Assembly: GCA_947442625.1 (NCBI GenBank)
Contig: CANEWJ010000005.1
Span: forward strand, 1 to 44,277
Source of the DNA: Chitinophagaceae bacterium
GTDB taxonomy: Bacteria > Bacteroidota > Bacteroidia > Chitinophagales > Chitinophagaceae
Length of the DNA: 44,277 nucleotides
Direction: 5' to 3'
Shown here in pieces: positions 1 to 44,277 of the stretch (within the stretch, counting starts at the first letter, position 1; the number at the start of each line of letters is the position of its first letter). Both the position numbers and the translations under genes were made by a program. Below the pieces are notes generated by a model. The model was not told the DNA's origin, searched no databases, and worked only from the letters and a program-made list of their open reading frames with translations.

Positions 1-155
1 AAGTAACCCTGAGCATAAAATCAAGATAAAAAGATATTTTAAGCTAAATTTGCTTTGGGGCTGTAGCATAATTATGGCAGGCAAAATTAGTCAATTTAAG
101 TTGTAAGATTTTGTGAAGATTGCCAACGGCTTACCAAACTAAATGAAATTCAAAT
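1..155. promoter_or_regulatory. Left-edge intergenic region with two opposed promoter-like boxes
   Basis: No gene is supported here. Bases 45-52 read TAAATTTG on the + strand, matching the Bacteroidota -7 consensus TAnnTTTG, and would give the amidase gene a leader of roughly 95 nt. Bases 82-89 read TAATTTTG on the - strand and could drive a gene leaving the window to the left; the only candidate start is an ATG on the - strand at 16 with five codons visible. In related genomes an LptD gene is often divergent from this amidase, so that is a guess for the missing neighbour. Neither box has a clear -33 TTTG, so both calls are weak. Confidence 0.3.
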
Positions 156-1043
156 ATGGCAAAATCGCTGCATGCTTTTTCTCTGGTTTTTGCTTTAGGG
201 CTGATAACGGGTTCAATGGTGATAGCACAACCTGTTGTCCGCCAACAAAAAATCAAAACCATCATCATTGATGCCGGCCATGGCGGAACAGACCCTGGTG
301 CCCGCGGTGAATATTCAACAGAAGCGCAAATTACCCTTCAAATTGCCCAAAGGTTGGACACTTTGCTCAGGAATGAGATTCTGGATACACGGATTGTGAT
401 GACCAGACATGAGGATGTTTATCATTCTGTTACCGAGAAGGCCAATTTTGCCAACAGGGAAAATGGCGACCTGTTTGTATGTATTCATGTCAATGCTGCC
501 CCTCCCAAGAAAACCGTTACCGGGTATAAATCTGTGCCTTATTATAAAGGAAAAGGCAGTAAAAGAAAAAAATACTATAGGAAAGTGCCCATTTATTACA
601 CCTCTCCTAATCCTGCGCACGGAACTTCTACCTATGTTTGGGCTGCAGACAGGTCTGATGAAAAAGCAAAGGGGATTATTGAGGATGAAAGATTTGAATC
701 CTCTACTGAGGTGATGGATATTCCTGACGTAAATAGCCCAGAAGCAATGATCAAGGCTCGTCTCTGGTCTCAGAAGTTTTTTAAAAACTCAGTGAGACTG
801 GCTTCCATGATTGAAGATGAATTTGTGGCGGTTGGAAGGAAAAGCATGGGGGTTTTACAAAGAAACCACAAGGGAATCTGGGTACTTCAGGCCACCAACA
901 TGCCTGCTGTATTGATTGAAACCGGATTCATCACAGACAAAGATGAAGAAGCTTACTTGAACAGCGAGAGCGGACAAATTGAACTGACAAGGTCTATCGC
1001 CAATGCTGTGTTGAAATACAAGGCGATGGTGGATGGGAAATAA
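156..1043 (+). CDS. N-acetylmuramoyl-L-alanine amidase (Amidase_3 family)
   Basis: Zinc amidase that should cleave the bond between MurNAc and the stem peptide in periplasmic peptidoglycan, as AmiA/B/C do during daughter-cell separation. A hydrophobic signal segment (about residues 6-24) ends near VIAQ. The fold starts with IDAGHGGTDPGA (zinc ligand His42), followed by Glu56 in the next helix, a CIHVNAA strand with a second His, and a C-terminal ETGFITDKDEE carrying the catalytic Glu. Between the CIHVNAA strand and the following helix lies a Lys/Tyr-rich insertion of roughly 65 residues (about 118-185) that could shape substrate access. The gene heads a + strand run with the MlaD and OstA-like genes. 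Family assignment is firm; the septation role is inferred. Confidence 0.93.
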   Translation: MAKSLHAFSLVFALGLITGSMVIAQPVVRQQKIKTIIIDAGHGGTDPGARGEYSTEAQITLQIAQRLDTLLRNEILDTRIVMTRHEDVYHSVTEKANFANRENGDLFVCIHVNAAPPKKTVTGYKSVPYYKGKGSKRKKYYRKVPIYYTSPNPAHGTSTYVWAADRSDEKAKGIIEDERFESSTEVMDIPDVNSPEAMIKARLWSQKFFKNSVRLASMIEDEFVAVGRKSMGVLQRNHKGIWVLQATNMPAVLIETGFITDKDEEAYLNSESGQIELTRSIANAVLKYKAMVDGK

Positions 1044-1074
1044 GGGTTTAGGGGGAAAGAAAATGAATTAATTT

Positions 1075-2061
1075 ATGATGAAAATATCTAATGAGACAAA
1101 GATCGGTGCGTTGACGGCTGTATCCATCACATTGCTGATCCTGGGTTTTAATTTTTTGAAAGGCAAAAACGTCTTGGTAAAAAAAGCAACCATGTATGTC
1201 ACTTTCAAAAGAGTGGAGGGCCTGAATGTTGCAGACGGAATCAAAATCAATGGATTAAGGGTGGGTGCTGTTGAAGGACTCAAAGAAAAGGACAAGGACC
1301 TTACAGAGGTTGTTGTGTCTTTTCAGCTGCTCAAAGAAATCAATATTCCGACAGACTCTTATGCCAAAATTGTTGCAACTCCTCTTGGATCAACTGCCAT
1401 TGTTATCACCATGGGCAGTGCCAAAACCTTCTTGAACGAAGGGGATACATTGAAGGGAATGGAAAGCAAAAGCATGGTGGAAGACCTGAAAGAGACGCTT
1501 CAACCAACCGTTGAAAATGTCAACAGAACCTTGGCCACCCTAGACACTACAATCAAAAAAATAGGCAATGTTTTCGACAATGATGCCAAACAAAATATTG
1601 GCATGATCCTGAAAGAGCTGGCTTTGACAACAGAAAACCTCAACAACATGCTCGAACCCGGAAAAGGCAGTCTCGCCGAAACCATCGACCATGCTAGCGC
1701 ATTTACAGCAAACCTCAAAGAAAACAATGACTCCATTTCAGCGTTGGTTAATAACCTGACAAAGGCATCAAGGGATCTGGCTACAGCTGATATTAGCAAG
1801 ACCATTTCCTCATTGGAGAAGGCCACCACTTCCCTCAATACCATCCTGGTTGGTATCAAAGACGGCAAGGGAAGTCTTGGCAAGTTTGCTACTGATGAAC
1901 AATTGTACAAGAACCTGAACAGCACCAGCAACAGCCTCAACGTTTTATTGCAGGATTTGCGCCTGCATCCCAAAAGATATGTTCAGGTGTCTGTATTTAG
2001 CAAAAAAGACAAGACTGGCCCGCTAATGGCTCCCCTCCCCGATTCCTTGTCCAAACAATAA
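1075..2061 (+). CDS. MlaD/MCE family lipid-transport protein
   Basis: A single transmembrane segment (about residues 10-27) anchors the protein in the inner membrane, followed by one MCE domain (about 38-115) and a long helical region rich in Asn, Thr and Leu heptads (about 130-290). That architecture is typical of MlaD-like proteins, which form hexameric rings and move phospholipids between the membranes with an MlaE permease and MlaF ATPase. Neither partner is encoded next to it. It starts 31 bases after the amidase and ends 2 bases before the OstA-like gene, so cotranscription is likely. A second Met codon directly follows the first, so the start is uncertain by one residue. Confidence 0.88.
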   Translation: MMKISNETKIGALTAVSITLLILGFNFLKGKNVLVKKATMYVTFKRVEGLNVADGIKINGLRVGAVEGLKEKDKDLTEVVVSFQLLKEINIPTDSYAKIVATPLGSTAIVITMGSAKTFLNEGDTLKGMESKSMVEDLKETLQPTVENVNRTLATLDTTIKKIGNVFDNDAKQNIGMILKELALTTENLNNMLEPGKGSLAETIDHASAFTANLKENNDSISALVNNLTKASRDLATADISKTISSLEKATTSLNTILVGIKDGKGSLGKFATDEQLYKNLNSTSNSLNVLLQDLRLHPKRYVQVSVFSKKDKTGPLMAPLPDSLSKQ

Positions 2062-2063
2062 AA

Positions 2064-3638
2064 ATGCACAAACAAGGAACTGTCGTCCTGATTTTTTTTC
2101 TATTCGGCCTCCTGCAACAATCCCAGTCGCAGGAAAAAGCAACTGACAGCATTGCGCCTCCAACGGATAGCTCCAGGTTCATTCAAATCATCAAGGCCGA
2201 AATATTCAGAAGGGTCAAACAGGATTCAACAGGAGACCTCAATCTCTTGATTGGCAATGTATTGATGAAGCAGGAGAATACGCTTTTCTATTGCGATAGT
2301 GCAGTACAAAATGTCAAGTTGAATCAGCTTGAAGCATTTGGGAATATCCATATCAATGATGCAGACAGTGTACACACCTACTCTCAATACCTAAAATACA
2401 AAGGTGATACCAGAATTGCAGAGCTGAAAAAAAAGGTAAAACTTACCGACGGAAAAGGTGTACTTACCACCGAAGCCCTGGAATACGATGTGAATTCCAA
2501 AATTGGCACCTATCTTAACGGCGGAAAGGTGGTTAACGGAGAATCAGTATTGACCAGCAAGGAAGGATTTTATTACACTGACACCAAGGAAGTATATTTC
2601 CAGAAAAATGTCAAATTGGTTGATCCAGAGTATACCATGACAACGGATACTTTGTTGTACAACCTCAACTCAGAGGTTGCTAGTTTTGTTGCAGCAACAA
2701 CCATCAACGACGGAAGGTCCAGGATCCGCACCAGGGAAGGATTTTACGATTTAAAAAACGGAAAAGCCAGTTTTACCAAGAGGCCCATCATTGACGACAG
2801 TGTTCAAACGGTGATTGCAGATAAGATCGATTATGATAAAAAATCATCCTCGGGTCTGGCCGATGGAAATGTATTTTACAGAGATTCCGCACAGGGGATT
2901 TCCATGCTGGCGGGTACAGCTGCATTCAACAATGAATTCAAGACCATCAATGCCTGGAAGCGCCCCATGATGGTGTTCAAGCAAGACAATGATTCGCTAT
3001 TTATTGCAGCCGACACACTCTACTCTGCTTATCTTAAAAAAGACACTGCACGTAAAATCAACAGTGATACCATCCGCTTTTTCAAGGCTTACCACCATGT
3101 GAAGATATTCTCAGATTCACTGCAGGGAAAATCTGACAGCCTCTACTACTCCAGCCTGGACTCGGTTTTTCGCTTCTATGTTGAACCGGTTTTGTGGGCA
3201 CAGGGAAGCCAGATTTCAGGAGATACACTCTATCTTTTCACCAAAAATAAAAAAGCAGACCGGTTTCAGGCCAACGAAAATGCCTTTACCGTTAACCGCA
3301 CCCCTGAAGGACTTTTCAACCAGTTGAGGGGCAACAACATGATTGGGCAATTTGTTGATGGTGAAATCGATCAATTCAAAACCAAAGGCAACAGCGAGAG
3401 TTTATATTACTTACAAGACCAGGACAGTTCCTACGTGGGATTGACCTATTCCATGGCAGATGCCATCATCATGAAATTCATCAAAAAAGAATTGAAAAGG
3501 GTGACTTGGATCAATGGCGTCACAGGCACCACCTATCCCATCAAGGAAATACCGGAGGACAAAAAAGAATTGCGTGGCTTCAAGTGGCTGGAAGCATTGA
3601 GGCCAAAATCTGTTGCAGATCTCATCTCAATACAATAA
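2064..3638 (+). CDS. OstA-like / LptA-related LPS transport protein
   Basis: The 524-residue product has a signal peptide (about 1-22, ending QSQSQ) and repeated beta-rich segments with motifs such as GNVLMKQENTLFYCDSA, YNLNSEVASF and GDTLYLFTKN. This is the OstA_2-type repeat fold of LptA/LptD N-domains, which bridge the periplasm and carry lipopolysaccharide to the outer membrane. It is far longer than E. coli LptA (about 185 residues), consistent with several OstA units in tandem. It sits 2 bases after the MlaD gene and 2 bases before the antiporter gene. The LPS-bridge role follows from the family and is not shown here. Confidence 0.85.
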   Translation: MHKQGTVVLIFFLFGLLQQSQSQEKATDSIAPPTDSSRFIQIIKAEIFRRVKQDSTGDLNLLIGNVLMKQENTLFYCDSAVQNVKLNQLEAFGNIHINDADSVHTYSQYLKYKGDTRIAELKKKVKLTDGKGVLTTEALEYDVNSKIGTYLNGGKVVNGESVLTSKEGFYYTDTKEVYFQKNVKLVDPEYTMTTDTLLYNLNSEVASFVAATTINDGRSRIRTREGFYDLKNGKASFTKRPIIDDSVQTVIADKIDYDKKSSSGLADGNVFYRDSAQGISMLAGTAAFNNEFKTINAWKRPMMVFKQDNDSLFIAADTLYSAYLKKDTARKINSDTIRFFKAYHHVKIFSDSLQGKSDSLYYSSLDSVFRFYVEPVLWAQGSQISGDTLYLFTKNKKADRFQANENAFTVNRTPEGLFNQLRGNNMIGQFVDGEIDQFKTKGNSESLYYLQDQDSSYVGLTYSMADAIIMKFIKKELKRVTWINGVTGTTYPIKEIPEDKKELRGFKWLEALRPKSVADLISIQ

Positions 3639-3640
3639 TT

Positions 3641-4903
3641 ATGATGATTGCAATTTTTATCATTGGCTATCTGGCCATCGCATTTGAGCATCAAATCAAG
3701 CTCAACAAGGCCTCCAGTGCGTTGCTTACTGGTGTTATTTGTTGGACAATCTATGTTTTCAGTGGTATTTCACATGATAAGGTACACCATGAATTGCTGG
3801 AACACATGGGAGAAATATCTGGCATCCTGTTTTTTCTTTTGGGTGCCATGACCATTGTTGAGCTGATAGACGCGCACGATGGCTTTGATCTCATCTCTTC
3901 AAGTATCAAGACAACGAATAAAAAATATTTACTTTGGATCATTGCCATCATCGCTTTTTTCCTGTCTGCAGTGCTTGATAACCTGACCACTACAATTGTA
4001 TTGATTTCACTCACCGCTAAACTCATTCACGACAACAAAGACAGGTTGATTTTTGCCGGGATGATTGTAATTGCGGCCAATGCTGGAGGAGCATGGTCAC
4101 CCATTGGAGATGTAACCACCACCATGCTTTGGATTGGTGGTCAGATTTCTGCCATTGAAATCATGCGGGCTGTTTTCATACCAAGCATCATCGCTGTCAT
4201 TATCCCTTTACTGGCATTGGGATTTGGATTAAAAGGGAATGTTGAAATGCAAGAAAAAACAACCAATCTTCATCATGGGGTCAAATCATCTACCCGAAAC
4301 TTCGTTTTGGTAATTGGTCTCTCGTCCCTTCTTTTTGTGCCTGCTTTCAAAGCCCTCACCGGATTACCACCATTCATGGGCATGTTGTTTTCGCTTGGAG
4401 TCATGTGGTTGATCACTGAATTCATTCACAGTGGCAAAGACACCTTAGACAAGGACAACCTTTCAGTAAACCATGCCATCAGAAAAATTGATACACCCAG
4501 CATCTTGTTTTTCTTGGGGATATTGATCAGTGTTGCAGCATTGCAATCATCTGGTGTGTTGACTGATGTGGCAGGGAAATTGACAGACTTGATTGGCAAC
4601 CAAAAATTGATTGTCACCAGTCTTGGTATTCTCTCTGCCATCATTGACAATGTTCCATTGGTAGCGGCTACACAAGGCATGTATTCATTAACAGAGTTTC
4701 CCAAAGACCACCCATTCTGGTTGTTCATGGCTTATTGCACAGGAACAGGGGGAAGTATCCTTATCATTGGTTCTGCTGCAGGAGTTGCGGCAATGGGCTT
4801 GACCAACATTGAATTCTTCTGGTACCTCAAGAAAATTAGCCTCTGGGCTTTGCTGGGCTATCTGTCTGGTGCATTGGTATTCATTGCCATGAACTGGTCA
4901 TGA
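3641..4903 (+). CDS. nhaD: NhaD-type sodium:proton antiporter
   Basis: A roughly 420-residue integral membrane protein with about 11-12 hydrophobic segments, including AVLDNLTTTIVLISL, ANAGGAWSPIGDVTTTMLW and AIIDNVPLVAATQGMY. The paired, partly unwound DN motifs and the ANAGGAWSPIGD stretch are characteristic of NhaD antiporters in the ion transporter superfamily, which exchange sodium or lithium for protons at the inner membrane. The open frame extends upstream to 3506 inside the OstA-like gene, but the hydrophobic protein begins at the ATG at 3641, two bases after that gene's stop. Translational coupling to the envelope operon is therefore likely. Family call is firm; ion specificity is inferred. 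Confidence 0.9.
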   Translation: MMIAIFIIGYLAIAFEHQIKLNKASSALLTGVICWTIYVFSGISHDKVHHELLEHMGEISGILFFLLGAMTIVELIDAHDGFDLISSSIKTTNKKYLLWIIAIIAFFLSAVLDNLTTTIVLISLTAKLIHDNKDRLIFAGMIVIAANAGGAWSPIGDVTTTMLWIGGQISAIEIMRAVFIPSIIAVIIPLLALGFGLKGNVEMQEKTTNLHHGVKSSTRNFVLVIGLSSLLFVPAFKALTGLPPFMGMLFSLGVMWLITEFIHSGKDTLDKDNLSVNHAIRKIDTPSILFFLGILISVAALQSSGVLTDVAGKLTDLIGNQKLIVTSLGILSAIIDNVPLVAATQGMYSLTEFPKDHPFWLFMAYCTGTGGSILIIGSAAGVAAMGLTNIEFFWYLKKISLWALLGYLSGALVFIAMNWS

Positions 4904-4930
4904 CCCAACATCTTGGAAAATTAGCATTGA

Positions 4931-5875
4931 TCAATGCCCTTTTGCAGCCAGAAAACGTTCTGCATCAATGGCTGCCATGCAACCACTGCCTGCTGCAGTA
5001 ATGGCTTGTCTGTAGTGCTTATCCTGTACATCACCACAAGCAAAAACCCCTTCAACATTGGTCTTAGAACTTCCTGGAATGGTCTTGATATATCCTGCTT
5101 CATCCATCTCAAGAAATTCGTTAAAAATGGAAGAATTGGGCTCATGGCCAATGGCAACAAAAAATCCTGAAATCGGAATATCTTGTTTTTCTCCTGTTTT
5201 GTTGTTGAGGATGCGGACGGCTTCAACCTTTTTGTCTCCAAGGATTTCATCCGTTTCCGTATTCCAATACATTTTAATGTTTGGTGTATTGATCACACGG
5301 TCTTGCATCACCTTTGAAGCACGCATCTGGTCCTTGCGGATGAACATGTGAACGGTAGTCGCCAGTTTACTGAGGTAATGGGCTTCTTCTGCCGCAGTAT
5401 CCCCTGCACCAACTATGGCCACTTCTTTTCCCCTGAAAAAGAAACCATCACAAACAGCGCAGGCACTCACACCGTATCCGTTCAGTCGTTGCTCACTTTC
5501 AAGGCCTAACCATTTGGCAGAGGCGCCGGTGGCAATCACAACAGTATCTGCATGCATTTCTTTTTCTTCGTCGATCCAAACCTTGAAAGGCTGAGAAGAA
5601 AAGTCAACTTTTGTTGCCAAACCATAACGGATATCAGCGCCCATGCGTTTGGCCTGCTTTTCAAAATCAACCATCATTTCAGGACCCTGAATCCCTTCAG
5701 GATACCCGGGATAGTTTTCCACTTCAGTTGTGATGGTAAGCTGACCGCCGGGCTGGATACCCTGATACAAAACCGGATGTAAATTTGCCCGGGATGCATA
5801 AATGGCTGCAGTATACCCTGCAGGGCCAGAACCAATAATCAAACAGCTTACTTTTTCTATGGTGGATGTGCTCAT
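4931..5875 (-). CDS. trxB: Thioredoxin-disulfide reductase
   Basis: This cytosolic FAD enzyme uses NADPH to reduce thioredoxin. The 314-residue sequence has the FAD-binding GSGPAG motif (15-20), the redox-active CAVC (Cys139 and Cys142), the NADPH-binding GAGDTA (156-161) and a C-terminal FAD loop GVFACGDVQD. Length matches bacterial low-molecular-weight TrxB. Its 3' end converges on the antiporter gene with 27 bases between them and no obvious terminator. Upstream at 5896-5903 is a - strand TATTTTTG promoter-like box. A thioredoxin gene, its expected substrate, lies far away at 42070. Confidence 0.96.
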   Translation of the reverse strand: MSTSTIEKVSCLIIGSGPAGYTAAIYASRANLHPVLYQGIQPGGQLTITTEVENYPGYPEGIQGPEMMVDFEKQAKRMGADIRYGLATKVDFSSQPFKVWIDEEKEMHADTVVIATGASAKWLGLESEQRLNGYGVSACAVCDGFFFRGKEVAIVGAGDTAAEEAHYLSKLATTVHMFIRKDQMRASKVMQDRVINTPNIKMYWNTETDEILGDKKVEAVRILNNKTGEKQDIPISGFFVAIGHEPNSSIFNEFLEMDEAGYIKTIPGSSKTNVEGVFACGDVQDKHYRQAITAAGSGCMAAIDAERFLAAKGH

Positions 5876-5895
5876 GTTGTTAATTTTACTGTCTG

Positions 5896-5903
5896 CAAAA
5901 ATA
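5896..5903 (-). promoter_or_regulatory. Promoter -7 box candidate for trxB
   Basis: On the - strand these bases read TATTTTTG, an exact match to the Bacteroidota TAnnTTTG element, 20 bases before the trxB start codon. No convincing -33 TTTG is seen at the expected 17-21 bp further upstream, so the call rests on one short AT-rich motif. Confidence 0.4.
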
Positions 5904-5978
5904 AAGTTAAAGGACTAGAGTTTAACATTTAAGCCCTACTATTTGTCTGAGGGCATAAAAGAATGACGAAAATAAATG

Positions 5979-6860
5979 TTAACGGGGGATGATGATGGTC
6001 CTGTACTGGCAACCATATCCACCAAAATAACCAAGGGCATCATTGTTGATGTTGGACAGGATGCGAATCGGACTTGAAAACGGATTACCGACACTTTGAA
6101 AGTTGAATTCACTGGTTCTCCAAAAATCATAGGTCTGTTTGTCAATGTTGCAAAGCTTGATCATCACAGTATCCCCCCTTTTAAAGTAGGATGTGCTGTC
6201 TGAGAACTGGGTGTTCTTATCAAACCCTTTGTCTACTGGTACGGTGTATTGCAGGCCATCAATTATCTGATCATCAAATACACTGTTGAATCCGGGAAAG
6301 AAAGGCTGTTGGCCCAATTTGGTAAAAAAACGGATATAATCACCAAGGCCTGGCTTGTCTTTTGCCCTGATCATTACATTGACACGGTTGCTGTCTTTTG
6401 CCAGAGGAACTTTTTCCCACCATAGGGAGTCAATTTTTCTTGTGGTTTCAGGAATAGTGGTAGTTGCACTGTATACCTTACCCTCTGCCTCAATGACCAT
6501 GCTGTAAGATGATTTGAGTTTCCCCAAAAAGGACAAAGATGGGCCAGCAGTGGTATAAAAATAGATTTTATTGCCAGTGGAAATTTTAATAGAATCTTCC
6601 CTGAGCAATACCTCAGTTGTCCCATCCGTAATGCGCACCTTTGCGTTGCGAACAAAAGATGAGGAAAGCACGGCAGGATCAATCTTGCTGAAATAATCAA
6701 GGCTTTTGGAAAGGAAAACCATGGGTGGACGGCCATTTTCAATGGTAGCATCAACAACCAATCGGCTCTGGCTGGCATCTAAGGTTATGTTGATGTTCTT
6801 TTCACAGCTTACTATCAATAAACAGAATAAAATGATAATCAAATACCTCATAAAATACAA
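5979..6860 (-). CDS. DUF4249-family lipoprotein
   Basis: The 293-residue protein starts with a lipoprotein signal (RYLIIILFCLLIVSC), so it should be lipid-anchored in the envelope. The body (INITLDASQSRLVVDATIENG, then beta-strand-rich segments and a late CNIDKQTYDFW) fits DUF4249, a Bacteroidota-specific family with no established function. DUF4249 genes commonly sit beside a TonB-dependent receptor; here none is adjacent, so this is a solitary copy between trxB and the sigma factor gene. An alternative start lies three codons downstream. Genes on both sides run the same way, with a strong terminator separating it from the sigma factor gene upstream. Confidence 0.8.
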   Translation of the reverse strand: MYFMRYLIIILFCLLIVSCEKNINITLDASQSRLVVDATIENGRPPMVFLSKSLDYFSKIDPAVLSSSFVRNAKVRITDGTTEVLLREDSIKISTGNKIYFYTTAGPSLSFLGKLKSSYSMVIEAEGKVYSATTTIPETTRKIDSLWWEKVPLAKDSNRVNVMIRAKDKPGLGDYIRFFTKLGQQPFFPGFNSVFDDQIIDGLQYTVPVDKGFDKNTQFSDSTSYFKRGDTVMIKLCNIDKQTYDFWRTSEFNFQSVGNPFSSPIRILSNINNDALGYFGGYGCQYRTIIIPR

Positions 6861-6883
6861 ACAAACAAATGGTGGAAGAGTTC

Positions 6884-6909
6884 AAAAAAAAGCCCCGCAT
6901 TTGCGGGGC
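6884..6909 (-). terminator. Rho-independent terminator after the sigma factor gene
   Basis: An 8-bp GC-rich perfect stem (GCCCCGCA with TGCGGGGC, 6892-6899 and 6902-6909) is followed on the - strand by eight T residues (complement of A at 6884-6891). It lies 13 bases after the sigma factor stop codon. Confidence 0.9.
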
Positions 6910-6922
6910 GCTAAGTTAGTTT

Positions 6923-7780
6923 TTAACCTAAATATGCTTTCAGCGCATTGCTGTAACGGGCTTTTTGAAGGCGTTTGATGGCCCTTTCCTTGATCTGGCG
7001 GATACGCTCTTTGGTAAGATCATATTTCTGACCAATTTGCTCAATGGTAACACCATTTTCACCATCCAATCCGAAATATGCATTCACGATCTCGGCTTCA
7101 CGTGGGCTCAGTGATTTGAGTACACGGCGGATCTCTGCACGAAGGGAATCCTTCATTACATCATCATCCGTATCATCACCCCCTTGCAGGAGATCACCCA
7201 TGGCCACGTCTTCGGCTTCGTGCACTGGTGCATCTAAAGAAGTATGGCGGGTATTGCTTTGGAAAATATTGTTGATCTCTGTTTCGCTCATTTCCAGGAT
7301 CTCAGCAAGCTCCTCAGTTGATGGCTCACGCTCATGCTCCTGCTCAAAAGCCATATAGGCTTTGTTGGCCTTGTTGTAGGTACCAATCTTGTTTTGCGGA
7401 AGACGAACCAGACGGCCTTGTTCAGCCAAGGCCTGAAGGATGGATTGACGAATCCACCACACAGCATAGGAAATGAATTTGAAACCTTTTGTTTCATCAA
7501 AACGTTGTGCGGCCTTGATCAAACCAAGGTTTCCTTCATTGATAAGATCAGAAAGAGAAAGACCCTGGTGCTGGTATTGCTTTGCAACCGAAACCACAAA
7601 ACGAAGGTTGGCCTGAACCAATTTATCCAATGAACGCTGATCATTCATTTTAATCCGCTGGGCAAGAATGGTTTCCTCTTCCGGCGTGATCATGGATATT
7701 TTAGAAATTTCTTGAAGGTACTTTTCTACCGCCTGTGAGTCGCGGTTGGTAATCTGTGTAGCTATTTTTAATTGCCTCAT
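6923..7780 (-). CDS. rpoD: Primary RNA polymerase sigma factor (sigma-70 family, RpoD/SigA)
   Basis: The 285-residue protein contains sigma-70 regions 1.2 (VEKYLQEISKISMITPEEE), 2 (RFVVSVAKQYQHQGLSLSDLINEGNLGLIKA and the KFISYAVWWIRQSI helix), 3 (residues about 130-190) and 4 (LSPREAEIVNAYFGLDG, then an EQIGQKYDLTKERIRQIKERAIKRL helix-turn-helix). It lacks region 1.1 and the long non-conserved insert of E. coli RpoD. This compact form is the normal housekeeping sigma factor of Bacteroidota and recognises TTTG / TAnnTTTG promoters. It is divergent from the threonine aldolase gene across 228 bases and followed by a strong terminator. Confidence 0.95.
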   Translation of the reverse strand: MRQLKIATQITNRDSQAVEKYLQEISKISMITPEEETILAQRIKMNDQRSLDKLVQANLRFVVSVAKQYQHQGLSLSDLINEGNLGLIKAAQRFDETKGFKFISYAVWWIRQSILQALAEQGRLVRLPQNKIGTYNKANKAYMAFEQEHEREPSTEELAEILEMSETEINNIFQSNTRHTSLDAPVHEAEDVAMGDLLQGGDDTDDDVMKDSLRAEIRRVLKSLSPREAEIVNAYFGLDGENGVTIEQIGQKYDLTKERIRQIKERAIKRLQKARYSNALKAYLG

Positions 7781-7871
7781 GGTAGAATTTGGGTCTGTCT
7801 TCGAAAGACGGGTGAGCAGTCTTGGCGGGTTGCCAATGCTGTATTATTTTGAAATGGTAGGGTACTGATTG

Positions 7872-7879
7872 CAAAATTA
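7872..7879 (-). promoter_or_regulatory. Promoter -7 box candidate for rpoD
   Basis: The - strand reads TAATTTTG here, about 92 bases before the rpoD start. A TTTG at 7894-7897 lies only 14 bp upstream, shorter than the usual 17-21 bp, so the -33 assignment is doubtful. The rest of the 7781-8008 intergenic region shows no other clear feature except the box serving the divergent gene. Confidence 0.35.
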
Positions 7880-7996
7880 AAATTCATTTTCCACAAATCA
7901 TAGGCATTGAACAAAAAATGCCGTTTTTTTATGGAAATCAATAAAATATGTGGACCAAAAGTTGAAAACAATGGGATTTAACCGGTTTTGTTGAAT

Positions 7997-8004
7997 TAAT
8001 TTTG
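7997..8004 (+). promoter_or_regulatory. Promoter -7 box candidate just before the threonine aldolase gene
   Basis: TAATTTTG matches TAnnTTTG exactly and ends only four bases before the ATG at 8009. With the usual 4-8 base distance from this box to the transcription start, the mRNA would begin at or next to the A of the start codon, implying a leaderless message. The -33 element is not clear. Confidence 0.45.
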
Positions 8005-8008
8005 CCTG

Positions 8009-9031
8009 ATGACCATAGATTTAAGATCGGATACCGTCACAAAGCCCTCAAAAGACATGCTCGACGCAATGCATCAAGCACCGGTCGGGGATGATGTTTT
8101 TCATGAAGATCCATCCATCAATGCACTGGAGGCTTTCGCGTCATCAATGTTTGGAAAGGAAAAAGCCCTTTTTTGTCCCAGTGGCACCATGACCAATCAA
8201 ATTGCCATCAGGTGTCATACCCAACCTGGAGATGAGGTCATTTGTGACGAACTTTCGCATATTTACCAATACGAAGGCGGCGGAATAGCCTCCAACTCCG
8301 GCGCATCAGTTGCATTGCTACACGGTGACCGCGGCAGGATTACCGCCTCCTTGGTGGAAGCATCCATTCACAATCCTGATGATATCCATAAACCAGTTTC
8401 CAGGCTTGTGGTTTTGGAAAATACTGCCAACCGTGGCGGCGGAAGCTGTTATGCGTTCAATGATATACTAAAAATTGGCACTGTTGCCCGACATCATGGC
8501 CTCTCCTTTCACATTGATGGGGCAAGGTTATTCAATGCGTTGGTTGCTAAGGGAGAAACAGCATTGCAGTATGGTGAAGCTTTTGATACCATTTCTATTT
8601 GTCTGAGCAAGGGACTGGGCGCTCCAGTTGGCAGCCTATTGCTAGGAGATGCTCACTTCATCAAAAAAGCCAGGCGCATCAGAAAAGTATTTGGTGGTGG
8701 CATGAGGCAGGCTGGCAGTTTGGCGGCAGCAGGATTATATGCATTGCAGCACAATATAGAACGATTGGGTACAGATCATGCACATGCCAAGGCCATTGAG
8801 GCAATGCTCAAGAGAAAATCCTTTGTGAAGGAAGTTGTGCCCGTAGAGACCAATATTGTCATTGCAGAATGCATGCCAGGTTTCAACCTTCCCGCATTCA
8901 TTTCCAGCATGAATGAAAAGGGAGTGTTGTTTTTTGCCATCTCCCCCACCCGCTTCAGGATGGTTACACACTTGGATATCAATGCAGACATGATCAATCA
9001 ATTAGAAGACATTTTAAAACAATACAACTAA
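8009..9031 (+). CDS. Low-specificity L-threonine aldolase family (PLP beta-eliminating lyase)
   Basis: Cytosolic PLP enzyme expected to cleave threonine or allo-threonine to glycine and acetaldehyde. The N-terminus [14 protein letters not shown] is strongly conserved in the family and fixes the start. Visible elements are [10 protein letters not shown], the [13 protein letters not shown] cofactor-phosphate region, [10 protein letters not shown] with the PLP-pairing Asp, and [15 protein letters not shown], where Lys201 is the expected Schiff-base lysine. Length (340) is typical. The stop codon overlaps the first base of the next gene's ATG, so the pair is probably translationally coupled. Stereospecificity cannot be read from sequence. 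Confidence 0.92.
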
Positions 9032-10680
9032 TGCCCTTCCCAACCATCAATCCTACCAAAACCCAGGCCTGGAAAAAACTTGAAGCACATGCAGACATCA
9101 TGCAGCAGGTGCACATGCGTGAACTTTTCAGCCAAGACCCTAACCGTTTCGACAGCTTCTCACAAACAGACGGAGACCTGCTTTTTGATTATGCTAAAAA
9201 CATCATCACAGCAGAAACCCTTGCCTTGCTGAATGAACTGGCTGGGGAATGTGGTTTGAAAGATGCAATACACTCGATGTTTGAAGGGGAGAAAATCAAC
9301 AGGACAGAAAACCGTGCAGTTTTGCATACAGCACTGAGAAATTTTTCAGGCGCTGCAGTATTTACTGATGGTGAAGATGTAATGCCAAAAGTGAAAACTG
9401 TTCTCGCGCAAATGAAAAGCTTGTGTGGTAAAGTTCATGGAGGAGAATGGAAAGGATATACCGGCAAACCCATCAAACAAATTGTCAACATCGGCATTGG
9501 AGGAAGCGATCTTGGCCCGGTGATGGTAACAGAAGCGCTGAAGCCTTATTGGATTGATGGCATGCAAGTTCATTTTGTTTCAAATGTTGATGGAACACAT
9601 ATTGCTGAATGTTTAAAAGGTATAAGCGCTGATGAAACCTTGTTTTTAGTTGCTTCCAAAACGTTCACTACACAGGAAACGATGACGAATGCTCATACGG
9701 CAAGGGATTGGTTCATACAACAATCCGGTGATGCAGCCCATGTTGCCAAGCATTTCGTTGCCCTGTCTACCAATGAAAAAGCCGTAGTAGCATTTGGCAT
9801 TGACAAAGAAAACATGTTCGAATTCTGGGATTGGGTCGGAGGCAGGTACAGCCTTTGGAGTGCCATAGGACTTTCCATCGCCTTAACCATTGGTTATGAA
9901 AACTTTGAATCCTTGTTGAAAGGAGCCCACGCAATGGATAAGCATTTCAAGAATAATCCATTCGAAGAAAACATCCCTGTAAAAATGGCCTTGATCGGTC
10001 TTTGGTATGTCAATTTTTTTGGTGTTCAATCGGAGGCCATCCTTCCCTATGACCAGTATATGCACCGTTTTGCCGCCTATTTCCAACAAGGAAACATGGA
10101 AAGCAATGGTAAGCGGGTAGACAGGAATGGCGAAACGCTTGATTATGCCTCAGGCCCAGTGATTTGGGGAGAGCCCGGTACCAATGGACAGCATGCATTT
10201 TATCAGTTGATCCATCAGGGAACAGTAATGATCCCATGCGATTTTATCGCCCCTGCCGTCAGCCACAATCCTGTTGGAGATCATCACCTGAAATTGATGA
10301 CCAATTTCTTTGCACAGACAGAGGCTTTGATGAATGGTAAAACTGCTGAAGAGGCTGCTGCCGAACTTGAGCAACTTTCTGAAGAGGAAAGAAACAGCTT
10401 GGTACCCTTCAAGGTATTTGAAGGAAACAAGCCCACCAATTCATTCTTGGTCAAAAAAATCAATCCATTTGAATTGGGCAAACTCATTGCCGCCTACGAA
10501 CACAAAATCTTTGTTCAAGGGGTCATCTGGAATATTTACAGTTTTGACCAATGGGGTGTAGAATTGGGGAAGCAATTGGCCAATAAGATCTTGCCACAGC
10601 TTGATGGATCCCAACAGATTGAAGGGCATGACAGCTCGACAACGGGATTGATGAATGCTTTTTTGGGGTTGAGGAGTTGA
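9031..10680 (+). CDS. pgi: Glucose-6-phosphate isomerase
   Basis: Interconverts glucose-6-phosphate and fructose-6-phosphate in glycolysis and gluconeogenesis. The 549-residue sequence matches the E. coli-type enzyme in length and carries [29 protein letters not shown], the family signature region [22 protein letters not shown]-equivalent ESNGKRVD, and [19 protein letters not shown]. The C-terminus ends [14 protein letters not shown], and its last codons are encoded inside a GG(A/G)GTTGA tandem repeat that continues past the stop. It overlaps the preceding aldolase gene by one base. Downstream the neighbour is convergent. Confidence 0.97.
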
Positions 10681-10704
10681 GGAGTTGAGGGGTTGAGGGG
10701 TTTA
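10665..10704 (+). repeat. Five-copy tandem octamer spanning the pgi stop codon
   Basis: Five adjacent 8-base units: GGGGTTGA, GGAGTTGA, GGAGTTGA, GGGGTTGA and GGGGTTTA. The first two encode the last residues and stop of pgi. Because the unit length is not a multiple of three, gain or loss of a unit would change which codon ends the protein or keep the stop, depending on where it happens. Confidence 0.85.
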
Positions 10705-10713
10705 GGAAGTGAC

Positions 10714-12726
10714 TTAGCTATTCTTTTTTAAGCGAAACATTACCACGCCATGGTGAGGGATTAAAGTTGTTATTTTGCCCTTGAAAATTCCAAGGTCTTT
10801 TTGGCGCCAAACATCCCTGACCTTGAAATTGCCGACCAGGCCAATTTCATTAAAATTCAATGCGAATGTTTTGGGTTGTTCATTGCCCCACCGAAAATAA
10901 GATTGTGGTGTTTTTCCGTAACCGGCAATATTGAAGATTCCAACAGCATAATCACCATTCTCCAATTCTCGTTTCCATACCTGAAAACCATCTTTCTCCA
11001 TAACCAATCGTGCTGCTTTGCCAAGGGGATCCTGGTTGATGGCAATGACCTCGTCATTGGATAATAGGTTCAAGGTAAATGCATCCAACCGCTCAATCGG
11101 ACAACCGATCAACATGGGAGATGCAATCAGGCTGAATATGCTCACATGGCTGTACTGCTCATATGGAGTAAGTCTTGTTGGGTGTAAAACAGGCCCAATG
11201 GAAACATCCCCCAAAATCATCATGTCTGCATCACCCCAATGTCCTGGGCCTGTGTATGGCGACCATTTGTCTAATACAAAAGCGGTATTGAATAAACTGG
11301 TCCAACTGTCCTTGATGTCTGGACCAGTCCGATACATATTGGACAATCGTACCCATTCATTCACCTTTTCAAAGGGCGCATTGTTGGAAAGGCTCAATAC
11401 AATATCCCTTCCGGAGTGCTTTAGTGCAGTAGACATGCGTTCTGTTGAAGCAACATCAATGCGCCAGTCATATTTAAGAAAATCAACTCCCCAGGCAGCC
11501 ATCTGCCGGGCATCATTGGGTTCAAACGTATACTTGCCGATGCGGCTGTATGGCTGGCGATAGGGCTTGAAAAGTTCATGTGTTTCACCTCCGGTAGGAT
11601 AATCAGAGGAAGCACCTACATATCCACCATAGCTGGCAATGTAAGGTGTGGAATACAAACCAGCCTTCAATCCCATGCCATGGATCTGATCAATCATGCC
11701 CTTGATATCAGGAAACTTATCGTTGGGTTGCAATGCCGTATCTGGTCCACCGCGTTTGCCCATCCATGCATCATCCACATTGATATATGTCCATCCATGA
11801 TCAGCCAATCCGGTTTTTACCATGGCATTGGCCGATGCCAAAACTTTTTCTTGGTCAATCTCAGCTTCCCAGGAGTTCCATCCATTCCATCCAATGGGTG
11901 GCGTGAGCGCGATGGTATCCCCTATTTTGATGGTCAAGTTTTTGGTAACCTCGCCCAGTTTATTTTTTGCTTTAAGGATTACTTCATAAATGCCACGCTG
12001 GGCAACAGATCCCGTAATAATACCGGATTCAGCTGCTATTTTTAATCCGATCGGCAAATTCACTGCACTGAATTGTATCGGCCGCTGGCCAGTTGCTGCC
12101 ACCTTGAATAGAAAAGGATTGCCGGGACGGGCACCAAAAACCTTGGCAGTATTGATTTGTGGCGTATTTTTTGTCGCGGGCGTCAGTATGATTTGGGGAT
12201 CAGTGTTGGGAATATAACCAGGAGTAAACCCTTCATTAACCATCAACCTGGCATTGGCCCAGTTGCCATTGGTTCTTTTGTTGCCCAATCCTCCCACTGA
12301 ATCGGTAATCAATAAGCCCAGTTGCTTTACGCCTGTCAGGTCTACATCGATTTTGACTGCAGGATCTCCAACATTCATGGGTTTGCTTTGAAACAAGATT
12401 CTTTGATCGGCCAATACATAAAACGTAAGGGGTATGGCAGTATTGGAAGAATCATCAACACCCACTTCAGCAGAGAACTTCTTGGCGTTGCCATCCAACA
12501 TGAATGAAAGCACCGCAGGAGATTGTGCGCCAAAACCCCTGCTGAATGGAACACCTTTGATTTTGATGGTATTCTTCCAGTAATTGGACTTGGTGGATAC
12601 AGGTCTGATGCCTTCTGAATAAGTCTGCAAGGGCAGGTCGTCAAAAAAAAGTGTTTTTGTGTTTTGCGCCTTACCGCTTTGGCATAAGGTGAATACAAAA
12701 GCAAAAACCAATATTGAAAGCTTCAT
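10714..12726 (-). CDS. GH27 alpha-galactosidase with NPCBM and Ig-like modules
   Basis: Secreted glycoside hydrolase of 670 residues that should release terminal alpha-galactose. Order: signal peptide (about 1-20, ending GKAQ); NPCBM-like carbohydrate-binding module (about 22-165, with RGFGAQSPAVLSF); putative Ig domain (about 178-270, with LPIGLKIAAESGIITG); GH27 barrel from TPPIGWNGWNSWE (276) onward. The expected nucleophile is Asp420 in FLKYDW and the acid/base Asp470 in RTGPDIKDSW. A C-terminal beta domain follows. GH27 also contains isomaltodextranase and N-acetylgalactosaminidase, so substrate is inferred. The preceding PUR gene ends 69 bases upstream with a terminator in the gap, and there is no SusC/D pair beside it. 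Confidence 0.92.
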   Translation of the reverse strand: MKLSILVFAFVFTLCQSGKAQNTKTLFFDDLPLQTYSEGIRPVSTKSNYWKNTIKIKGVPFSRGFGAQSPAVLSFMLDGNAKKFSAEVGVDDSSNTAIPLTFYVLADQRILFQSKPMNVGDPAVKIDVDLTGVKQLGLLITDSVGGLGNKRTNGNWANARLMVNEGFTPGYIPNTDPQIILTPATKNTPQINTAKVFGARPGNPFLFKVAATGQRPIQFSAVNLPIGLKIAAESGIITGSVAQRGIYEVILKAKNKLGEVTKNLTIKIGDTIALTPPIGWNGWNSWEAEIDQEKVLASANAMVKTGLADHGWTYINVDDAWMGKRGGPDTALQPNDKFPDIKGMIDQIHGMGLKAGLYSTPYIASYGGYVGASSDYPTGGETHELFKPYRQPYSRIGKYTFEPNDARQMAAWGVDFLKYDWRIDVASTERMSTALKHSGRDIVLSLSNNAPFEKVNEWVRLSNMYRTGPDIKDSWTSLFNTAFVLDKWSPYTGPGHWGDADMMILGDVSIGPVLHPTRLTPYEQYSHVSIFSLIASPMLIGCPIERLDAFTLNLLSNDEVIAINQDPLGKAARLVMEKDGFQVWKRELENGDYAVGIFNIAGYGKTPQSYFRWGNEQPKTFALNFNEIGLVGNFKVRDVWRQKDLGIFKGKITTLIPHHGVVMFRLKKNS

Positions 12727-12744
12727 GATGAAAGGAGATTTTAT

Positions 12745-12773
12745 AAAAAAAAAGGGTGGAAAATTCCACCCTT
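12745..12773 (-). terminator. Rho-independent terminator after the PUR-domain gene
   Basis: A 10-bp perfect stem (AAGGGTGGAA, 12752-12761, with TTCCACCCTT, 12764-12773) is followed on the - strand by a T-run (complement of A at 12745-12753). It lies between the PUR gene stop and the GH27 start, so GH27 probably needs its own promoter or read-through. Confidence 0.85.
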
Positions 12774-12795
12774 GAATGTATGTAAAATTAACATC

Positions 12796-13290
12796 TTACC
12801 ATTTGTCAACTTCTTCTGATGCGCCGTTGTCGCCTTCTGTAATTGAGGGGGTTGATGATGCTGAAGGAGCTTCTGGTTCAGCAACTGGAGCTTCATCAAT
12901 TGGAGATACAATGGCTTCAACATCAGCAACCGGAGCAGCAGCTGGTTGTGAATAACCACCGCTGTAACCGCCTTCTCCGCCTTCGCCACCTTCCTCATCA
13001 TATTCATGGTTAAATGCATCAAAATCAAAATCAGGCATCAAGTCAGTTTTTACGTGATCCACTGCTTCATTCAATGCTTTCAAAAATTTATTGAAATCTT
13101 CTTTGTAGAGAAAAATCTTGTGACGATCATAACCATCATCATTGAAACGCTTTCTGCTTTCTGTAATGGTCAGGTAATAATCATTACCACGGGTAGTTCT
13201 GACATCGAAGAAATAGGTTCTTCTTTTGCCTGCCCTGATGCGTTTGCTGTAAACGCTGTCCATTCTTTTTTCGTTGTTGTCGTACGGCAC
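12796..13290 (-). CDS. PUR-domain (DUF3276) nucleic-acid-binding protein
   Basis: The first 80 or so residues (IRAGKRRTYFFDVRTTRGNDYYLTITESRKRF, HKIFLYKEDFNKFLKALNEAVDHV) match the bacterial PUR-alpha-like family, whose members bind single-stranded DNA or RNA; spirochaete homologues act as regulators. After about residue 105 the protein becomes a low-complexity tail of Glu/Gly runs, then Ala/Pro/Glu/Ser repeats to the C-terminal EEVDKW. The tail is probably disordered and resembles tails that recruit partners. A near-consensus promoter lies at 13329-13358 and a terminator follows, so the gene looks monocistronic. Its target here is unknown. Confidence 0.85.
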   Translation of the reverse strand: MPYDNNEKRMDSVYSKRIRAGKRRTYFFDVRTTRGNDYYLTITESRKRFNDDGYDRHKIFLYKEDFNKFLKALNEAVDHVKTDLMPDFDFDAFNHEYDEEGGEGGEGGYSGGYSQPAAAPVADVEAIVSPIDEAPVAEPEAPSASSTPSITEGDNGASEEVDKW

Positions 13291-13328
13291 AATTGAAGAT
13301 TTTGGTTATAGCAATTGGTTGGTCCCTA

Positions 13329-13358
13329 TAAAGATAGCATTGTTTTGGAATTGTCAAA
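13329..13358 (-). promoter_or_regulatory. Promoter candidate for the PUR-domain gene
   Basis: On the - strand a TTTG (-33, complement of 13355-13358) and TATCTTTA (-7, complement of 13329-13336) are separated by 18 bases. This is the best-spaced two-part match to the Bacteroidota consensus in the window, with one mismatch in the -7 box. It predicts a leader of about 30 nt. Confidence 0.5.
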
Positions 13359-13405
13359 ATTTAGTATTGCTTTTTTGGAACTGTTTTTTACCGCTAAAAA
13401 GCCCG

Positions 13406-15229
13406 TCATTGGGAGTTACCAGCGTCCATTTGCTGGGTTCTCAATAATTGGGCATAATACCCGTTGGCTTTGACCAAATCCTCATGGGTGCCTTTTTCTA
13501 ATACCATGCCATCCTCCATGACAATGATTTGATCAAAAACAAAAGATGGAAAAATCCTATGGGTGATGATGATGGCCGTTTTATCCATCAAATAATGGTT
13601 AAGGTTTGATGCAATTTTGTGTTCTGTATTGGCGTCTACAGCACTCAGGCAATCATCAAATATCAACAAGTCATTTTCCTTGGAAAGCGCTCTGGCAATG
13701 GATATGCGCTGTTTCTGCCCGCCAGAAAGCGTAACGCCTCGCTCCCCAATCATCGTCTCAAATCCATTGGGCAATGCTTCTACCTCCTCAAGGATTATCG
13801 CGTTTTCGGCAGCATTTTTTGCCTTGGAAATATCCTCCTCGCCGGAACTGAAATTGATGTTGTGGTGGATGGAATCGCTGAACAGAAAAACATCCTGGGG
13901 AACATAACTGACCAATTTTCTCAAGGAATCAAGATTGAGGCCTTTTATATTTTTCCCATTCAACCTGATTTGACCTTTCTGAGGATCAAACATCCGGATC
14001 AACAGCTGTGCTATAGTGGATTTGCCACAACCGGTCTTGCCAATCAATGCAATTTTTTCGCCGCGTTTTATGATGAGGCTAAAGTCCTTGACTGCCCTTA
14101 TCCCGGTATGAGGAAAGGTATAATCTACCGCATCAAACTCCAGCAGATCAATATGGTCAAGCCTTTCAGCGTCCTTGACATCGATAATATTGGAGTTGAT
14201 TTGAAGGAATTCATTGAGTCTTTTTTGGGAGGCTGCCGCCCTTTGGATATTGGATACCACCCAGCCAATGGCAGAGACGGGGAAAGTAAGCATGTTGATG
14301 TAGACCACAAACTCTGCAATCGTGCCAGCACTGATGCGGTGCTCCAGTTGATAGAGGCTTCCCATATAAATGGTCAGCAATGTGCTCAGTCCAATCAGCA
14401 ATCCAATGGCAGGAAAATAAACAGCTTCCATGGTAGAGAGTGCCATTCCACTTTTCCTATATTCTTCACTTTCAGCGTCGAAAAAACCCAGGGATGACTT
14501 CTCTTGGTTATAGGATTTAATAACCCTGATGCCTGAGTAGGACTGCTGTGCCAAACTGGTAAGGGTGCTCAATTGTGCTTGAATTTTTTCGCTTTTTTTG
14601 TTGATATAGCTGTTGACAAAATACATGGCAAAGGCCAACAAAGGCAATGGAGCAAGCACATAGGCAGACAAAAGGGCATTCTTTTTGAACATGTAGAAAA
14701 GACTGATCATTATCAGAATGGTGAGGTTGATCAGGTACATCAGGGCTGGACCAGTATACATCCTTACCCTTGATACGTCTTCTGACATGCGGCTCATGAG
14801 ATCTCCGATGCTGTTCACTTTATAAAATTGTGCATCCAGTTGCTGGAAATGTGCATATACTTCGTTCTTTTGGTCAAACTCAATATGCCGGCTCATGACG
14901 ATAATGGTCTGGCGCATCAAAAACATAAAAAAGCCCCTGATCAATGCCAATGCAAGCAAGACCAAACCGCAGGCCATGACCAATTGTGAAAAACCAAGCC
15001 CAGCATTTTTAAACACCCCGATACACCACTTGACCAAAGGATCAAAAAAGACCTTATCTGAAGGCATGGCCAGCGGATTGATTGCGCGTTGCACTTCATC
15101 TACTACAAAGCCTGTCATCTGTGGTGCCAGGATACCGAAATAGTTTGACACTAAAATGAATACGAACCCAAGTGTTAGTCTCCACCGGTATTTCCAGAAA
15201 TATTTATTCAGCTGTTTGAGTTCCTTCAT
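13406..15229 (-). CDS. ABC exporter, fused permease-ATPase (MdlA/YheI-like)
   Basis: The 607-residue half-transporter has six membrane segments (about residues 15-330) and a C-terminal ATPase domain with Walker A IGKTGCGKST, Q-loop YVPQDVFLF, signature LSGGQKQR, Walker B LLIFDD and an H-loop in IIITHR. The residue after Walker B, normally catalytic Glu, is Asp526 (codon 13652-13654), as in the degenerate subunit of heterodimeric exporters such as TM287 or BmrC. No partner half-transporter is adjacent. The open frame extends to 15376 across the opposite-strand tRNA gene, but the conserved protein starts with MKELKQLNKYFWKYRW at 15229. The cargo cannot be predicted; lipid or drug export is usual for the family. 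Confidence 0.9.
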   Translation of the reverse strand: MKELKQLNKYFWKYRWRLTLGFVFILVSNYFGILAPQMTGFVVDEVQRAINPLAMPSDKVFFDPLVKWCIGVFKNAGLGFSQLVMACGLVLLALALIRGFFMFLMRQTIIVMSRHIEFDQKNEVYAHFQQLDAQFYKVNSIGDLMSRMSEDVSRVRMYTGPALMYLINLTILIMISLFYMFKKNALLSAYVLAPLPLLAFAMYFVNSYINKKSEKIQAQLSTLTSLAQQSYSGIRVIKSYNQEKSSLGFFDAESEEYRKSGMALSTMEAVYFPAIGLLIGLSTLLTIYMGSLYQLEHRISAGTIAEFVVYINMLTFPVSAIGWVVSNIQRAAASQKRLNEFLQINSNIIDVKDAERLDHIDLLEFDAVDYTFPHTGIRAVKDFSLIIKRGEKIALIGKTGCGKSTIAQLLIRMFDPQKGQIRLNGKNIKGLNLDSLRKLVSYVPQDVFLFSDSIHHNINFSSGEEDISKAKNAAENAIILEEVEALPNGFETMIGERGVTLSGGQKQRISIARALSKENDLLIFDDCLSAVDANTEHKIASNLNHYLMDKTAIIITHRIFPSFVFDQIIVMEDGMVLEKGTHEDLVKANGYYAQLLRTQQMDAGNSQ

Positions 15230-15235
15230 GATGAG

Positions 15236-15243
15236 CAAAGTTA
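15236..15243 (-). promoter_or_regulatory. Promoter -7 box candidate just before the ABC exporter gene
   Basis: The - strand reads TAACTTTG, an exact TAnnTTTG match ending six bases before the ATG at 15229. The predicted start of transcription falls at or next to the ATG, again suggesting a leaderless or nearly leaderless mRNA. No clear -33 box. Confidence 0.4.
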
Positions 15244-15287
15244 TCAAACTGTGCTGAGGAGTTTTTAGATGATTTTTTGATGATTTC

Positions 15288-15318
15288 TTTATAATTCGAC
15301 TTCGATGTTTTACTTTTG
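15288..15318 (+). promoter_or_regulatory. Promoter candidate for tRNA-Ser
   Basis: TACTTTTG at 15311-15318 matches TAnnTTTG and ends four bases before the first base of the tRNA. A TTTA at 15288-15291, 19 bases upstream, is a one-mismatch -33 element. It occupies the 93-base gap shared with the divergent ABC exporter gene. Confidence 0.5.
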
Positions 15319-15322
15319 CGCC

Positions 15323-15405
15323 GGAGAGATGGCAGAGCGGTCGAATGCGGCGGTCTTGAAAACCGTTGACTGTCACAGGTCCGGGGGTTCGAATCCCTCT
15401 CTCTC
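15323..15405 (+). tRNA. tRNA-Ser (anticodon UGA)
   Basis: The acceptor stem GGAGAGA (15323-15329) pairs with TCTCTCC (15398-15404), with discriminator G at 15405. The anticodon loop CTTGAAA (15355-15361) has anticodon TGA at 15357-15359, flanked by CGGT/ACCG. A long variable arm follows, as in all type II serine tRNAs, and the T-arm is GGGGG-TTCGAAT-CCCTC with one G-U pair. The 3' CCA is not encoded. This tRNA reads UCA and other UCN codons. Confidence 0.97.
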
Positions 15406-15408
15406 CGC

Positions 15409-15531
15409 AGGTTCAAAAGCCAGCACATTGTGCTGGCTTTTTGTTGTTTTGTGCGAGTCTGAACCGAAGGTTCAAGCGAGTATTCAAAACAACAAAAGCC
15501 AATGCCACGAAGTGGCATGGCTTTTGAACCT
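15409..15531. repeat. Nested inverted-repeat element downstream of tRNA-Ser
   Basis: A 123-base block built from layered inverted repeats. The outer arms AGGTTCAAAAGCC (15409-15421) and GGCTTTTGAACCT (15519-15531) are perfect over 13 bp. The inner arms, 15435-15451 and 15485-15500, match over 16 bp with one extra T. A central hairpin TGAACC-GAA-GGTTCA occupies 15460-15474. Two further local hairpins lie at 15419-15437 and 15494-15525. No protein is encoded. The left hairpin can serve as the tRNA terminator. The whole resembles a non-autonomous dispersed repeat rather than a plain terminator, but copy number cannot be judged from one window. Confidence 0.7.
15415..15443 (+). terminator. Terminator of tRNA-Ser
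   Basis: The 8-bp stem GCCAGCAC (15419-15426) / GTGCTGGC (15430-15437) is followed by a T-run at 15438-15442. It begins ten bases after the tRNA end and forms the left part of the larger inverted-repeat block. Confidence 0.75.
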
Positions 15532-15621
15532 GAAATCCCCAAAAAGGGATCATGAAATAATCCCTATCATCCCAAAGCAATTGCCACTGAAGGTTGCTTC
15601 AACTGGCCAAAAATGATTTTG

Positions 15622-17484
15622 CTATTTTATCGGATCTATCTCAAACACCATTGCCGTTTTAGCAGGTACATCAAATTTTTGCTGAATGGATATCGTCTGA
15701 CCTGAAAAAATATTTCTCGCGTTACGGGCATTCCCAACGATTTCCTTGAAACGGGATGGATCAATTGATGTTGATTGCTCATTCCTGTTCAAAACCACCA
15801 TCACCTTTTCCTTGCCTGTGTATCGAAAATACACATAGACATCATTGAAGGGAGCAAAATGTAGGGTCTTTCCATTGGCAATGGCTTTGCTGGTCTTTCG
15901 CCATTGTGCAAGTGATTTAAAATACCCTTGCATCTCCATCTGAGCCTGTGCTAACCCTGAACCTGCAAATGCATTGCTTTTATCATCACCCCACCCTCCT
16001 GGCATGTCTGCCCTGATATAACCATGGTCGTCTGGATGTGCAGTGTTGTCCAATAGCACTTCAGTTCCATAATAAACCTGCGGAATACCCCTCAAAGTCA
16101 GTAGCGCAGTAATCGCCATTTTGGTCAATGACAAATCATTGCCCAATTGGGTATGCAACCTGTCCATGTCGTGGTTGTCTCCAAATATCAACAACATTGA
16201 AGGATCTGCATAGGCAAAATCATTGGCGATGGACTCATAGAGCAGGTTTAAACCCTTCCCCCATGTATTTCTGTTTTTTTGGCGAAGGGCTTCTACCAGT
16301 GAGGATTGCAGCGGAAAATCCATGGAAGAACCAAGACAACCCGTATAACCATCTGTATTCTTTTTCCCTTTTTGCCAATATGAGGTGATCAAAGGGTTGA
16401 GGCTCCATTCTTCCCCAACAAGGCTAAAATTGGGATATTCTTTCATGATCCTGCAGGCCCAGGCATTGAGCAATGGCTTTACACTATATCCATAGGTATC
16501 CAGCCTTATGCCGCCCAATTGTAGTGTTTCTATCCACCAAATGTTGTTCTGGATCAAGTAAGTAGCCATGAACGGATTCTCCCCATTCAGGTCTGGCATG
16601 GTAGGCACAAACCATCCTTTGGTCATCAGTTCACGGTCATATTGAGAAGCATTGGGATCTTGATTAACAGTTCGCACATGTGTTGTGATGCGCATAGAAT
16701 CGGCATAATTGATCCAATCCCGAAAGGGCATGTCTTTCATCCACCTATGGCCAGAACCAATATGGTTAAGCACAGCATCATAAACCAGTTTGATTCCTTT
16801 GGCCTTGGCCTTTTGAGCCAATTCCTTGTATTCTTCCATGGTGCCAAAACGGGGATCAACTTTGTAATGGTCTGTAATTGCATAGCCATGATAGGAATAG
16901 GCTGGCATGTTGTTCTCCATCAATGGCTGGGGCCAAATAGTGGTGTAGCCCATTGATTTTAAATAGTCCAGGTTATTTATCATTCCCCGTATATCACCAC
17001 CATGCCTTGCTCCATTTGTTTTTCTATCAACCTTGTTTTCAAGCATCCCCTCAATGGTGTCATTGCGCTGGTCTCCATTGGCAAAGCGGTCTGGGGTGAT
17101 CAAACATATAATATCAGCGCTGTTAAACCCATTGAATGCCTCTGGTGCCATTGCTCTTTTCAATAGTGTGTAATCAATTTTTTCAACAACAACACCATTG
17201 CGGGTAAAGAGAATAGGGAATGCCCCTGGCTGGGTTTTAGCTGAAATAATCAAATCAACAAACAGGTAGTTTTTTGAATCTCCTTTTGTGATTTTTTTGA
17301 TGCTTACGCCTGCATAATTGATAACAGGTTTTGTATTGGCAATGTCGTTCCCATTGACCATCAACTGCACGTTTTCATCTTTCATTCCCACCCACCAGTT
17401 CATGGGCTCAAGGTGTTCAATTTGTGAAAAGGAAGATTGGCTCGACAGTATATACAGCGCCAGCAAAAGGAATATTTTTTTCAT
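15622..17484 (-). CDS. GH13 alpha-amylase family enzyme, SusA/neopullulanase-like
   Basis: A secreted 620-residue enzyme that should hydrolyse starch-derived maltodextrins in the periplasm. It has a signal peptide (about 1-20, no lipobox), a Cyc-maltodext_N-type beta domain (about 22-110), and the GH13 barrel with all four signature regions: DAVLNH (236-241), GIRLDTYGY with nucleophile Asp329, LVGEEW with acid/base Glu358, and FGDNHD with Asp439. A C-terminal beta domain (about 535-620) closes the protein. It is the last gene of the susC-D-E-F run, which fits a starch function. A terminator-like hairpin between susF and this gene may lower its expression. Confidence 0.93.
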   Translation of the reverse strand: MKKIFLLLALYILSSQSSFSQIEHLEPMNWWVGMKDENVQLMVNGNDIANTKPVINYAGVSIKKITKGDSKNYLFVDLIISAKTQPGAFPILFTRNGVVVEKIDYTLLKRAMAPEAFNGFNSADIICLITPDRFANGDQRNDTIEGMLENKVDRKTNGARHGGDIRGMINNLDYLKSMGYTTIWPQPLMENNMPAYSYHGYAITDHYKVDPRFGTMEEYKELAQKAKAKGIKLVYDAVLNHIGSGHRWMKDMPFRDWINYADSMRITTHVRTVNQDPNASQYDRELMTKGWFVPTMPDLNGENPFMATYLIQNNIWWIETLQLGGIRLDTYGYSVKPLLNAWACRIMKEYPNFSLVGEEWSLNPLITSYWQKGKKNTDGYTGCLGSSMDFPLQSSLVEALRQKNRNTWGKGLNLLYESIANDFAYADPSMLLIFGDNHDMDRLHTQLGNDLSLTKMAITALLTLRGIPQVYYGTEVLLDNTAHPDDHGYIRADMPGGWGDDKSNAFAGSGLAQAQMEMQGYFKSLAQWRKTSKAIANGKTLHFAPFNDVYVYFRYTGKEKVMVVLNRNEQSTSIDPSRFKEIVGNARNARNIFSGQTISIQQKFDVPAKTAMVFEIDPIK

Positions 17485-17555
17485 CGAATGGGTTTAGGTG
17501 TTTTGCTGAAATATTAAAAGTCTTTGCAAATAAATAAATGCGCGTTGAATCCAAG

Positions 17556-17580
17556 AAAAATGCCCCTCATTTGAGGGGCA
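17556..17580 (-). terminator. Hairpin between the susF-like gene and the GH13 gene
   Basis: A 9-bp perfect stem (TGCCCCTCA, 17561-17569, with TGAGGGGCA, 17572-17580) is followed on the - strand by five Ts. It sits 21 bases after the susF-like stop and 71 bases before the GH13 start, so it either ends the susC-F message or attenuates read-through. Confidence 0.8.
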
Positions 17581-17601
17581 TCAAGTGTTGAATAGGTTAG
17601 C

Positions 17602-18990
17602 TTATTGCTTAACTATTTTATACGTGTAGAAACCAGGATTGGTGAGATCAAGACTGATTCTGTAGGTACCAGCTGAAGGCAAGACAAGGTTGGCACCATC
17701 GCCTTCCAATGAATTGTCTGCACCATTGTCTCCTAAGTTGATACCCCAATCACTGTTGGCCCTGAATTTGAATTCTTCCTTCCCAGTAACTGTAACCTGA
17801 CCTTCCCAAACGTTGCTGCTGTTTAAGGTCATCGTCACATCACGCCCCCATCCTGTGAAGCCACCAATCATTGTCCAGGTAGTTCTAAGAATAGAGAACT
17901 TGTTGGTAGTTGTATTGGCATTGATCCTGTAGTAACCAGCACCTGGGAATTTCATGTTACCACCAGAGGTGCTGAGGTTTCCACCGCCACCATCACCATA
18001 GGCTGTTCCAGCCCAATCCGGTTGATTGGTGAGTTTGAACTCATAGGTTCCACCTGATTTTACGAAAACATACCCTTCATGAACACCATCTTTCTTGGGA
18101 GATGCAAGCTGTGGAGCCTGACCAGGATTCCATCCTTGATAATCACCTGCAACATACAGTAGTCCATATTCCTGAACCAAGGTCACAGAAAACTTACCAC
18201 CCTGAAAATCAAGCCTGATTTTGTAGGTTCCAGTTTTATCAGGACCTGCAAAATTATCACTCAGGTTAAAACCGAAGTCACCGCCTTTGTTGATACCAAC
18301 AGCATTGTTGTCTTTCACAGAATACTTGTTGCTCCAATCACCATTGACTGGCAAACAAAGGTATTGCTGTCCGCCCTTCATGTAGAAAGTACCTTCGTAT
18401 GTAACGGAATCTACGCGGGTAAACTGTTGTGAAGGGACAGGAACAGGATTGTTCCAGCCGCCTGCAGTTGCACTACCAACAAGGAAAAGCATTCTAGAAG
18501 ATGGAGGCAATACCTTGGGAGGAATAACATAAGGTGTGATTCTCAAGGCAACCGCATTGGACATCTTCCTTTCATTATTGTTTCCCATAGAAGAGACAAC
18601 CCTTGCTTCAATGTTGTATTGCCTGTTGTATGCGAATCCAAAACCAAGGGCAATATCATTGAGTTCTTTCGCAGTAAAACTTGCGGTTCTGGCTCCAATC
18701 ATCACCTTTTGCGCAGCTCTAGAAAAATTCCTTCCTGCAGAGTCAATTTCCACTATGTATTTTACAGTGTTGGAATCAACTGAATAGTTGGGGTTTGTCC
18801 ATGAGAATGAAATTGCAGTCTTGGACGAATCAGCCATTACCGAAGCGATGGTATTGGTTGAAGCGGTAAGCGTAGCATTACCGGCAGGATTGTAAAGCTT
18901 CAAGGGTTCAATCTTTTCACATGAAGATGCCATGAAAGCAGCCAAAAACATGTAAAAGCCCAAGCGAATATATTTTTTCATACTGTTCAT
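17602..18990 (-). CDS. SusF-like surface starch-binding lipoprotein
   Basis: A lipoprotein of 462 residues with a signal ending MASSC. After an N-terminal SusE/F Ig-like domain (about 35-155) come three related binding modules: about 165-270 (MLFLVGSATAGGWNNPVPVP), 275-370 (LLYVAGDYQGWNPGQAP) and 372-462 (WTMIGGFTGWGRDVTMTL). The Trp-rich GDYQGW/GFTGWG loops are the usual sugar-contact positions in SusE/SusF modules. Three modules match Bacteroides SusF. The protein should sit on the cell surface and hold starch near SusC/SusD. It starts 18 bases after the susE-like stop. An alternative start is three codons in. Confidence 0.87.
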   Translation of the reverse strand: MNSMKKYIRLGFYMFLAAFMASSCEKIEPLKLYNPAGNATLTASTNTIASVMADSSKTAISFSWTNPNYSVDSNTVKYIVEIDSAGRNFSRAAQKVMIGARTASFTAKELNDIALGFGFAYNRQYNIEARVVSSMGNNNERKMSNAVALRITPYVIPPKVLPPSSRMLFLVGSATAGGWNNPVPVPSQQFTRVDSVTYEGTFYMKGGQQYLCLPVNGDWSNKYSVKDNNAVGINKGGDFGFNLSDNFAGPDKTGTYKIRLDFQGGKFSVTLVQEYGLLYVAGDYQGWNPGQAPQLASPKKDGVHEGYVFVKSGGTYEFKLTNQPDWAGTAYGDGGGGNLSTSGGNMKFPGAGYYRINANTTTNKFSILRTTWTMIGGFTGWGRDVTMTLNSSNVWEGQVTVTGKEEFKFRANSDWGINLGDNGADNSLEGDGANLVLPSAGTYRISLDLTNPGFYTYKIVKQ

Positions 18991-19008
18991 TTTAAGTTGT
19001 TTACCAGA

Positions 19009-19836
19009 CTATTGTCTGGTTACGGTGAATCTACCTGTTTGAAAATCAACGACAATTTTATAATTGCCTGCAGTGGCAGGTCCAGGGAATGCAGGATCAG
19101 CATCCTTTTTCTCAAAAGTGCCTCCTGTAGCAGTACCCTCTACCATATGGTATTGGGTTCCCCAAACACCATTTTCCTGTATCAACTTGTAAGCACCAGA
19201 TTTCAATGCCACAACCAATTCATATTGTGTATCTGAAACCTTGGTGAATTTCTGCGTTGTTACAAATGGGGCTGGCAAAGGATTGTTCCAACCTGAAGCT
19301 ACAGCATCACCAATGATCCAAAGGGTTCCCATGGTTGGAACAGGCACTTTGGGAGGAGGGGCAAATGGTGTGACGTTGAACCTCATCACATTTGAAGTAA
19401 GCGAGGTGGCAGCAGCGCCAAGCGATGCAATAACCCTTACTTCAATGGCTGCAGGCGTATTTAGTCTCAGCTGAAGATCACTGAGGATGATGTTGAATTC
19501 TTTTTGTGTGTAGGCCACAGAAAGTTCCTTGCTGATAGAAACAGCCTTCTTGTTGGCTCCGGAAAAACTTGATCCAGCAACGTCAATTTCGAGGGTGTAA
19601 ACGACATCCTGGCTGTTGATGCCAGAAGCGAAATCATATTCTGGATTGGTCCAGCTGAACTTTACTCCAGGATTGTTTTCAGTAGCAAAACCCAGAGGAA
19701 TCGTGCCAGTAACAGAGGCGGCCAATACAGGCGCAGTTCCTCCTAGGAATATTTCCCTGTCTTCTTCCTTGCTGCATGATGCAAGAAAAACCAAAGATGA
19801 AAGGGCTAGGATAAGAGGTTGAATGATTTTTTTCAT
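19009..19836 (-). CDS. SusE-like surface starch-binding lipoprotein (single binding module)
   Basis: A 275-residue lipoprotein with signal MKKIIQPLILALSSLVFLASC. It has the same N-terminal Ig-like domain as its downstream neighbour (residues about 35-155, SWTNPEYD, VYTLEIDVAGSSFSGANKKAVSI) but only one C-terminal module (TLWIIGDAVASGWNNPLPAP). Both proteins share the SGWNNP/GGWNNP turn and the stretch around it, indicating tandem duplication. Bacteroides SusE carries two binding modules, so this copy is shorter. It starts 26 bases after the susD stop. Role in starch capture is inferred from the locus. Confidence 0.85.
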   Translation of the reverse strand: MKKIIQPLILALSSLVFLASCSKEEDREIFLGGTAPVLAASVTGTIPLGFATENNPGVKFSWTNPEYDFASGINSQDVVYTLEIDVAGSSFSGANKKAVSISKELSVAYTQKEFNIILSDLQLRLNTPAAIEVRVIASLGAAATSLTSNVMRFNVTPFAPPPKVPVPTMGTLWIIGDAVASGWNNPLPAPFVTTQKFTKVSDTQYELVVALKSGAYKLIQENGVWGTQYHMVEGTATGGTFEKKDADPAFPGPATAGNYKIVVDFQTGRFTVTRQ

Positions 19837-19862
19837 AAACCTTGTTTTAAATTTTAAACAGA

Positions 19863-21470
19863 TTAATAACCAGCATTTTGTTTCAAATTCGGATTGGATG
19901 ATACGTCAGCGGAAGGAAGCGGATAAACATTCCTGAAAGCCGCGACACCAGTTCCACCCCTTACGCCTCCTTTCCACGGCCAAAGGTAGCTTCCATCGGT
20001 AAATTTGTTGAATCGGATCAAGTCAGTCCTTCTGTGACCTTCCCAATACAACTCCCTTGCCCTTTCATTCAAAACAAAATCAGGGGTAAGCGCAGCTGCA
20101 CTGATGTTGCCTGTGGCATTTCCATACGCACGCTGCCTCAGGGTGTTGATATAGGTAACAGCATTGGTCTTGTCTGAGGCACTACCAACACGGGCAGCCG
20201 CTTCAGCAAAGATGAGGTGTTGTTCAGCCAGCCTGAAAATAGGGAAATCAATGTCAACCCATGTAAGGTTTGAGCCTACTGCATTGTCCTTTCTCCTGTT
20301 CCTGAATTTTGTAATGGCATAACCGTCCTTGAAATTGGTAAGGTCATTGATCTCAAGGCTTTGACCCTGGGTAAAGAATTGTGCACGCTTGTCTGCTGTG
20401 CCATTTACATCAGGAAACAATGCTGGAAGACTTTTGGTGGTACGAAGGCCGAACCAACCGCCATCTACACCATAATCTGCAGCAACCATGTCTCCACCTA
20501 CTGGAGCATGGGTAAGAAAAGTGGTGCCACCCCAGTTCTGGGTCTTCAGTCCATCATAGTTGATGGTGAGAATGAATTCGCTTGTATTGGTATTGTTGTC
20601 AGCAAGCATCAGCTGCCTGTAGTTGCTGATCAAAGTGTATCCTGCATCAATTACTCTCTTGGAATATACCAATGCATCAGCATACCGTGGTGTTGAAGTA
20701 TAAACTGCCGCATTGAGGTATACCCTTGCGAGCAACGCCTGTGCAGCGGCCTTGTCGGCACGTCCGTACTCATTGGCTCTTGCAGCAGGGAGTTCGTTTT
20801 CAATGGCTTTCAATTCAGTTTCCACATAATTGAAGATGTCAGTTCTTGATGCCTGCTTGGGAACGAAAGAACCCAATGCATCTTTTTCAGTGGCAAAAGG
20901 CACAGCACCGAACAAGTCCATCAATACAGCATATTGATAGGCACGAAGGAAGCGGGCTTCTGAAGTGTATTTTTTGATTTGATCTGCATCAGCTCCTGTG
21001 ATACCGCGTGTAGCAAGGTTCTCGGATGAAGCCTGGCGGATAAAATCATTGCATAGCGTAATCTGGTAGAAGCAACGGTAATAAAGACCCGTGAGCATTG
21101 GATTGCTTGCAGACCAATTCATGTTGTGGAAGTCCTGGATACCAGGATCACCCCAGGCAACAACAGCTTCGTCTGTGCTCAATTCCTGGGCTTTCCAATA
21201 AAGGCGCAAGAAATCAGCAGTTCCTTCATCAAGGCCCTGGATATCACCATTACCATTGGGCCCCTGGTTGCCGGTTGTGGCAAAACTTCCATAAAGTTTG
21301 GCAAATGCCTGTTTGTATCCTGCTGGTGTTTTATACACCTGCTCTGAGGTGATATCATTCAGCGGAAGCAAATCCAGCTGTTTTGTGCAAGACACCATTG
21401 CTACTGAAAAAAGCAATGCTGAAGCAACAAGGTTAAAAATATTCTTTTTCATATACATCGATTTGTTCAT
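19863..21470 (-). CDS. SusD/RagB family nutrient-binding lipoprotein
   Basis: The lid subunit of a SusC-SusD outer-membrane importer. It has a lipoprotein signal (NLVASALLFSVAMVSC), then the TPR-rich SusD fold with conserved segments TSEQVYKTPAGYKQAFAKLY, SEARFLRAYQYAVLMDLFG, ALLARVYLNAAVY, LNERARELYWEGHRRTDLIRF and a C-terminal YPLPSADVSSNPNLKQNAGY. Length (535) is normal. The start may instead be the Met at 21452, which begins MKKNIFNLV. It lies 7 bases after susC, as expected for a paired operon. SusE, SusF and GH13 neighbours point to starch or another alpha-glucan as ligand. Confidence 0.95.
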   Translation of the reverse strand: MNKSMYMKKNIFNLVASALLFSVAMVSCTKQLDLLPLNDITSEQVYKTPAGYKQAFAKLYGSFATTGNQGPNGNGDIQGLDEGTADFLRLYWKAQELSTDEAVVAWGDPGIQDFHNMNWSASNPMLTGLYYRCFYQITLCNDFIRQASSENLATRGITGADADQIKKYTSEARFLRAYQYAVLMDLFGAVPFATEKDALGSFVPKQASRTDIFNYVETELKAIENELPAARANEYGRADKAAAQALLARVYLNAAVYTSTPRYADALVYSKRVIDAGYTLISNYRQLMLADNNTNTSEFILTINYDGLKTQNWGGTTFLTHAPVGGDMVAADYGVDGGWFGLRTTKSLPALFPDVNGTADKRAQFFTQGQSLEINDLTNFKDGYAITKFRNRRKDNAVGSNLTWVDIDFPIFRLAEQHLIFAEAAARVGSASDKTNAVTYINTLRQRAYGNATGNISAAALTPDFVLNERARELYWEGHRRTDLIRFNKFTDGSYLWPWKGGVRGGTGVAAFRNVYPLPSADVSSNPNLKQNAGY

Positions 21471-21477
21471 TGTTCAA

Positions 21478-24400
21478 TTAAAAATCAAGGTTAAGTCCGA
21501 GTACCCATGTCCTTGGTCTTGGATAGAAATTGTTGTCAATTCCTCCATTCATTTCCGGATCAAGTCCATTGTACTTTGTGATCACCAATACGTTCTGTAC
21601 ATTGGCGCTTACTCGAAGGTTGGCCTTTTTGTTGAGTACCTGACCCACATTGTAGCCAACATTGACGTTGTCTACCCTGAGGAATGATGCATTCTGAACA
21701 TAGTAGTCAGAGAGGAAATAGTTGGCGCCGCTGCCACTGAATCCACTTCTCAACACTTCTCTTGAGCCATTGTTGACAAAACCAATTGGGTTCAGGATAT
21801 TCCTGATGGTACCAGTGCTGGAGGCTACGTTGTTGTACATGTAGTTTCCAATGTTGGAGCGGGCCACAAAACCAGCATTCCATTTACCAGCACTGATGCT
21901 ACTGCTCATGCCAAAGAACATCCTTGGATCGATGCCCTTGTACTGGTATAGGTCTCTTTCGTTGATCACACCATCGCGGTTGAGGTCAGCAAAAAGATTA
22001 TCAATAGGGTTGCCTGCATTGTCATACACTTGCTTGTAGGTAAAGAAAGCACCCCTGTTATAACCCACAGAGTGGATCATGATGGTGTTTCCTGTTCCAC
22101 CGGAAATTCCGCCAAACCTTGCACCGGCATAATTGGGATCATCAGAGATCGTCAATTTGGTGATGGTATTCTGGTTGAATGTGGCGTTGAAAGAAAGATC
22201 CCATACAAGGTCTTTGTTTTTAATTGGCTGAAGGTTCAAGGTAACTTCAACACCTTTGTTTTCCATGCTACCTACGTTGGCAACAATCTTGTTGGAGAAG
22301 TTGGTAGCTGCAGGCTGATTGATTTCATTGAGCAGGTCTTTGGTTTCTTTTTTATACAATTCCACCGTACCGCTCACCCTTCCGTTGAACAAGCCGAAAT
22401 CGAGGGCAATGTTGCTGTTGGCAGTTTGTTCCCATTTCCTGTTGGAATAGTATCCACCGGGGCGGAACATTTGATAAAAGGTATTTCCAAACTGGTACTG
22501 CGCAGTGGCTGTACTCAGATTGTAATAAGAGATATAGTCATAATAACCAATACCATCTTGCTGACCGGTAACACCATAACCAATCCTCAATTTAAGGTCG
22601 GTGATGGTCTTGGAATTTCTAAGGAAGGACTCTTCATTCAACTTCCAAGCTGCAGCAGCAGATGGGAAGATACCAAAACGGTTGTCTGCATTGAATTTGG
22701 AAGAACCATCCTGTCTGACAGATCCCGTAAGCAAAAACTTGTTGAGGATGTTCAGGTTTACCCTTCCCAGCATGGAGGCCAATCTGTATTGTGGTTTATC
22801 CAAAGCGAAGTTGGGTGATGCAACGATGGTATTGTCAAACGTCTTGTCTGAATAATTATAATTGGTTGTGAGATAGTCCTGGAACTCATAACCAGCAGTT
22901 GCATCGATCCTTGTTTTGATGGCATCAATATCCTTGGTATAATTAAGATAGGCATTCAAATAAGTATTCTGCCTTTCTTGCCTGTATTCATTGTTGACCC
23001 CACCATGGAATTTTCCTGAAGGATCTTTGAAACGGAGGTAAGTAGAGGCAGCTGATTCGGGAACAATGATTTGCCCAGTTCCGTCAGCAATATCAGCACC
23101 CACATTGACAACCGCCCGGAGCTCAGGAAGGAAATGAAATTTATAATCCACTACAAGGTTGGCAATATGCCTTACCACATCACTTTGGTCATCACGCTGC
23201 AACAAGATGCCCAATGGATTCTTGGGAGAAAGGGATTTCAAACCTGTTGAGGAAGAAGGATCAAGCCACTCCCAGTATCCACCATATGCGCTGTTGCCAG
23301 AGTAAACAGGCTTGGTCGGATCAAAATTCACCGCAGCACCAATCGCCCCTTCGTTGGCAAACGTTGATTTGCTCAGAGAAGTTTTGAGGTTGAAATCGAT
23401 TTTAAGGTGATTTTTGAACAAGGTAGGATTGAGGTTCAGGCCTACAGTAGTTCTGTTCAGGTTACCAGTTTTCAAGATGCCATCCTGGTTGAGGTTTCCA
23501 AGGGAAAGCCTGTAGGGAAGATTCTTGATAGATCCCCTGACACTTATATTGTTATCAGTAGAAAGGGCAGATTGATAAATCTGGTCCTGCCAGTCTGTTC
23601 CTTCCACACCATTTTGGATATGAATATTGCTGACTACACTTCTAAATGCAGCATTGCCATATTTGTTTACAATGTCTCTAACTTCCTTTGATGTAAGAAC
23701 GTCAACCTTTTCAACAATCTTGCCTACTGAGAACAAGGAACTAAAATTAACCGTTGGCTTTCCTTTTGCCCCTTTCTTGGTGGTGATCATGATAACACCA
23801 TTGGATGCACGAGAACCATAAATGGCAGTGGCGGATGCATCTTTTAAAATGGTAAAGTTTTCAATGTCATTGGGGTTGATCAATGCCAATGCATTGGCTT
23901 GACCAGAAATTCCACCATTGTCCAAAGGCATACCATCAATCACAATCAGTGGATCGTTGCTTGCATTGAGTGAAGCGCCACCACGAATGCGGATTGTACT
24001 TCCTGAACCAGGAGCACCACTGTTGGATGTAATTTGAACACCCGCTACTTTACCTGTAATCAATTGCTCTGGTGAAGTAAGTGCACCTTTGACAAAATCT
24101 TTTGTTCCGATGGTTGCAACACTACCCGTAAGGTCTTTTTTCCTGGTAGTACCATAACCGATAACAACAACATCACCAAGTGTGGCAGATGCCGAAACAA
24201 GTCTAACATCAACAGTATTTCCGGTAATGGAAACTTCCATTGTGGTAAAACCTGCATAGGAAACGGTCAATTGGGTTACTGAAGATGGCAATTCAATAGA
24301 ATACCTTCCTGAAGCATCAGTAACAACGGCTTTCCCGCTGCCCTTTGCTGCGACGGTGGCACCAACAAGCGGTGAACCATCATTTGAATCCATGATTTTT

Positions 24401-24504
24401 CCTGTTATGGTCTTGTTTTGTGCAAACGCCGCCAATGAAACGGAAAGCAGAAACAAGGCCATTAACATGAACCTGCTGATCAGGTGTTTGATGTTAACAA
24501 GCAT
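21478..24504 (-). CDS. SusC/RagA family TonB-linked outer-membrane importer
   Basis: About 1008 residues. A signal peptide ends AAFAQ, followed by a carboxypeptidase-D-like domain (KTITGKIMDSNDGSPLVGATV), a TonB box region (LGDVVVIGYGTTRKKDLTGSV), the plug domain (LITGKVAGVQITSNSGAPG, IRIRGGASLNASNDPLIVIDGMP) and a large beta-barrel ending LGLNLDF. It should import oligosaccharides across the outer membrane using TonB energy. The frame opens at 24570, but the signal peptide begins at the internal Met at 24504. It is the first gene of the Sus operon; a possible LacI-type operator lies about 85 bases upstream of the start. Confidence 0.96.
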   Translation of the reverse strand: MLVNIKHLISRFMLMALFLLSVSLAAFAQNKTITGKIMDSNDGSPLVGATVAAKGSGKAVVTDASGRYSIELPSSVTQLTVSYAGFTTMEVSITGNTVDVRLVSASATLGDVVVIGYGTTRKKDLTGSVATIGTKDFVKGALTSPEQLITGKVAGVQITSNSGAPGSGSTIRIRGGASLNASNDPLIVIDGMPLDNGGISGQANALALINPNDIENFTILKDASATAIYGSRASNGVIMITTKKGAKGKPTVNFSSLFSVGKIVEKVDVLTSKEVRDIVNKYGNAAFRSVVSNIHIQNGVEGTDWQDQIYQSALSTDNNISVRGSIKNLPYRLSLGNLNQDGILKTGNLNRTTVGLNLNPTLFKNHLKIDFNLKTSLSKSTFANEGAIGAAVNFDPTKPVYSGNSAYGGYWEWLDPSSSTGLKSLSPKNPLGILLQRDDQSDVVRHIANLVVDYKFHFLPELRAVVNVGADIADGTGQIIVPESAASTYLRFKDPSGKFHGGVNNEYRQERQNTYLNAYLNYTKDIDAIKTRIDATAGYEFQDYLTTNYNYSDKTFDNTIVASPNFALDKPQYRLASMLGRVNLNILNKFLLTGSVRQDGSSKFNADNRFGIFPSAAAAWKLNEESFLRNSKTITDLKLRIGYGVTGQQDGIGYYDYISYYNLSTATAQYQFGNTFYQMFRPGGYYSNRKWEQTANSNIALDFGLFNGRVSGTVELYKKETKDLLNEINQPAATNFSNKIVANVGSMENKGVEVTLNLQPIKNKDLVWDLSFNATFNQNTITKLTISDDPNYAGARFGGISGGTGNTIMIHSVGYNRGAFFTYKQVYDNAGNPIDNLFADLNRDGVINERDLYQYKGIDPRMFFGMSSSISAGKWNAGFVARSNIGNYMYNNVASSTGTIRNILNPIGFVNNGSREVLRSGFSGSGANYFLSDYYVQNASFLRVDNVNVGYNVGQVLNKKANLRVSANVQNVLVITKYNGLDPEMNGGIDNNFYPRPRTWVLGLNLDF

Positions 24505-24588
24505 ACTGTTTGATTGATGTGAGTGAATAGAAATTATTTGTGTATATTTTACGCAAAGCATAAATGGCAAAATAATAGCGTGATCGTT

Positions 24589-24600
24589 GAAATCGTTTTC
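24589..24600. promoter_or_regulatory. LacI-type operator candidate upstream of susC
   Basis: GAAATCGTTTTC is a 10-of-12 palindrome with a central CG, the layout of LacI/GalR-family operators. It lies 85 bases before the susC start, just upstream (in - strand sense) of an imperfect promoter-like TATTTTG. On the - strand an AACGAT direct repeat overlaps it. No LacI-family gene is in the window. Confidence 0.3.
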
Positions 24601-24676
24601 GTGTTAAAAATACACAAATATTCGAATTCCGAAATTAATTGTTAATAAATCTTGGTCTTTTTTGTTTTATTAAAAC

Positions 24677-24713
24677 AAAAAAACTCCCCAATTGGGCCAA
24701 TTGGGGAGTTTTT
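24677..24713 (-). terminator. Terminator after the first GH29 gene
   Basis: A near-perfect palindrome (AAACTCCCCAATTGG, 24681-24695, with its complement at 24697-24711) has an A-run on the left and a T-run on the right, so it can terminate in both directions. It separates the fucosidase gene from the susC promoter region. The rest of 24505-24737 holds the susC leader. Confidence 0.85.
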
Positions 24714-24737
24714 GAAAGAACATGAAGGCGAATATGA

Positions 24738-26207
24738 TTACAAACTAGCCTTTTTATATACACCCAGCTCACTCATGGCAATGCATACAGGAGCTGCTAT
24801 TCGAATGCGGAGTTGGGCCGTTTTAACTGGTTCATTGAGGTAAATAATTCTACATGCACCTATCGAAGTTGCAGATGCTACTTTGGTCCAGTTACCGTTG
24901 ATCATGGCTTCCACTTCAACCGAATCGATGCGTTGCCCCAAAGGAATATATTCAGTCATCTTGATCAAGTCAAAGGTTTGATCGGCCGTCCATGTCAAGT
25001 TGACATCAGCTGTTTTGACGGTATCTTCGGTTGCCCAATAAGAGTCGATCGATCGGTCCAGTAAGAACTGTCCCTTGTAGGACTTACTTCTCTTGTTTGA
25101 TACCCTTAGTGCAGAAGCTTGTGCCAGGTTATTTTTAAAGCTCTCCTCAACCAGTTTACCAAAACCTTCGAGGGCTTTTACATCCTCATCGTCCAATAAA
25201 CCGCGGGTATCTGGGGCGATGCCAAGATCCAGGGCTGCACCCCTACCCACACTTTTCAGGTAAAGTGTAAAGAGCTGCTCAGGTGTTTTGGTTTTCCCTT
25301 TCTGCTCAGGATGGTAAAACCAACCCGGTCTCAAAGGAACATCACATTCTGCAGGCACCCAGTTCTTGCCTCCTCTGGTACCAAAAGGATTGACCTCATG
25401 GTTAAGGTTACCGGGAATGGCTTCGTTCATGCCCTTTGCCGGAACAGGCGTAAAAGTCGCCCAGGAAGTTTCTCCGGCAAAACCACTCTCGTTGCCAACC
25501 CATCTTACATCCCAGCCAATGTCACTGAACAGGTTGGCCATGGGTTGCAGCTTTCTTGTAATTGCCCAGGTGGTATCCCAACCATAATAGGTTGATCGGT
25601 CAATTTTTCTGGTAGCCCTTTCACCACCGTAATAACCATCACCCCCATTGGCTCCATCATGCCAGGACATGAACAATTCACCATAGTTGGTATAGAGTTC
25701 GGTCAGCTGATTACGGTATGTTTTTACATAATCTTGTGTGCCGTAAGCAGGATTGTTCCTATCCCAGGGAGAACAATAAACACCGAACTTGAGACCTGCT
25801 TTTCTGCAGGCCTGTTCAAACTCTTTTACCATATCCCCTTTCCCATCACGAAATGGAGATTGTGTAATATTGTAAGGTGAAGTTTTTGTTGGCCAAAGCG
25901 CAAATCCATCATGGTGCTTGGCTACCAGCACCAGCCCTTTTAAGCCTCCGGCCTTCAAAGCAGCTACAATCTTGTCTGCATCAAATTCTTTAGGGTTGAA
26001 AATTGTTGGGTTGGCATCACCATAACCCCACTCTTTGTTTTCAAAGGTTGTGGGTGTAAAATGAACCAAGCCGTATACATCAACCTGGTGCCAGGCCAGC
26101 TGCCTTTTGGATGGTAGTGCTCCATAAGGTTGTGGGGGGTCTTGGGCGAAAATAAACCCTGAGGTCAAGAGTAAGAATACCGGTAAAAATTTCCTGAAAA
26201 ATCGCAT
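24738..26207 (-). CDS. GH29 alpha-L-fucosidase with C-terminal discoidin-like domain
   Basis: A secreted enzyme (signal peptide about 1-22) of 489 residues. The GH29 barrel includes VHFTPTTFENKEWGYGD, LVLVAKHHDGFALWPT, KFGVYCSPWDRNNPAYG and FMSWHDGANGGDGYYGG, where Asp184 is the expected nucleophile. Most relatives, as I recall them, read W-F-D-G there; this copy has His183. After the barrel (about 350) the sequence resembles an F5/8-type beta-sandwich. It should release terminal L-fucose in the periplasm or at the surface. It is divergent from the fucose catabolic operon across 168 bases that contain repeated TGAATG half-sites, supporting shared control. Linkage preference is unknown. Confidence 0.9.
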   Translation of the reverse strand: MRFFRKFLPVFLLLTSGFIFAQDPPQPYGALPSKRQLAWHQVDVYGLVHFTPTTFENKEWGYGDANPTIFNPKEFDADKIVAALKAGGLKGLVLVAKHHDGFALWPTKTSPYNITQSPFRDGKGDMVKEFEQACRKAGLKFGVYCSPWDRNNPAYGTQDYVKTYRNQLTELYTNYGELFMSWHDGANGGDGYYGGERATRKIDRSTYYGWDTTWAITRKLQPMANLFSDIGWDVRWVGNESGFAGETSWATFTPVPAKGMNEAIPGNLNHEVNPFGTRGGKNWVPAECDVPLRPGWFYHPEQKGKTKTPEQLFTLYLKSVGRGAALDLGIAPDTRGLLDDEDVKALEGFGKLVEESFKNNLAQASALRVSNKRSKSYKGQFLLDRSIDSYWATEDTVKTADVNLTWTADQTFDLIKMTEYIPLGQRIDSVEVEAMINGNWTKVASATSIGACRIIYLNEPVKTAQLRIRIAAPVCIAMSELGVYKKASL

Positions 26208-26236
26208 GATGCTGAATTTAATTTATATGATTTCTA

Positions 26237-26281
26237 CATTCATTTTATGAATGCCATTCAATAGTATAATTAAATGAATGG
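26237..26281. promoter_or_regulatory. Array of alternating TGAATG half-sites between GH29 and the fucose operon
   Basis: CATTCA (26237-26242) and TGAATG (26248-26253) form one inverted repeat with a 5-base spacer. CCATTCA (26254-26260) and TGAATGG (26275-26281) form a second with a 14-base spacer. A one-mismatch - strand promoter box (TACTATTG, 26259-26266) for the fucosidase gene lies inside the second repeat. The layout suits a dimeric regulator acting on one or both divergent units; no regulator gene is nearby. The remaining bases up to 26375 are AT-rich with no clear consensus promoter. Confidence 0.45.
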
Positions 26282-26375
26282 AATGGGATAAAATGTTTCT
26301 AAAAATATGCTTTTATTAAAATAAATAGTCGGGATTATCCTAAATTGTCAACATTAACCCATTATAAGCAGAAAC

Positions 26376-27158
26376 ATGCCAGCATCCCCCTTTGAACTTG
26401 CTAGTCCTTATGTAATTGTAACCGGAGGTGCAAGCGGCATTGGGCTATCCATTGTCAAATTGTTCCATGAGCAGGGAGCAATCGTTGATGTGTTAGACCT
26501 GAACAAACCCAGCGTTGAAACCCTTGAAGCAGCGAAACTAGATAAGGATACGGTTCATTTTCACGAAGTGGACATCACCAACCAGCAACAGGTAAAAGAA
26601 ATTGTATCAGTAATAGCCATTCAGCGTGGAATTGGGATTCTGGTCAACAATGCCGGTATCGCCCATATTGGCAATGCCATGAATACATCAGCGGAGGATT
26701 TCCAAAAGATTTTCAACGTCAATGTCAAAGGGGCCTATAATTGTATGCATGCCTGCCTTCCCTTCATGGAAGAACAAGGCGAAGGAGTTATTCTCAACAT
26801 GGCTTCGATTGCAGCTACGGTGGGCATCACAGATCGGTTTGCCTACAGCATGAGCAAAGGCGCTATCCTATCCATGACACTGAGTGTTGCAAGAGATTTT
26901 ATCAAGAAAGGGATTCGTTGCAACTGCATCTCACCTGCCCGGGTGCATACACCATTTGTTGATGGATTCATCAATAAGCATTATCCAGGCAACCAACAGG
27001 AGATGTTCCACAAACTTTCACAGAGTCAACCCATCGGAAGAATGGGAAAGCCCGATGAAATTGCCACGCTGTCATTCTTTTTATGCAGCAAGCAAGCGTC
27101 TTTCATTACAGGCTGTGACTACCCTATTGATGGCGGTTTTATTCGATTAAACAATTAA
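26376..27158 (+). CDS. SDR oxidoreductase, probable 2-keto-3-deoxy-L-fuconate dehydrogenase
   Basis: A 260-residue classical short-chain dehydrogenase with TGGASGIG (16-23), Asp41 favouring NAD, NNAG (91-94), and the full catalytic set Ser144, Tyr157 and Lys161 (YSMSK). The segment GIRCNCISPARVHTPFVDGF resembles the DHRS6/BDH2-like branch that includes keto-deoxy-fuconate dehydrogenases. In the non-phosphorylating fucose route it would oxidise 2-keto-3-deoxy-L-fuconate to the 2,4-diketo acid, which the next gene's product splits. It is the first gene of a tightly packed seven-gene operon, nine bases before the next gene. Substrate comes from context and could be swapped with the second SDR. 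Confidence 0.82.
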   Translation: MPASPFELASPYVIVTGGASGIGLSIVKLFHEQGAIVDVLDLNKPSVETLEAAKLDKDTVHFHEVDITNQQQVKEIVSVIAIQRGIGILVNNAGIAHIGNAMNTSAEDFQKIFNVNVKGAYNCMHACLPFMEEQGEGVILNMASIAATVGITDRFAYSMSKGAILSMTLSVARDFIKKGIRCNCISPARVHTPFVDGFINKHYPGNQQEMFHKLSQSQPIGRMGKPDEIATLSFFLCSKQASFITGCDYPIDGGFIRLNN

Positions 27159-27167
27159 ATTAATGAT

Positions 27168-28028
27168 ATGAAGTTATTCAGATTTGAAAAGTCCGGATCT
27201 GTCGGACTTGGCATGGTTGATCTACAAGGAAAGAACATTGATATTTCAGCATCAGGCATGGACCTGACAGAAGGTTTTTTCGAAGCCAATGGCATTGAAA
27301 AACTTGCTGCATGGATCAGCGAACATGGAAATAGTTGCAGTGAAATTGCCGGTGAGATCAATTACCTTTCTTGCGTTGGAAGACCTTCCAAAATTATATG
27401 TGTTGGTCTGAACTATGCCAAGCATGCCAGGGAAAGCGGCATGGATGTGCCCAAGGAACCGGTTTTGTTTTTCAAAAGCACCTCTGCTCTGGTGGGGCCT
27501 AACCATCCCGTCATCATTCCAAAAGGATCCCTCAAAACAGATTGGGAGGTTGAGCTTGCTGTAGTCATTGGCAAGAAGGCGTCTTATGTAAATGAGGAGG
27601 ATGCCATGGAATATATTGCTGGATATTGTCTTCACAACGATTACAGTGAAAGGGCCTTCCAATTGGAGAGAGGCGGCCAGTGGGTGAAAGGAAAAAGCTG
27701 TGACAGCTTTGCCCCAATGGGCCCCTACCTTGTTACAAGAGACGAGGTGGCTGACCCGCATCATCTTCACCTCTGGCTGGACGTCAATGGAAAAAGGATG
27801 CAAGACTCCAGCACATCAGACCTTATCTTCAACATTCCTCACCTTGTGAGTTATATCTCTCAATTCATGACCCTGCTGCCTGGTGATATCATCAGCACTG
27901 GTACTCCTGAAGGGGTTGGTCTGGGGCAGAAACCAGAACCATGGTACCTGAAAGCTGGAGATAAAATCCATTTGGGTATTGAAGGCCTCGGAGAGCAACA
28001 CCAAATTGCCATTGCCCATGAGAATTGA
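27168..28028 (+). CDS. Fumarylacetoacetate hydrolase family, probable 2,4-diketo-3-deoxy-L-fuconate hydrolase
   Basis: The 286-residue protein has the FAH fold: KIICVGLNYAKHARE, PVLFFKSTSALVGPNHPV, DWEVELAVVIGKKA with metal-binding Glu residues, HNDYSERAFQ, GKSCDSFAPMGPYLV and GDIISTGTPEGVG. This branch includes the hydrolase that cleaves 2,4-diketo-3-deoxy-L-fuconate to pyruvate and L-lactate, and ureidoglycolate-lyase-like annotations. Location between a keto-acid SDR and a fuconolactonase supports the fucose role. Its stop overlaps the start of the next gene by 11 bases. Confidence 0.87.
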   Translation: MKLFRFEKSGSVGLGMVDLQGKNIDISASGMDLTEGFFEANGIEKLAAWISEHGNSCSEIAGEINYLSCVGRPSKIICVGLNYAKHARESGMDVPKEPVLFFKSTSALVGPNHPVIIPKGSLKTDWEVELAVVIGKKASYVNEEDAMEYIAGYCLHNDYSERAFQLERGGQWVKGKSCDSFAPMGPYLVTRDEVADPHHLHLWLDVNGKRMQDSSTSDLIFNIPHLVSYISQFMTLLPGDIISTGTPEGVGLGQKPEPWYLKAGDKIHLGIEGLGEQHQIAIAHEN

Positions 28029-28845
28029 TGCCCACCAGCATTTCTGGAATTACGAGCCCATCAAACATTCTTGGATCAATGATGAGATGAAAGTGATCAA
28101 AAGGGATTTTAGTCCTGGAGATCTTGCACCACTACTCAAGGAATTGAAATTTGATGGAACCATTGCGGTTCAGGCAGATGAAACCATGGCTGAAACTGAA
28201 TTTCTGCTGGAACTTGCCAAGAAAAACGATTATATCAAGGCTGTTGTTGGTTGGGTTGATCTTCGCAAGGAAGCTGTCGAAGACGATTTGCTGATGCTCA
28301 AATCCCACCAAAAGCTGGCAGGATTTCGGTGCATCATGCAAGGAGCAGAAGATGAAGCCTACCTGAAAAATCCTGTTTTTTTAAAAAACGTTTCGCGGCT
28401 TACCCAGTTTGATTTTACCTATGACCTGCTCGTATTCCACAAACAAATGGAATCGCTGGTACGGTTTACTGATAAACTTCCAGACAACAGGGTGATCCTT
28501 GATCATATCGGAAAGCCGGACATTAAAAACAGGGAGATCAAACAATGGAAAGAGCAGCTCAGGATTCTCTCCACCAATCCTAATATCTATTGCAAGCTGA
28601 GTGGCATGTTGACCGAAGCCGATTATCAACACTGGACCTACGATGACATCATGCCATACATGGAAACAGCCGCAGAATATTTTGGGGTTGACAGGATCTG
28701 CTTTGGCTCTGACTGGCCTGTCTGCCTACTCGCAGCGAGTTTCAAGCAGGTGCATGATGTAGTAGCCCGTTTTGCTGAGCAGCTCAATGCTTCAGAAAAG
28801 GAAAAGATTTTTGGAACCAATACTGCAGAATTCTATACATTATAA
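28018..28845 (+). CDS. Amidohydrolase family, probable L-fuconolactonase
   Basis: A 275-residue amidohydrolase_2 protein starting MRIDAHQHFWNYEP, with the H-x-H metal motif at residues 6 and 8, later ILDHIGKPDI and a C-terminal CFGSDWPV carrying the catalytic Asp. This matches COG3618 lactonases that open L-fucono-1,5-lactone to L-fuconate. The open frame extends to 27979, but the family N-terminus fixes the start at 28018, overlapping the FAH gene by 11 bases. The next gene begins two bases after the stop. Family is firm; the lactone substrate follows from context. Confidence 0.88.
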   Translation: MRIDAHQHFWNYEPIKHSWINDEMKVIKRDFSPGDLAPLLKELKFDGTIAVQADETMAETEFLLELAKKNDYIKAVVGWVDLRKEAVEDDLLMLKSHQKLAGFRCIMQGAEDEAYLKNPVFLKNVSRLTQFDFTYDLLVFHKQMESLVRFTDKLPDNRVILDHIGKPDIKNREIKQWKEQLRILSTNPNIYCKLSGMLTEADYQHWTYDDIMPYMETAAEYFGVDRICFGSDWPVCLLAASFKQVHDVVARFAEQLNASEKEKIFGTNTAEFYTL

Positions 28846-28847
28846 CC

Positions 28848-29621
28848 ATGGATTTACAATTAAAAGGGAAAGTGATCATTGTAACCGGTGGAGCAAAAGG
28901 CATTGGTGAGGCCATTACCAGGGTACTGGCAGCTGAGGGAGCGTTTCCAGTGATTCTTGGTAGAAACGAGGCAGACAATCAAGCACTGCTTGTTCAGCTG
29001 GGAACAGGAGGTCAGGTGAGCGCAGAATTGAATGATCCCGCACAATGCAAGGCTGCAGTTGATGAGGTTTTACAACTGTTTGGCAGGATTGATGGTGTTG
29101 TAAACAATGCAGGTGTTAATGACGGTGTAGGCCTTGAAACGGGCGACTATGAAGGATTTGTGAAGTCATTGCACAGCAATGTGATCCATTATTATTTGGT
29201 AGTGCAGGCTGCGCTTCCTGAATTGATCAAGAACAAAGGTGCGATTGTAAACATCGGTTCAAAAGTGGCAGAAACTGGCCAAGGCGGTACTTCCGGATAT
29301 GCAGCAGCCAATGGAGGAAGAAATGCATTGACCCGTGAATGGGCTGTAGAATTGCTGAAGTATGGTATCCGTGTAAATTCCGTCATCGTTGCAGAATGTT
29401 ACACGCCACTTTATGACCGTTGGATCAAAACCCTCTCCAACCCTGAAGAAACCTTGAAAAAAATCACAGACAGGATTCCATTGGAAAAAAGAATGACAAC
29501 AGGTGAGGAAATCGCCAACATGGTTGTATTCCTGCTTTCCTCCAAATCTTCGCATACAACAGGACAAATCATCCACATTGATGGTGGCTATGTACACCTT
29601 GATAGGGCTGCTTTACAATAA
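28848..29621 (+). CDS. SDR oxidoreductase, probable L-fucose dehydrogenase, with YxxxN active site
   Basis: A 257-residue SDR with TGGAKGIG (13-20), NNAG (86-89), Ser138 and Tyr151. The position of the usual catalytic Lys is Asn155 (Y-A-A-A-N; codon AAT at 29310-29312). The surrounding GQGGTSGY, NALTREWAVELLKYGIRVNSV and AECYTPLYDRW segments resemble L-fucose dehydrogenases of the oxidative pathway, which make L-fucono-lactone from L-fucose. The reading frame is intact and conserved elsewhere, so this is not an obvious pseudogene. Whether Asn is normal for this subfamily or changes catalysis cannot be settled here. The permease gene follows 11 bases later. Confidence 0.8.
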   Translation: MDLQLKGKVIIVTGGAKGIGEAITRVLAAEGAFPVILGRNEADNQALLVQLGTGGQVSAELNDPAQCKAAVDEVLQLFGRIDGVVNNAGVNDGVGLETGDYEGFVKSLHSNVIHYYLVVQAALPELIKNKGAIVNIGSKVAETGQGGTSGYAAANGGRNALTREWAVELLKYGIRVNSVIVAECYTPLYDRWIKTLSNPEETLKKITDRIPLEKRMTTGEEIANMVVFLLSSKSSHTTGQIIHIDGGYVHLDRAALQ

Positions 29622-29632
29622 AACCCCAACAC

Positions 29633-30889
29633 ATGACAACCAAAAAAACTGCCTACCTCCTCCCCTTTATCCTGGTCACCAGCCTTTTCTTTTTGTGGGG
29701 GATTGCCAACAACCTCAATGGAATCCTAATCCCCCATTTGAGGAAGGCGTTGCAACTGACCAACATGCAATCAACCTTTGTTGATACCGCTGTTTATCTC
29801 GCCTATTTCCTTGCCGCTATTCCTGCAGGCATCATCCTGAAAAAGTTTGGTTACAAAAAAGGGATCATCACTGGACTCCTGGTGTTTGCCATCGGCGCTT
29901 TCCTGTTCATTCCTGCAGCCAATTCCAGAACATATGAAATATTTCTGTTGGGCCTGTTTATCATCGGATGTGGATTGACCATCCTCGAAACAGCAGCCAA
30001 CCCATATGCCACCAAATTAGGTGATGCGGAATCTGCCACGGCCCGCCTTAACCTTGCCCAATCCTTTAACGGACTGGCAGCCTTTTTGGCCCCAGTAATG
30101 GGAACCATGTTCATCCTATCAGGCAAAGAATATTCACAGGAAGAGATGGCAATCATGCCTGAACTAGACAAGATCGCTTACCTCAGTGGTGAAGCGGCTT
30201 CTGTAAAGATGCCCTATATGCTGCTTGGATTTTTCCTGGTAGGCATTGCCATCCTTTTCTTTGTCAACAAATTTCCGGAATTCAAGGAAGAGGAAGAAGG
30301 AACAAGTGCAGGAAGTCTTGGCGATGCGTTGAAACAAAAGCACCTTGTTTGGGCTGTTATCGCACAATTGTTTTATGTTGGTGCACAGGTCTGTGTAACC
30401 AGTTTCTTTGTAAGAATGGCCATCTCAGGGGGTGGCGTTGATGAAAAAACTGCTGGCTACTACCTTGGCATTTATGGTCTGTTGTTTATGGTGGGAAGGT
30501 TTGCAGGCACTGCCATGATGCGTTTCATATCCCCGGCAAAACTCTTGTCAATTTATTCCGTCGCTTGTATTTTGCTCAGCCTGGTTGCCATCTATGCAGA
30601 TGGTCAATACGTTGTCATCGCATTGGGCGGACTTGGGTTTTTCATGTCCATCATGTTCCCTACCATTTTCTCCCTGGGCATCAAAGACATGAAAGAAAAT
30701 ACAAAACCAGCTTCTTCCCTTATTGTAATGGCCATCATTGGAGGAGCAATCTTCCCGGTGATCATGGGCAATATCATTGACAATGCCAATGATAACATCC
30801 AGATTGGCTATGTCGTGCCAATGGCATGCTTCCTGGTCGTATTGTACTTTGGATTAAAAGGCCATCAACCTCAAAAAACTGCAGCATGA
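29633..30889 (+). CDS. fucP: FucP-type L-fucose:proton symporter (MFS)
   Basis: An inner-membrane permease of 418 residues with about 12 hydrophobic segments. The first helix LPFILVTSLFFLWGIANNLNGILIPHLRK is typical of the FucP family, as are GFGYKKGI-like loop 2-3, LETAANPYATKLGD and LNLAQSFNGLAAFLAPVMGT. Family members import L-fucose (some glucose, galactose or N-acetylglucosamine) with protons. Its place between the L-fucose dehydrogenase and a mutarotase gene strongly favours fucose. Its TGA stop overlaps the ATG of the next gene (ATGA), implying translational coupling. Confidence 0.92.
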   Translation: MTTKKTAYLLPFILVTSLFFLWGIANNLNGILIPHLRKALQLTNMQSTFVDTAVYLAYFLAAIPAGIILKKFGYKKGIITGLLVFAIGAFLFIPAANSRTYEIFLLGLFIIGCGLTILETAANPYATKLGDAESATARLNLAQSFNGLAAFLAPVMGTMFILSGKEYSQEEMAIMPELDKIAYLSGEAASVKMPYMLLGFFLVGIAILFFVNKFPEFKEEEEGTSAGSLGDALKQKHLVWAVIAQLFYVGAQVCVTSFFVRMAISGGGVDEKTAGYYLGIYGLLFMVGRFAGTAMMRFISPAKLLSIYSVACILLSLVAIYADGQYVVIALGGLGFFMSIMFPTIFSLGIKDMKENTKPASSLIVMAIIGGAIFPVIMGNIIDNANDNIQIGYVVPMACFLVVLYFGLKGHQPQKTAA

Positions 30890-31224
30890 AAACCTTTTAC
30901 CTTGCACTTGATTTGGTAGACAATGAAGAAAGGATAGCTGAGTACGAAGCCCATCACCAGAAAGTGGCTCCGGAAATTCTGGAAAGCATTACCAGTAGTG
31001 GCATCACCAACATGATTCTTTACATGACCGGTAATAGGCTGTTCATGATCATTGAGGCAGAAGACCATTTCAGCTTTGAAGAGAAAGCGAAAATGGATGC
31101 TTCCAACCCCAAAGTGCAAGTCTGGGAAGCGTTGATGGATACTTACCAACAGCGGCTTCCTTGGACAGGGACGAACGACAAATGGGTGCTCATGAAAGAA
31201 ATTTTCAACCTCAAAAAACAATGA
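30886..31224 (+). CDS. L-rhamnose/L-fucose mutarotase family protein (RhaM-like)
   Basis: A small protein of 112 residues starting MKTFYLALDLVDNEERIAEYEAHH, with GITNMILYMTGNRLFMIIEAED and NPKVQVWEALMDTYQQRLPW, the ferredoxin-like RhaM/DUF718 family. These enzymes speed the interconversion of sugar anomers. In this operon the sugar is most likely L-fucose, although the family name comes from rhamnose and it is not FucU-like. The frame opens at 30826, but the conserved start is 30886, overlapping the fucP stop by four bases. The stop overlaps the next ATG in the same way. Confidence 0.88.
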   Translation: MKTFYLALDLVDNEERIAEYEAHHQKVAPEILESITSSGITNMILYMTGNRLFMIIEAEDHFSFEEKAKMDASNPKVQVWEALMDTYQQRLPWTGTNDKWVLMKEIFNLKKQ

Positions 31225-31775
31225 TTCTTTGCAGTGTTGAGCAAAGCCCTTTCGGAGAAATGTTGATGGCTTCAGAGGAGGGTAAAATTGTTTTTTGCGC
31301 ATTCATAGAAAACAAGGTAGCATCACTGAAAGCGTTGGGACTTTATCTCAAGGGGAAAGAATACAAAATTGTTGAGGGATCAATGCATCAGCCTATTGTA
31401 GAAAGGCTGATGAATCATCATGTTGTAAACGACATTCTCCAGGCTGAAGGAACATCATTTCAAAAACGAATCTGGGAGGAACTCATGAAAATTCCTGCGG
31501 GAGAAACCAGGACCTATCTACAGGTGGCCATTGAAATTGGAAGTCCTTCCTCAGCCAGGGCAGTAGGAACTGCCATCGGAGCAAATCCCATTGCATGGCT
31601 GATTCCCTGTCACAGGGTTATTCAGACAAGCGGTAGGCTTGGTGGTTACCGATGGGGACTGGAAAGAAAAAAATCATTGCTGGACTGGGAAAGATCCATG
31701 CATCCTCATCAGATGAATCAAGTTAGTCAAATCCCCCTTTTCCCCGATACAGGCTCACCGGCTTGTCCAGCTTAA
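31221..31775 (+). CDS. ogt: Methylated-DNA--protein-cysteine S-methyltransferase
   Basis: A DNA-repair protein of 184 residues that transfers alkyl groups from O6-alkylguanine to its own Cys. Features: TSFQKRIWEELMKIPAGETRTYLQVA, the helix SARAVGTAIGANP with the arginine finger, and IPCHRVI with acceptor Cys130, then GGYRWGLERKKSLLDWE. The start at 31221 overlaps the mutarotase stop (ATGA), so it is translationally coupled to the fucose operon, an unexpected partner. The last 25 or so residues are not typical of the family, and this tail overlaps the 3' end of the convergent fucosidase gene by 53 bases. Confidence 0.92.
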   Translation: MILCSVEQSPFGEMLMASEEGKIVFCAFIENKVASLKALGLYLKGKEYKIVEGSMHQPIVERLMNHHVVNDILQAEGTSFQKRIWEELMKIPAGETRTYLQVAIEIGSPSSARAVGTAIGANPIAWLIPCHRVIQTSGRLGGYRWGLERKKSLLDWERSMHPHQMNQVSQIPLFPDTGSPACPA

Positions 31776-33066
31776 GCTCTAAAACAGTGATGTATTTATC
31801 TTGAACGCCCTTGGGGATATCGATGTATACCAATCCTGGCACAGGACTCCAGGATATTTTACCCACCACTTTGTGCTTGAGTTTGGTTCCATTTCCCAAC
31901 ACTGTGATGTCCTTGATCTGATTGCTCAAACCCTTGACCATGATGGTTCCGGATGTTTGTCCTTGTAAAAAAAGGAACAATGAGGTTGAGTCTTTGGAGA
32001 TGGTGGTGGGTCCGTAAAAATGACCTGGCGCTATGCCACCCAAGGTCCCAAAAATGGCCTTTTCATGTTTCTTGTTCCAGGCTCCCAACTCGGTAAGGAT
32101 ATGGCGTTGTTCTTTGGGGATGCTGCCATCTTCTCTTGGTCCAATATCCAACAAGAGGTTTCCGCCAGTGCTGACCACATCAGCAAACAGCGCTATGATT
32201 TCATAAGGCGTTTTCCAGGCAGTATCTGTTTTTCTGTAGCCCCAGTTGTTGTTGGTGGTCATGCACAGTTCCCACCAATCATACCTGGGACGGCTCACGG
32301 GCACATTTTGCTCTGGGGTTTCATAATCCCCATAACCCATTAAACGGCCATTGATGATGGCAGAAGGATTGCTTTTGAGGATACCTTCACGAACCTTTTG
32401 GCTTTCCCACTCTTCGGCTGAATGCTCCCAATCACCATCAAACCAATACAGGTCTGGCTTGAACTTCGTGGTAACTTCATTCAACTGATTTTGATAAAAA
32501 TTCTTGAAGCGTTCCCACCTGGCAGGATCATCGTTGACTTTGTATCGGCTGCTGTCCTTTAAAAATCCTGGATAGTCTGGATGACTCCAGTCAATCAACG
32601 AGAAATAAGCGCCTGCCTTTACATTTCTTTTTCTCAATTCCTGGTAAAAAGGCGTGAGCAGGTCGCGCTTGGCGGGTGTATTTTTTACAGTACTGTAATG
32701 GTTTTCTTTTGTATCCCAAAGCGCCACGCCATCATGGTGTTTGGTGGTGATGACGGAATACCTTGCGCCGGAAGCCGCAATCAGGGAAGCCCAATCGGCG
32801 GGATCATATTTTGCAGCAGTAAAGCTCTTGGACTGATTCATGTAATCCTTCCAGGAAATCTGCTTGTTGTGAAAGCTCCAGCTTTCTGAAACATCTGCCA
32901 CAGCATAAATACCCCAATGAATGAAGATTCCCAATTTGGCATCTGCAAACCATTGCATTTTTTGTCTGATGGAATCAGCATTGGTTTTTTGCTGGGCAAA
33001 CAACTGACCTACCATCAAAACAAAGACCAGCATAAAAGAAACGCTTTTCAATCGAAGGACTTTCAT
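31723..33066 (-). CDS. GH29 alpha-L-fucosidase, second type
   Basis: A secreted enzyme of 447 residues (signal peptide about 1-24, ending LFAQ). Typical GH29 segments are LGIFIHWGIYAV, YSVITTKHHDGVALWDTK, AGAYFSLIDWSHPDYPG, DLYWFDGDWE with nucleophile Asp210, NNNWGYR and DVVSTGGNLLLDIGPREDG, then a short C-terminal beta domain. It differs strongly from the other GH29 in the window around the nucleophile and at both ends, so the two probably act on different linkages. It lies 33 bases after mutS2 on the same strand and is convergent with ogt, overlapping it by 53 bases. Confidence 0.93.
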   Translation of the reverse strand: MKVLRLKSVSFMLVFVLMVGQLFAQQKTNADSIRQKMQWFADAKLGIFIHWGIYAVADVSESWSFHNKQISWKDYMNQSKSFTAAKYDPADWASLIAASGARYSVITTKHHDGVALWDTKENHYSTVKNTPAKRDLLTPFYQELRKRNVKAGAYFSLIDWSHPDYPGFLKDSSRYKVNDDPARWERFKNFYQNQLNEVTTKFKPDLYWFDGDWEHSAEEWESQKVREGILKSNPSAIINGRLMGYGDYETPEQNVPVSRPRYDWWELCMTTNNNWGYRKTDTAWKTPYEIIALFADVVSTGGNLLLDIGPREDGSIPKEQRHILTELGAWNKKHEKAIFGTLGGIAPGHFYGPTTISKDSTSLFLFLQGQTSGTIMVKGLSNQIKDITVLGNGTKLKHKVVGKISWSPVPGLVYIDIPKGVQDKYITVLELKLDKPVSLYRGKGGFD

Positions 33067-33099
33067 GGTTGAATCGTTTAGAATAAATACAATGTAAAA

Positions 33100-35214
33100 C
33101 TATAGGTCTACTGGCTTTTCAACAACTGCAACCAGATCATCGAAATTGACCTGAAGCGGCATCGTGCCAAGGTTAACTACCGCTTTCTTTCCCTTCAATG
33201 ATGCCAGTACCCCCACCTTGTTGTTCTGGCTCATCAGTACCAAATCACCAGGAACTGGCGGTTTGCCCGTTTCCATGTACCGGCTGTCTAGTTTTTTCTT
33301 TTTCTTTTCCGTCACCTGCTTCTCCTTCTGGTTGAAAAGAAGGGCCTGCAGGTTTTTCATCAATTGCTTTTTATCCTGATCAGATTCAGACCTTCTCCAA
33401 TCGAATACAATCTGCTTCAGCTTGCGCTCCATGTCTTTCAGGTAAACCAGTTTTTCCTGGGAAACAAGGTTCTGGTGCTTCAGCAGCTCCACCTGCTGGC
33501 TGTGTTTTTCCCTTTCCAGCTGTTGGTTCAAAGACTTTCTCAACACTTCATTTTCTTTGATCATCTTCTGCAAATCTTTCTCTTTACCTTCAATCTTGCG
33601 CAGATCCTGTTCGGTTCGGTTGAGCAATTTGTCAAGGGTGAAATGATTTTCATCCACCAATTCCTTGGCCCTGTTGATGAGCTCCTGGGATAATCCAATA
33701 CGCTCTGCAATGGCAAACGTATATGAGCTGCCTGGTTTGCCGAGATTCAATTTATACATGGGCAAAAGGCTTTTCTCATCAAAAGCCATGGCACCATTGA
33801 TGATGCCAGAAGTCTTGCTGGCCATGACCTTCAGGTTAAGGTAATGTGTGGTCACAATGCCATAGGCATGGCGCTTGAGCAATTGTTCAAGAAACACTTC
33901 CGCAAAAGCTCCACCCAAATTCGGGTCAGATCCACTTCCCAGTTCATCAATGAAAAACATGGTTCTGCCGTTGGCATCTTCCATGAAATGTTTCATGTTC
34001 TTGAGATGGGCACTGTATGTGCTTAGCTCAAACTCTATGCTCTGGGTATCCCCAATATGGATCATGAGTTGCTTGAAAATACCAAATACCGAATCAGGAT
34101 GAACGGGCACCAGCAACCCAGCTTGAACCATCATCTGCAAGAGGCCAGTTGTTTTCAAACAAACGGTTTTACCCCCTGCATTGGGCCCGGAAATCAAGAG
34201 AATTCTGTTTTTTTCATCAAGGGTGAGATCAAGTGGTATGACCTGCTTACCTGACTTTTTATTGTAGATCAACAACAATGGGTGATATGCCTTTATTAAC
34301 TTAACACCCGAACTGTCTTCCACGTGTGGAATATGGGCATCCATTGTTTGGGCAAGCTTGGCCTTGGCCCTGATGAAATCATATTCACCCAGCACTTCCA
34401 TGTATTGTTTCAACAAAGGGCTCTGGTAAGAAAGCCTTGCTGTAAGGTCTCTCAGTATTTTGTACTCCTCATCTCGTTCATCATTTTCGAGGGAGAAAAT
34501 CTCATTGTTCACCTCAATGGTTTCTTCAGGCTCAATGAAAGATGTGCGCCTGGTATCACTTTCCCCATGAAGGATTCCTTTGACTATTCTTTTGTGTTCT
34601 GCATAAATAGCGAGCACCCTTCTGCCATTCAGGAAAGACTCTTCAATATCGGCTATGTAACCGGATTTCTGCAACTTGCTGAGCATCCTGTCGAAGGTCC
34701 GGCGCTGTTCATTTCTTTTTCTGTACAATGCCATGCGGATCCTGGCAAGATCCACAGAGGCAGTATCCACCACCCTGCCATCATCCCCAATGATGCGGTC
34801 TATTTCCTCTGGTATTGATTTTTCAAAACGGGTTTGGTTGATGACCTGGTATAAGGCACTGTAATTGCTTGTTCTTTCTTCATCAAACCAACGAAAAATG
34901 CTTTTGATGTTTTCTGCAAGGTTCCTGAACAGTTTAAATACATCACCACCCAATACGGCCCCTGGAATAGACAAAAGTTTCAGCTCCCTCGACAGGTTAA
35001 AGGCCTGGTCGTGCTGAAAGGTCTGTCCTGCAGACATGATTTGCATGTACTGGTAAGATTGTCTCAGTTCAAGATCGATGAATTGCTTACGGGTATGGAT
35101 CCTTAAATTGGCGGCACGCTCCTTGCCAAAATGGGTTCGGGTCTGCTCTTCAAGCAGGTTCCTGACCTTGTCAAATTCTAGCTGAACAGATGCGGATGCC
35201 GGGTACAATTTCAT
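33100..35214 (-). CDS. MutS2-like DNA-binding ATPase without Smr domain
   Basis: A 704-residue MutS-family protein with the MutS2 layout: core/lever region (about 1-300), Walker A SGPNAGGKT (342-350), Walker B MFFIDELGSGSDP, the TTHY signature, a long coiled coil (about 520-640, with KEKDLQKMIKENEVLRK), and a KOW-like C-terminal strand region (PGDLVLMSQNNKVGVLASLKG). It lacks the N-terminal mismatch-recognition domain of MutS. It stops before the C-terminal Smr nuclease domain of Bacillus or Thermus MutS2 (about 780 residues). MutS2 acts in recombination control and collided-ribosome rescue; without Smr the cleavage function must be absent or separate. A TAATTTTG box lies 25 bases upstream. 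Confidence 0.9.
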   Translation of the reverse strand: MKLYPASASVQLEFDKVRNLLEEQTRTHFGKERAANLRIHTRKQFIDLELRQSYQYMQIMSAGQTFQHDQAFNLSRELKLLSIPGAVLGGDVFKLFRNLAENIKSIFRWFDEERTSNYSALYQVINQTRFEKSIPEEIDRIIGDDGRVVDTASVDLARIRMALYRKRNEQRRTFDRMLSKLQKSGYIADIEESFLNGRRVLAIYAEHKRIVKGILHGESDTRRTSFIEPEETIEVNNEIFSLENDERDEEYKILRDLTARLSYQSPLLKQYMEVLGEYDFIRAKAKLAQTMDAHIPHVEDSSGVKLIKAYHPLLLIYNKKSGKQVIPLDLTLDEKNRILLISGPNAGGKTVCLKTTGLLQMMVQAGLLVPVHPDSVFGIFKQLMIHIGDTQSIEFELSTYSAHLKNMKHFMEDANGRTMFFIDELGSGSDPNLGGAFAEVFLEQLLKRHAYGIVTTHYLNLKVMASKTSGIINGAMAFDEKSLLPMYKLNLGKPGSSYTFAIAERIGLSQELINRAKELVDENHFTLDKLLNRTEQDLRKIEGKEKDLQKMIKENEVLRKSLNQQLEREKHSQQVELLKHQNLVSQEKLVYLKDMERKLKQIVFDWRRSESDQDKKQLMKNLQALLFNQKEKQVTEKKKKKLDSRYMETGKPPVPGDLVLMSQNNKVGVLASLKGKKAVVNLGTMPLQVNFDDLVAVVEKPVDL

Positions 35215-35238
35215 GTTAAACCAATGCTAAACTGGGTG

Positions 35239-35246
35239 CAAAATTA
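35239..35246 (-). promoter_or_regulatory. Promoter -7 box candidate for the mutS2-like gene
   Basis: The - strand reads TAATTTTG, an exact TAnnTTTG match, 24 bases before the start codon. A TTG at 35263-35265 lies 16 bp upstream and may be the -33 element. The rest of the gap to msrA shows nothing certain. Confidence 0.45.
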
Positions 35247-35315
35247 AGCCTAAAAACACTCCCAATCTCATTTCAGCATAACTTAGGGACATATTCTTAC
35301 CAATCAATTGTTAAC

Positions 35316-35963
35316 ATGAAAATATTCATCCAACTCCTCTTATCTTCATCAATTTTTATGACTGCTTGTGCGCAACAAAAAGAGCAAAACAAAGCGTCGG
35401 AAACCAAAAAAGCAAAATCAACTCCCATGAATACTGAAAAAATCACCTTTGGAAACGGTTGTTTTTGGTGCACTGAAGCCATTTTCCAGCAAGTGAAGGG
35501 CGTGGTAAAATCTACCAGTGGGTACAGTGGTGGACATGTAGAAAATCCAACCTACGAACAGGTATGTGAAAAAAATACCGGCCATGCAGAGGTGATTCAA
35601 ATTGAGTTCAATCCTGCAGAAGTGACAGTTGATGAACTCCTGGAAGTATTTTGGCAAACACACGACCCCACCACCTTGAACCGTCAGGGCAACGATGAAG
35701 GACCACAGTATCGCAGCGTTGTTTTTTACCACAACGAAAAACAAAAAGAAAGGGCTGAATTCTTCAAGAAGAAACTGGATGAAAGCGGTGCTTTTTCAGG
35801 TCCGATTGTCACTACCATCGAACCTTTCAGCAAGTTTTATGTGGCAGAGAATTATCACCAGGACTATTACAACAGAAACGGGAACCAGCCGTATTGCTAT
35901 TTTGTGATAAGGCCCAAAATGGAAAAATTTGAAAAGGCTTTCAAGGATAAAATGAAAAAATAA
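35316..35963 (+). CDS. msrA: Peptide-methionine (S)-S-oxide reductase, predicted lipoprotein
   Basis: Reduces methionine-S-sulfoxide in oxidised proteins. The MsrA core starts at about residue 42 with FGNGCFWCTEAIF (catalytic Cys49), followed by GYSGGHVENPTYEQVC, HAEVIQIEFNP, FWQTHDPTTLNRQGNDEGPQYRS and a NYHQDYY segment. Before it comes a lipoprotein signal (LLLSSSIFMTAC, Cys18) and a Lys-rich linker, so the enzyme is probably anchored in the envelope and repairs exported proteins. An internal Met at residue 38 could in principle give a cytosolic form. The M1 peptidase gene begins ten bases after the stop. Confidence 0.94.
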   Translation: MKIFIQLLLSSSIFMTACAQQKEQNKASETKKAKSTPMNTEKITFGNGCFWCTEAIFQQVKGVVKSTSGYSGGHVENPTYEQVCEKNTGHAEVIQIEFNPAEVTVDELLEVFWQTHDPTTLNRQGNDEGPQYRSVVFYHNEKQKERAEFFKKKLDESGAFSGPIVTTIEPFSKFYVAENYHQDYYNRNGNQPYCYFVIRPKMEKFEKAFKDKMKK

Positions 35964-35973
35964 CGGATCAAAG

Positions 35974-37620
35974 ATGAAGCATATTTACGCGCTGATTGTT
36001 TTGCTTGCTGTCGTTCTGGATTCTACTGCCCAACTCAACAGTCAGGCCAAGGCATACACAAAGGCAGATACATTAAGAGGATCATTGAACGAAGCCAGGA
36101 ATTGGTGGGATGTGATGCATTATGCCGTTTATGTAGAACCTGATTACGAGAACAAAACCATCAGTGGCAAGGTTGACATCCAGTTCAAGGTTTTGAAATC
36201 TGGCAACACCATGCAGATCGATTTGCAGGAACCCATGCAATTGGCAAAAGCATATATCGGCGATAAACCCATGACTTTCAATAGAGAAGGCAATGTTTTC
36301 TTTATCAATGTTTCAGTTCCACTTCCAAAAGACAGCATTGTTACCCTGGCACTTCAGTTTCAAGGTAAGGTAACGGTTGCCAAACGTCCTCCTTGGGATG
36401 GCGGCTGGATATTTTCCAAGGACAAACTCGGCAGGCCTTGGATGAGCGTGGCCTGTCAGGGGCTGGGCGCAAGTGTTTGGTTCCCTTGCAAGGATCACCA
36501 AAGCGATGAACCAGATCAAGGATCCACATTGAACATCAGTGTTCCTGATTCCTTGATGGCGGTAGGCAATGGCAGGTTGATCAGCAAAGAAAAGTACAAG
36601 CAAGGTTGGACGGCCTATAAATGGGAAGTGAAAAATCCCATCAACAACTACAACATCATCCCTTACATCGGCAAATATGTTTCTTTCAGCGAATCATATC
36701 CGGGAGAAAAAGGAAAGCTGGATTGTGATTATTGGGTATTGGATTACAACCTGGACAAAGCCAAAAAACAATTTGCACAGGTAAAGCCCATGTTAGAGGC
36801 ATTTGAACATTGGTTCGGCCCTTATCCGTTTTATGAGGATGGCTTCAAGCTGGTAGAAGCGCCGCATCTTGGCATGGAACACCAGAGTGCTGTTGCCTAT
36901 GGCAATGGATTTCAAAACGGGTACAGGGGCAGAGACCTCTCCGGAAGCGGTTGGGGATTGAACTGGGATTTCATCATCGTGCACGAAAGTGGGCATGAAT
37001 GGTTTGGAAACAACATCACCACCAATGAAGTGGCTGACATGTGGGTGCACGAAGGGTTTACCAACTATTCTGAAACCATCTTCACCAACCATCATTATGG
37101 AAAAGATGCTGGAAATGCATATGTACAAGGAACCAGGAAACTGGTACAAAATGATCTGCCCATCATTGGCAAATATGGCGTGAATGAAGAAGGTTCTGGA
37201 GACATGTATTACAAAGGTGGCAACCTGGTGCACTTGATCCGTCAATTGTTTGATGACGATGAAAAATTCAGGATGGCCCTGAGAGAGATGAACAAACGGT
37301 TTTACCATGCCACCACCACTTCAGCAGCTGTTGAACAATTCTGGAGCGAACAACTGAAGCGAGACCTTTCTCCCCTTTTTGACCAGTACCTGCGTGCAAC
37401 CAACATACCAACCCTGGAAATAGAGAAAAACGGGAATAAGATCAAATACAGGTGGTCAGACTGCAACAGCAATTTCAATATCCCCTTAAGGGTGATGGTT
37501 GATGGCAAAACAGTTTGGATTGAACCCACCACAGCATGGAAAACCTTCAAGGGCAATACAACCATCAACAGTTTTGAGCCTGATAAGAATTTCTTTGTAG
37601 GATTTACAGTGTTACAGTAG
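35974..37620 (+). CDS. M1 family zinc metallopeptidase
   Basis: An exported peptidase of 548 residues (signal peptide about 1-20, ending STAQ). The N-terminal beta domain is followed by the M1 exopeptidase motif GMEHQ (300-304; canonical GAMEN-like position) and the zinc site HESGH (337-341) with the third ligand Glu360, 18 residues after the second His. It lacks the long C-terminal helical domain of aminopeptidase N, so it is the short Bacteroidota form. Substrate is likely small peptides in the periplasm. It probably shares a transcript with msrA (10-base gap) and overlaps the convergent NlpC/P60 gene by nine bases at the 3' ends. Confidence 0.92.
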   Translation: MKHIYALIVLLAVVLDSTAQLNSQAKAYTKADTLRGSLNEARNWWDVMHYAVYVEPDYENKTISGKVDIQFKVLKSGNTMQIDLQEPMQLAKAYIGDKPMTFNREGNVFFINVSVPLPKDSIVTLALQFQGKVTVAKRPPWDGGWIFSKDKLGRPWMSVACQGLGASVWFPCKDHQSDEPDQGSTLNISVPDSLMAVGNGRLISKEKYKQGWTAYKWEVKNPINNYNIIPYIGKYVSFSESYPGEKGKLDCDYWVLDYNLDKAKKQFAQVKPMLEAFEHWFGPYPFYEDGFKLVEAPHLGMEHQSAVAYGNGFQNGYRGRDLSGSGWGLNWDFIIVHESGHEWFGNNITTNEVADMWVHEGFTNYSETIFTNHHYGKDAGNAYVQGTRKLVQNDLPIIGKYGVNEEGSGDMYYKGGNLVHLIRQLFDDDEKFRMALREMNKRFYHATTTSAAVEQFWSEQLKRDLSPLFDQYLRATNIPTLEIEKNGNKIKYRWSDCNSNFNIPLRVMVDGKTVWIEPTTAWKTFKGNTTINSFEPDKNFFVGFTVLQ

Positions 37621-38286
37621 TCGACCTGCCTTGACAAATCTTCTGCTCCAGTAAGCCTCATCCAAGTCACTGATAACCACACCCATGGAAGTGGACGCGT
37701 GAACAAACTTGTTATTGGATAAGTACATGCCGACATGCGAAATACTCCTGCCGGCAGCAAAGAAAACCAGGTCGCCCTCTTTTAAGTCCTGCTTTGAAAT
37801 CTGTTTGCAAAAATTGGCCTGTTCCCTTGACGTTCGGGGAAGGGTTAATCCAAAGGCTTCGCTGCTAAGTCCTTGAACAAAGGCAGAACAATCTATTCCC
37901 TCTTTTGAATTTCCCCCAATCCTGTAAGGCACGGCCCACCACTGGTGAACATATTCAATCAGTCTCTTGTTGGTCAATTTCTCCACTTCAATATTGAGCA
38001 GAACAGCATACCTGAAAATAAAAGGCGGGATATACTCTATTCCCTGCAAATCATTCAGGTATCCGATTGATGATTTGTCATCAATAAACCCAATGGCAGT
38101 ACTGGGCCTTTCTTGCGATGGATCAGATTTGAGTCCTTTGGGGTTGAGGGCAATGGCAATATCATCAAAAAAAGGAGAATTCCTGGTGACTTGTTTTTTT
38201 ACAGGTGATGCCTTGAACAGGGCACAGGATTGCAACAGGCCTGCTAAACAGAAGAAGAACAATATTTGACTGCGGTTCAATTTCAT
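37612..38286 (-). CDS. NlpC/P60 family cell-wall hydrolase, lipoprotein
   Basis: A lipoprotein of 224 residues with signal FFCLAGLLQSC (Cys21). The C-terminal NlpC/P60 domain (about 108-224) has the catalytic triad Cys133 (GIDCSAF), His184 (SHVGMYL) and His196 (FVHAST). Members cleave the D-Glu-gamma-mDAP bond in peptidoglycan stem peptides. The middle region (about 40-105) has no domain I recognise. It is convergent with the M1 peptidase gene (nine-base overlap) and divergent from dnaE across 76 bases that show no consensus promoter on either strand. Confidence 0.93.
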   Translation of the reverse strand: MKLNRSQILFFFCLAGLLQSCALFKASPVKKQVTRNSPFFDDIAIALNPKGLKSDPSQERPSTAIGFIDDKSSIGYLNDLQGIEYIPPFIFRYAVLLNIEVEKLTNKRLIEYVHQWWAVPYRIGGNSKEGIDCSAFVQGLSSEAFGLTLPRTSREQANFCKQISKQDLKEGDLVFFAAGRSISHVGMYLSNNKFVHASTSMGVVISDLDEAYWSRRFVKAGRLL

Positions 38287-38362
38287 TCACGTTGTGGAAA
38301 AACCCTTTCCTGCTTTTGCAGTTTATTTACGAAATTTGATCTCTTTGCCCACTACAATTACC

Positions 38363-41300
38363 ATGTCACGTTTCTCACATCTACACGTTCATACCCAATA
38401 TTCTTTGCTGGATGGTGCAGCAAGCATTGGTGCCTTATACAAAAAGGCCATCAATGACAATATGCCCGGACTGGCCATTTCTGACCATGGTAACATGTTT
38501 GGTGTCTTCCAGTTTGTTGCGGAAGCGCACAAACACCGCACCGATCCGAATGACAAAAATAGTCCTTTGAAGGTAAAACCCATCGTTGGATGTGAATTTT
38601 ACATAACAGAGAACAGGCATAGGAAAACATTTTCCAAGGAAGAGAAGGATCCGAGGCACCATCAAATCCTCCTGGCCAAAAACGATATCGGGTATAAAAA
38701 CCTGGTAAAGCTGACCTCTCTCGGATACATTGAGGGCATGTACAGCAAGTATCCAAGGATAGATAAAGAATTGATTCACAAGTATCATGAAGGACTTATC
38801 GCAACAACTTGTTGCCTTGGAGCCCTGGTTCCGCAGACCATCATGAGAAAGGGGGAACAAGACGGAGAGAATGAGTTCAAATGGTGGTTGAATATTTTTC
38901 AGGACGACTATTATGTAGAATTGCAGCGACATGGCATGCCTGAGCAGGAGAAAGTAAACCAGGTATTGCTCAAGTTCGCCAAAAAATACAATGTAAAGGT
39001 TATTGCCTCCAACGATTCACATTACGTTGACCAAAAAGACTTTAACGCACATGATATCTTGCTGTGCATCAATACGGGAGAAAAAGTAGCCACCCCCGCA
39101 GCAAGGGAGTTTTCGGATGATGATGTCAGCCTAAAGAACAAGCGGTTTGCATTCCCCAACGACCAGTTCTACTTCAAGACTACCGCTGAAATGACCACTG
39201 TATTTCATGACCTTGAAGAGGCCATTGACAATACCAATGAAATCGTGGATAAGGTTCAGGTCTTGGACCTCAAAAGGGATATCCTCCTCCCCCATTTTGT
39301 GGTACCCAAGAATTTTGCAACACAGGATGAATACCTTGAACACATCACCTGGGAAGGTGCAAAAAGAAGATATGATGTTATCACCCCTGAAATAGAGGAA
39401 CGCCTTACTTTTGAGTTGTTTACCATCAGGACCATGGGTTTTGCCGGGTACTTCCTGATCGTTTCTGACTTCATCAAGGCCGGAAGGGATCTTGGGGTTT
39501 TCATTGGCCCTGGCAGGGGTTCCGCAGCGGGCAGTGTGGTGGCGTTTTGCATCGGAATTACCAATATTGACCCTATCAAGTACAAGCTCCTGTTTGAGCG
39601 TTTCCTCAATCCAGACAGAAAGTCCATGCCCGATATCGATACGGATTTCGATGATGAAGGAAGGCAGAAAGTGATCGACTATGTGGTAAACAAATACGGG
39701 AAGAAACAGGTAGCACAAATTGTTACCTATGGTACCATGGCCGCCAAAATGAGCATCAAGGATGTTGCAAGGACCATGGACCTTCCCCTGATCGAATCCA
39801 ATATCCTCGCAAAAATGGTACCGGAGAAGCCGGGCATCAGCCTCAAAAGGCTGTTGCATGCTTCGCTCAAAGGCGATGACAGCCTTGTTGAAAAAGAATC
39901 GCTGAACCAAGACGAGATTGAAAATGCCAAGATGCTCCGCGATATTTATGGTGGCACAGACATCAGAAGCCAGGTACTGCATGAGGCAGAGATCCTCGAA
40001 GGTTCTGTGCGGAATACCGGCATACATGCAGCAGGCATCATCATTGCCCCCAGGGATTTGACTGACCTGCTCCCCGTATGTATCGCCAAGGATTCTCCCA
40101 TGTGGGTTACACAAATAGAGGGAAGTGTGATTGAGGATGCAGGTGTAATCAAGATGGACTTCCTGGGATTGAAGACGCTGAATGTGATCAAAACATCCCT
40201 GGCGCTCATCAAGATGAATTATGGTATCGAAATCGATATAGACAAGATACCGTTGGATGACGAAAAAGCATTCAGGCTTTACCAACTCGGAGAAACCATC
40301 GGCACCTTTCAGTTTGAGAGCCCTGGTATGCAAAAATACCTGCGCGACCTGAAGCCCGATAAGTTTGAAGACCTTATCGCAATGAATGCCCTCTACAGAC
40401 CAGGACCTTTGGAATATATTCCCAACTTCATCAACCGGAAACATGGTCGGGAAGCTATTTCCTATGACCTGGATGAAATGCAGGAATACCTGGAGGAAAC
40501 CTACGGAATCACCGTGTACCAAGAGCAAGTAATGTTGCTGGCGCAGAAACTTGCCGGATTCAGCAAGGGGGATGCCGATGTACTGCGAAAGGCCATGGGT
40601 AAGAAGCAAAAATCTGTGCTTGATAAAATGAAGGGGCAATTCATCGGCAATGCACTGCTGAAAGGATTTGCAGAAGATAAGTTGCAGAAAATATGGACAG
40701 ACTGGGAAGCTTTTGCGCAATATGCCTTCAATAAATCACACAGTACTTGTTATGCGTTTATCGCTTACCAGACGGCCTACCTGAAATCACATTATCCCTC
40801 AGAGTTCATGGCGGCAGTACTGAACCATGCAGGATCCATAGAAAAAATTACCTTCTTTATGGAAGAGTGCAAACGCATGGGGCTCAATGTTCTCGGGCCG
40901 GATATTAACGAATCACTTCAGAGCTTTGCGGTTAATAAAAAAGGGGAAATCAGGATAGGGCTTGGCGGACTAAAAGGCGTTGGTGAAGCAGCGGTGGAGT
41001 CCATCATTGAAGAAAGAGAAAAGAATGGGCATTATGTGTCCATTTATGAATTGGTCAAAAGAGTCAACCAAAGAACGGTGAACAAAAAATCACTGGAGAG
41101 CTTGGCGATGTCTGGAACTTTCGATTGTTTCCCGGAATTGCACAGGGCCCAGTATTTCTTTCAACCACCGGGAGACAGCTCCAATGGACTGGAAAAAATC
41201 ATCAAATTCGGAAACATCTGGCAAGGACAGACAAGCTCCAACCAAAACACCCTGTTTGGAGACCTTTCCCTCGTGCAGGAGATCCCGCCACCCAAGGTTC

Positions 41301-41986
41301 CTGATTGCCCTCCATGGTCATTGACTGAAGTCTTGGAGAAGGAAAAAGATGTGACAGGCATGTTCCTTAGTGGACATCCCCTGGATCATTACCGGTTTGA
41401 GTTGAGATACTATGGCATCATGCCCATCAATGACTACAATGAATTCAAAGGAGGCATTGAGTTGCAGAAAAGCCCTAACCAGGCATTAAAACTCGCAGGA
41501 TTGGTTACCTCGGCCCAGCATAAGATTTCAAGGGCAGGTAAAAAATATGGCAGTATTACCATTGAAGACTTTTCAGGCAAAGTGGAAATCACCCTGTTTG
41601 GCGACATGTATGTGAAATTCTCCAACTATTTTATTGCAGGCAGCTGCATCCATGTAAAAGGCAACTTTGAAAAATGGGAAAGCAGGAATGAATGGAATTT
41701 CAGGGTTTCAGAGATTTGTCTGCTTGAAACCATCAAAAGGGTCTTCACCAGACAATTGCAACTAACCCTTCAGGCGGGAAGCATTTCTGAATCCTATGCT
41801 GCTTTTCTTCACAACAACCTGAAAAAAAACCCAGGCAAAACCCGGCTGAAGCTGATCATGATTGACCAGGTGGAAAGGCTGAGGGTTCAAATGAAGACTA
41901 CCGAGAAAGGTTTTGAAATGAATGACGAAATGGCCGATTTTCTTGAAAACAACCCCCTGATTGAGGTACAAGTTGACGCTGTATAA
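38363..41986 (+). CDS. dnaE: DNA polymerase III subunit alpha
   Basis: The replicative polymerase, 1207 residues. It begins with the PHP domain (FSHLHVHTQYSLLDGAASI), then the C-family catalytic palm with GPGRGSAAGSVVAFCIGI, the metal-binding PDIDTDFDDEGR, ALYRPGPLEYIPNFI and YQEQVMLLAQKLAGFSKGDADVLRKAMGKK, a helix-hairpin-helix region (GIGLGGLKGVGEAAVESI-like), and an OB domain near 1030-1120 (LAGLVTSAQHKISRAGKKYGSITIEDFSG). The frame is open from 38294, but the conserved start is the ATG at 38363. It is followed, 83 bases later, by trxA on the same strand. Confidence 0.97.
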   Translation: MSRFSHLHVHTQYSLLDGAASIGALYKKAINDNMPGLAISDHGNMFGVFQFVAEAHKHRTDPNDKNSPLKVKPIVGCEFYITENRHRKTFSKEEKDPRHHQILLAKNDIGYKNLVKLTSLGYIEGMYSKYPRIDKELIHKYHEGLIATTCCLGALVPQTIMRKGEQDGENEFKWWLNIFQDDYYVELQRHGMPEQEKVNQVLLKFAKKYNVKVIASNDSHYVDQKDFNAHDILLCINTGEKVATPAAREFSDDDVSLKNKRFAFPNDQFYFKTTAEMTTVFHDLEEAIDNTNEIVDKVQVLDLKRDILLPHFVVPKNFATQDEYLEHITWEGAKRRYDVITPEIEERLTFELFTIRTMGFAGYFLIVSDFIKAGRDLGVFIGPGRGSAAGSVVAFCIGITNIDPIKYKLLFERFLNPDRKSMPDIDTDFDDEGRQKVIDYVVNKYGKKQVAQIVTYGTMAAKMSIKDVARTMDLPLIESNILAKMVPEKPGISLKRLLHASLKGDDSLVEKESLNQDEIENAKMLRDIYGGTDIRSQVLHEAEILEGSVRNTGIHAAGIIIAPRDLTDLLPVCIAKDSPMWVTQIEGSVIEDAGVIKMDFLGLKTLNVIKTSLALIKMNYGIEIDIDKIPLDDEKAFRLYQLGETIGTFQFESPGMQKYLRDLKPDKFEDLIAMNALYRPGPLEYIPNFINRKHGREAISYDLDEMQEYLEETYGITVYQEQVMLLAQKLAGFSKGDADVLRKAMGKKQKSVLDKMKGQFIGNALLKGFAEDKLQKIWTDWEAFAQYAFNKSHSTCYAFIAYQTAYLKSHYPSEFMAAVLNHAGSIEKITFFMEECKRMGLNVLGPDINESLQSFAVNKKGEIRIGLGGLKGVGEAAVESIIEEREKNGHYVSIYELVKRVNQRTVNKKSLESLAMSGTFDCFPELHRAQYFFQPPGDSSNGLEKIIKFGNIWQGQTSSNQNTLFGDLSLVQEIPPPKVPDCPPWSLTEVLEKEKDVTGMFLSGHPLDHYRFELRYYGIMPINDYNEFKGGIELQKSPNQALKLAGLVTSAQHKISRAGKKYGSITIEDFSGKVEITLFGDMYVKFSNYFIAGSCIHVKGNFEKWESRNEWNFRVSEICLLETIKRVFTRQLQLTLQAGSISESYAAFLHNNLKKNPGKTRLKLIMIDQVERLRVQMKTTEKGFEMNDEMADFLENNPLIEVQVDAV

Positions 41987-42025
41987 ATGAAACATGTCTT
42001 TTTATGAAATATTAAAAATTGGAAC

Positions 42026-42033
42026 TAATTTTG
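42026..42033 (+). promoter_or_regulatory. Promoter -7 box candidate for trxA
   Basis: TAATTTTG matches TAnnTTTG exactly, 36 bases before the trxA start codon, giving a leader of about 30 nt. The -33 element is only a weak TTTA (42001-42004) 21 bases upstream. Confidence 0.45.
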
Positions 42034-42069
42034 CATTTCACTTGATTATCTAACATACAATCTAAATAC

Positions 42070-42387
42070 ATGGCAAAAGAATTTACAGACGGCAATTTCC
42101 AGGTAGAAGTACTGGACTCAGATAAGCTCTCTATGATCGATTTTTGGGCTGAATGGTGTGGACCTTGCCGCGCGATCGGACCTGTTGTAGATGAACTCAG
42201 CAAAGAGTTCGAAGGAAGGGTCAATATCGGAAAAGTAAATGTGGACCACAACCCACAGCTTTCTATGAACTATGGCATCACCTCAATCCCGGCTATCCTT
42301 TTCATCAAAAATGGCCAGGTGGTAGACAAGCTTGTAGGAGCACAACCCAAACACAATTTTATTAAGCGGATTGAATCTCACCTATAA
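42070..42387 (+). CDS. trxA: Thioredoxin
   Basis: A cytosolic disulfide reductase of 105 residues with the active site WCGPC (Cys30 and Cys33) after IDFWAE, followed by KVNVDHNPQLSMNYGITSIPAILFIKNG with the cis-Pro loop (SIPA). Length is standard. No signal peptide is seen, so it is the general cytosolic thioredoxin and the likely substrate of the TrxB encoded at 4931. A terminator follows 23 bases after the stop, and a promoter-like box precedes it, so it looks monocistronic. Confidence 0.96.
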   Translation: MAKEFTDGNFQVEVLDSDKLSMIDFWAEWCGPCRAIGPVVDELSKEFEGRVNIGKVNVDHNPQLSMNYGITSIPAILFIKNGQVVDKLVGAQPKHNFIKRIESHL

Positions 42388-42400
42388 CCCGCAATTGTAT

Positions 42401-42408
42401 TAATTTTG
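42401..42408 (+). promoter_or_regulatory. Promoter -7 box candidate for the flippase gene, abutting the trxA terminator
   Basis: TAATTTTG matches TAnnTTTG and lies two bases before the left arm of the trxA terminator. Transcription would begin inside that arm and give the flippase gene a leader of about 30 nt, so the new transcript would lack part of the hairpin. Confidence 0.35.
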
Positions 42409-42409
42409 A

Positions 42410-42436
42410 AACCGTCACCCTGTGGCGGTTTTTTTT
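42410..42436 (+). terminator. Rho-independent terminator of trxA
   Basis: AACCGTCAC (42410-42418) pairs with GTGGCGGTT (42422-42430) over nine pairs including one wobble, with a CCT loop and a following run of eight Ts ending at 42436. Confidence 0.8.
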
Positions 42437-42443
42437 ATTTTCC

Positions 42444-43943
42444 ATGGCAACCATTCGCAAGCAAAGCATTTATTCCTCCATCTATATCTACGCAGGCTTT
42501 GCGATTGGAGCCTTCAATGTATTGTTCCTCTTCCCAAAATTCTTTACGCCAGAAGAATTTGGCCTTACCCGGATCTTGATGGACATTGCTTTGATACTTT
42601 CCATGATCTGCACAGCAGGTACTATTCCAGTCGCACTAAAGTTCTTCCCTTTCTACAAACACTATCTGCCGAAAGAGAAAAATGAGCTTCCCACGCTGGT
42701 GTTTACACTTGGTGCCATCATGTGTACCCTGCTATACTTCTCATTTCCATACATAGAGCCCATCGCTTTAAAGAAGTTTTCAAGCCGCTCTCCCATTCTT
42801 GCAAACCACTTGAGGCTTGTGATTCCATTAACCATTTCCCTGGTTGCACTCTCCATGCTTGAGGTATTTGCCTGGATCATTGGCAAGACCATTCTCGCCA
42901 ATTTCCTGAAAGAATTCATGTTCCGGATTGTAGTGCTGCTGGTCATCCTGGCCTGGGTATTGGGCATGATCAAAGACTACACGATTTTCATCGAGCTCTA
43001 TGCCTATTTATATTTTATTCCTGTTTTGATTTTGGCTTGGGTGCTGATACGCAGTCAATCGTTTAGCCTCGTATTCAAGCAAAGCAAGGTGACCCATAAA
43101 TTTTCTGGAATGATGGCTCGGTTCGGTGGAGCCTATTTTCTGGGAAATATATTGAACGTGGTAGCCAAAACCAATGACACCATCATTATTGCGTCTCAAT
43201 CATCAGGAGGACTGGCTGATGCTGCCATCTTTACCATCGCCACCTACCTGATAACAGTCATGGATGTACCGCAGCGCAGCATGGTATCAGCGGCAACCCC
43301 ACAAATTGCCCAGGCCTGGAAAGACAAAGACATAGCAAAACTAGACAGGCTTTATAAAAAAACAGCCCTGAATTTGCTGGTGATTGCTTCAGGAATCCTA
43401 GGGATTGTCATCCTGAACATTCCTGGCTTTATCCATGTATTAGGCCCTAACTATGCAGGCATGTCTATGCTGATGTTGATATTGGGTTTCAGTAAACTGG
43501 TTGACCTTGGAACCGGTATGAATACCCAGATTTTACAGCTCTCCAAACATTGGATGATTGATCTTTTGACCAATATGTTTTTTGTAGTGGTCTCTATTTT
43601 CCTCAACTATTATCTGACCAAATCCTACGGCATACTTGGCACAGCCATTGGTAGCTTTGTTGCAGTTGTACTCTTTAATTTCATTCGCTTTTTTTACATC
43701 AAAAGGATCTATGCCTTGCAGCCTTTCTCCTGGAGAAATGGGCTGACACTGCTGGTTGCAGCCGTGCTTACTTTTGCATTGTACAGCATCGAATTCCATG
43801 ATCTTATCTGGATCAACCTCGCACTGAAATCACTTCTTTTTATCTTGTTATTTGCTTTCATCATCATCCGCTTCAATATTTCTCCAGACATCACTGAGCT
43901 TTATACCATGGCCAGAAGCCGGGTTATGCAGCGGAGGTCTTAA
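42444..43943 (+). CDS. Polysaccharide/oligosaccharide flippase (Wzx-like, MATE/MVF fold)
   Basis: An integral membrane protein of 499 residues with about 14 hydrophobic segments and the N-terminal SSIYIYAGFAIGAFNVLFLFPKFFTPEEFGLTRIL typical of Wzx-type flippases (polysaccharide biosynthesis protein family). Later segments include RFGGAYFLGNILNVVAKTNDTIIIASQSSGGLADAAIFTIATYL. Such proteins move lipid-linked sugars across the inner membrane. No glycosyltransferase or O-antigen gene is adjacent in the window, so its substrate is open. The start at 42444 lies seven bases after the T-run of the trxA terminator. Confidence 0.87.
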   Translation: MATIRKQSIYSSIYIYAGFAIGAFNVLFLFPKFFTPEEFGLTRILMDIALILSMICTAGTIPVALKFFPFYKHYLPKEKNELPTLVFTLGAIMCTLLYFSFPYIEPIALKKFSSRSPILANHLRLVIPLTISLVALSMLEVFAWIIGKTILANFLKEFMFRIVVLLVILAWVLGMIKDYTIFIELYAYLYFIPVLILAWVLIRSQSFSLVFKQSKVTHKFSGMMARFGGAYFLGNILNVVAKTNDTIIIASQSSGGLADAAIFTIATYLITVMDVPQRSMVSAATPQIAQAWKDKDIAKLDRLYKKTALNLLVIASGILGIVILNIPGFIHVLGPNYAGMSMLMLILGFSKLVDLGTGMNTQILQLSKHWMIDLLTNMFFVVVSIFLNYYLTKSYGILGTAIGSFVAVVLFNFIRFFYIKRIYALQPFSWRNGLTLLVAAVLTFALYSIEFHDLIWINLALKSLLFILLFAFIIIRFNISPDITELYTMARSRVMQRRS

Positions 43944-43984
43944 TTATTATTGTATATTGCCCAATAAACCAAACTGACATAGCT

Positions 43985-44277
43985 ATGATGTGGGAAAACC
44001 TGAGTCGTGGATTGCTGGGAATGCTTTTTTTGATCGGACTTTGCTATGTATTGAGCAATAACAGAAAAGCCATCAATTGGAAGCTCGTTTCTATGGGAAT
44101 CATCGCCCAGATTGGCTTTGCCATTGGCGTACTGTCAAAGGGAAAATATAATTTTTTCAGGATCGTTATCCAGTGGTTTTCTGACAAGTTTGTAGAGATC
44201 ATCAACCTTGCACACAAGGGAATTGAGTTCATGTTTGGCAACCTGGCGGATGCCTCTGGAAGCTGGGGGTATACATT
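43985..44277 (+). CDS. Concentrative nucleoside transporter family (NupC-like), N-terminal part
   Basis: Only the first 97 complete codons are present; the gene runs off the right edge with no stop. The start MMWENLSRGLLGMLFLIGLCYVLSNNRKAINWKLV, the next helix (GIIAQIGFAIGV) and the loop FFRIVIQWFSDKFVEIINLAHKGIEFMFGNLAD match the N-terminus of CNT-family sodium- or proton-coupled nucleoside transporters. Bacteroidota versions share this R-G-L-L-G and SNNRKAINW pattern. It follows the flippase gene by 41 bases on the same strand. The permease core needed to confirm the family lies outside the window. Confidence 0.75.
   Translation, partial: MMWENLSRGLLGMLFLIGLCYVLSNNRKAINWKLVSMGIIAQIGFAIGVLSKGKYNFFRIVIQWFSDKFVEIINLAHKGIEFMFGNLADASGSWGYT

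Follow-up and report, generated by a model that had tools for sequence, protein, structure and literature searches.

The non-coding block at 15409–15531 of the window (the whole analysed stretch of 44,277 nucleotides, genome G000) is rather probably a copy of a Bacteroidota-wide family of ca. 150-bp cassettes, devoid of ORFs, that sit on tRNA 3' ends and were probably spread by GIY-YIG nucleases. The family and its mobility are well supported; we infer the GIY-YIG nuclease as the putative mover from its associations with tRNAs and with the repeats. Family members consist of an intact tRNA followed by three hairpins within an outer stem, a linker, a T-arm copy in which G57 is replaced by a hairpin and, sometimes, the remaining tRNA 3' end; shape is conserved in the family more than sequence.

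The element behind tRNA-Ser(TGA)

Features of the locus (window positions):
15323–15408, + strand: tRNA-Ser(TGA), intact (ARAGORN; Rfam tRNA, 58.3 bits)
15385–15397, + strand: T-arm GGGTTCGAATCCC of the tRNA-Ser(TGA)
15409–15564, + strand: whole element, i.e., layered hairpins, linker and T-arm hairpin (covariance model R1)
15408–15422, + strand: 5' arm of the outer stem, 15-nt perfect inverted repeat, partner at 15518–15532
15518–15532, + strand: 3' arm of the outer stem, pairs with 15408–15422 (100%)
15415–15441, + strand: hairpin 1, terminator-like on the + strand
15439–15497, + strand: central imperfect hairpin, perfect arms 15439–15451 and 15485–15497 (fold)
15460–15474, + strand: apical hairpin TGAACC-GAA-GGTTCA of the central hairpin (sequence reading and fold)
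15495–15525, + strand: hairpin 3, GAA loop with C-G closing, terminator-like on the − strand
15546–15564, + strand: T-arm copy GGGATCATGAAATAATCCC (GGGATC-ATGAAAT-AATCCC) (pattern match)
15565–15578, + strand: possible vestige of a half-unit, TATCATCCCAAAGC, cf. TAGCATCCAAAGCGACAGC in G030 (weak, by reading)

The original prediction had placed a layered inverted-repeat block immediately 3' of a tRNA-Ser, and this position was confirmed: the intact tRNA-Ser(TGA) ends at 15408 and the element follows directly on the same strand. The three hairpins were found again, enclosed by the 15-bp outer stem, and the word GGTTCA/TGAACC does occur four times in the 123 bases (GGTTCA twice, TGAACC twice). 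Both sets of arms exist, with corrected lengths: the outer ones, given as 13 bp, measure 15 bp with the last tRNA base included, and the inner ones, given as 16 bp, are perfect over 13 bp (15439–15451 and 15485–15497). The range needed extension, the conserved unit running on to 15564, 33 bases past the end first assigned; the predicted echo of the tRNA T-arm is real, but it is to be found in this added part, namely the hairpin-bearing copy at 15546–15564; the GGTTCA words in the outer stem do not represent it.

In the copy GGGATCATGAAATAATCCC, as compared with the tRNA T-arm GGGTTCGAATCCC, T54 is A and G57 is replaced by ATGAAAT, forming a small hairpin; a second tRNA copy with a hairpin break is present, of which the acceptor part is missing and the T-arm alone remains. 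The gap between the tRNA and the T-arm copy is 137 nt. No sign of coding and no ORF of note were seen within the element on reading of the ORF list; mechanical ORFs cross the block, e.g., 15305–15616 (+ strand), which spans both tRNA and repeat, and from such ORFs gene callers may annotate false proteins behind tRNA-Ser. The neighbouring amylase-family gene (15622–17484, − strand) is convergent with the tRNA-Ser. Carbohydrate genes surround the tRNA on the − strand (10714–19836): an alpha-galactosidase, a cyclomaltodextrinase-type amylase and two SusE-like proteins; an ABC transporter and a DUF3276 protein lie in the same interval.

Family, tRNA placement and conserved shape

In its own genome (2.60 Mb, 211 contigs, 92% complete) the block is single-copy by sequence: blast on both strands gave, beyond the block itself, a next best match of E 0.5. 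The original prediction would have reduced a single-copy, poorly conserved sequence to two adjacent terminators; single-copy by sequence it is, but poorly conserved it is not. In two genomes of the same genus, its identity is 93% (G009) and 92% (G002). By structure a second copy was found in the window genome (G000:C10:22118–22277) behind tRNA-Leu(GAG), and its T-arm copy TGGATCACTGAAAGTAATCCA fits that tRNA. Other species carry a different sequence of the same plan behind tRNA-Ser(TGA) or tRNA-Ser(GGA); at four loci (L025, L027, L028, L042) a simple terminator alone stands behind tRNA-Ser(TGA). Between G000 and G030 the upstream flank is 87% identical and the elements merely 73%. No exact-sequence copy was found in the plasmids or phages searched. 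Stand-alone tandem runs of right half-units, which extend from AAAGCGACAGC or GGAGAACAAAAAAGCC up to the T-arm hairpin, were seen at L021, L022, L023, L024 and L031, which suggests that the right half may multiply separately.

Motif scan: The 19-base T-arm motif GGGNTCATGAAATAATCCC was searched in one genome per species; 110 stretches were found against ca. 7.5 expected by chance. Eighteen of them were dropped before the counts as a betaproteobacterial repeat (Massilia, Noviherbaspirillum). A same-strand tRNA ends ≤260 nt upstream in 53 of the remaining 92 stretches, as against one with a tRNA downstream and none with a tRNA on the other strand; the hosts of the 53 are tRNA-Ser (42) and, for the rest, Arg, Lys, Pro, Val, Glu and Leu, and the motif starts 114–165 nt past the tRNA in 45 of them. 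No tRNA was found ≤260 nt upstream in the other 39, some of which lie outside Bacteroidota; some come from contig ends or are tandem second copies, and some are probably chance. As for autonomous versions, with other genes between tRNA and motif, an apparent transposase was seen by eye between two copies at L196, and other ORFs at L161 and L119; these candidates were set aside.

In the dropped repeat (Massilia timonae, M. pinisoli, Noviherbaspirillum; L109, L111, L113 and 15 further stretches) the same 18 bases stand in another context, gagcctgtcagaatttctgtgtgg...GGGGTCATGAAATAATCCCgaaagg; at a guess, it resembles an insertion-sequence end. The one match in viral contigs (L367) is of this Massilia type and was set aside as lying outside the tRNA-hairpin family.

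Covariance model R1: 34 elements, the window copy among the seeds, were used (157 positions, 47 pairs; alignment A1, 34 of 39 non-redundant elements, L153, L158, L181, L193 and L203 omitted). The window copy, a seed, scores 91.5 bits over model positions 1–157; tandem copies are also detected. At E 0.001, and with the window genome counted, the element is present in 25 of the 41 genus genomes and in 29 of the 395 of the phylum sample, with up to seven copies per genome. Placement was evaluated on 68 non-seed matches with loci (10 seed or motif-selected matches and those with no locus left out; one of the 68, L252, is 91% identical to a seed): 54 start ≤12 nt from a same-strand tRNA 3' end, 44 of these ≤2 nt, and none of the 68 lies at a tRNA in the wrong orientation. 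Among the remaining 14, several stand behind an apparent tRNA-end remnant and some are weak matches. In the non-redundant set (<80% identity mutually and to the seeds) 45 of 57 are tRNA-adjacent. As the tRNA is absent from R1, this adjacency is an independent check. Seven copies stand behind seven different tRNAs in G292; of the seven in G374, six are behind an intact tRNA.

Fold: The RNA folding proposed with the original prediction gave −68.3 kcal/mol for the block against −33.2 ± 3.7 in 200 shuffles, far beyond them (z −9.5; 0/200 as good); the opposite strand also folds better than its shuffles (z −8.6). The arms AAAAGCC and GGCTTTT may, on our reading, allow rival pairings, hairpin 1 plus hairpin 3 versus outer plus central stem, in the manner of a four-way junction.

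Covariation, likewise proposed, was found among the copies of the relatives. RNAalifold on 8 tRNA-Leu copies gave 37 consensus pairs, 9 of them with two-sided changes (hairpin 3, four; central hairpin, three; T-arm hairpin and hairpin 1, one each). In the pairwise test (13 pairs; structure from one sequence only; null, uniform random substitution) broken pairs stayed below random expectation in 13/13 comparisons, the narrowest being 3 vs 3.3, and two-sided changes were above random in every pair of ≤90% identity; the best figures were 6 two-sided changes vs 0.9 at random and 5 broken pairs vs 15.6. Both pairs of the window copy with its two closest relatives (92–93% identity) gave 0 two-sided changes. 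A MAFFT-only alignment of the family (L114, L146, L211 and L216 omitted in addition to the A1 omissions) gave almost no consensus in RNAalifold; since MAFFT alone aligns the family poorly, covariation was assessed on close relatives and not on the model-fitted alignment A2. The inserted T-loop hairpins differ with pairing kept (ACTGAAAGT, ACCGCAGGT, ACCGGAGGT, ACACCGGAGGTGT); 17 of the 27 T-arm hairpins that passed a strict rule (56 of the 68 non-seed matches tried) have a GNA loop.

The strong fold, the compensatory changes and a similar architecture across a phylum would also be found in a structured host RNA, co-transcribed with the tRNA and with its fold under selection. This explanation is unlikely, for the distribution is patchy (25/41 and 29/395 genomes), the tRNA hosts are many and different, and copies occur at unrelated loci and in tandem arrays. 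In Rfam only tRNA reached the gathering score, both for window positions 14800–16200 and for 8 loci of relatives; among the Bacteroidetes RNA motifs listed by Weinberg and others in 2010 (PMC2864571), the part of that paper drawn on here describes none behind tRNAs.

Right end: In 52 of the 54 tRNA-adjacent matches (L264 and L274 left out) the sequence at the right end of the element was scored against tRNA tails; the tail of the own tRNA outscores the tails of all tRNAs for other amino acids in 19/52 elements (mean 9.0 vs 5.9). The local score for the own tail is ≥10 in 17/52, with a maximum of 17 identical bases, and <10 in 35/52. Many elements, that of the window included, keep the T-arm alone at the right end; in some relatives the hairpin-bearing T-arm copy continues into the remainder of that tRNA's 3' end. 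At L207 the left and right copies seem alike from T loop through tRNA end to terminator; a portion of the terminator belonging to the tRNA can thus be duplicated as well.

Tyrosine-integrase integration is classically marked by a tRNA 3' end duplicated from the T loop onward, and the right ends would fit the remnant of such an element in a tRNA gene with attL and attR left behind. We regard this as distinctly improbable. The spacing of 114–165 nt in 45/53 stretches leaves no room for an integrase, nor does the 137-nt gap at the window locus offer any between the two copies of the tRNA end; no evident integrase was seen, by reading, among the ORFs of three far cases. The fold is conserved, and the spacing of the half-sites differs, because the hairpin insertion lengthens the T-arm of the right copy.

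Mobility and candidate nucleases

Near-identical copies occur at non-homologous sites in relatives: 97% identical copies behind tRNA-Leu(CAG) in G014 and tRNA-Leu(GAG) in G008, and 90% identical copies, that in G030 behind Ser(TGA) and that in G014 behind Ser(GGA); the sequence type of the window was found behind tRNA-Ser(TGA) only. The tRNAs of the two pairs are 84% and 71% identical, respectively, and blastn of the 800-bp flanks on either side gave no match in either pair. The element family is mobile. Gene conversion between related tRNA genes within one genome could give copies at different tRNAs; targeted insertion is favoured over it because of the unrelated flanks and the range of isoacceptors. 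Two readings offered by the original prediction, a non-autonomous mobile repeat and a remnant of a tRNA-targeting element, are supported when combined.

Nested inverted hairpins, and T-arm hairpins that are often GNA-looped (17/27 parsed), recall a REP/REPIN-like repeat on which a Y1 (HUH) transposase would act through hairpins in single-stranded DNA. That origin is very unlikely: Y1_Tnp is absent from the window genome (0 matches in G000) and is likewise lacking in every one of the 9 genus genomes that have the motif GGNNCATGNAATAATCC, while present in 23/41 overall, and it occurs in 14/25 R1-positive vs 9/16 R1-negative genus genomes, i.e., with no association; furthermore, to our knowledge REP models predict no copied tRNA 3' end. 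The Y1 transposase was rejected as mobiliser, its presence not tracking the repeats.

Least probable of all is a pair of ordinary adjoining terminators, with hairpin 1 serving the tRNA and hairpin 3 the convergent amylase-family gene on the − strand: the terminator scan does flag hairpin 1 on the + strand and hairpin 3 on the − strand (3 sites vs 0.6 ± 0.8 in shuffles), but the outer stem, the hairpin-bearing T-arm copy, the tandem arrays, the tRNA specificity (54/68) and the near-identical copies at unrelated sites are left unexplained, and as a full account the terminators are ruled out by the family-wide matches, the tRNA placement and the copies at unrelated loci. The earlier remark that the structure is too elaborate for a terminator is upheld by the outer stem, the T-arm copy and the family. 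Hairpin 1 has the GC-rich stem and T run of a Rho-independent terminator on the + strand, accounting for part of the element only, and probably still ends the tRNA transcript.

GIY-YIG genes: The remark in the original prediction that small GIY-YIG nuclease genes often follow tRNA-Ser in Bacteroidota proved relevant for relatives. In 22 of 48 small GIY-YIG loci, the best-scoring ones and no random sample, a tRNA lies ≤500 bp away, always on the same strand, as compared with 0/12 for large ones; the other 26 of the 48 have no tRNA within 500 bp, which counts against the link. Its statement that no such gene is visible here also stands: the window element encodes no GIY-YIG nuclease and none follows it, and in the window genome (92% complete) no small GIY-YIG gene was found, the only two PF01541 matches being in frames of 609 aa and 478 aa. 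Ten genomes with the element were searched: G185, G189 and G257 have large GIY-YIG frames only, and G249 adds a weak 117-aa match. These absences, too, count against the link.

In relatives GIY-YIG genes and repeats were found side by side, once within an array. Behind tRNA-Ser(TGA) in G197 (L313; G197:C30:108766–110837) two repeats, a GIY-YIG gene and two further repeats follow one another, and the middle unit (Pfam GIY-YIG, 62.6 bits) has a tRNA 3' end and hairpin 1 like the repeats. The right end of the tRNA-hairpin family, GGGATCACCGGAGGTAATCC, comes after a GIY-YIG gene (51.4 bits) in G374; in G294 a GIY-YIG cassette lies 5' and a repeat 3' of a single tRNA-Ser. Searching 76 GIY-YIG sources (some overlapping) with R1 gave a clear element in only 2 distinct loci, L349 and L352, and a weak one in L085 (25.9 bits), which again counts against the link.

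Many small GIY-YIG genes are bounded on one side by an intact tRNA and on the other by a partial second copy with a palindrome break; the GIY-YIG loci were judged by eye, a regex for T-arm hairpins having been dropped after it missed known cases. In L079, L084 and L064 it is the T loop that is broken, in the first two past GGTTC and in the third past GGTTCGAA; the tRNA-hairpin family uses this loop as well. The palindromes in most of the GIY-YIG cassettes read near tRNAs are different ones, in several cases placed in the D loop or the anticodon arm, which speaks against the link, and a common preference for tRNA genes could account for the co-location of GIY-YIG genes and elements. Palindrome-broken partial tRNA copies flank GIY-YIG genes on one or other side of the intact tRNA (L065, L072, L076, L078, L081, L083, L086, L087, L090); CCTGCCTGCCGGCAGGCAGG is an example of such a palindrome, from the D loop of tRNA-Leu copies by GIY-YIG genes.

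For the tRNA-linked GIY-YIG endonuclease SegB of phages T4/T6, the part of PMC13096335 drawn on here describes cutting and homologous recombination that lead to tandem repeats of tRNA and nuclease genes, in cis and in trans. From the tRNA-linked GIY-YIG loci, the shared array, the T-loop breaks and the SegB precedent we infer that the repeats are putative non-coding passengers of GIY-YIG nucleases.

Proposed mechanism and likeness to known systems

A nuclease would cut the tRNA gene within the T loop, and repair would supply both the cassette and a new tRNA 3' end, leaving the tRNA whole; the hairpin in the second T-arm would block renewed cutting of that copy. The likeliest nucleases would be small GIY-YIG proteins, the genes of which occupy the same type of slot at the tRNAs of relatives, and the hairpin-only cassette would be a non-autonomous passenger of the GIY-YIG version. 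Counting against this scheme, the intact tRNA copy would stay cuttable, which the proposed mechanism leaves unexplained. Further points against the preferred reading are the missing acceptor part at the window locus, the own-tail scores <10 in 35/52 elements, the 39/92 motif stretches with no tRNA ≤260 nt upstream and the lack of two-sided changes between the window copy and its two closest relatives.

Short, non-coding, palindromic, dispersed repeats with no enzyme of their own are known as REP/REPIN and MITEs. The element resembles them in all these properties and differs in its location at tRNA 3' ends, its single orientation, its copy of the host T-arm or tRNA end and the lack of any tracking by Y1. 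Integrative elements at tRNA att sites restore the tRNA and duplicate its 3' end; here, too, the tRNA is whole and its 3' end duplicated, whereas the element is small and integrase-free, and a hairpin is inserted into the second T loop. Integron cassettes form arrays with folded, sequence-variable recombination sites (attC), a likeness by analogy only; unlike them, the element is anchored at a tRNA gene. With SegB, a free-standing homing endonuclease, are shared the tie of a GIY-YIG gene to tRNA genes and the tandem repeats, so far as the portion of PMC13096335 used here goes; in contrast, SegB is a phage protein gene, and the element is non-coding and chromosomal, with a conserved fold, a hairpin-broken T-arm copy and a cleavage that is putative.

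Small non-autonomous mobile repeats and nuclease homing at tRNA genes are both known already. No description of their combination, of the T-loop hairpin or of the phylum-wide fold was found in searches of open-licence PMC papers, and a genuinely new cassette system is possible. A wider reading is offered tentatively, as one that we hold to be more doubtful than the assignment of the block to the family: a new kind of mobile DNA, in which tRNA genes would serve phylum-wide as landing platforms for cassette arrays, each cassette closed by a T-arm or 3'-end copy under hairpin protection; GIY-YIG genes would be carried by some of the cassettes, and by others only a conserved four-way-junction fold that lets the nuclease or its repair intermediate move them in trans, and the tRNA end would be both target and boundary.

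If true, one mechanism would account for tRNA-side intergenic repeats and for many small GIY-YIG genes in a major bacterial phylum, and it would allow tests of homing-type movement of non-coding passengers, and of selection that acts on the shape of DNA or RNA over sequence. For annotation there is a warning in it: copied tRNA sequence can give rise to spurious ORF calls across tRNA ends of this type.
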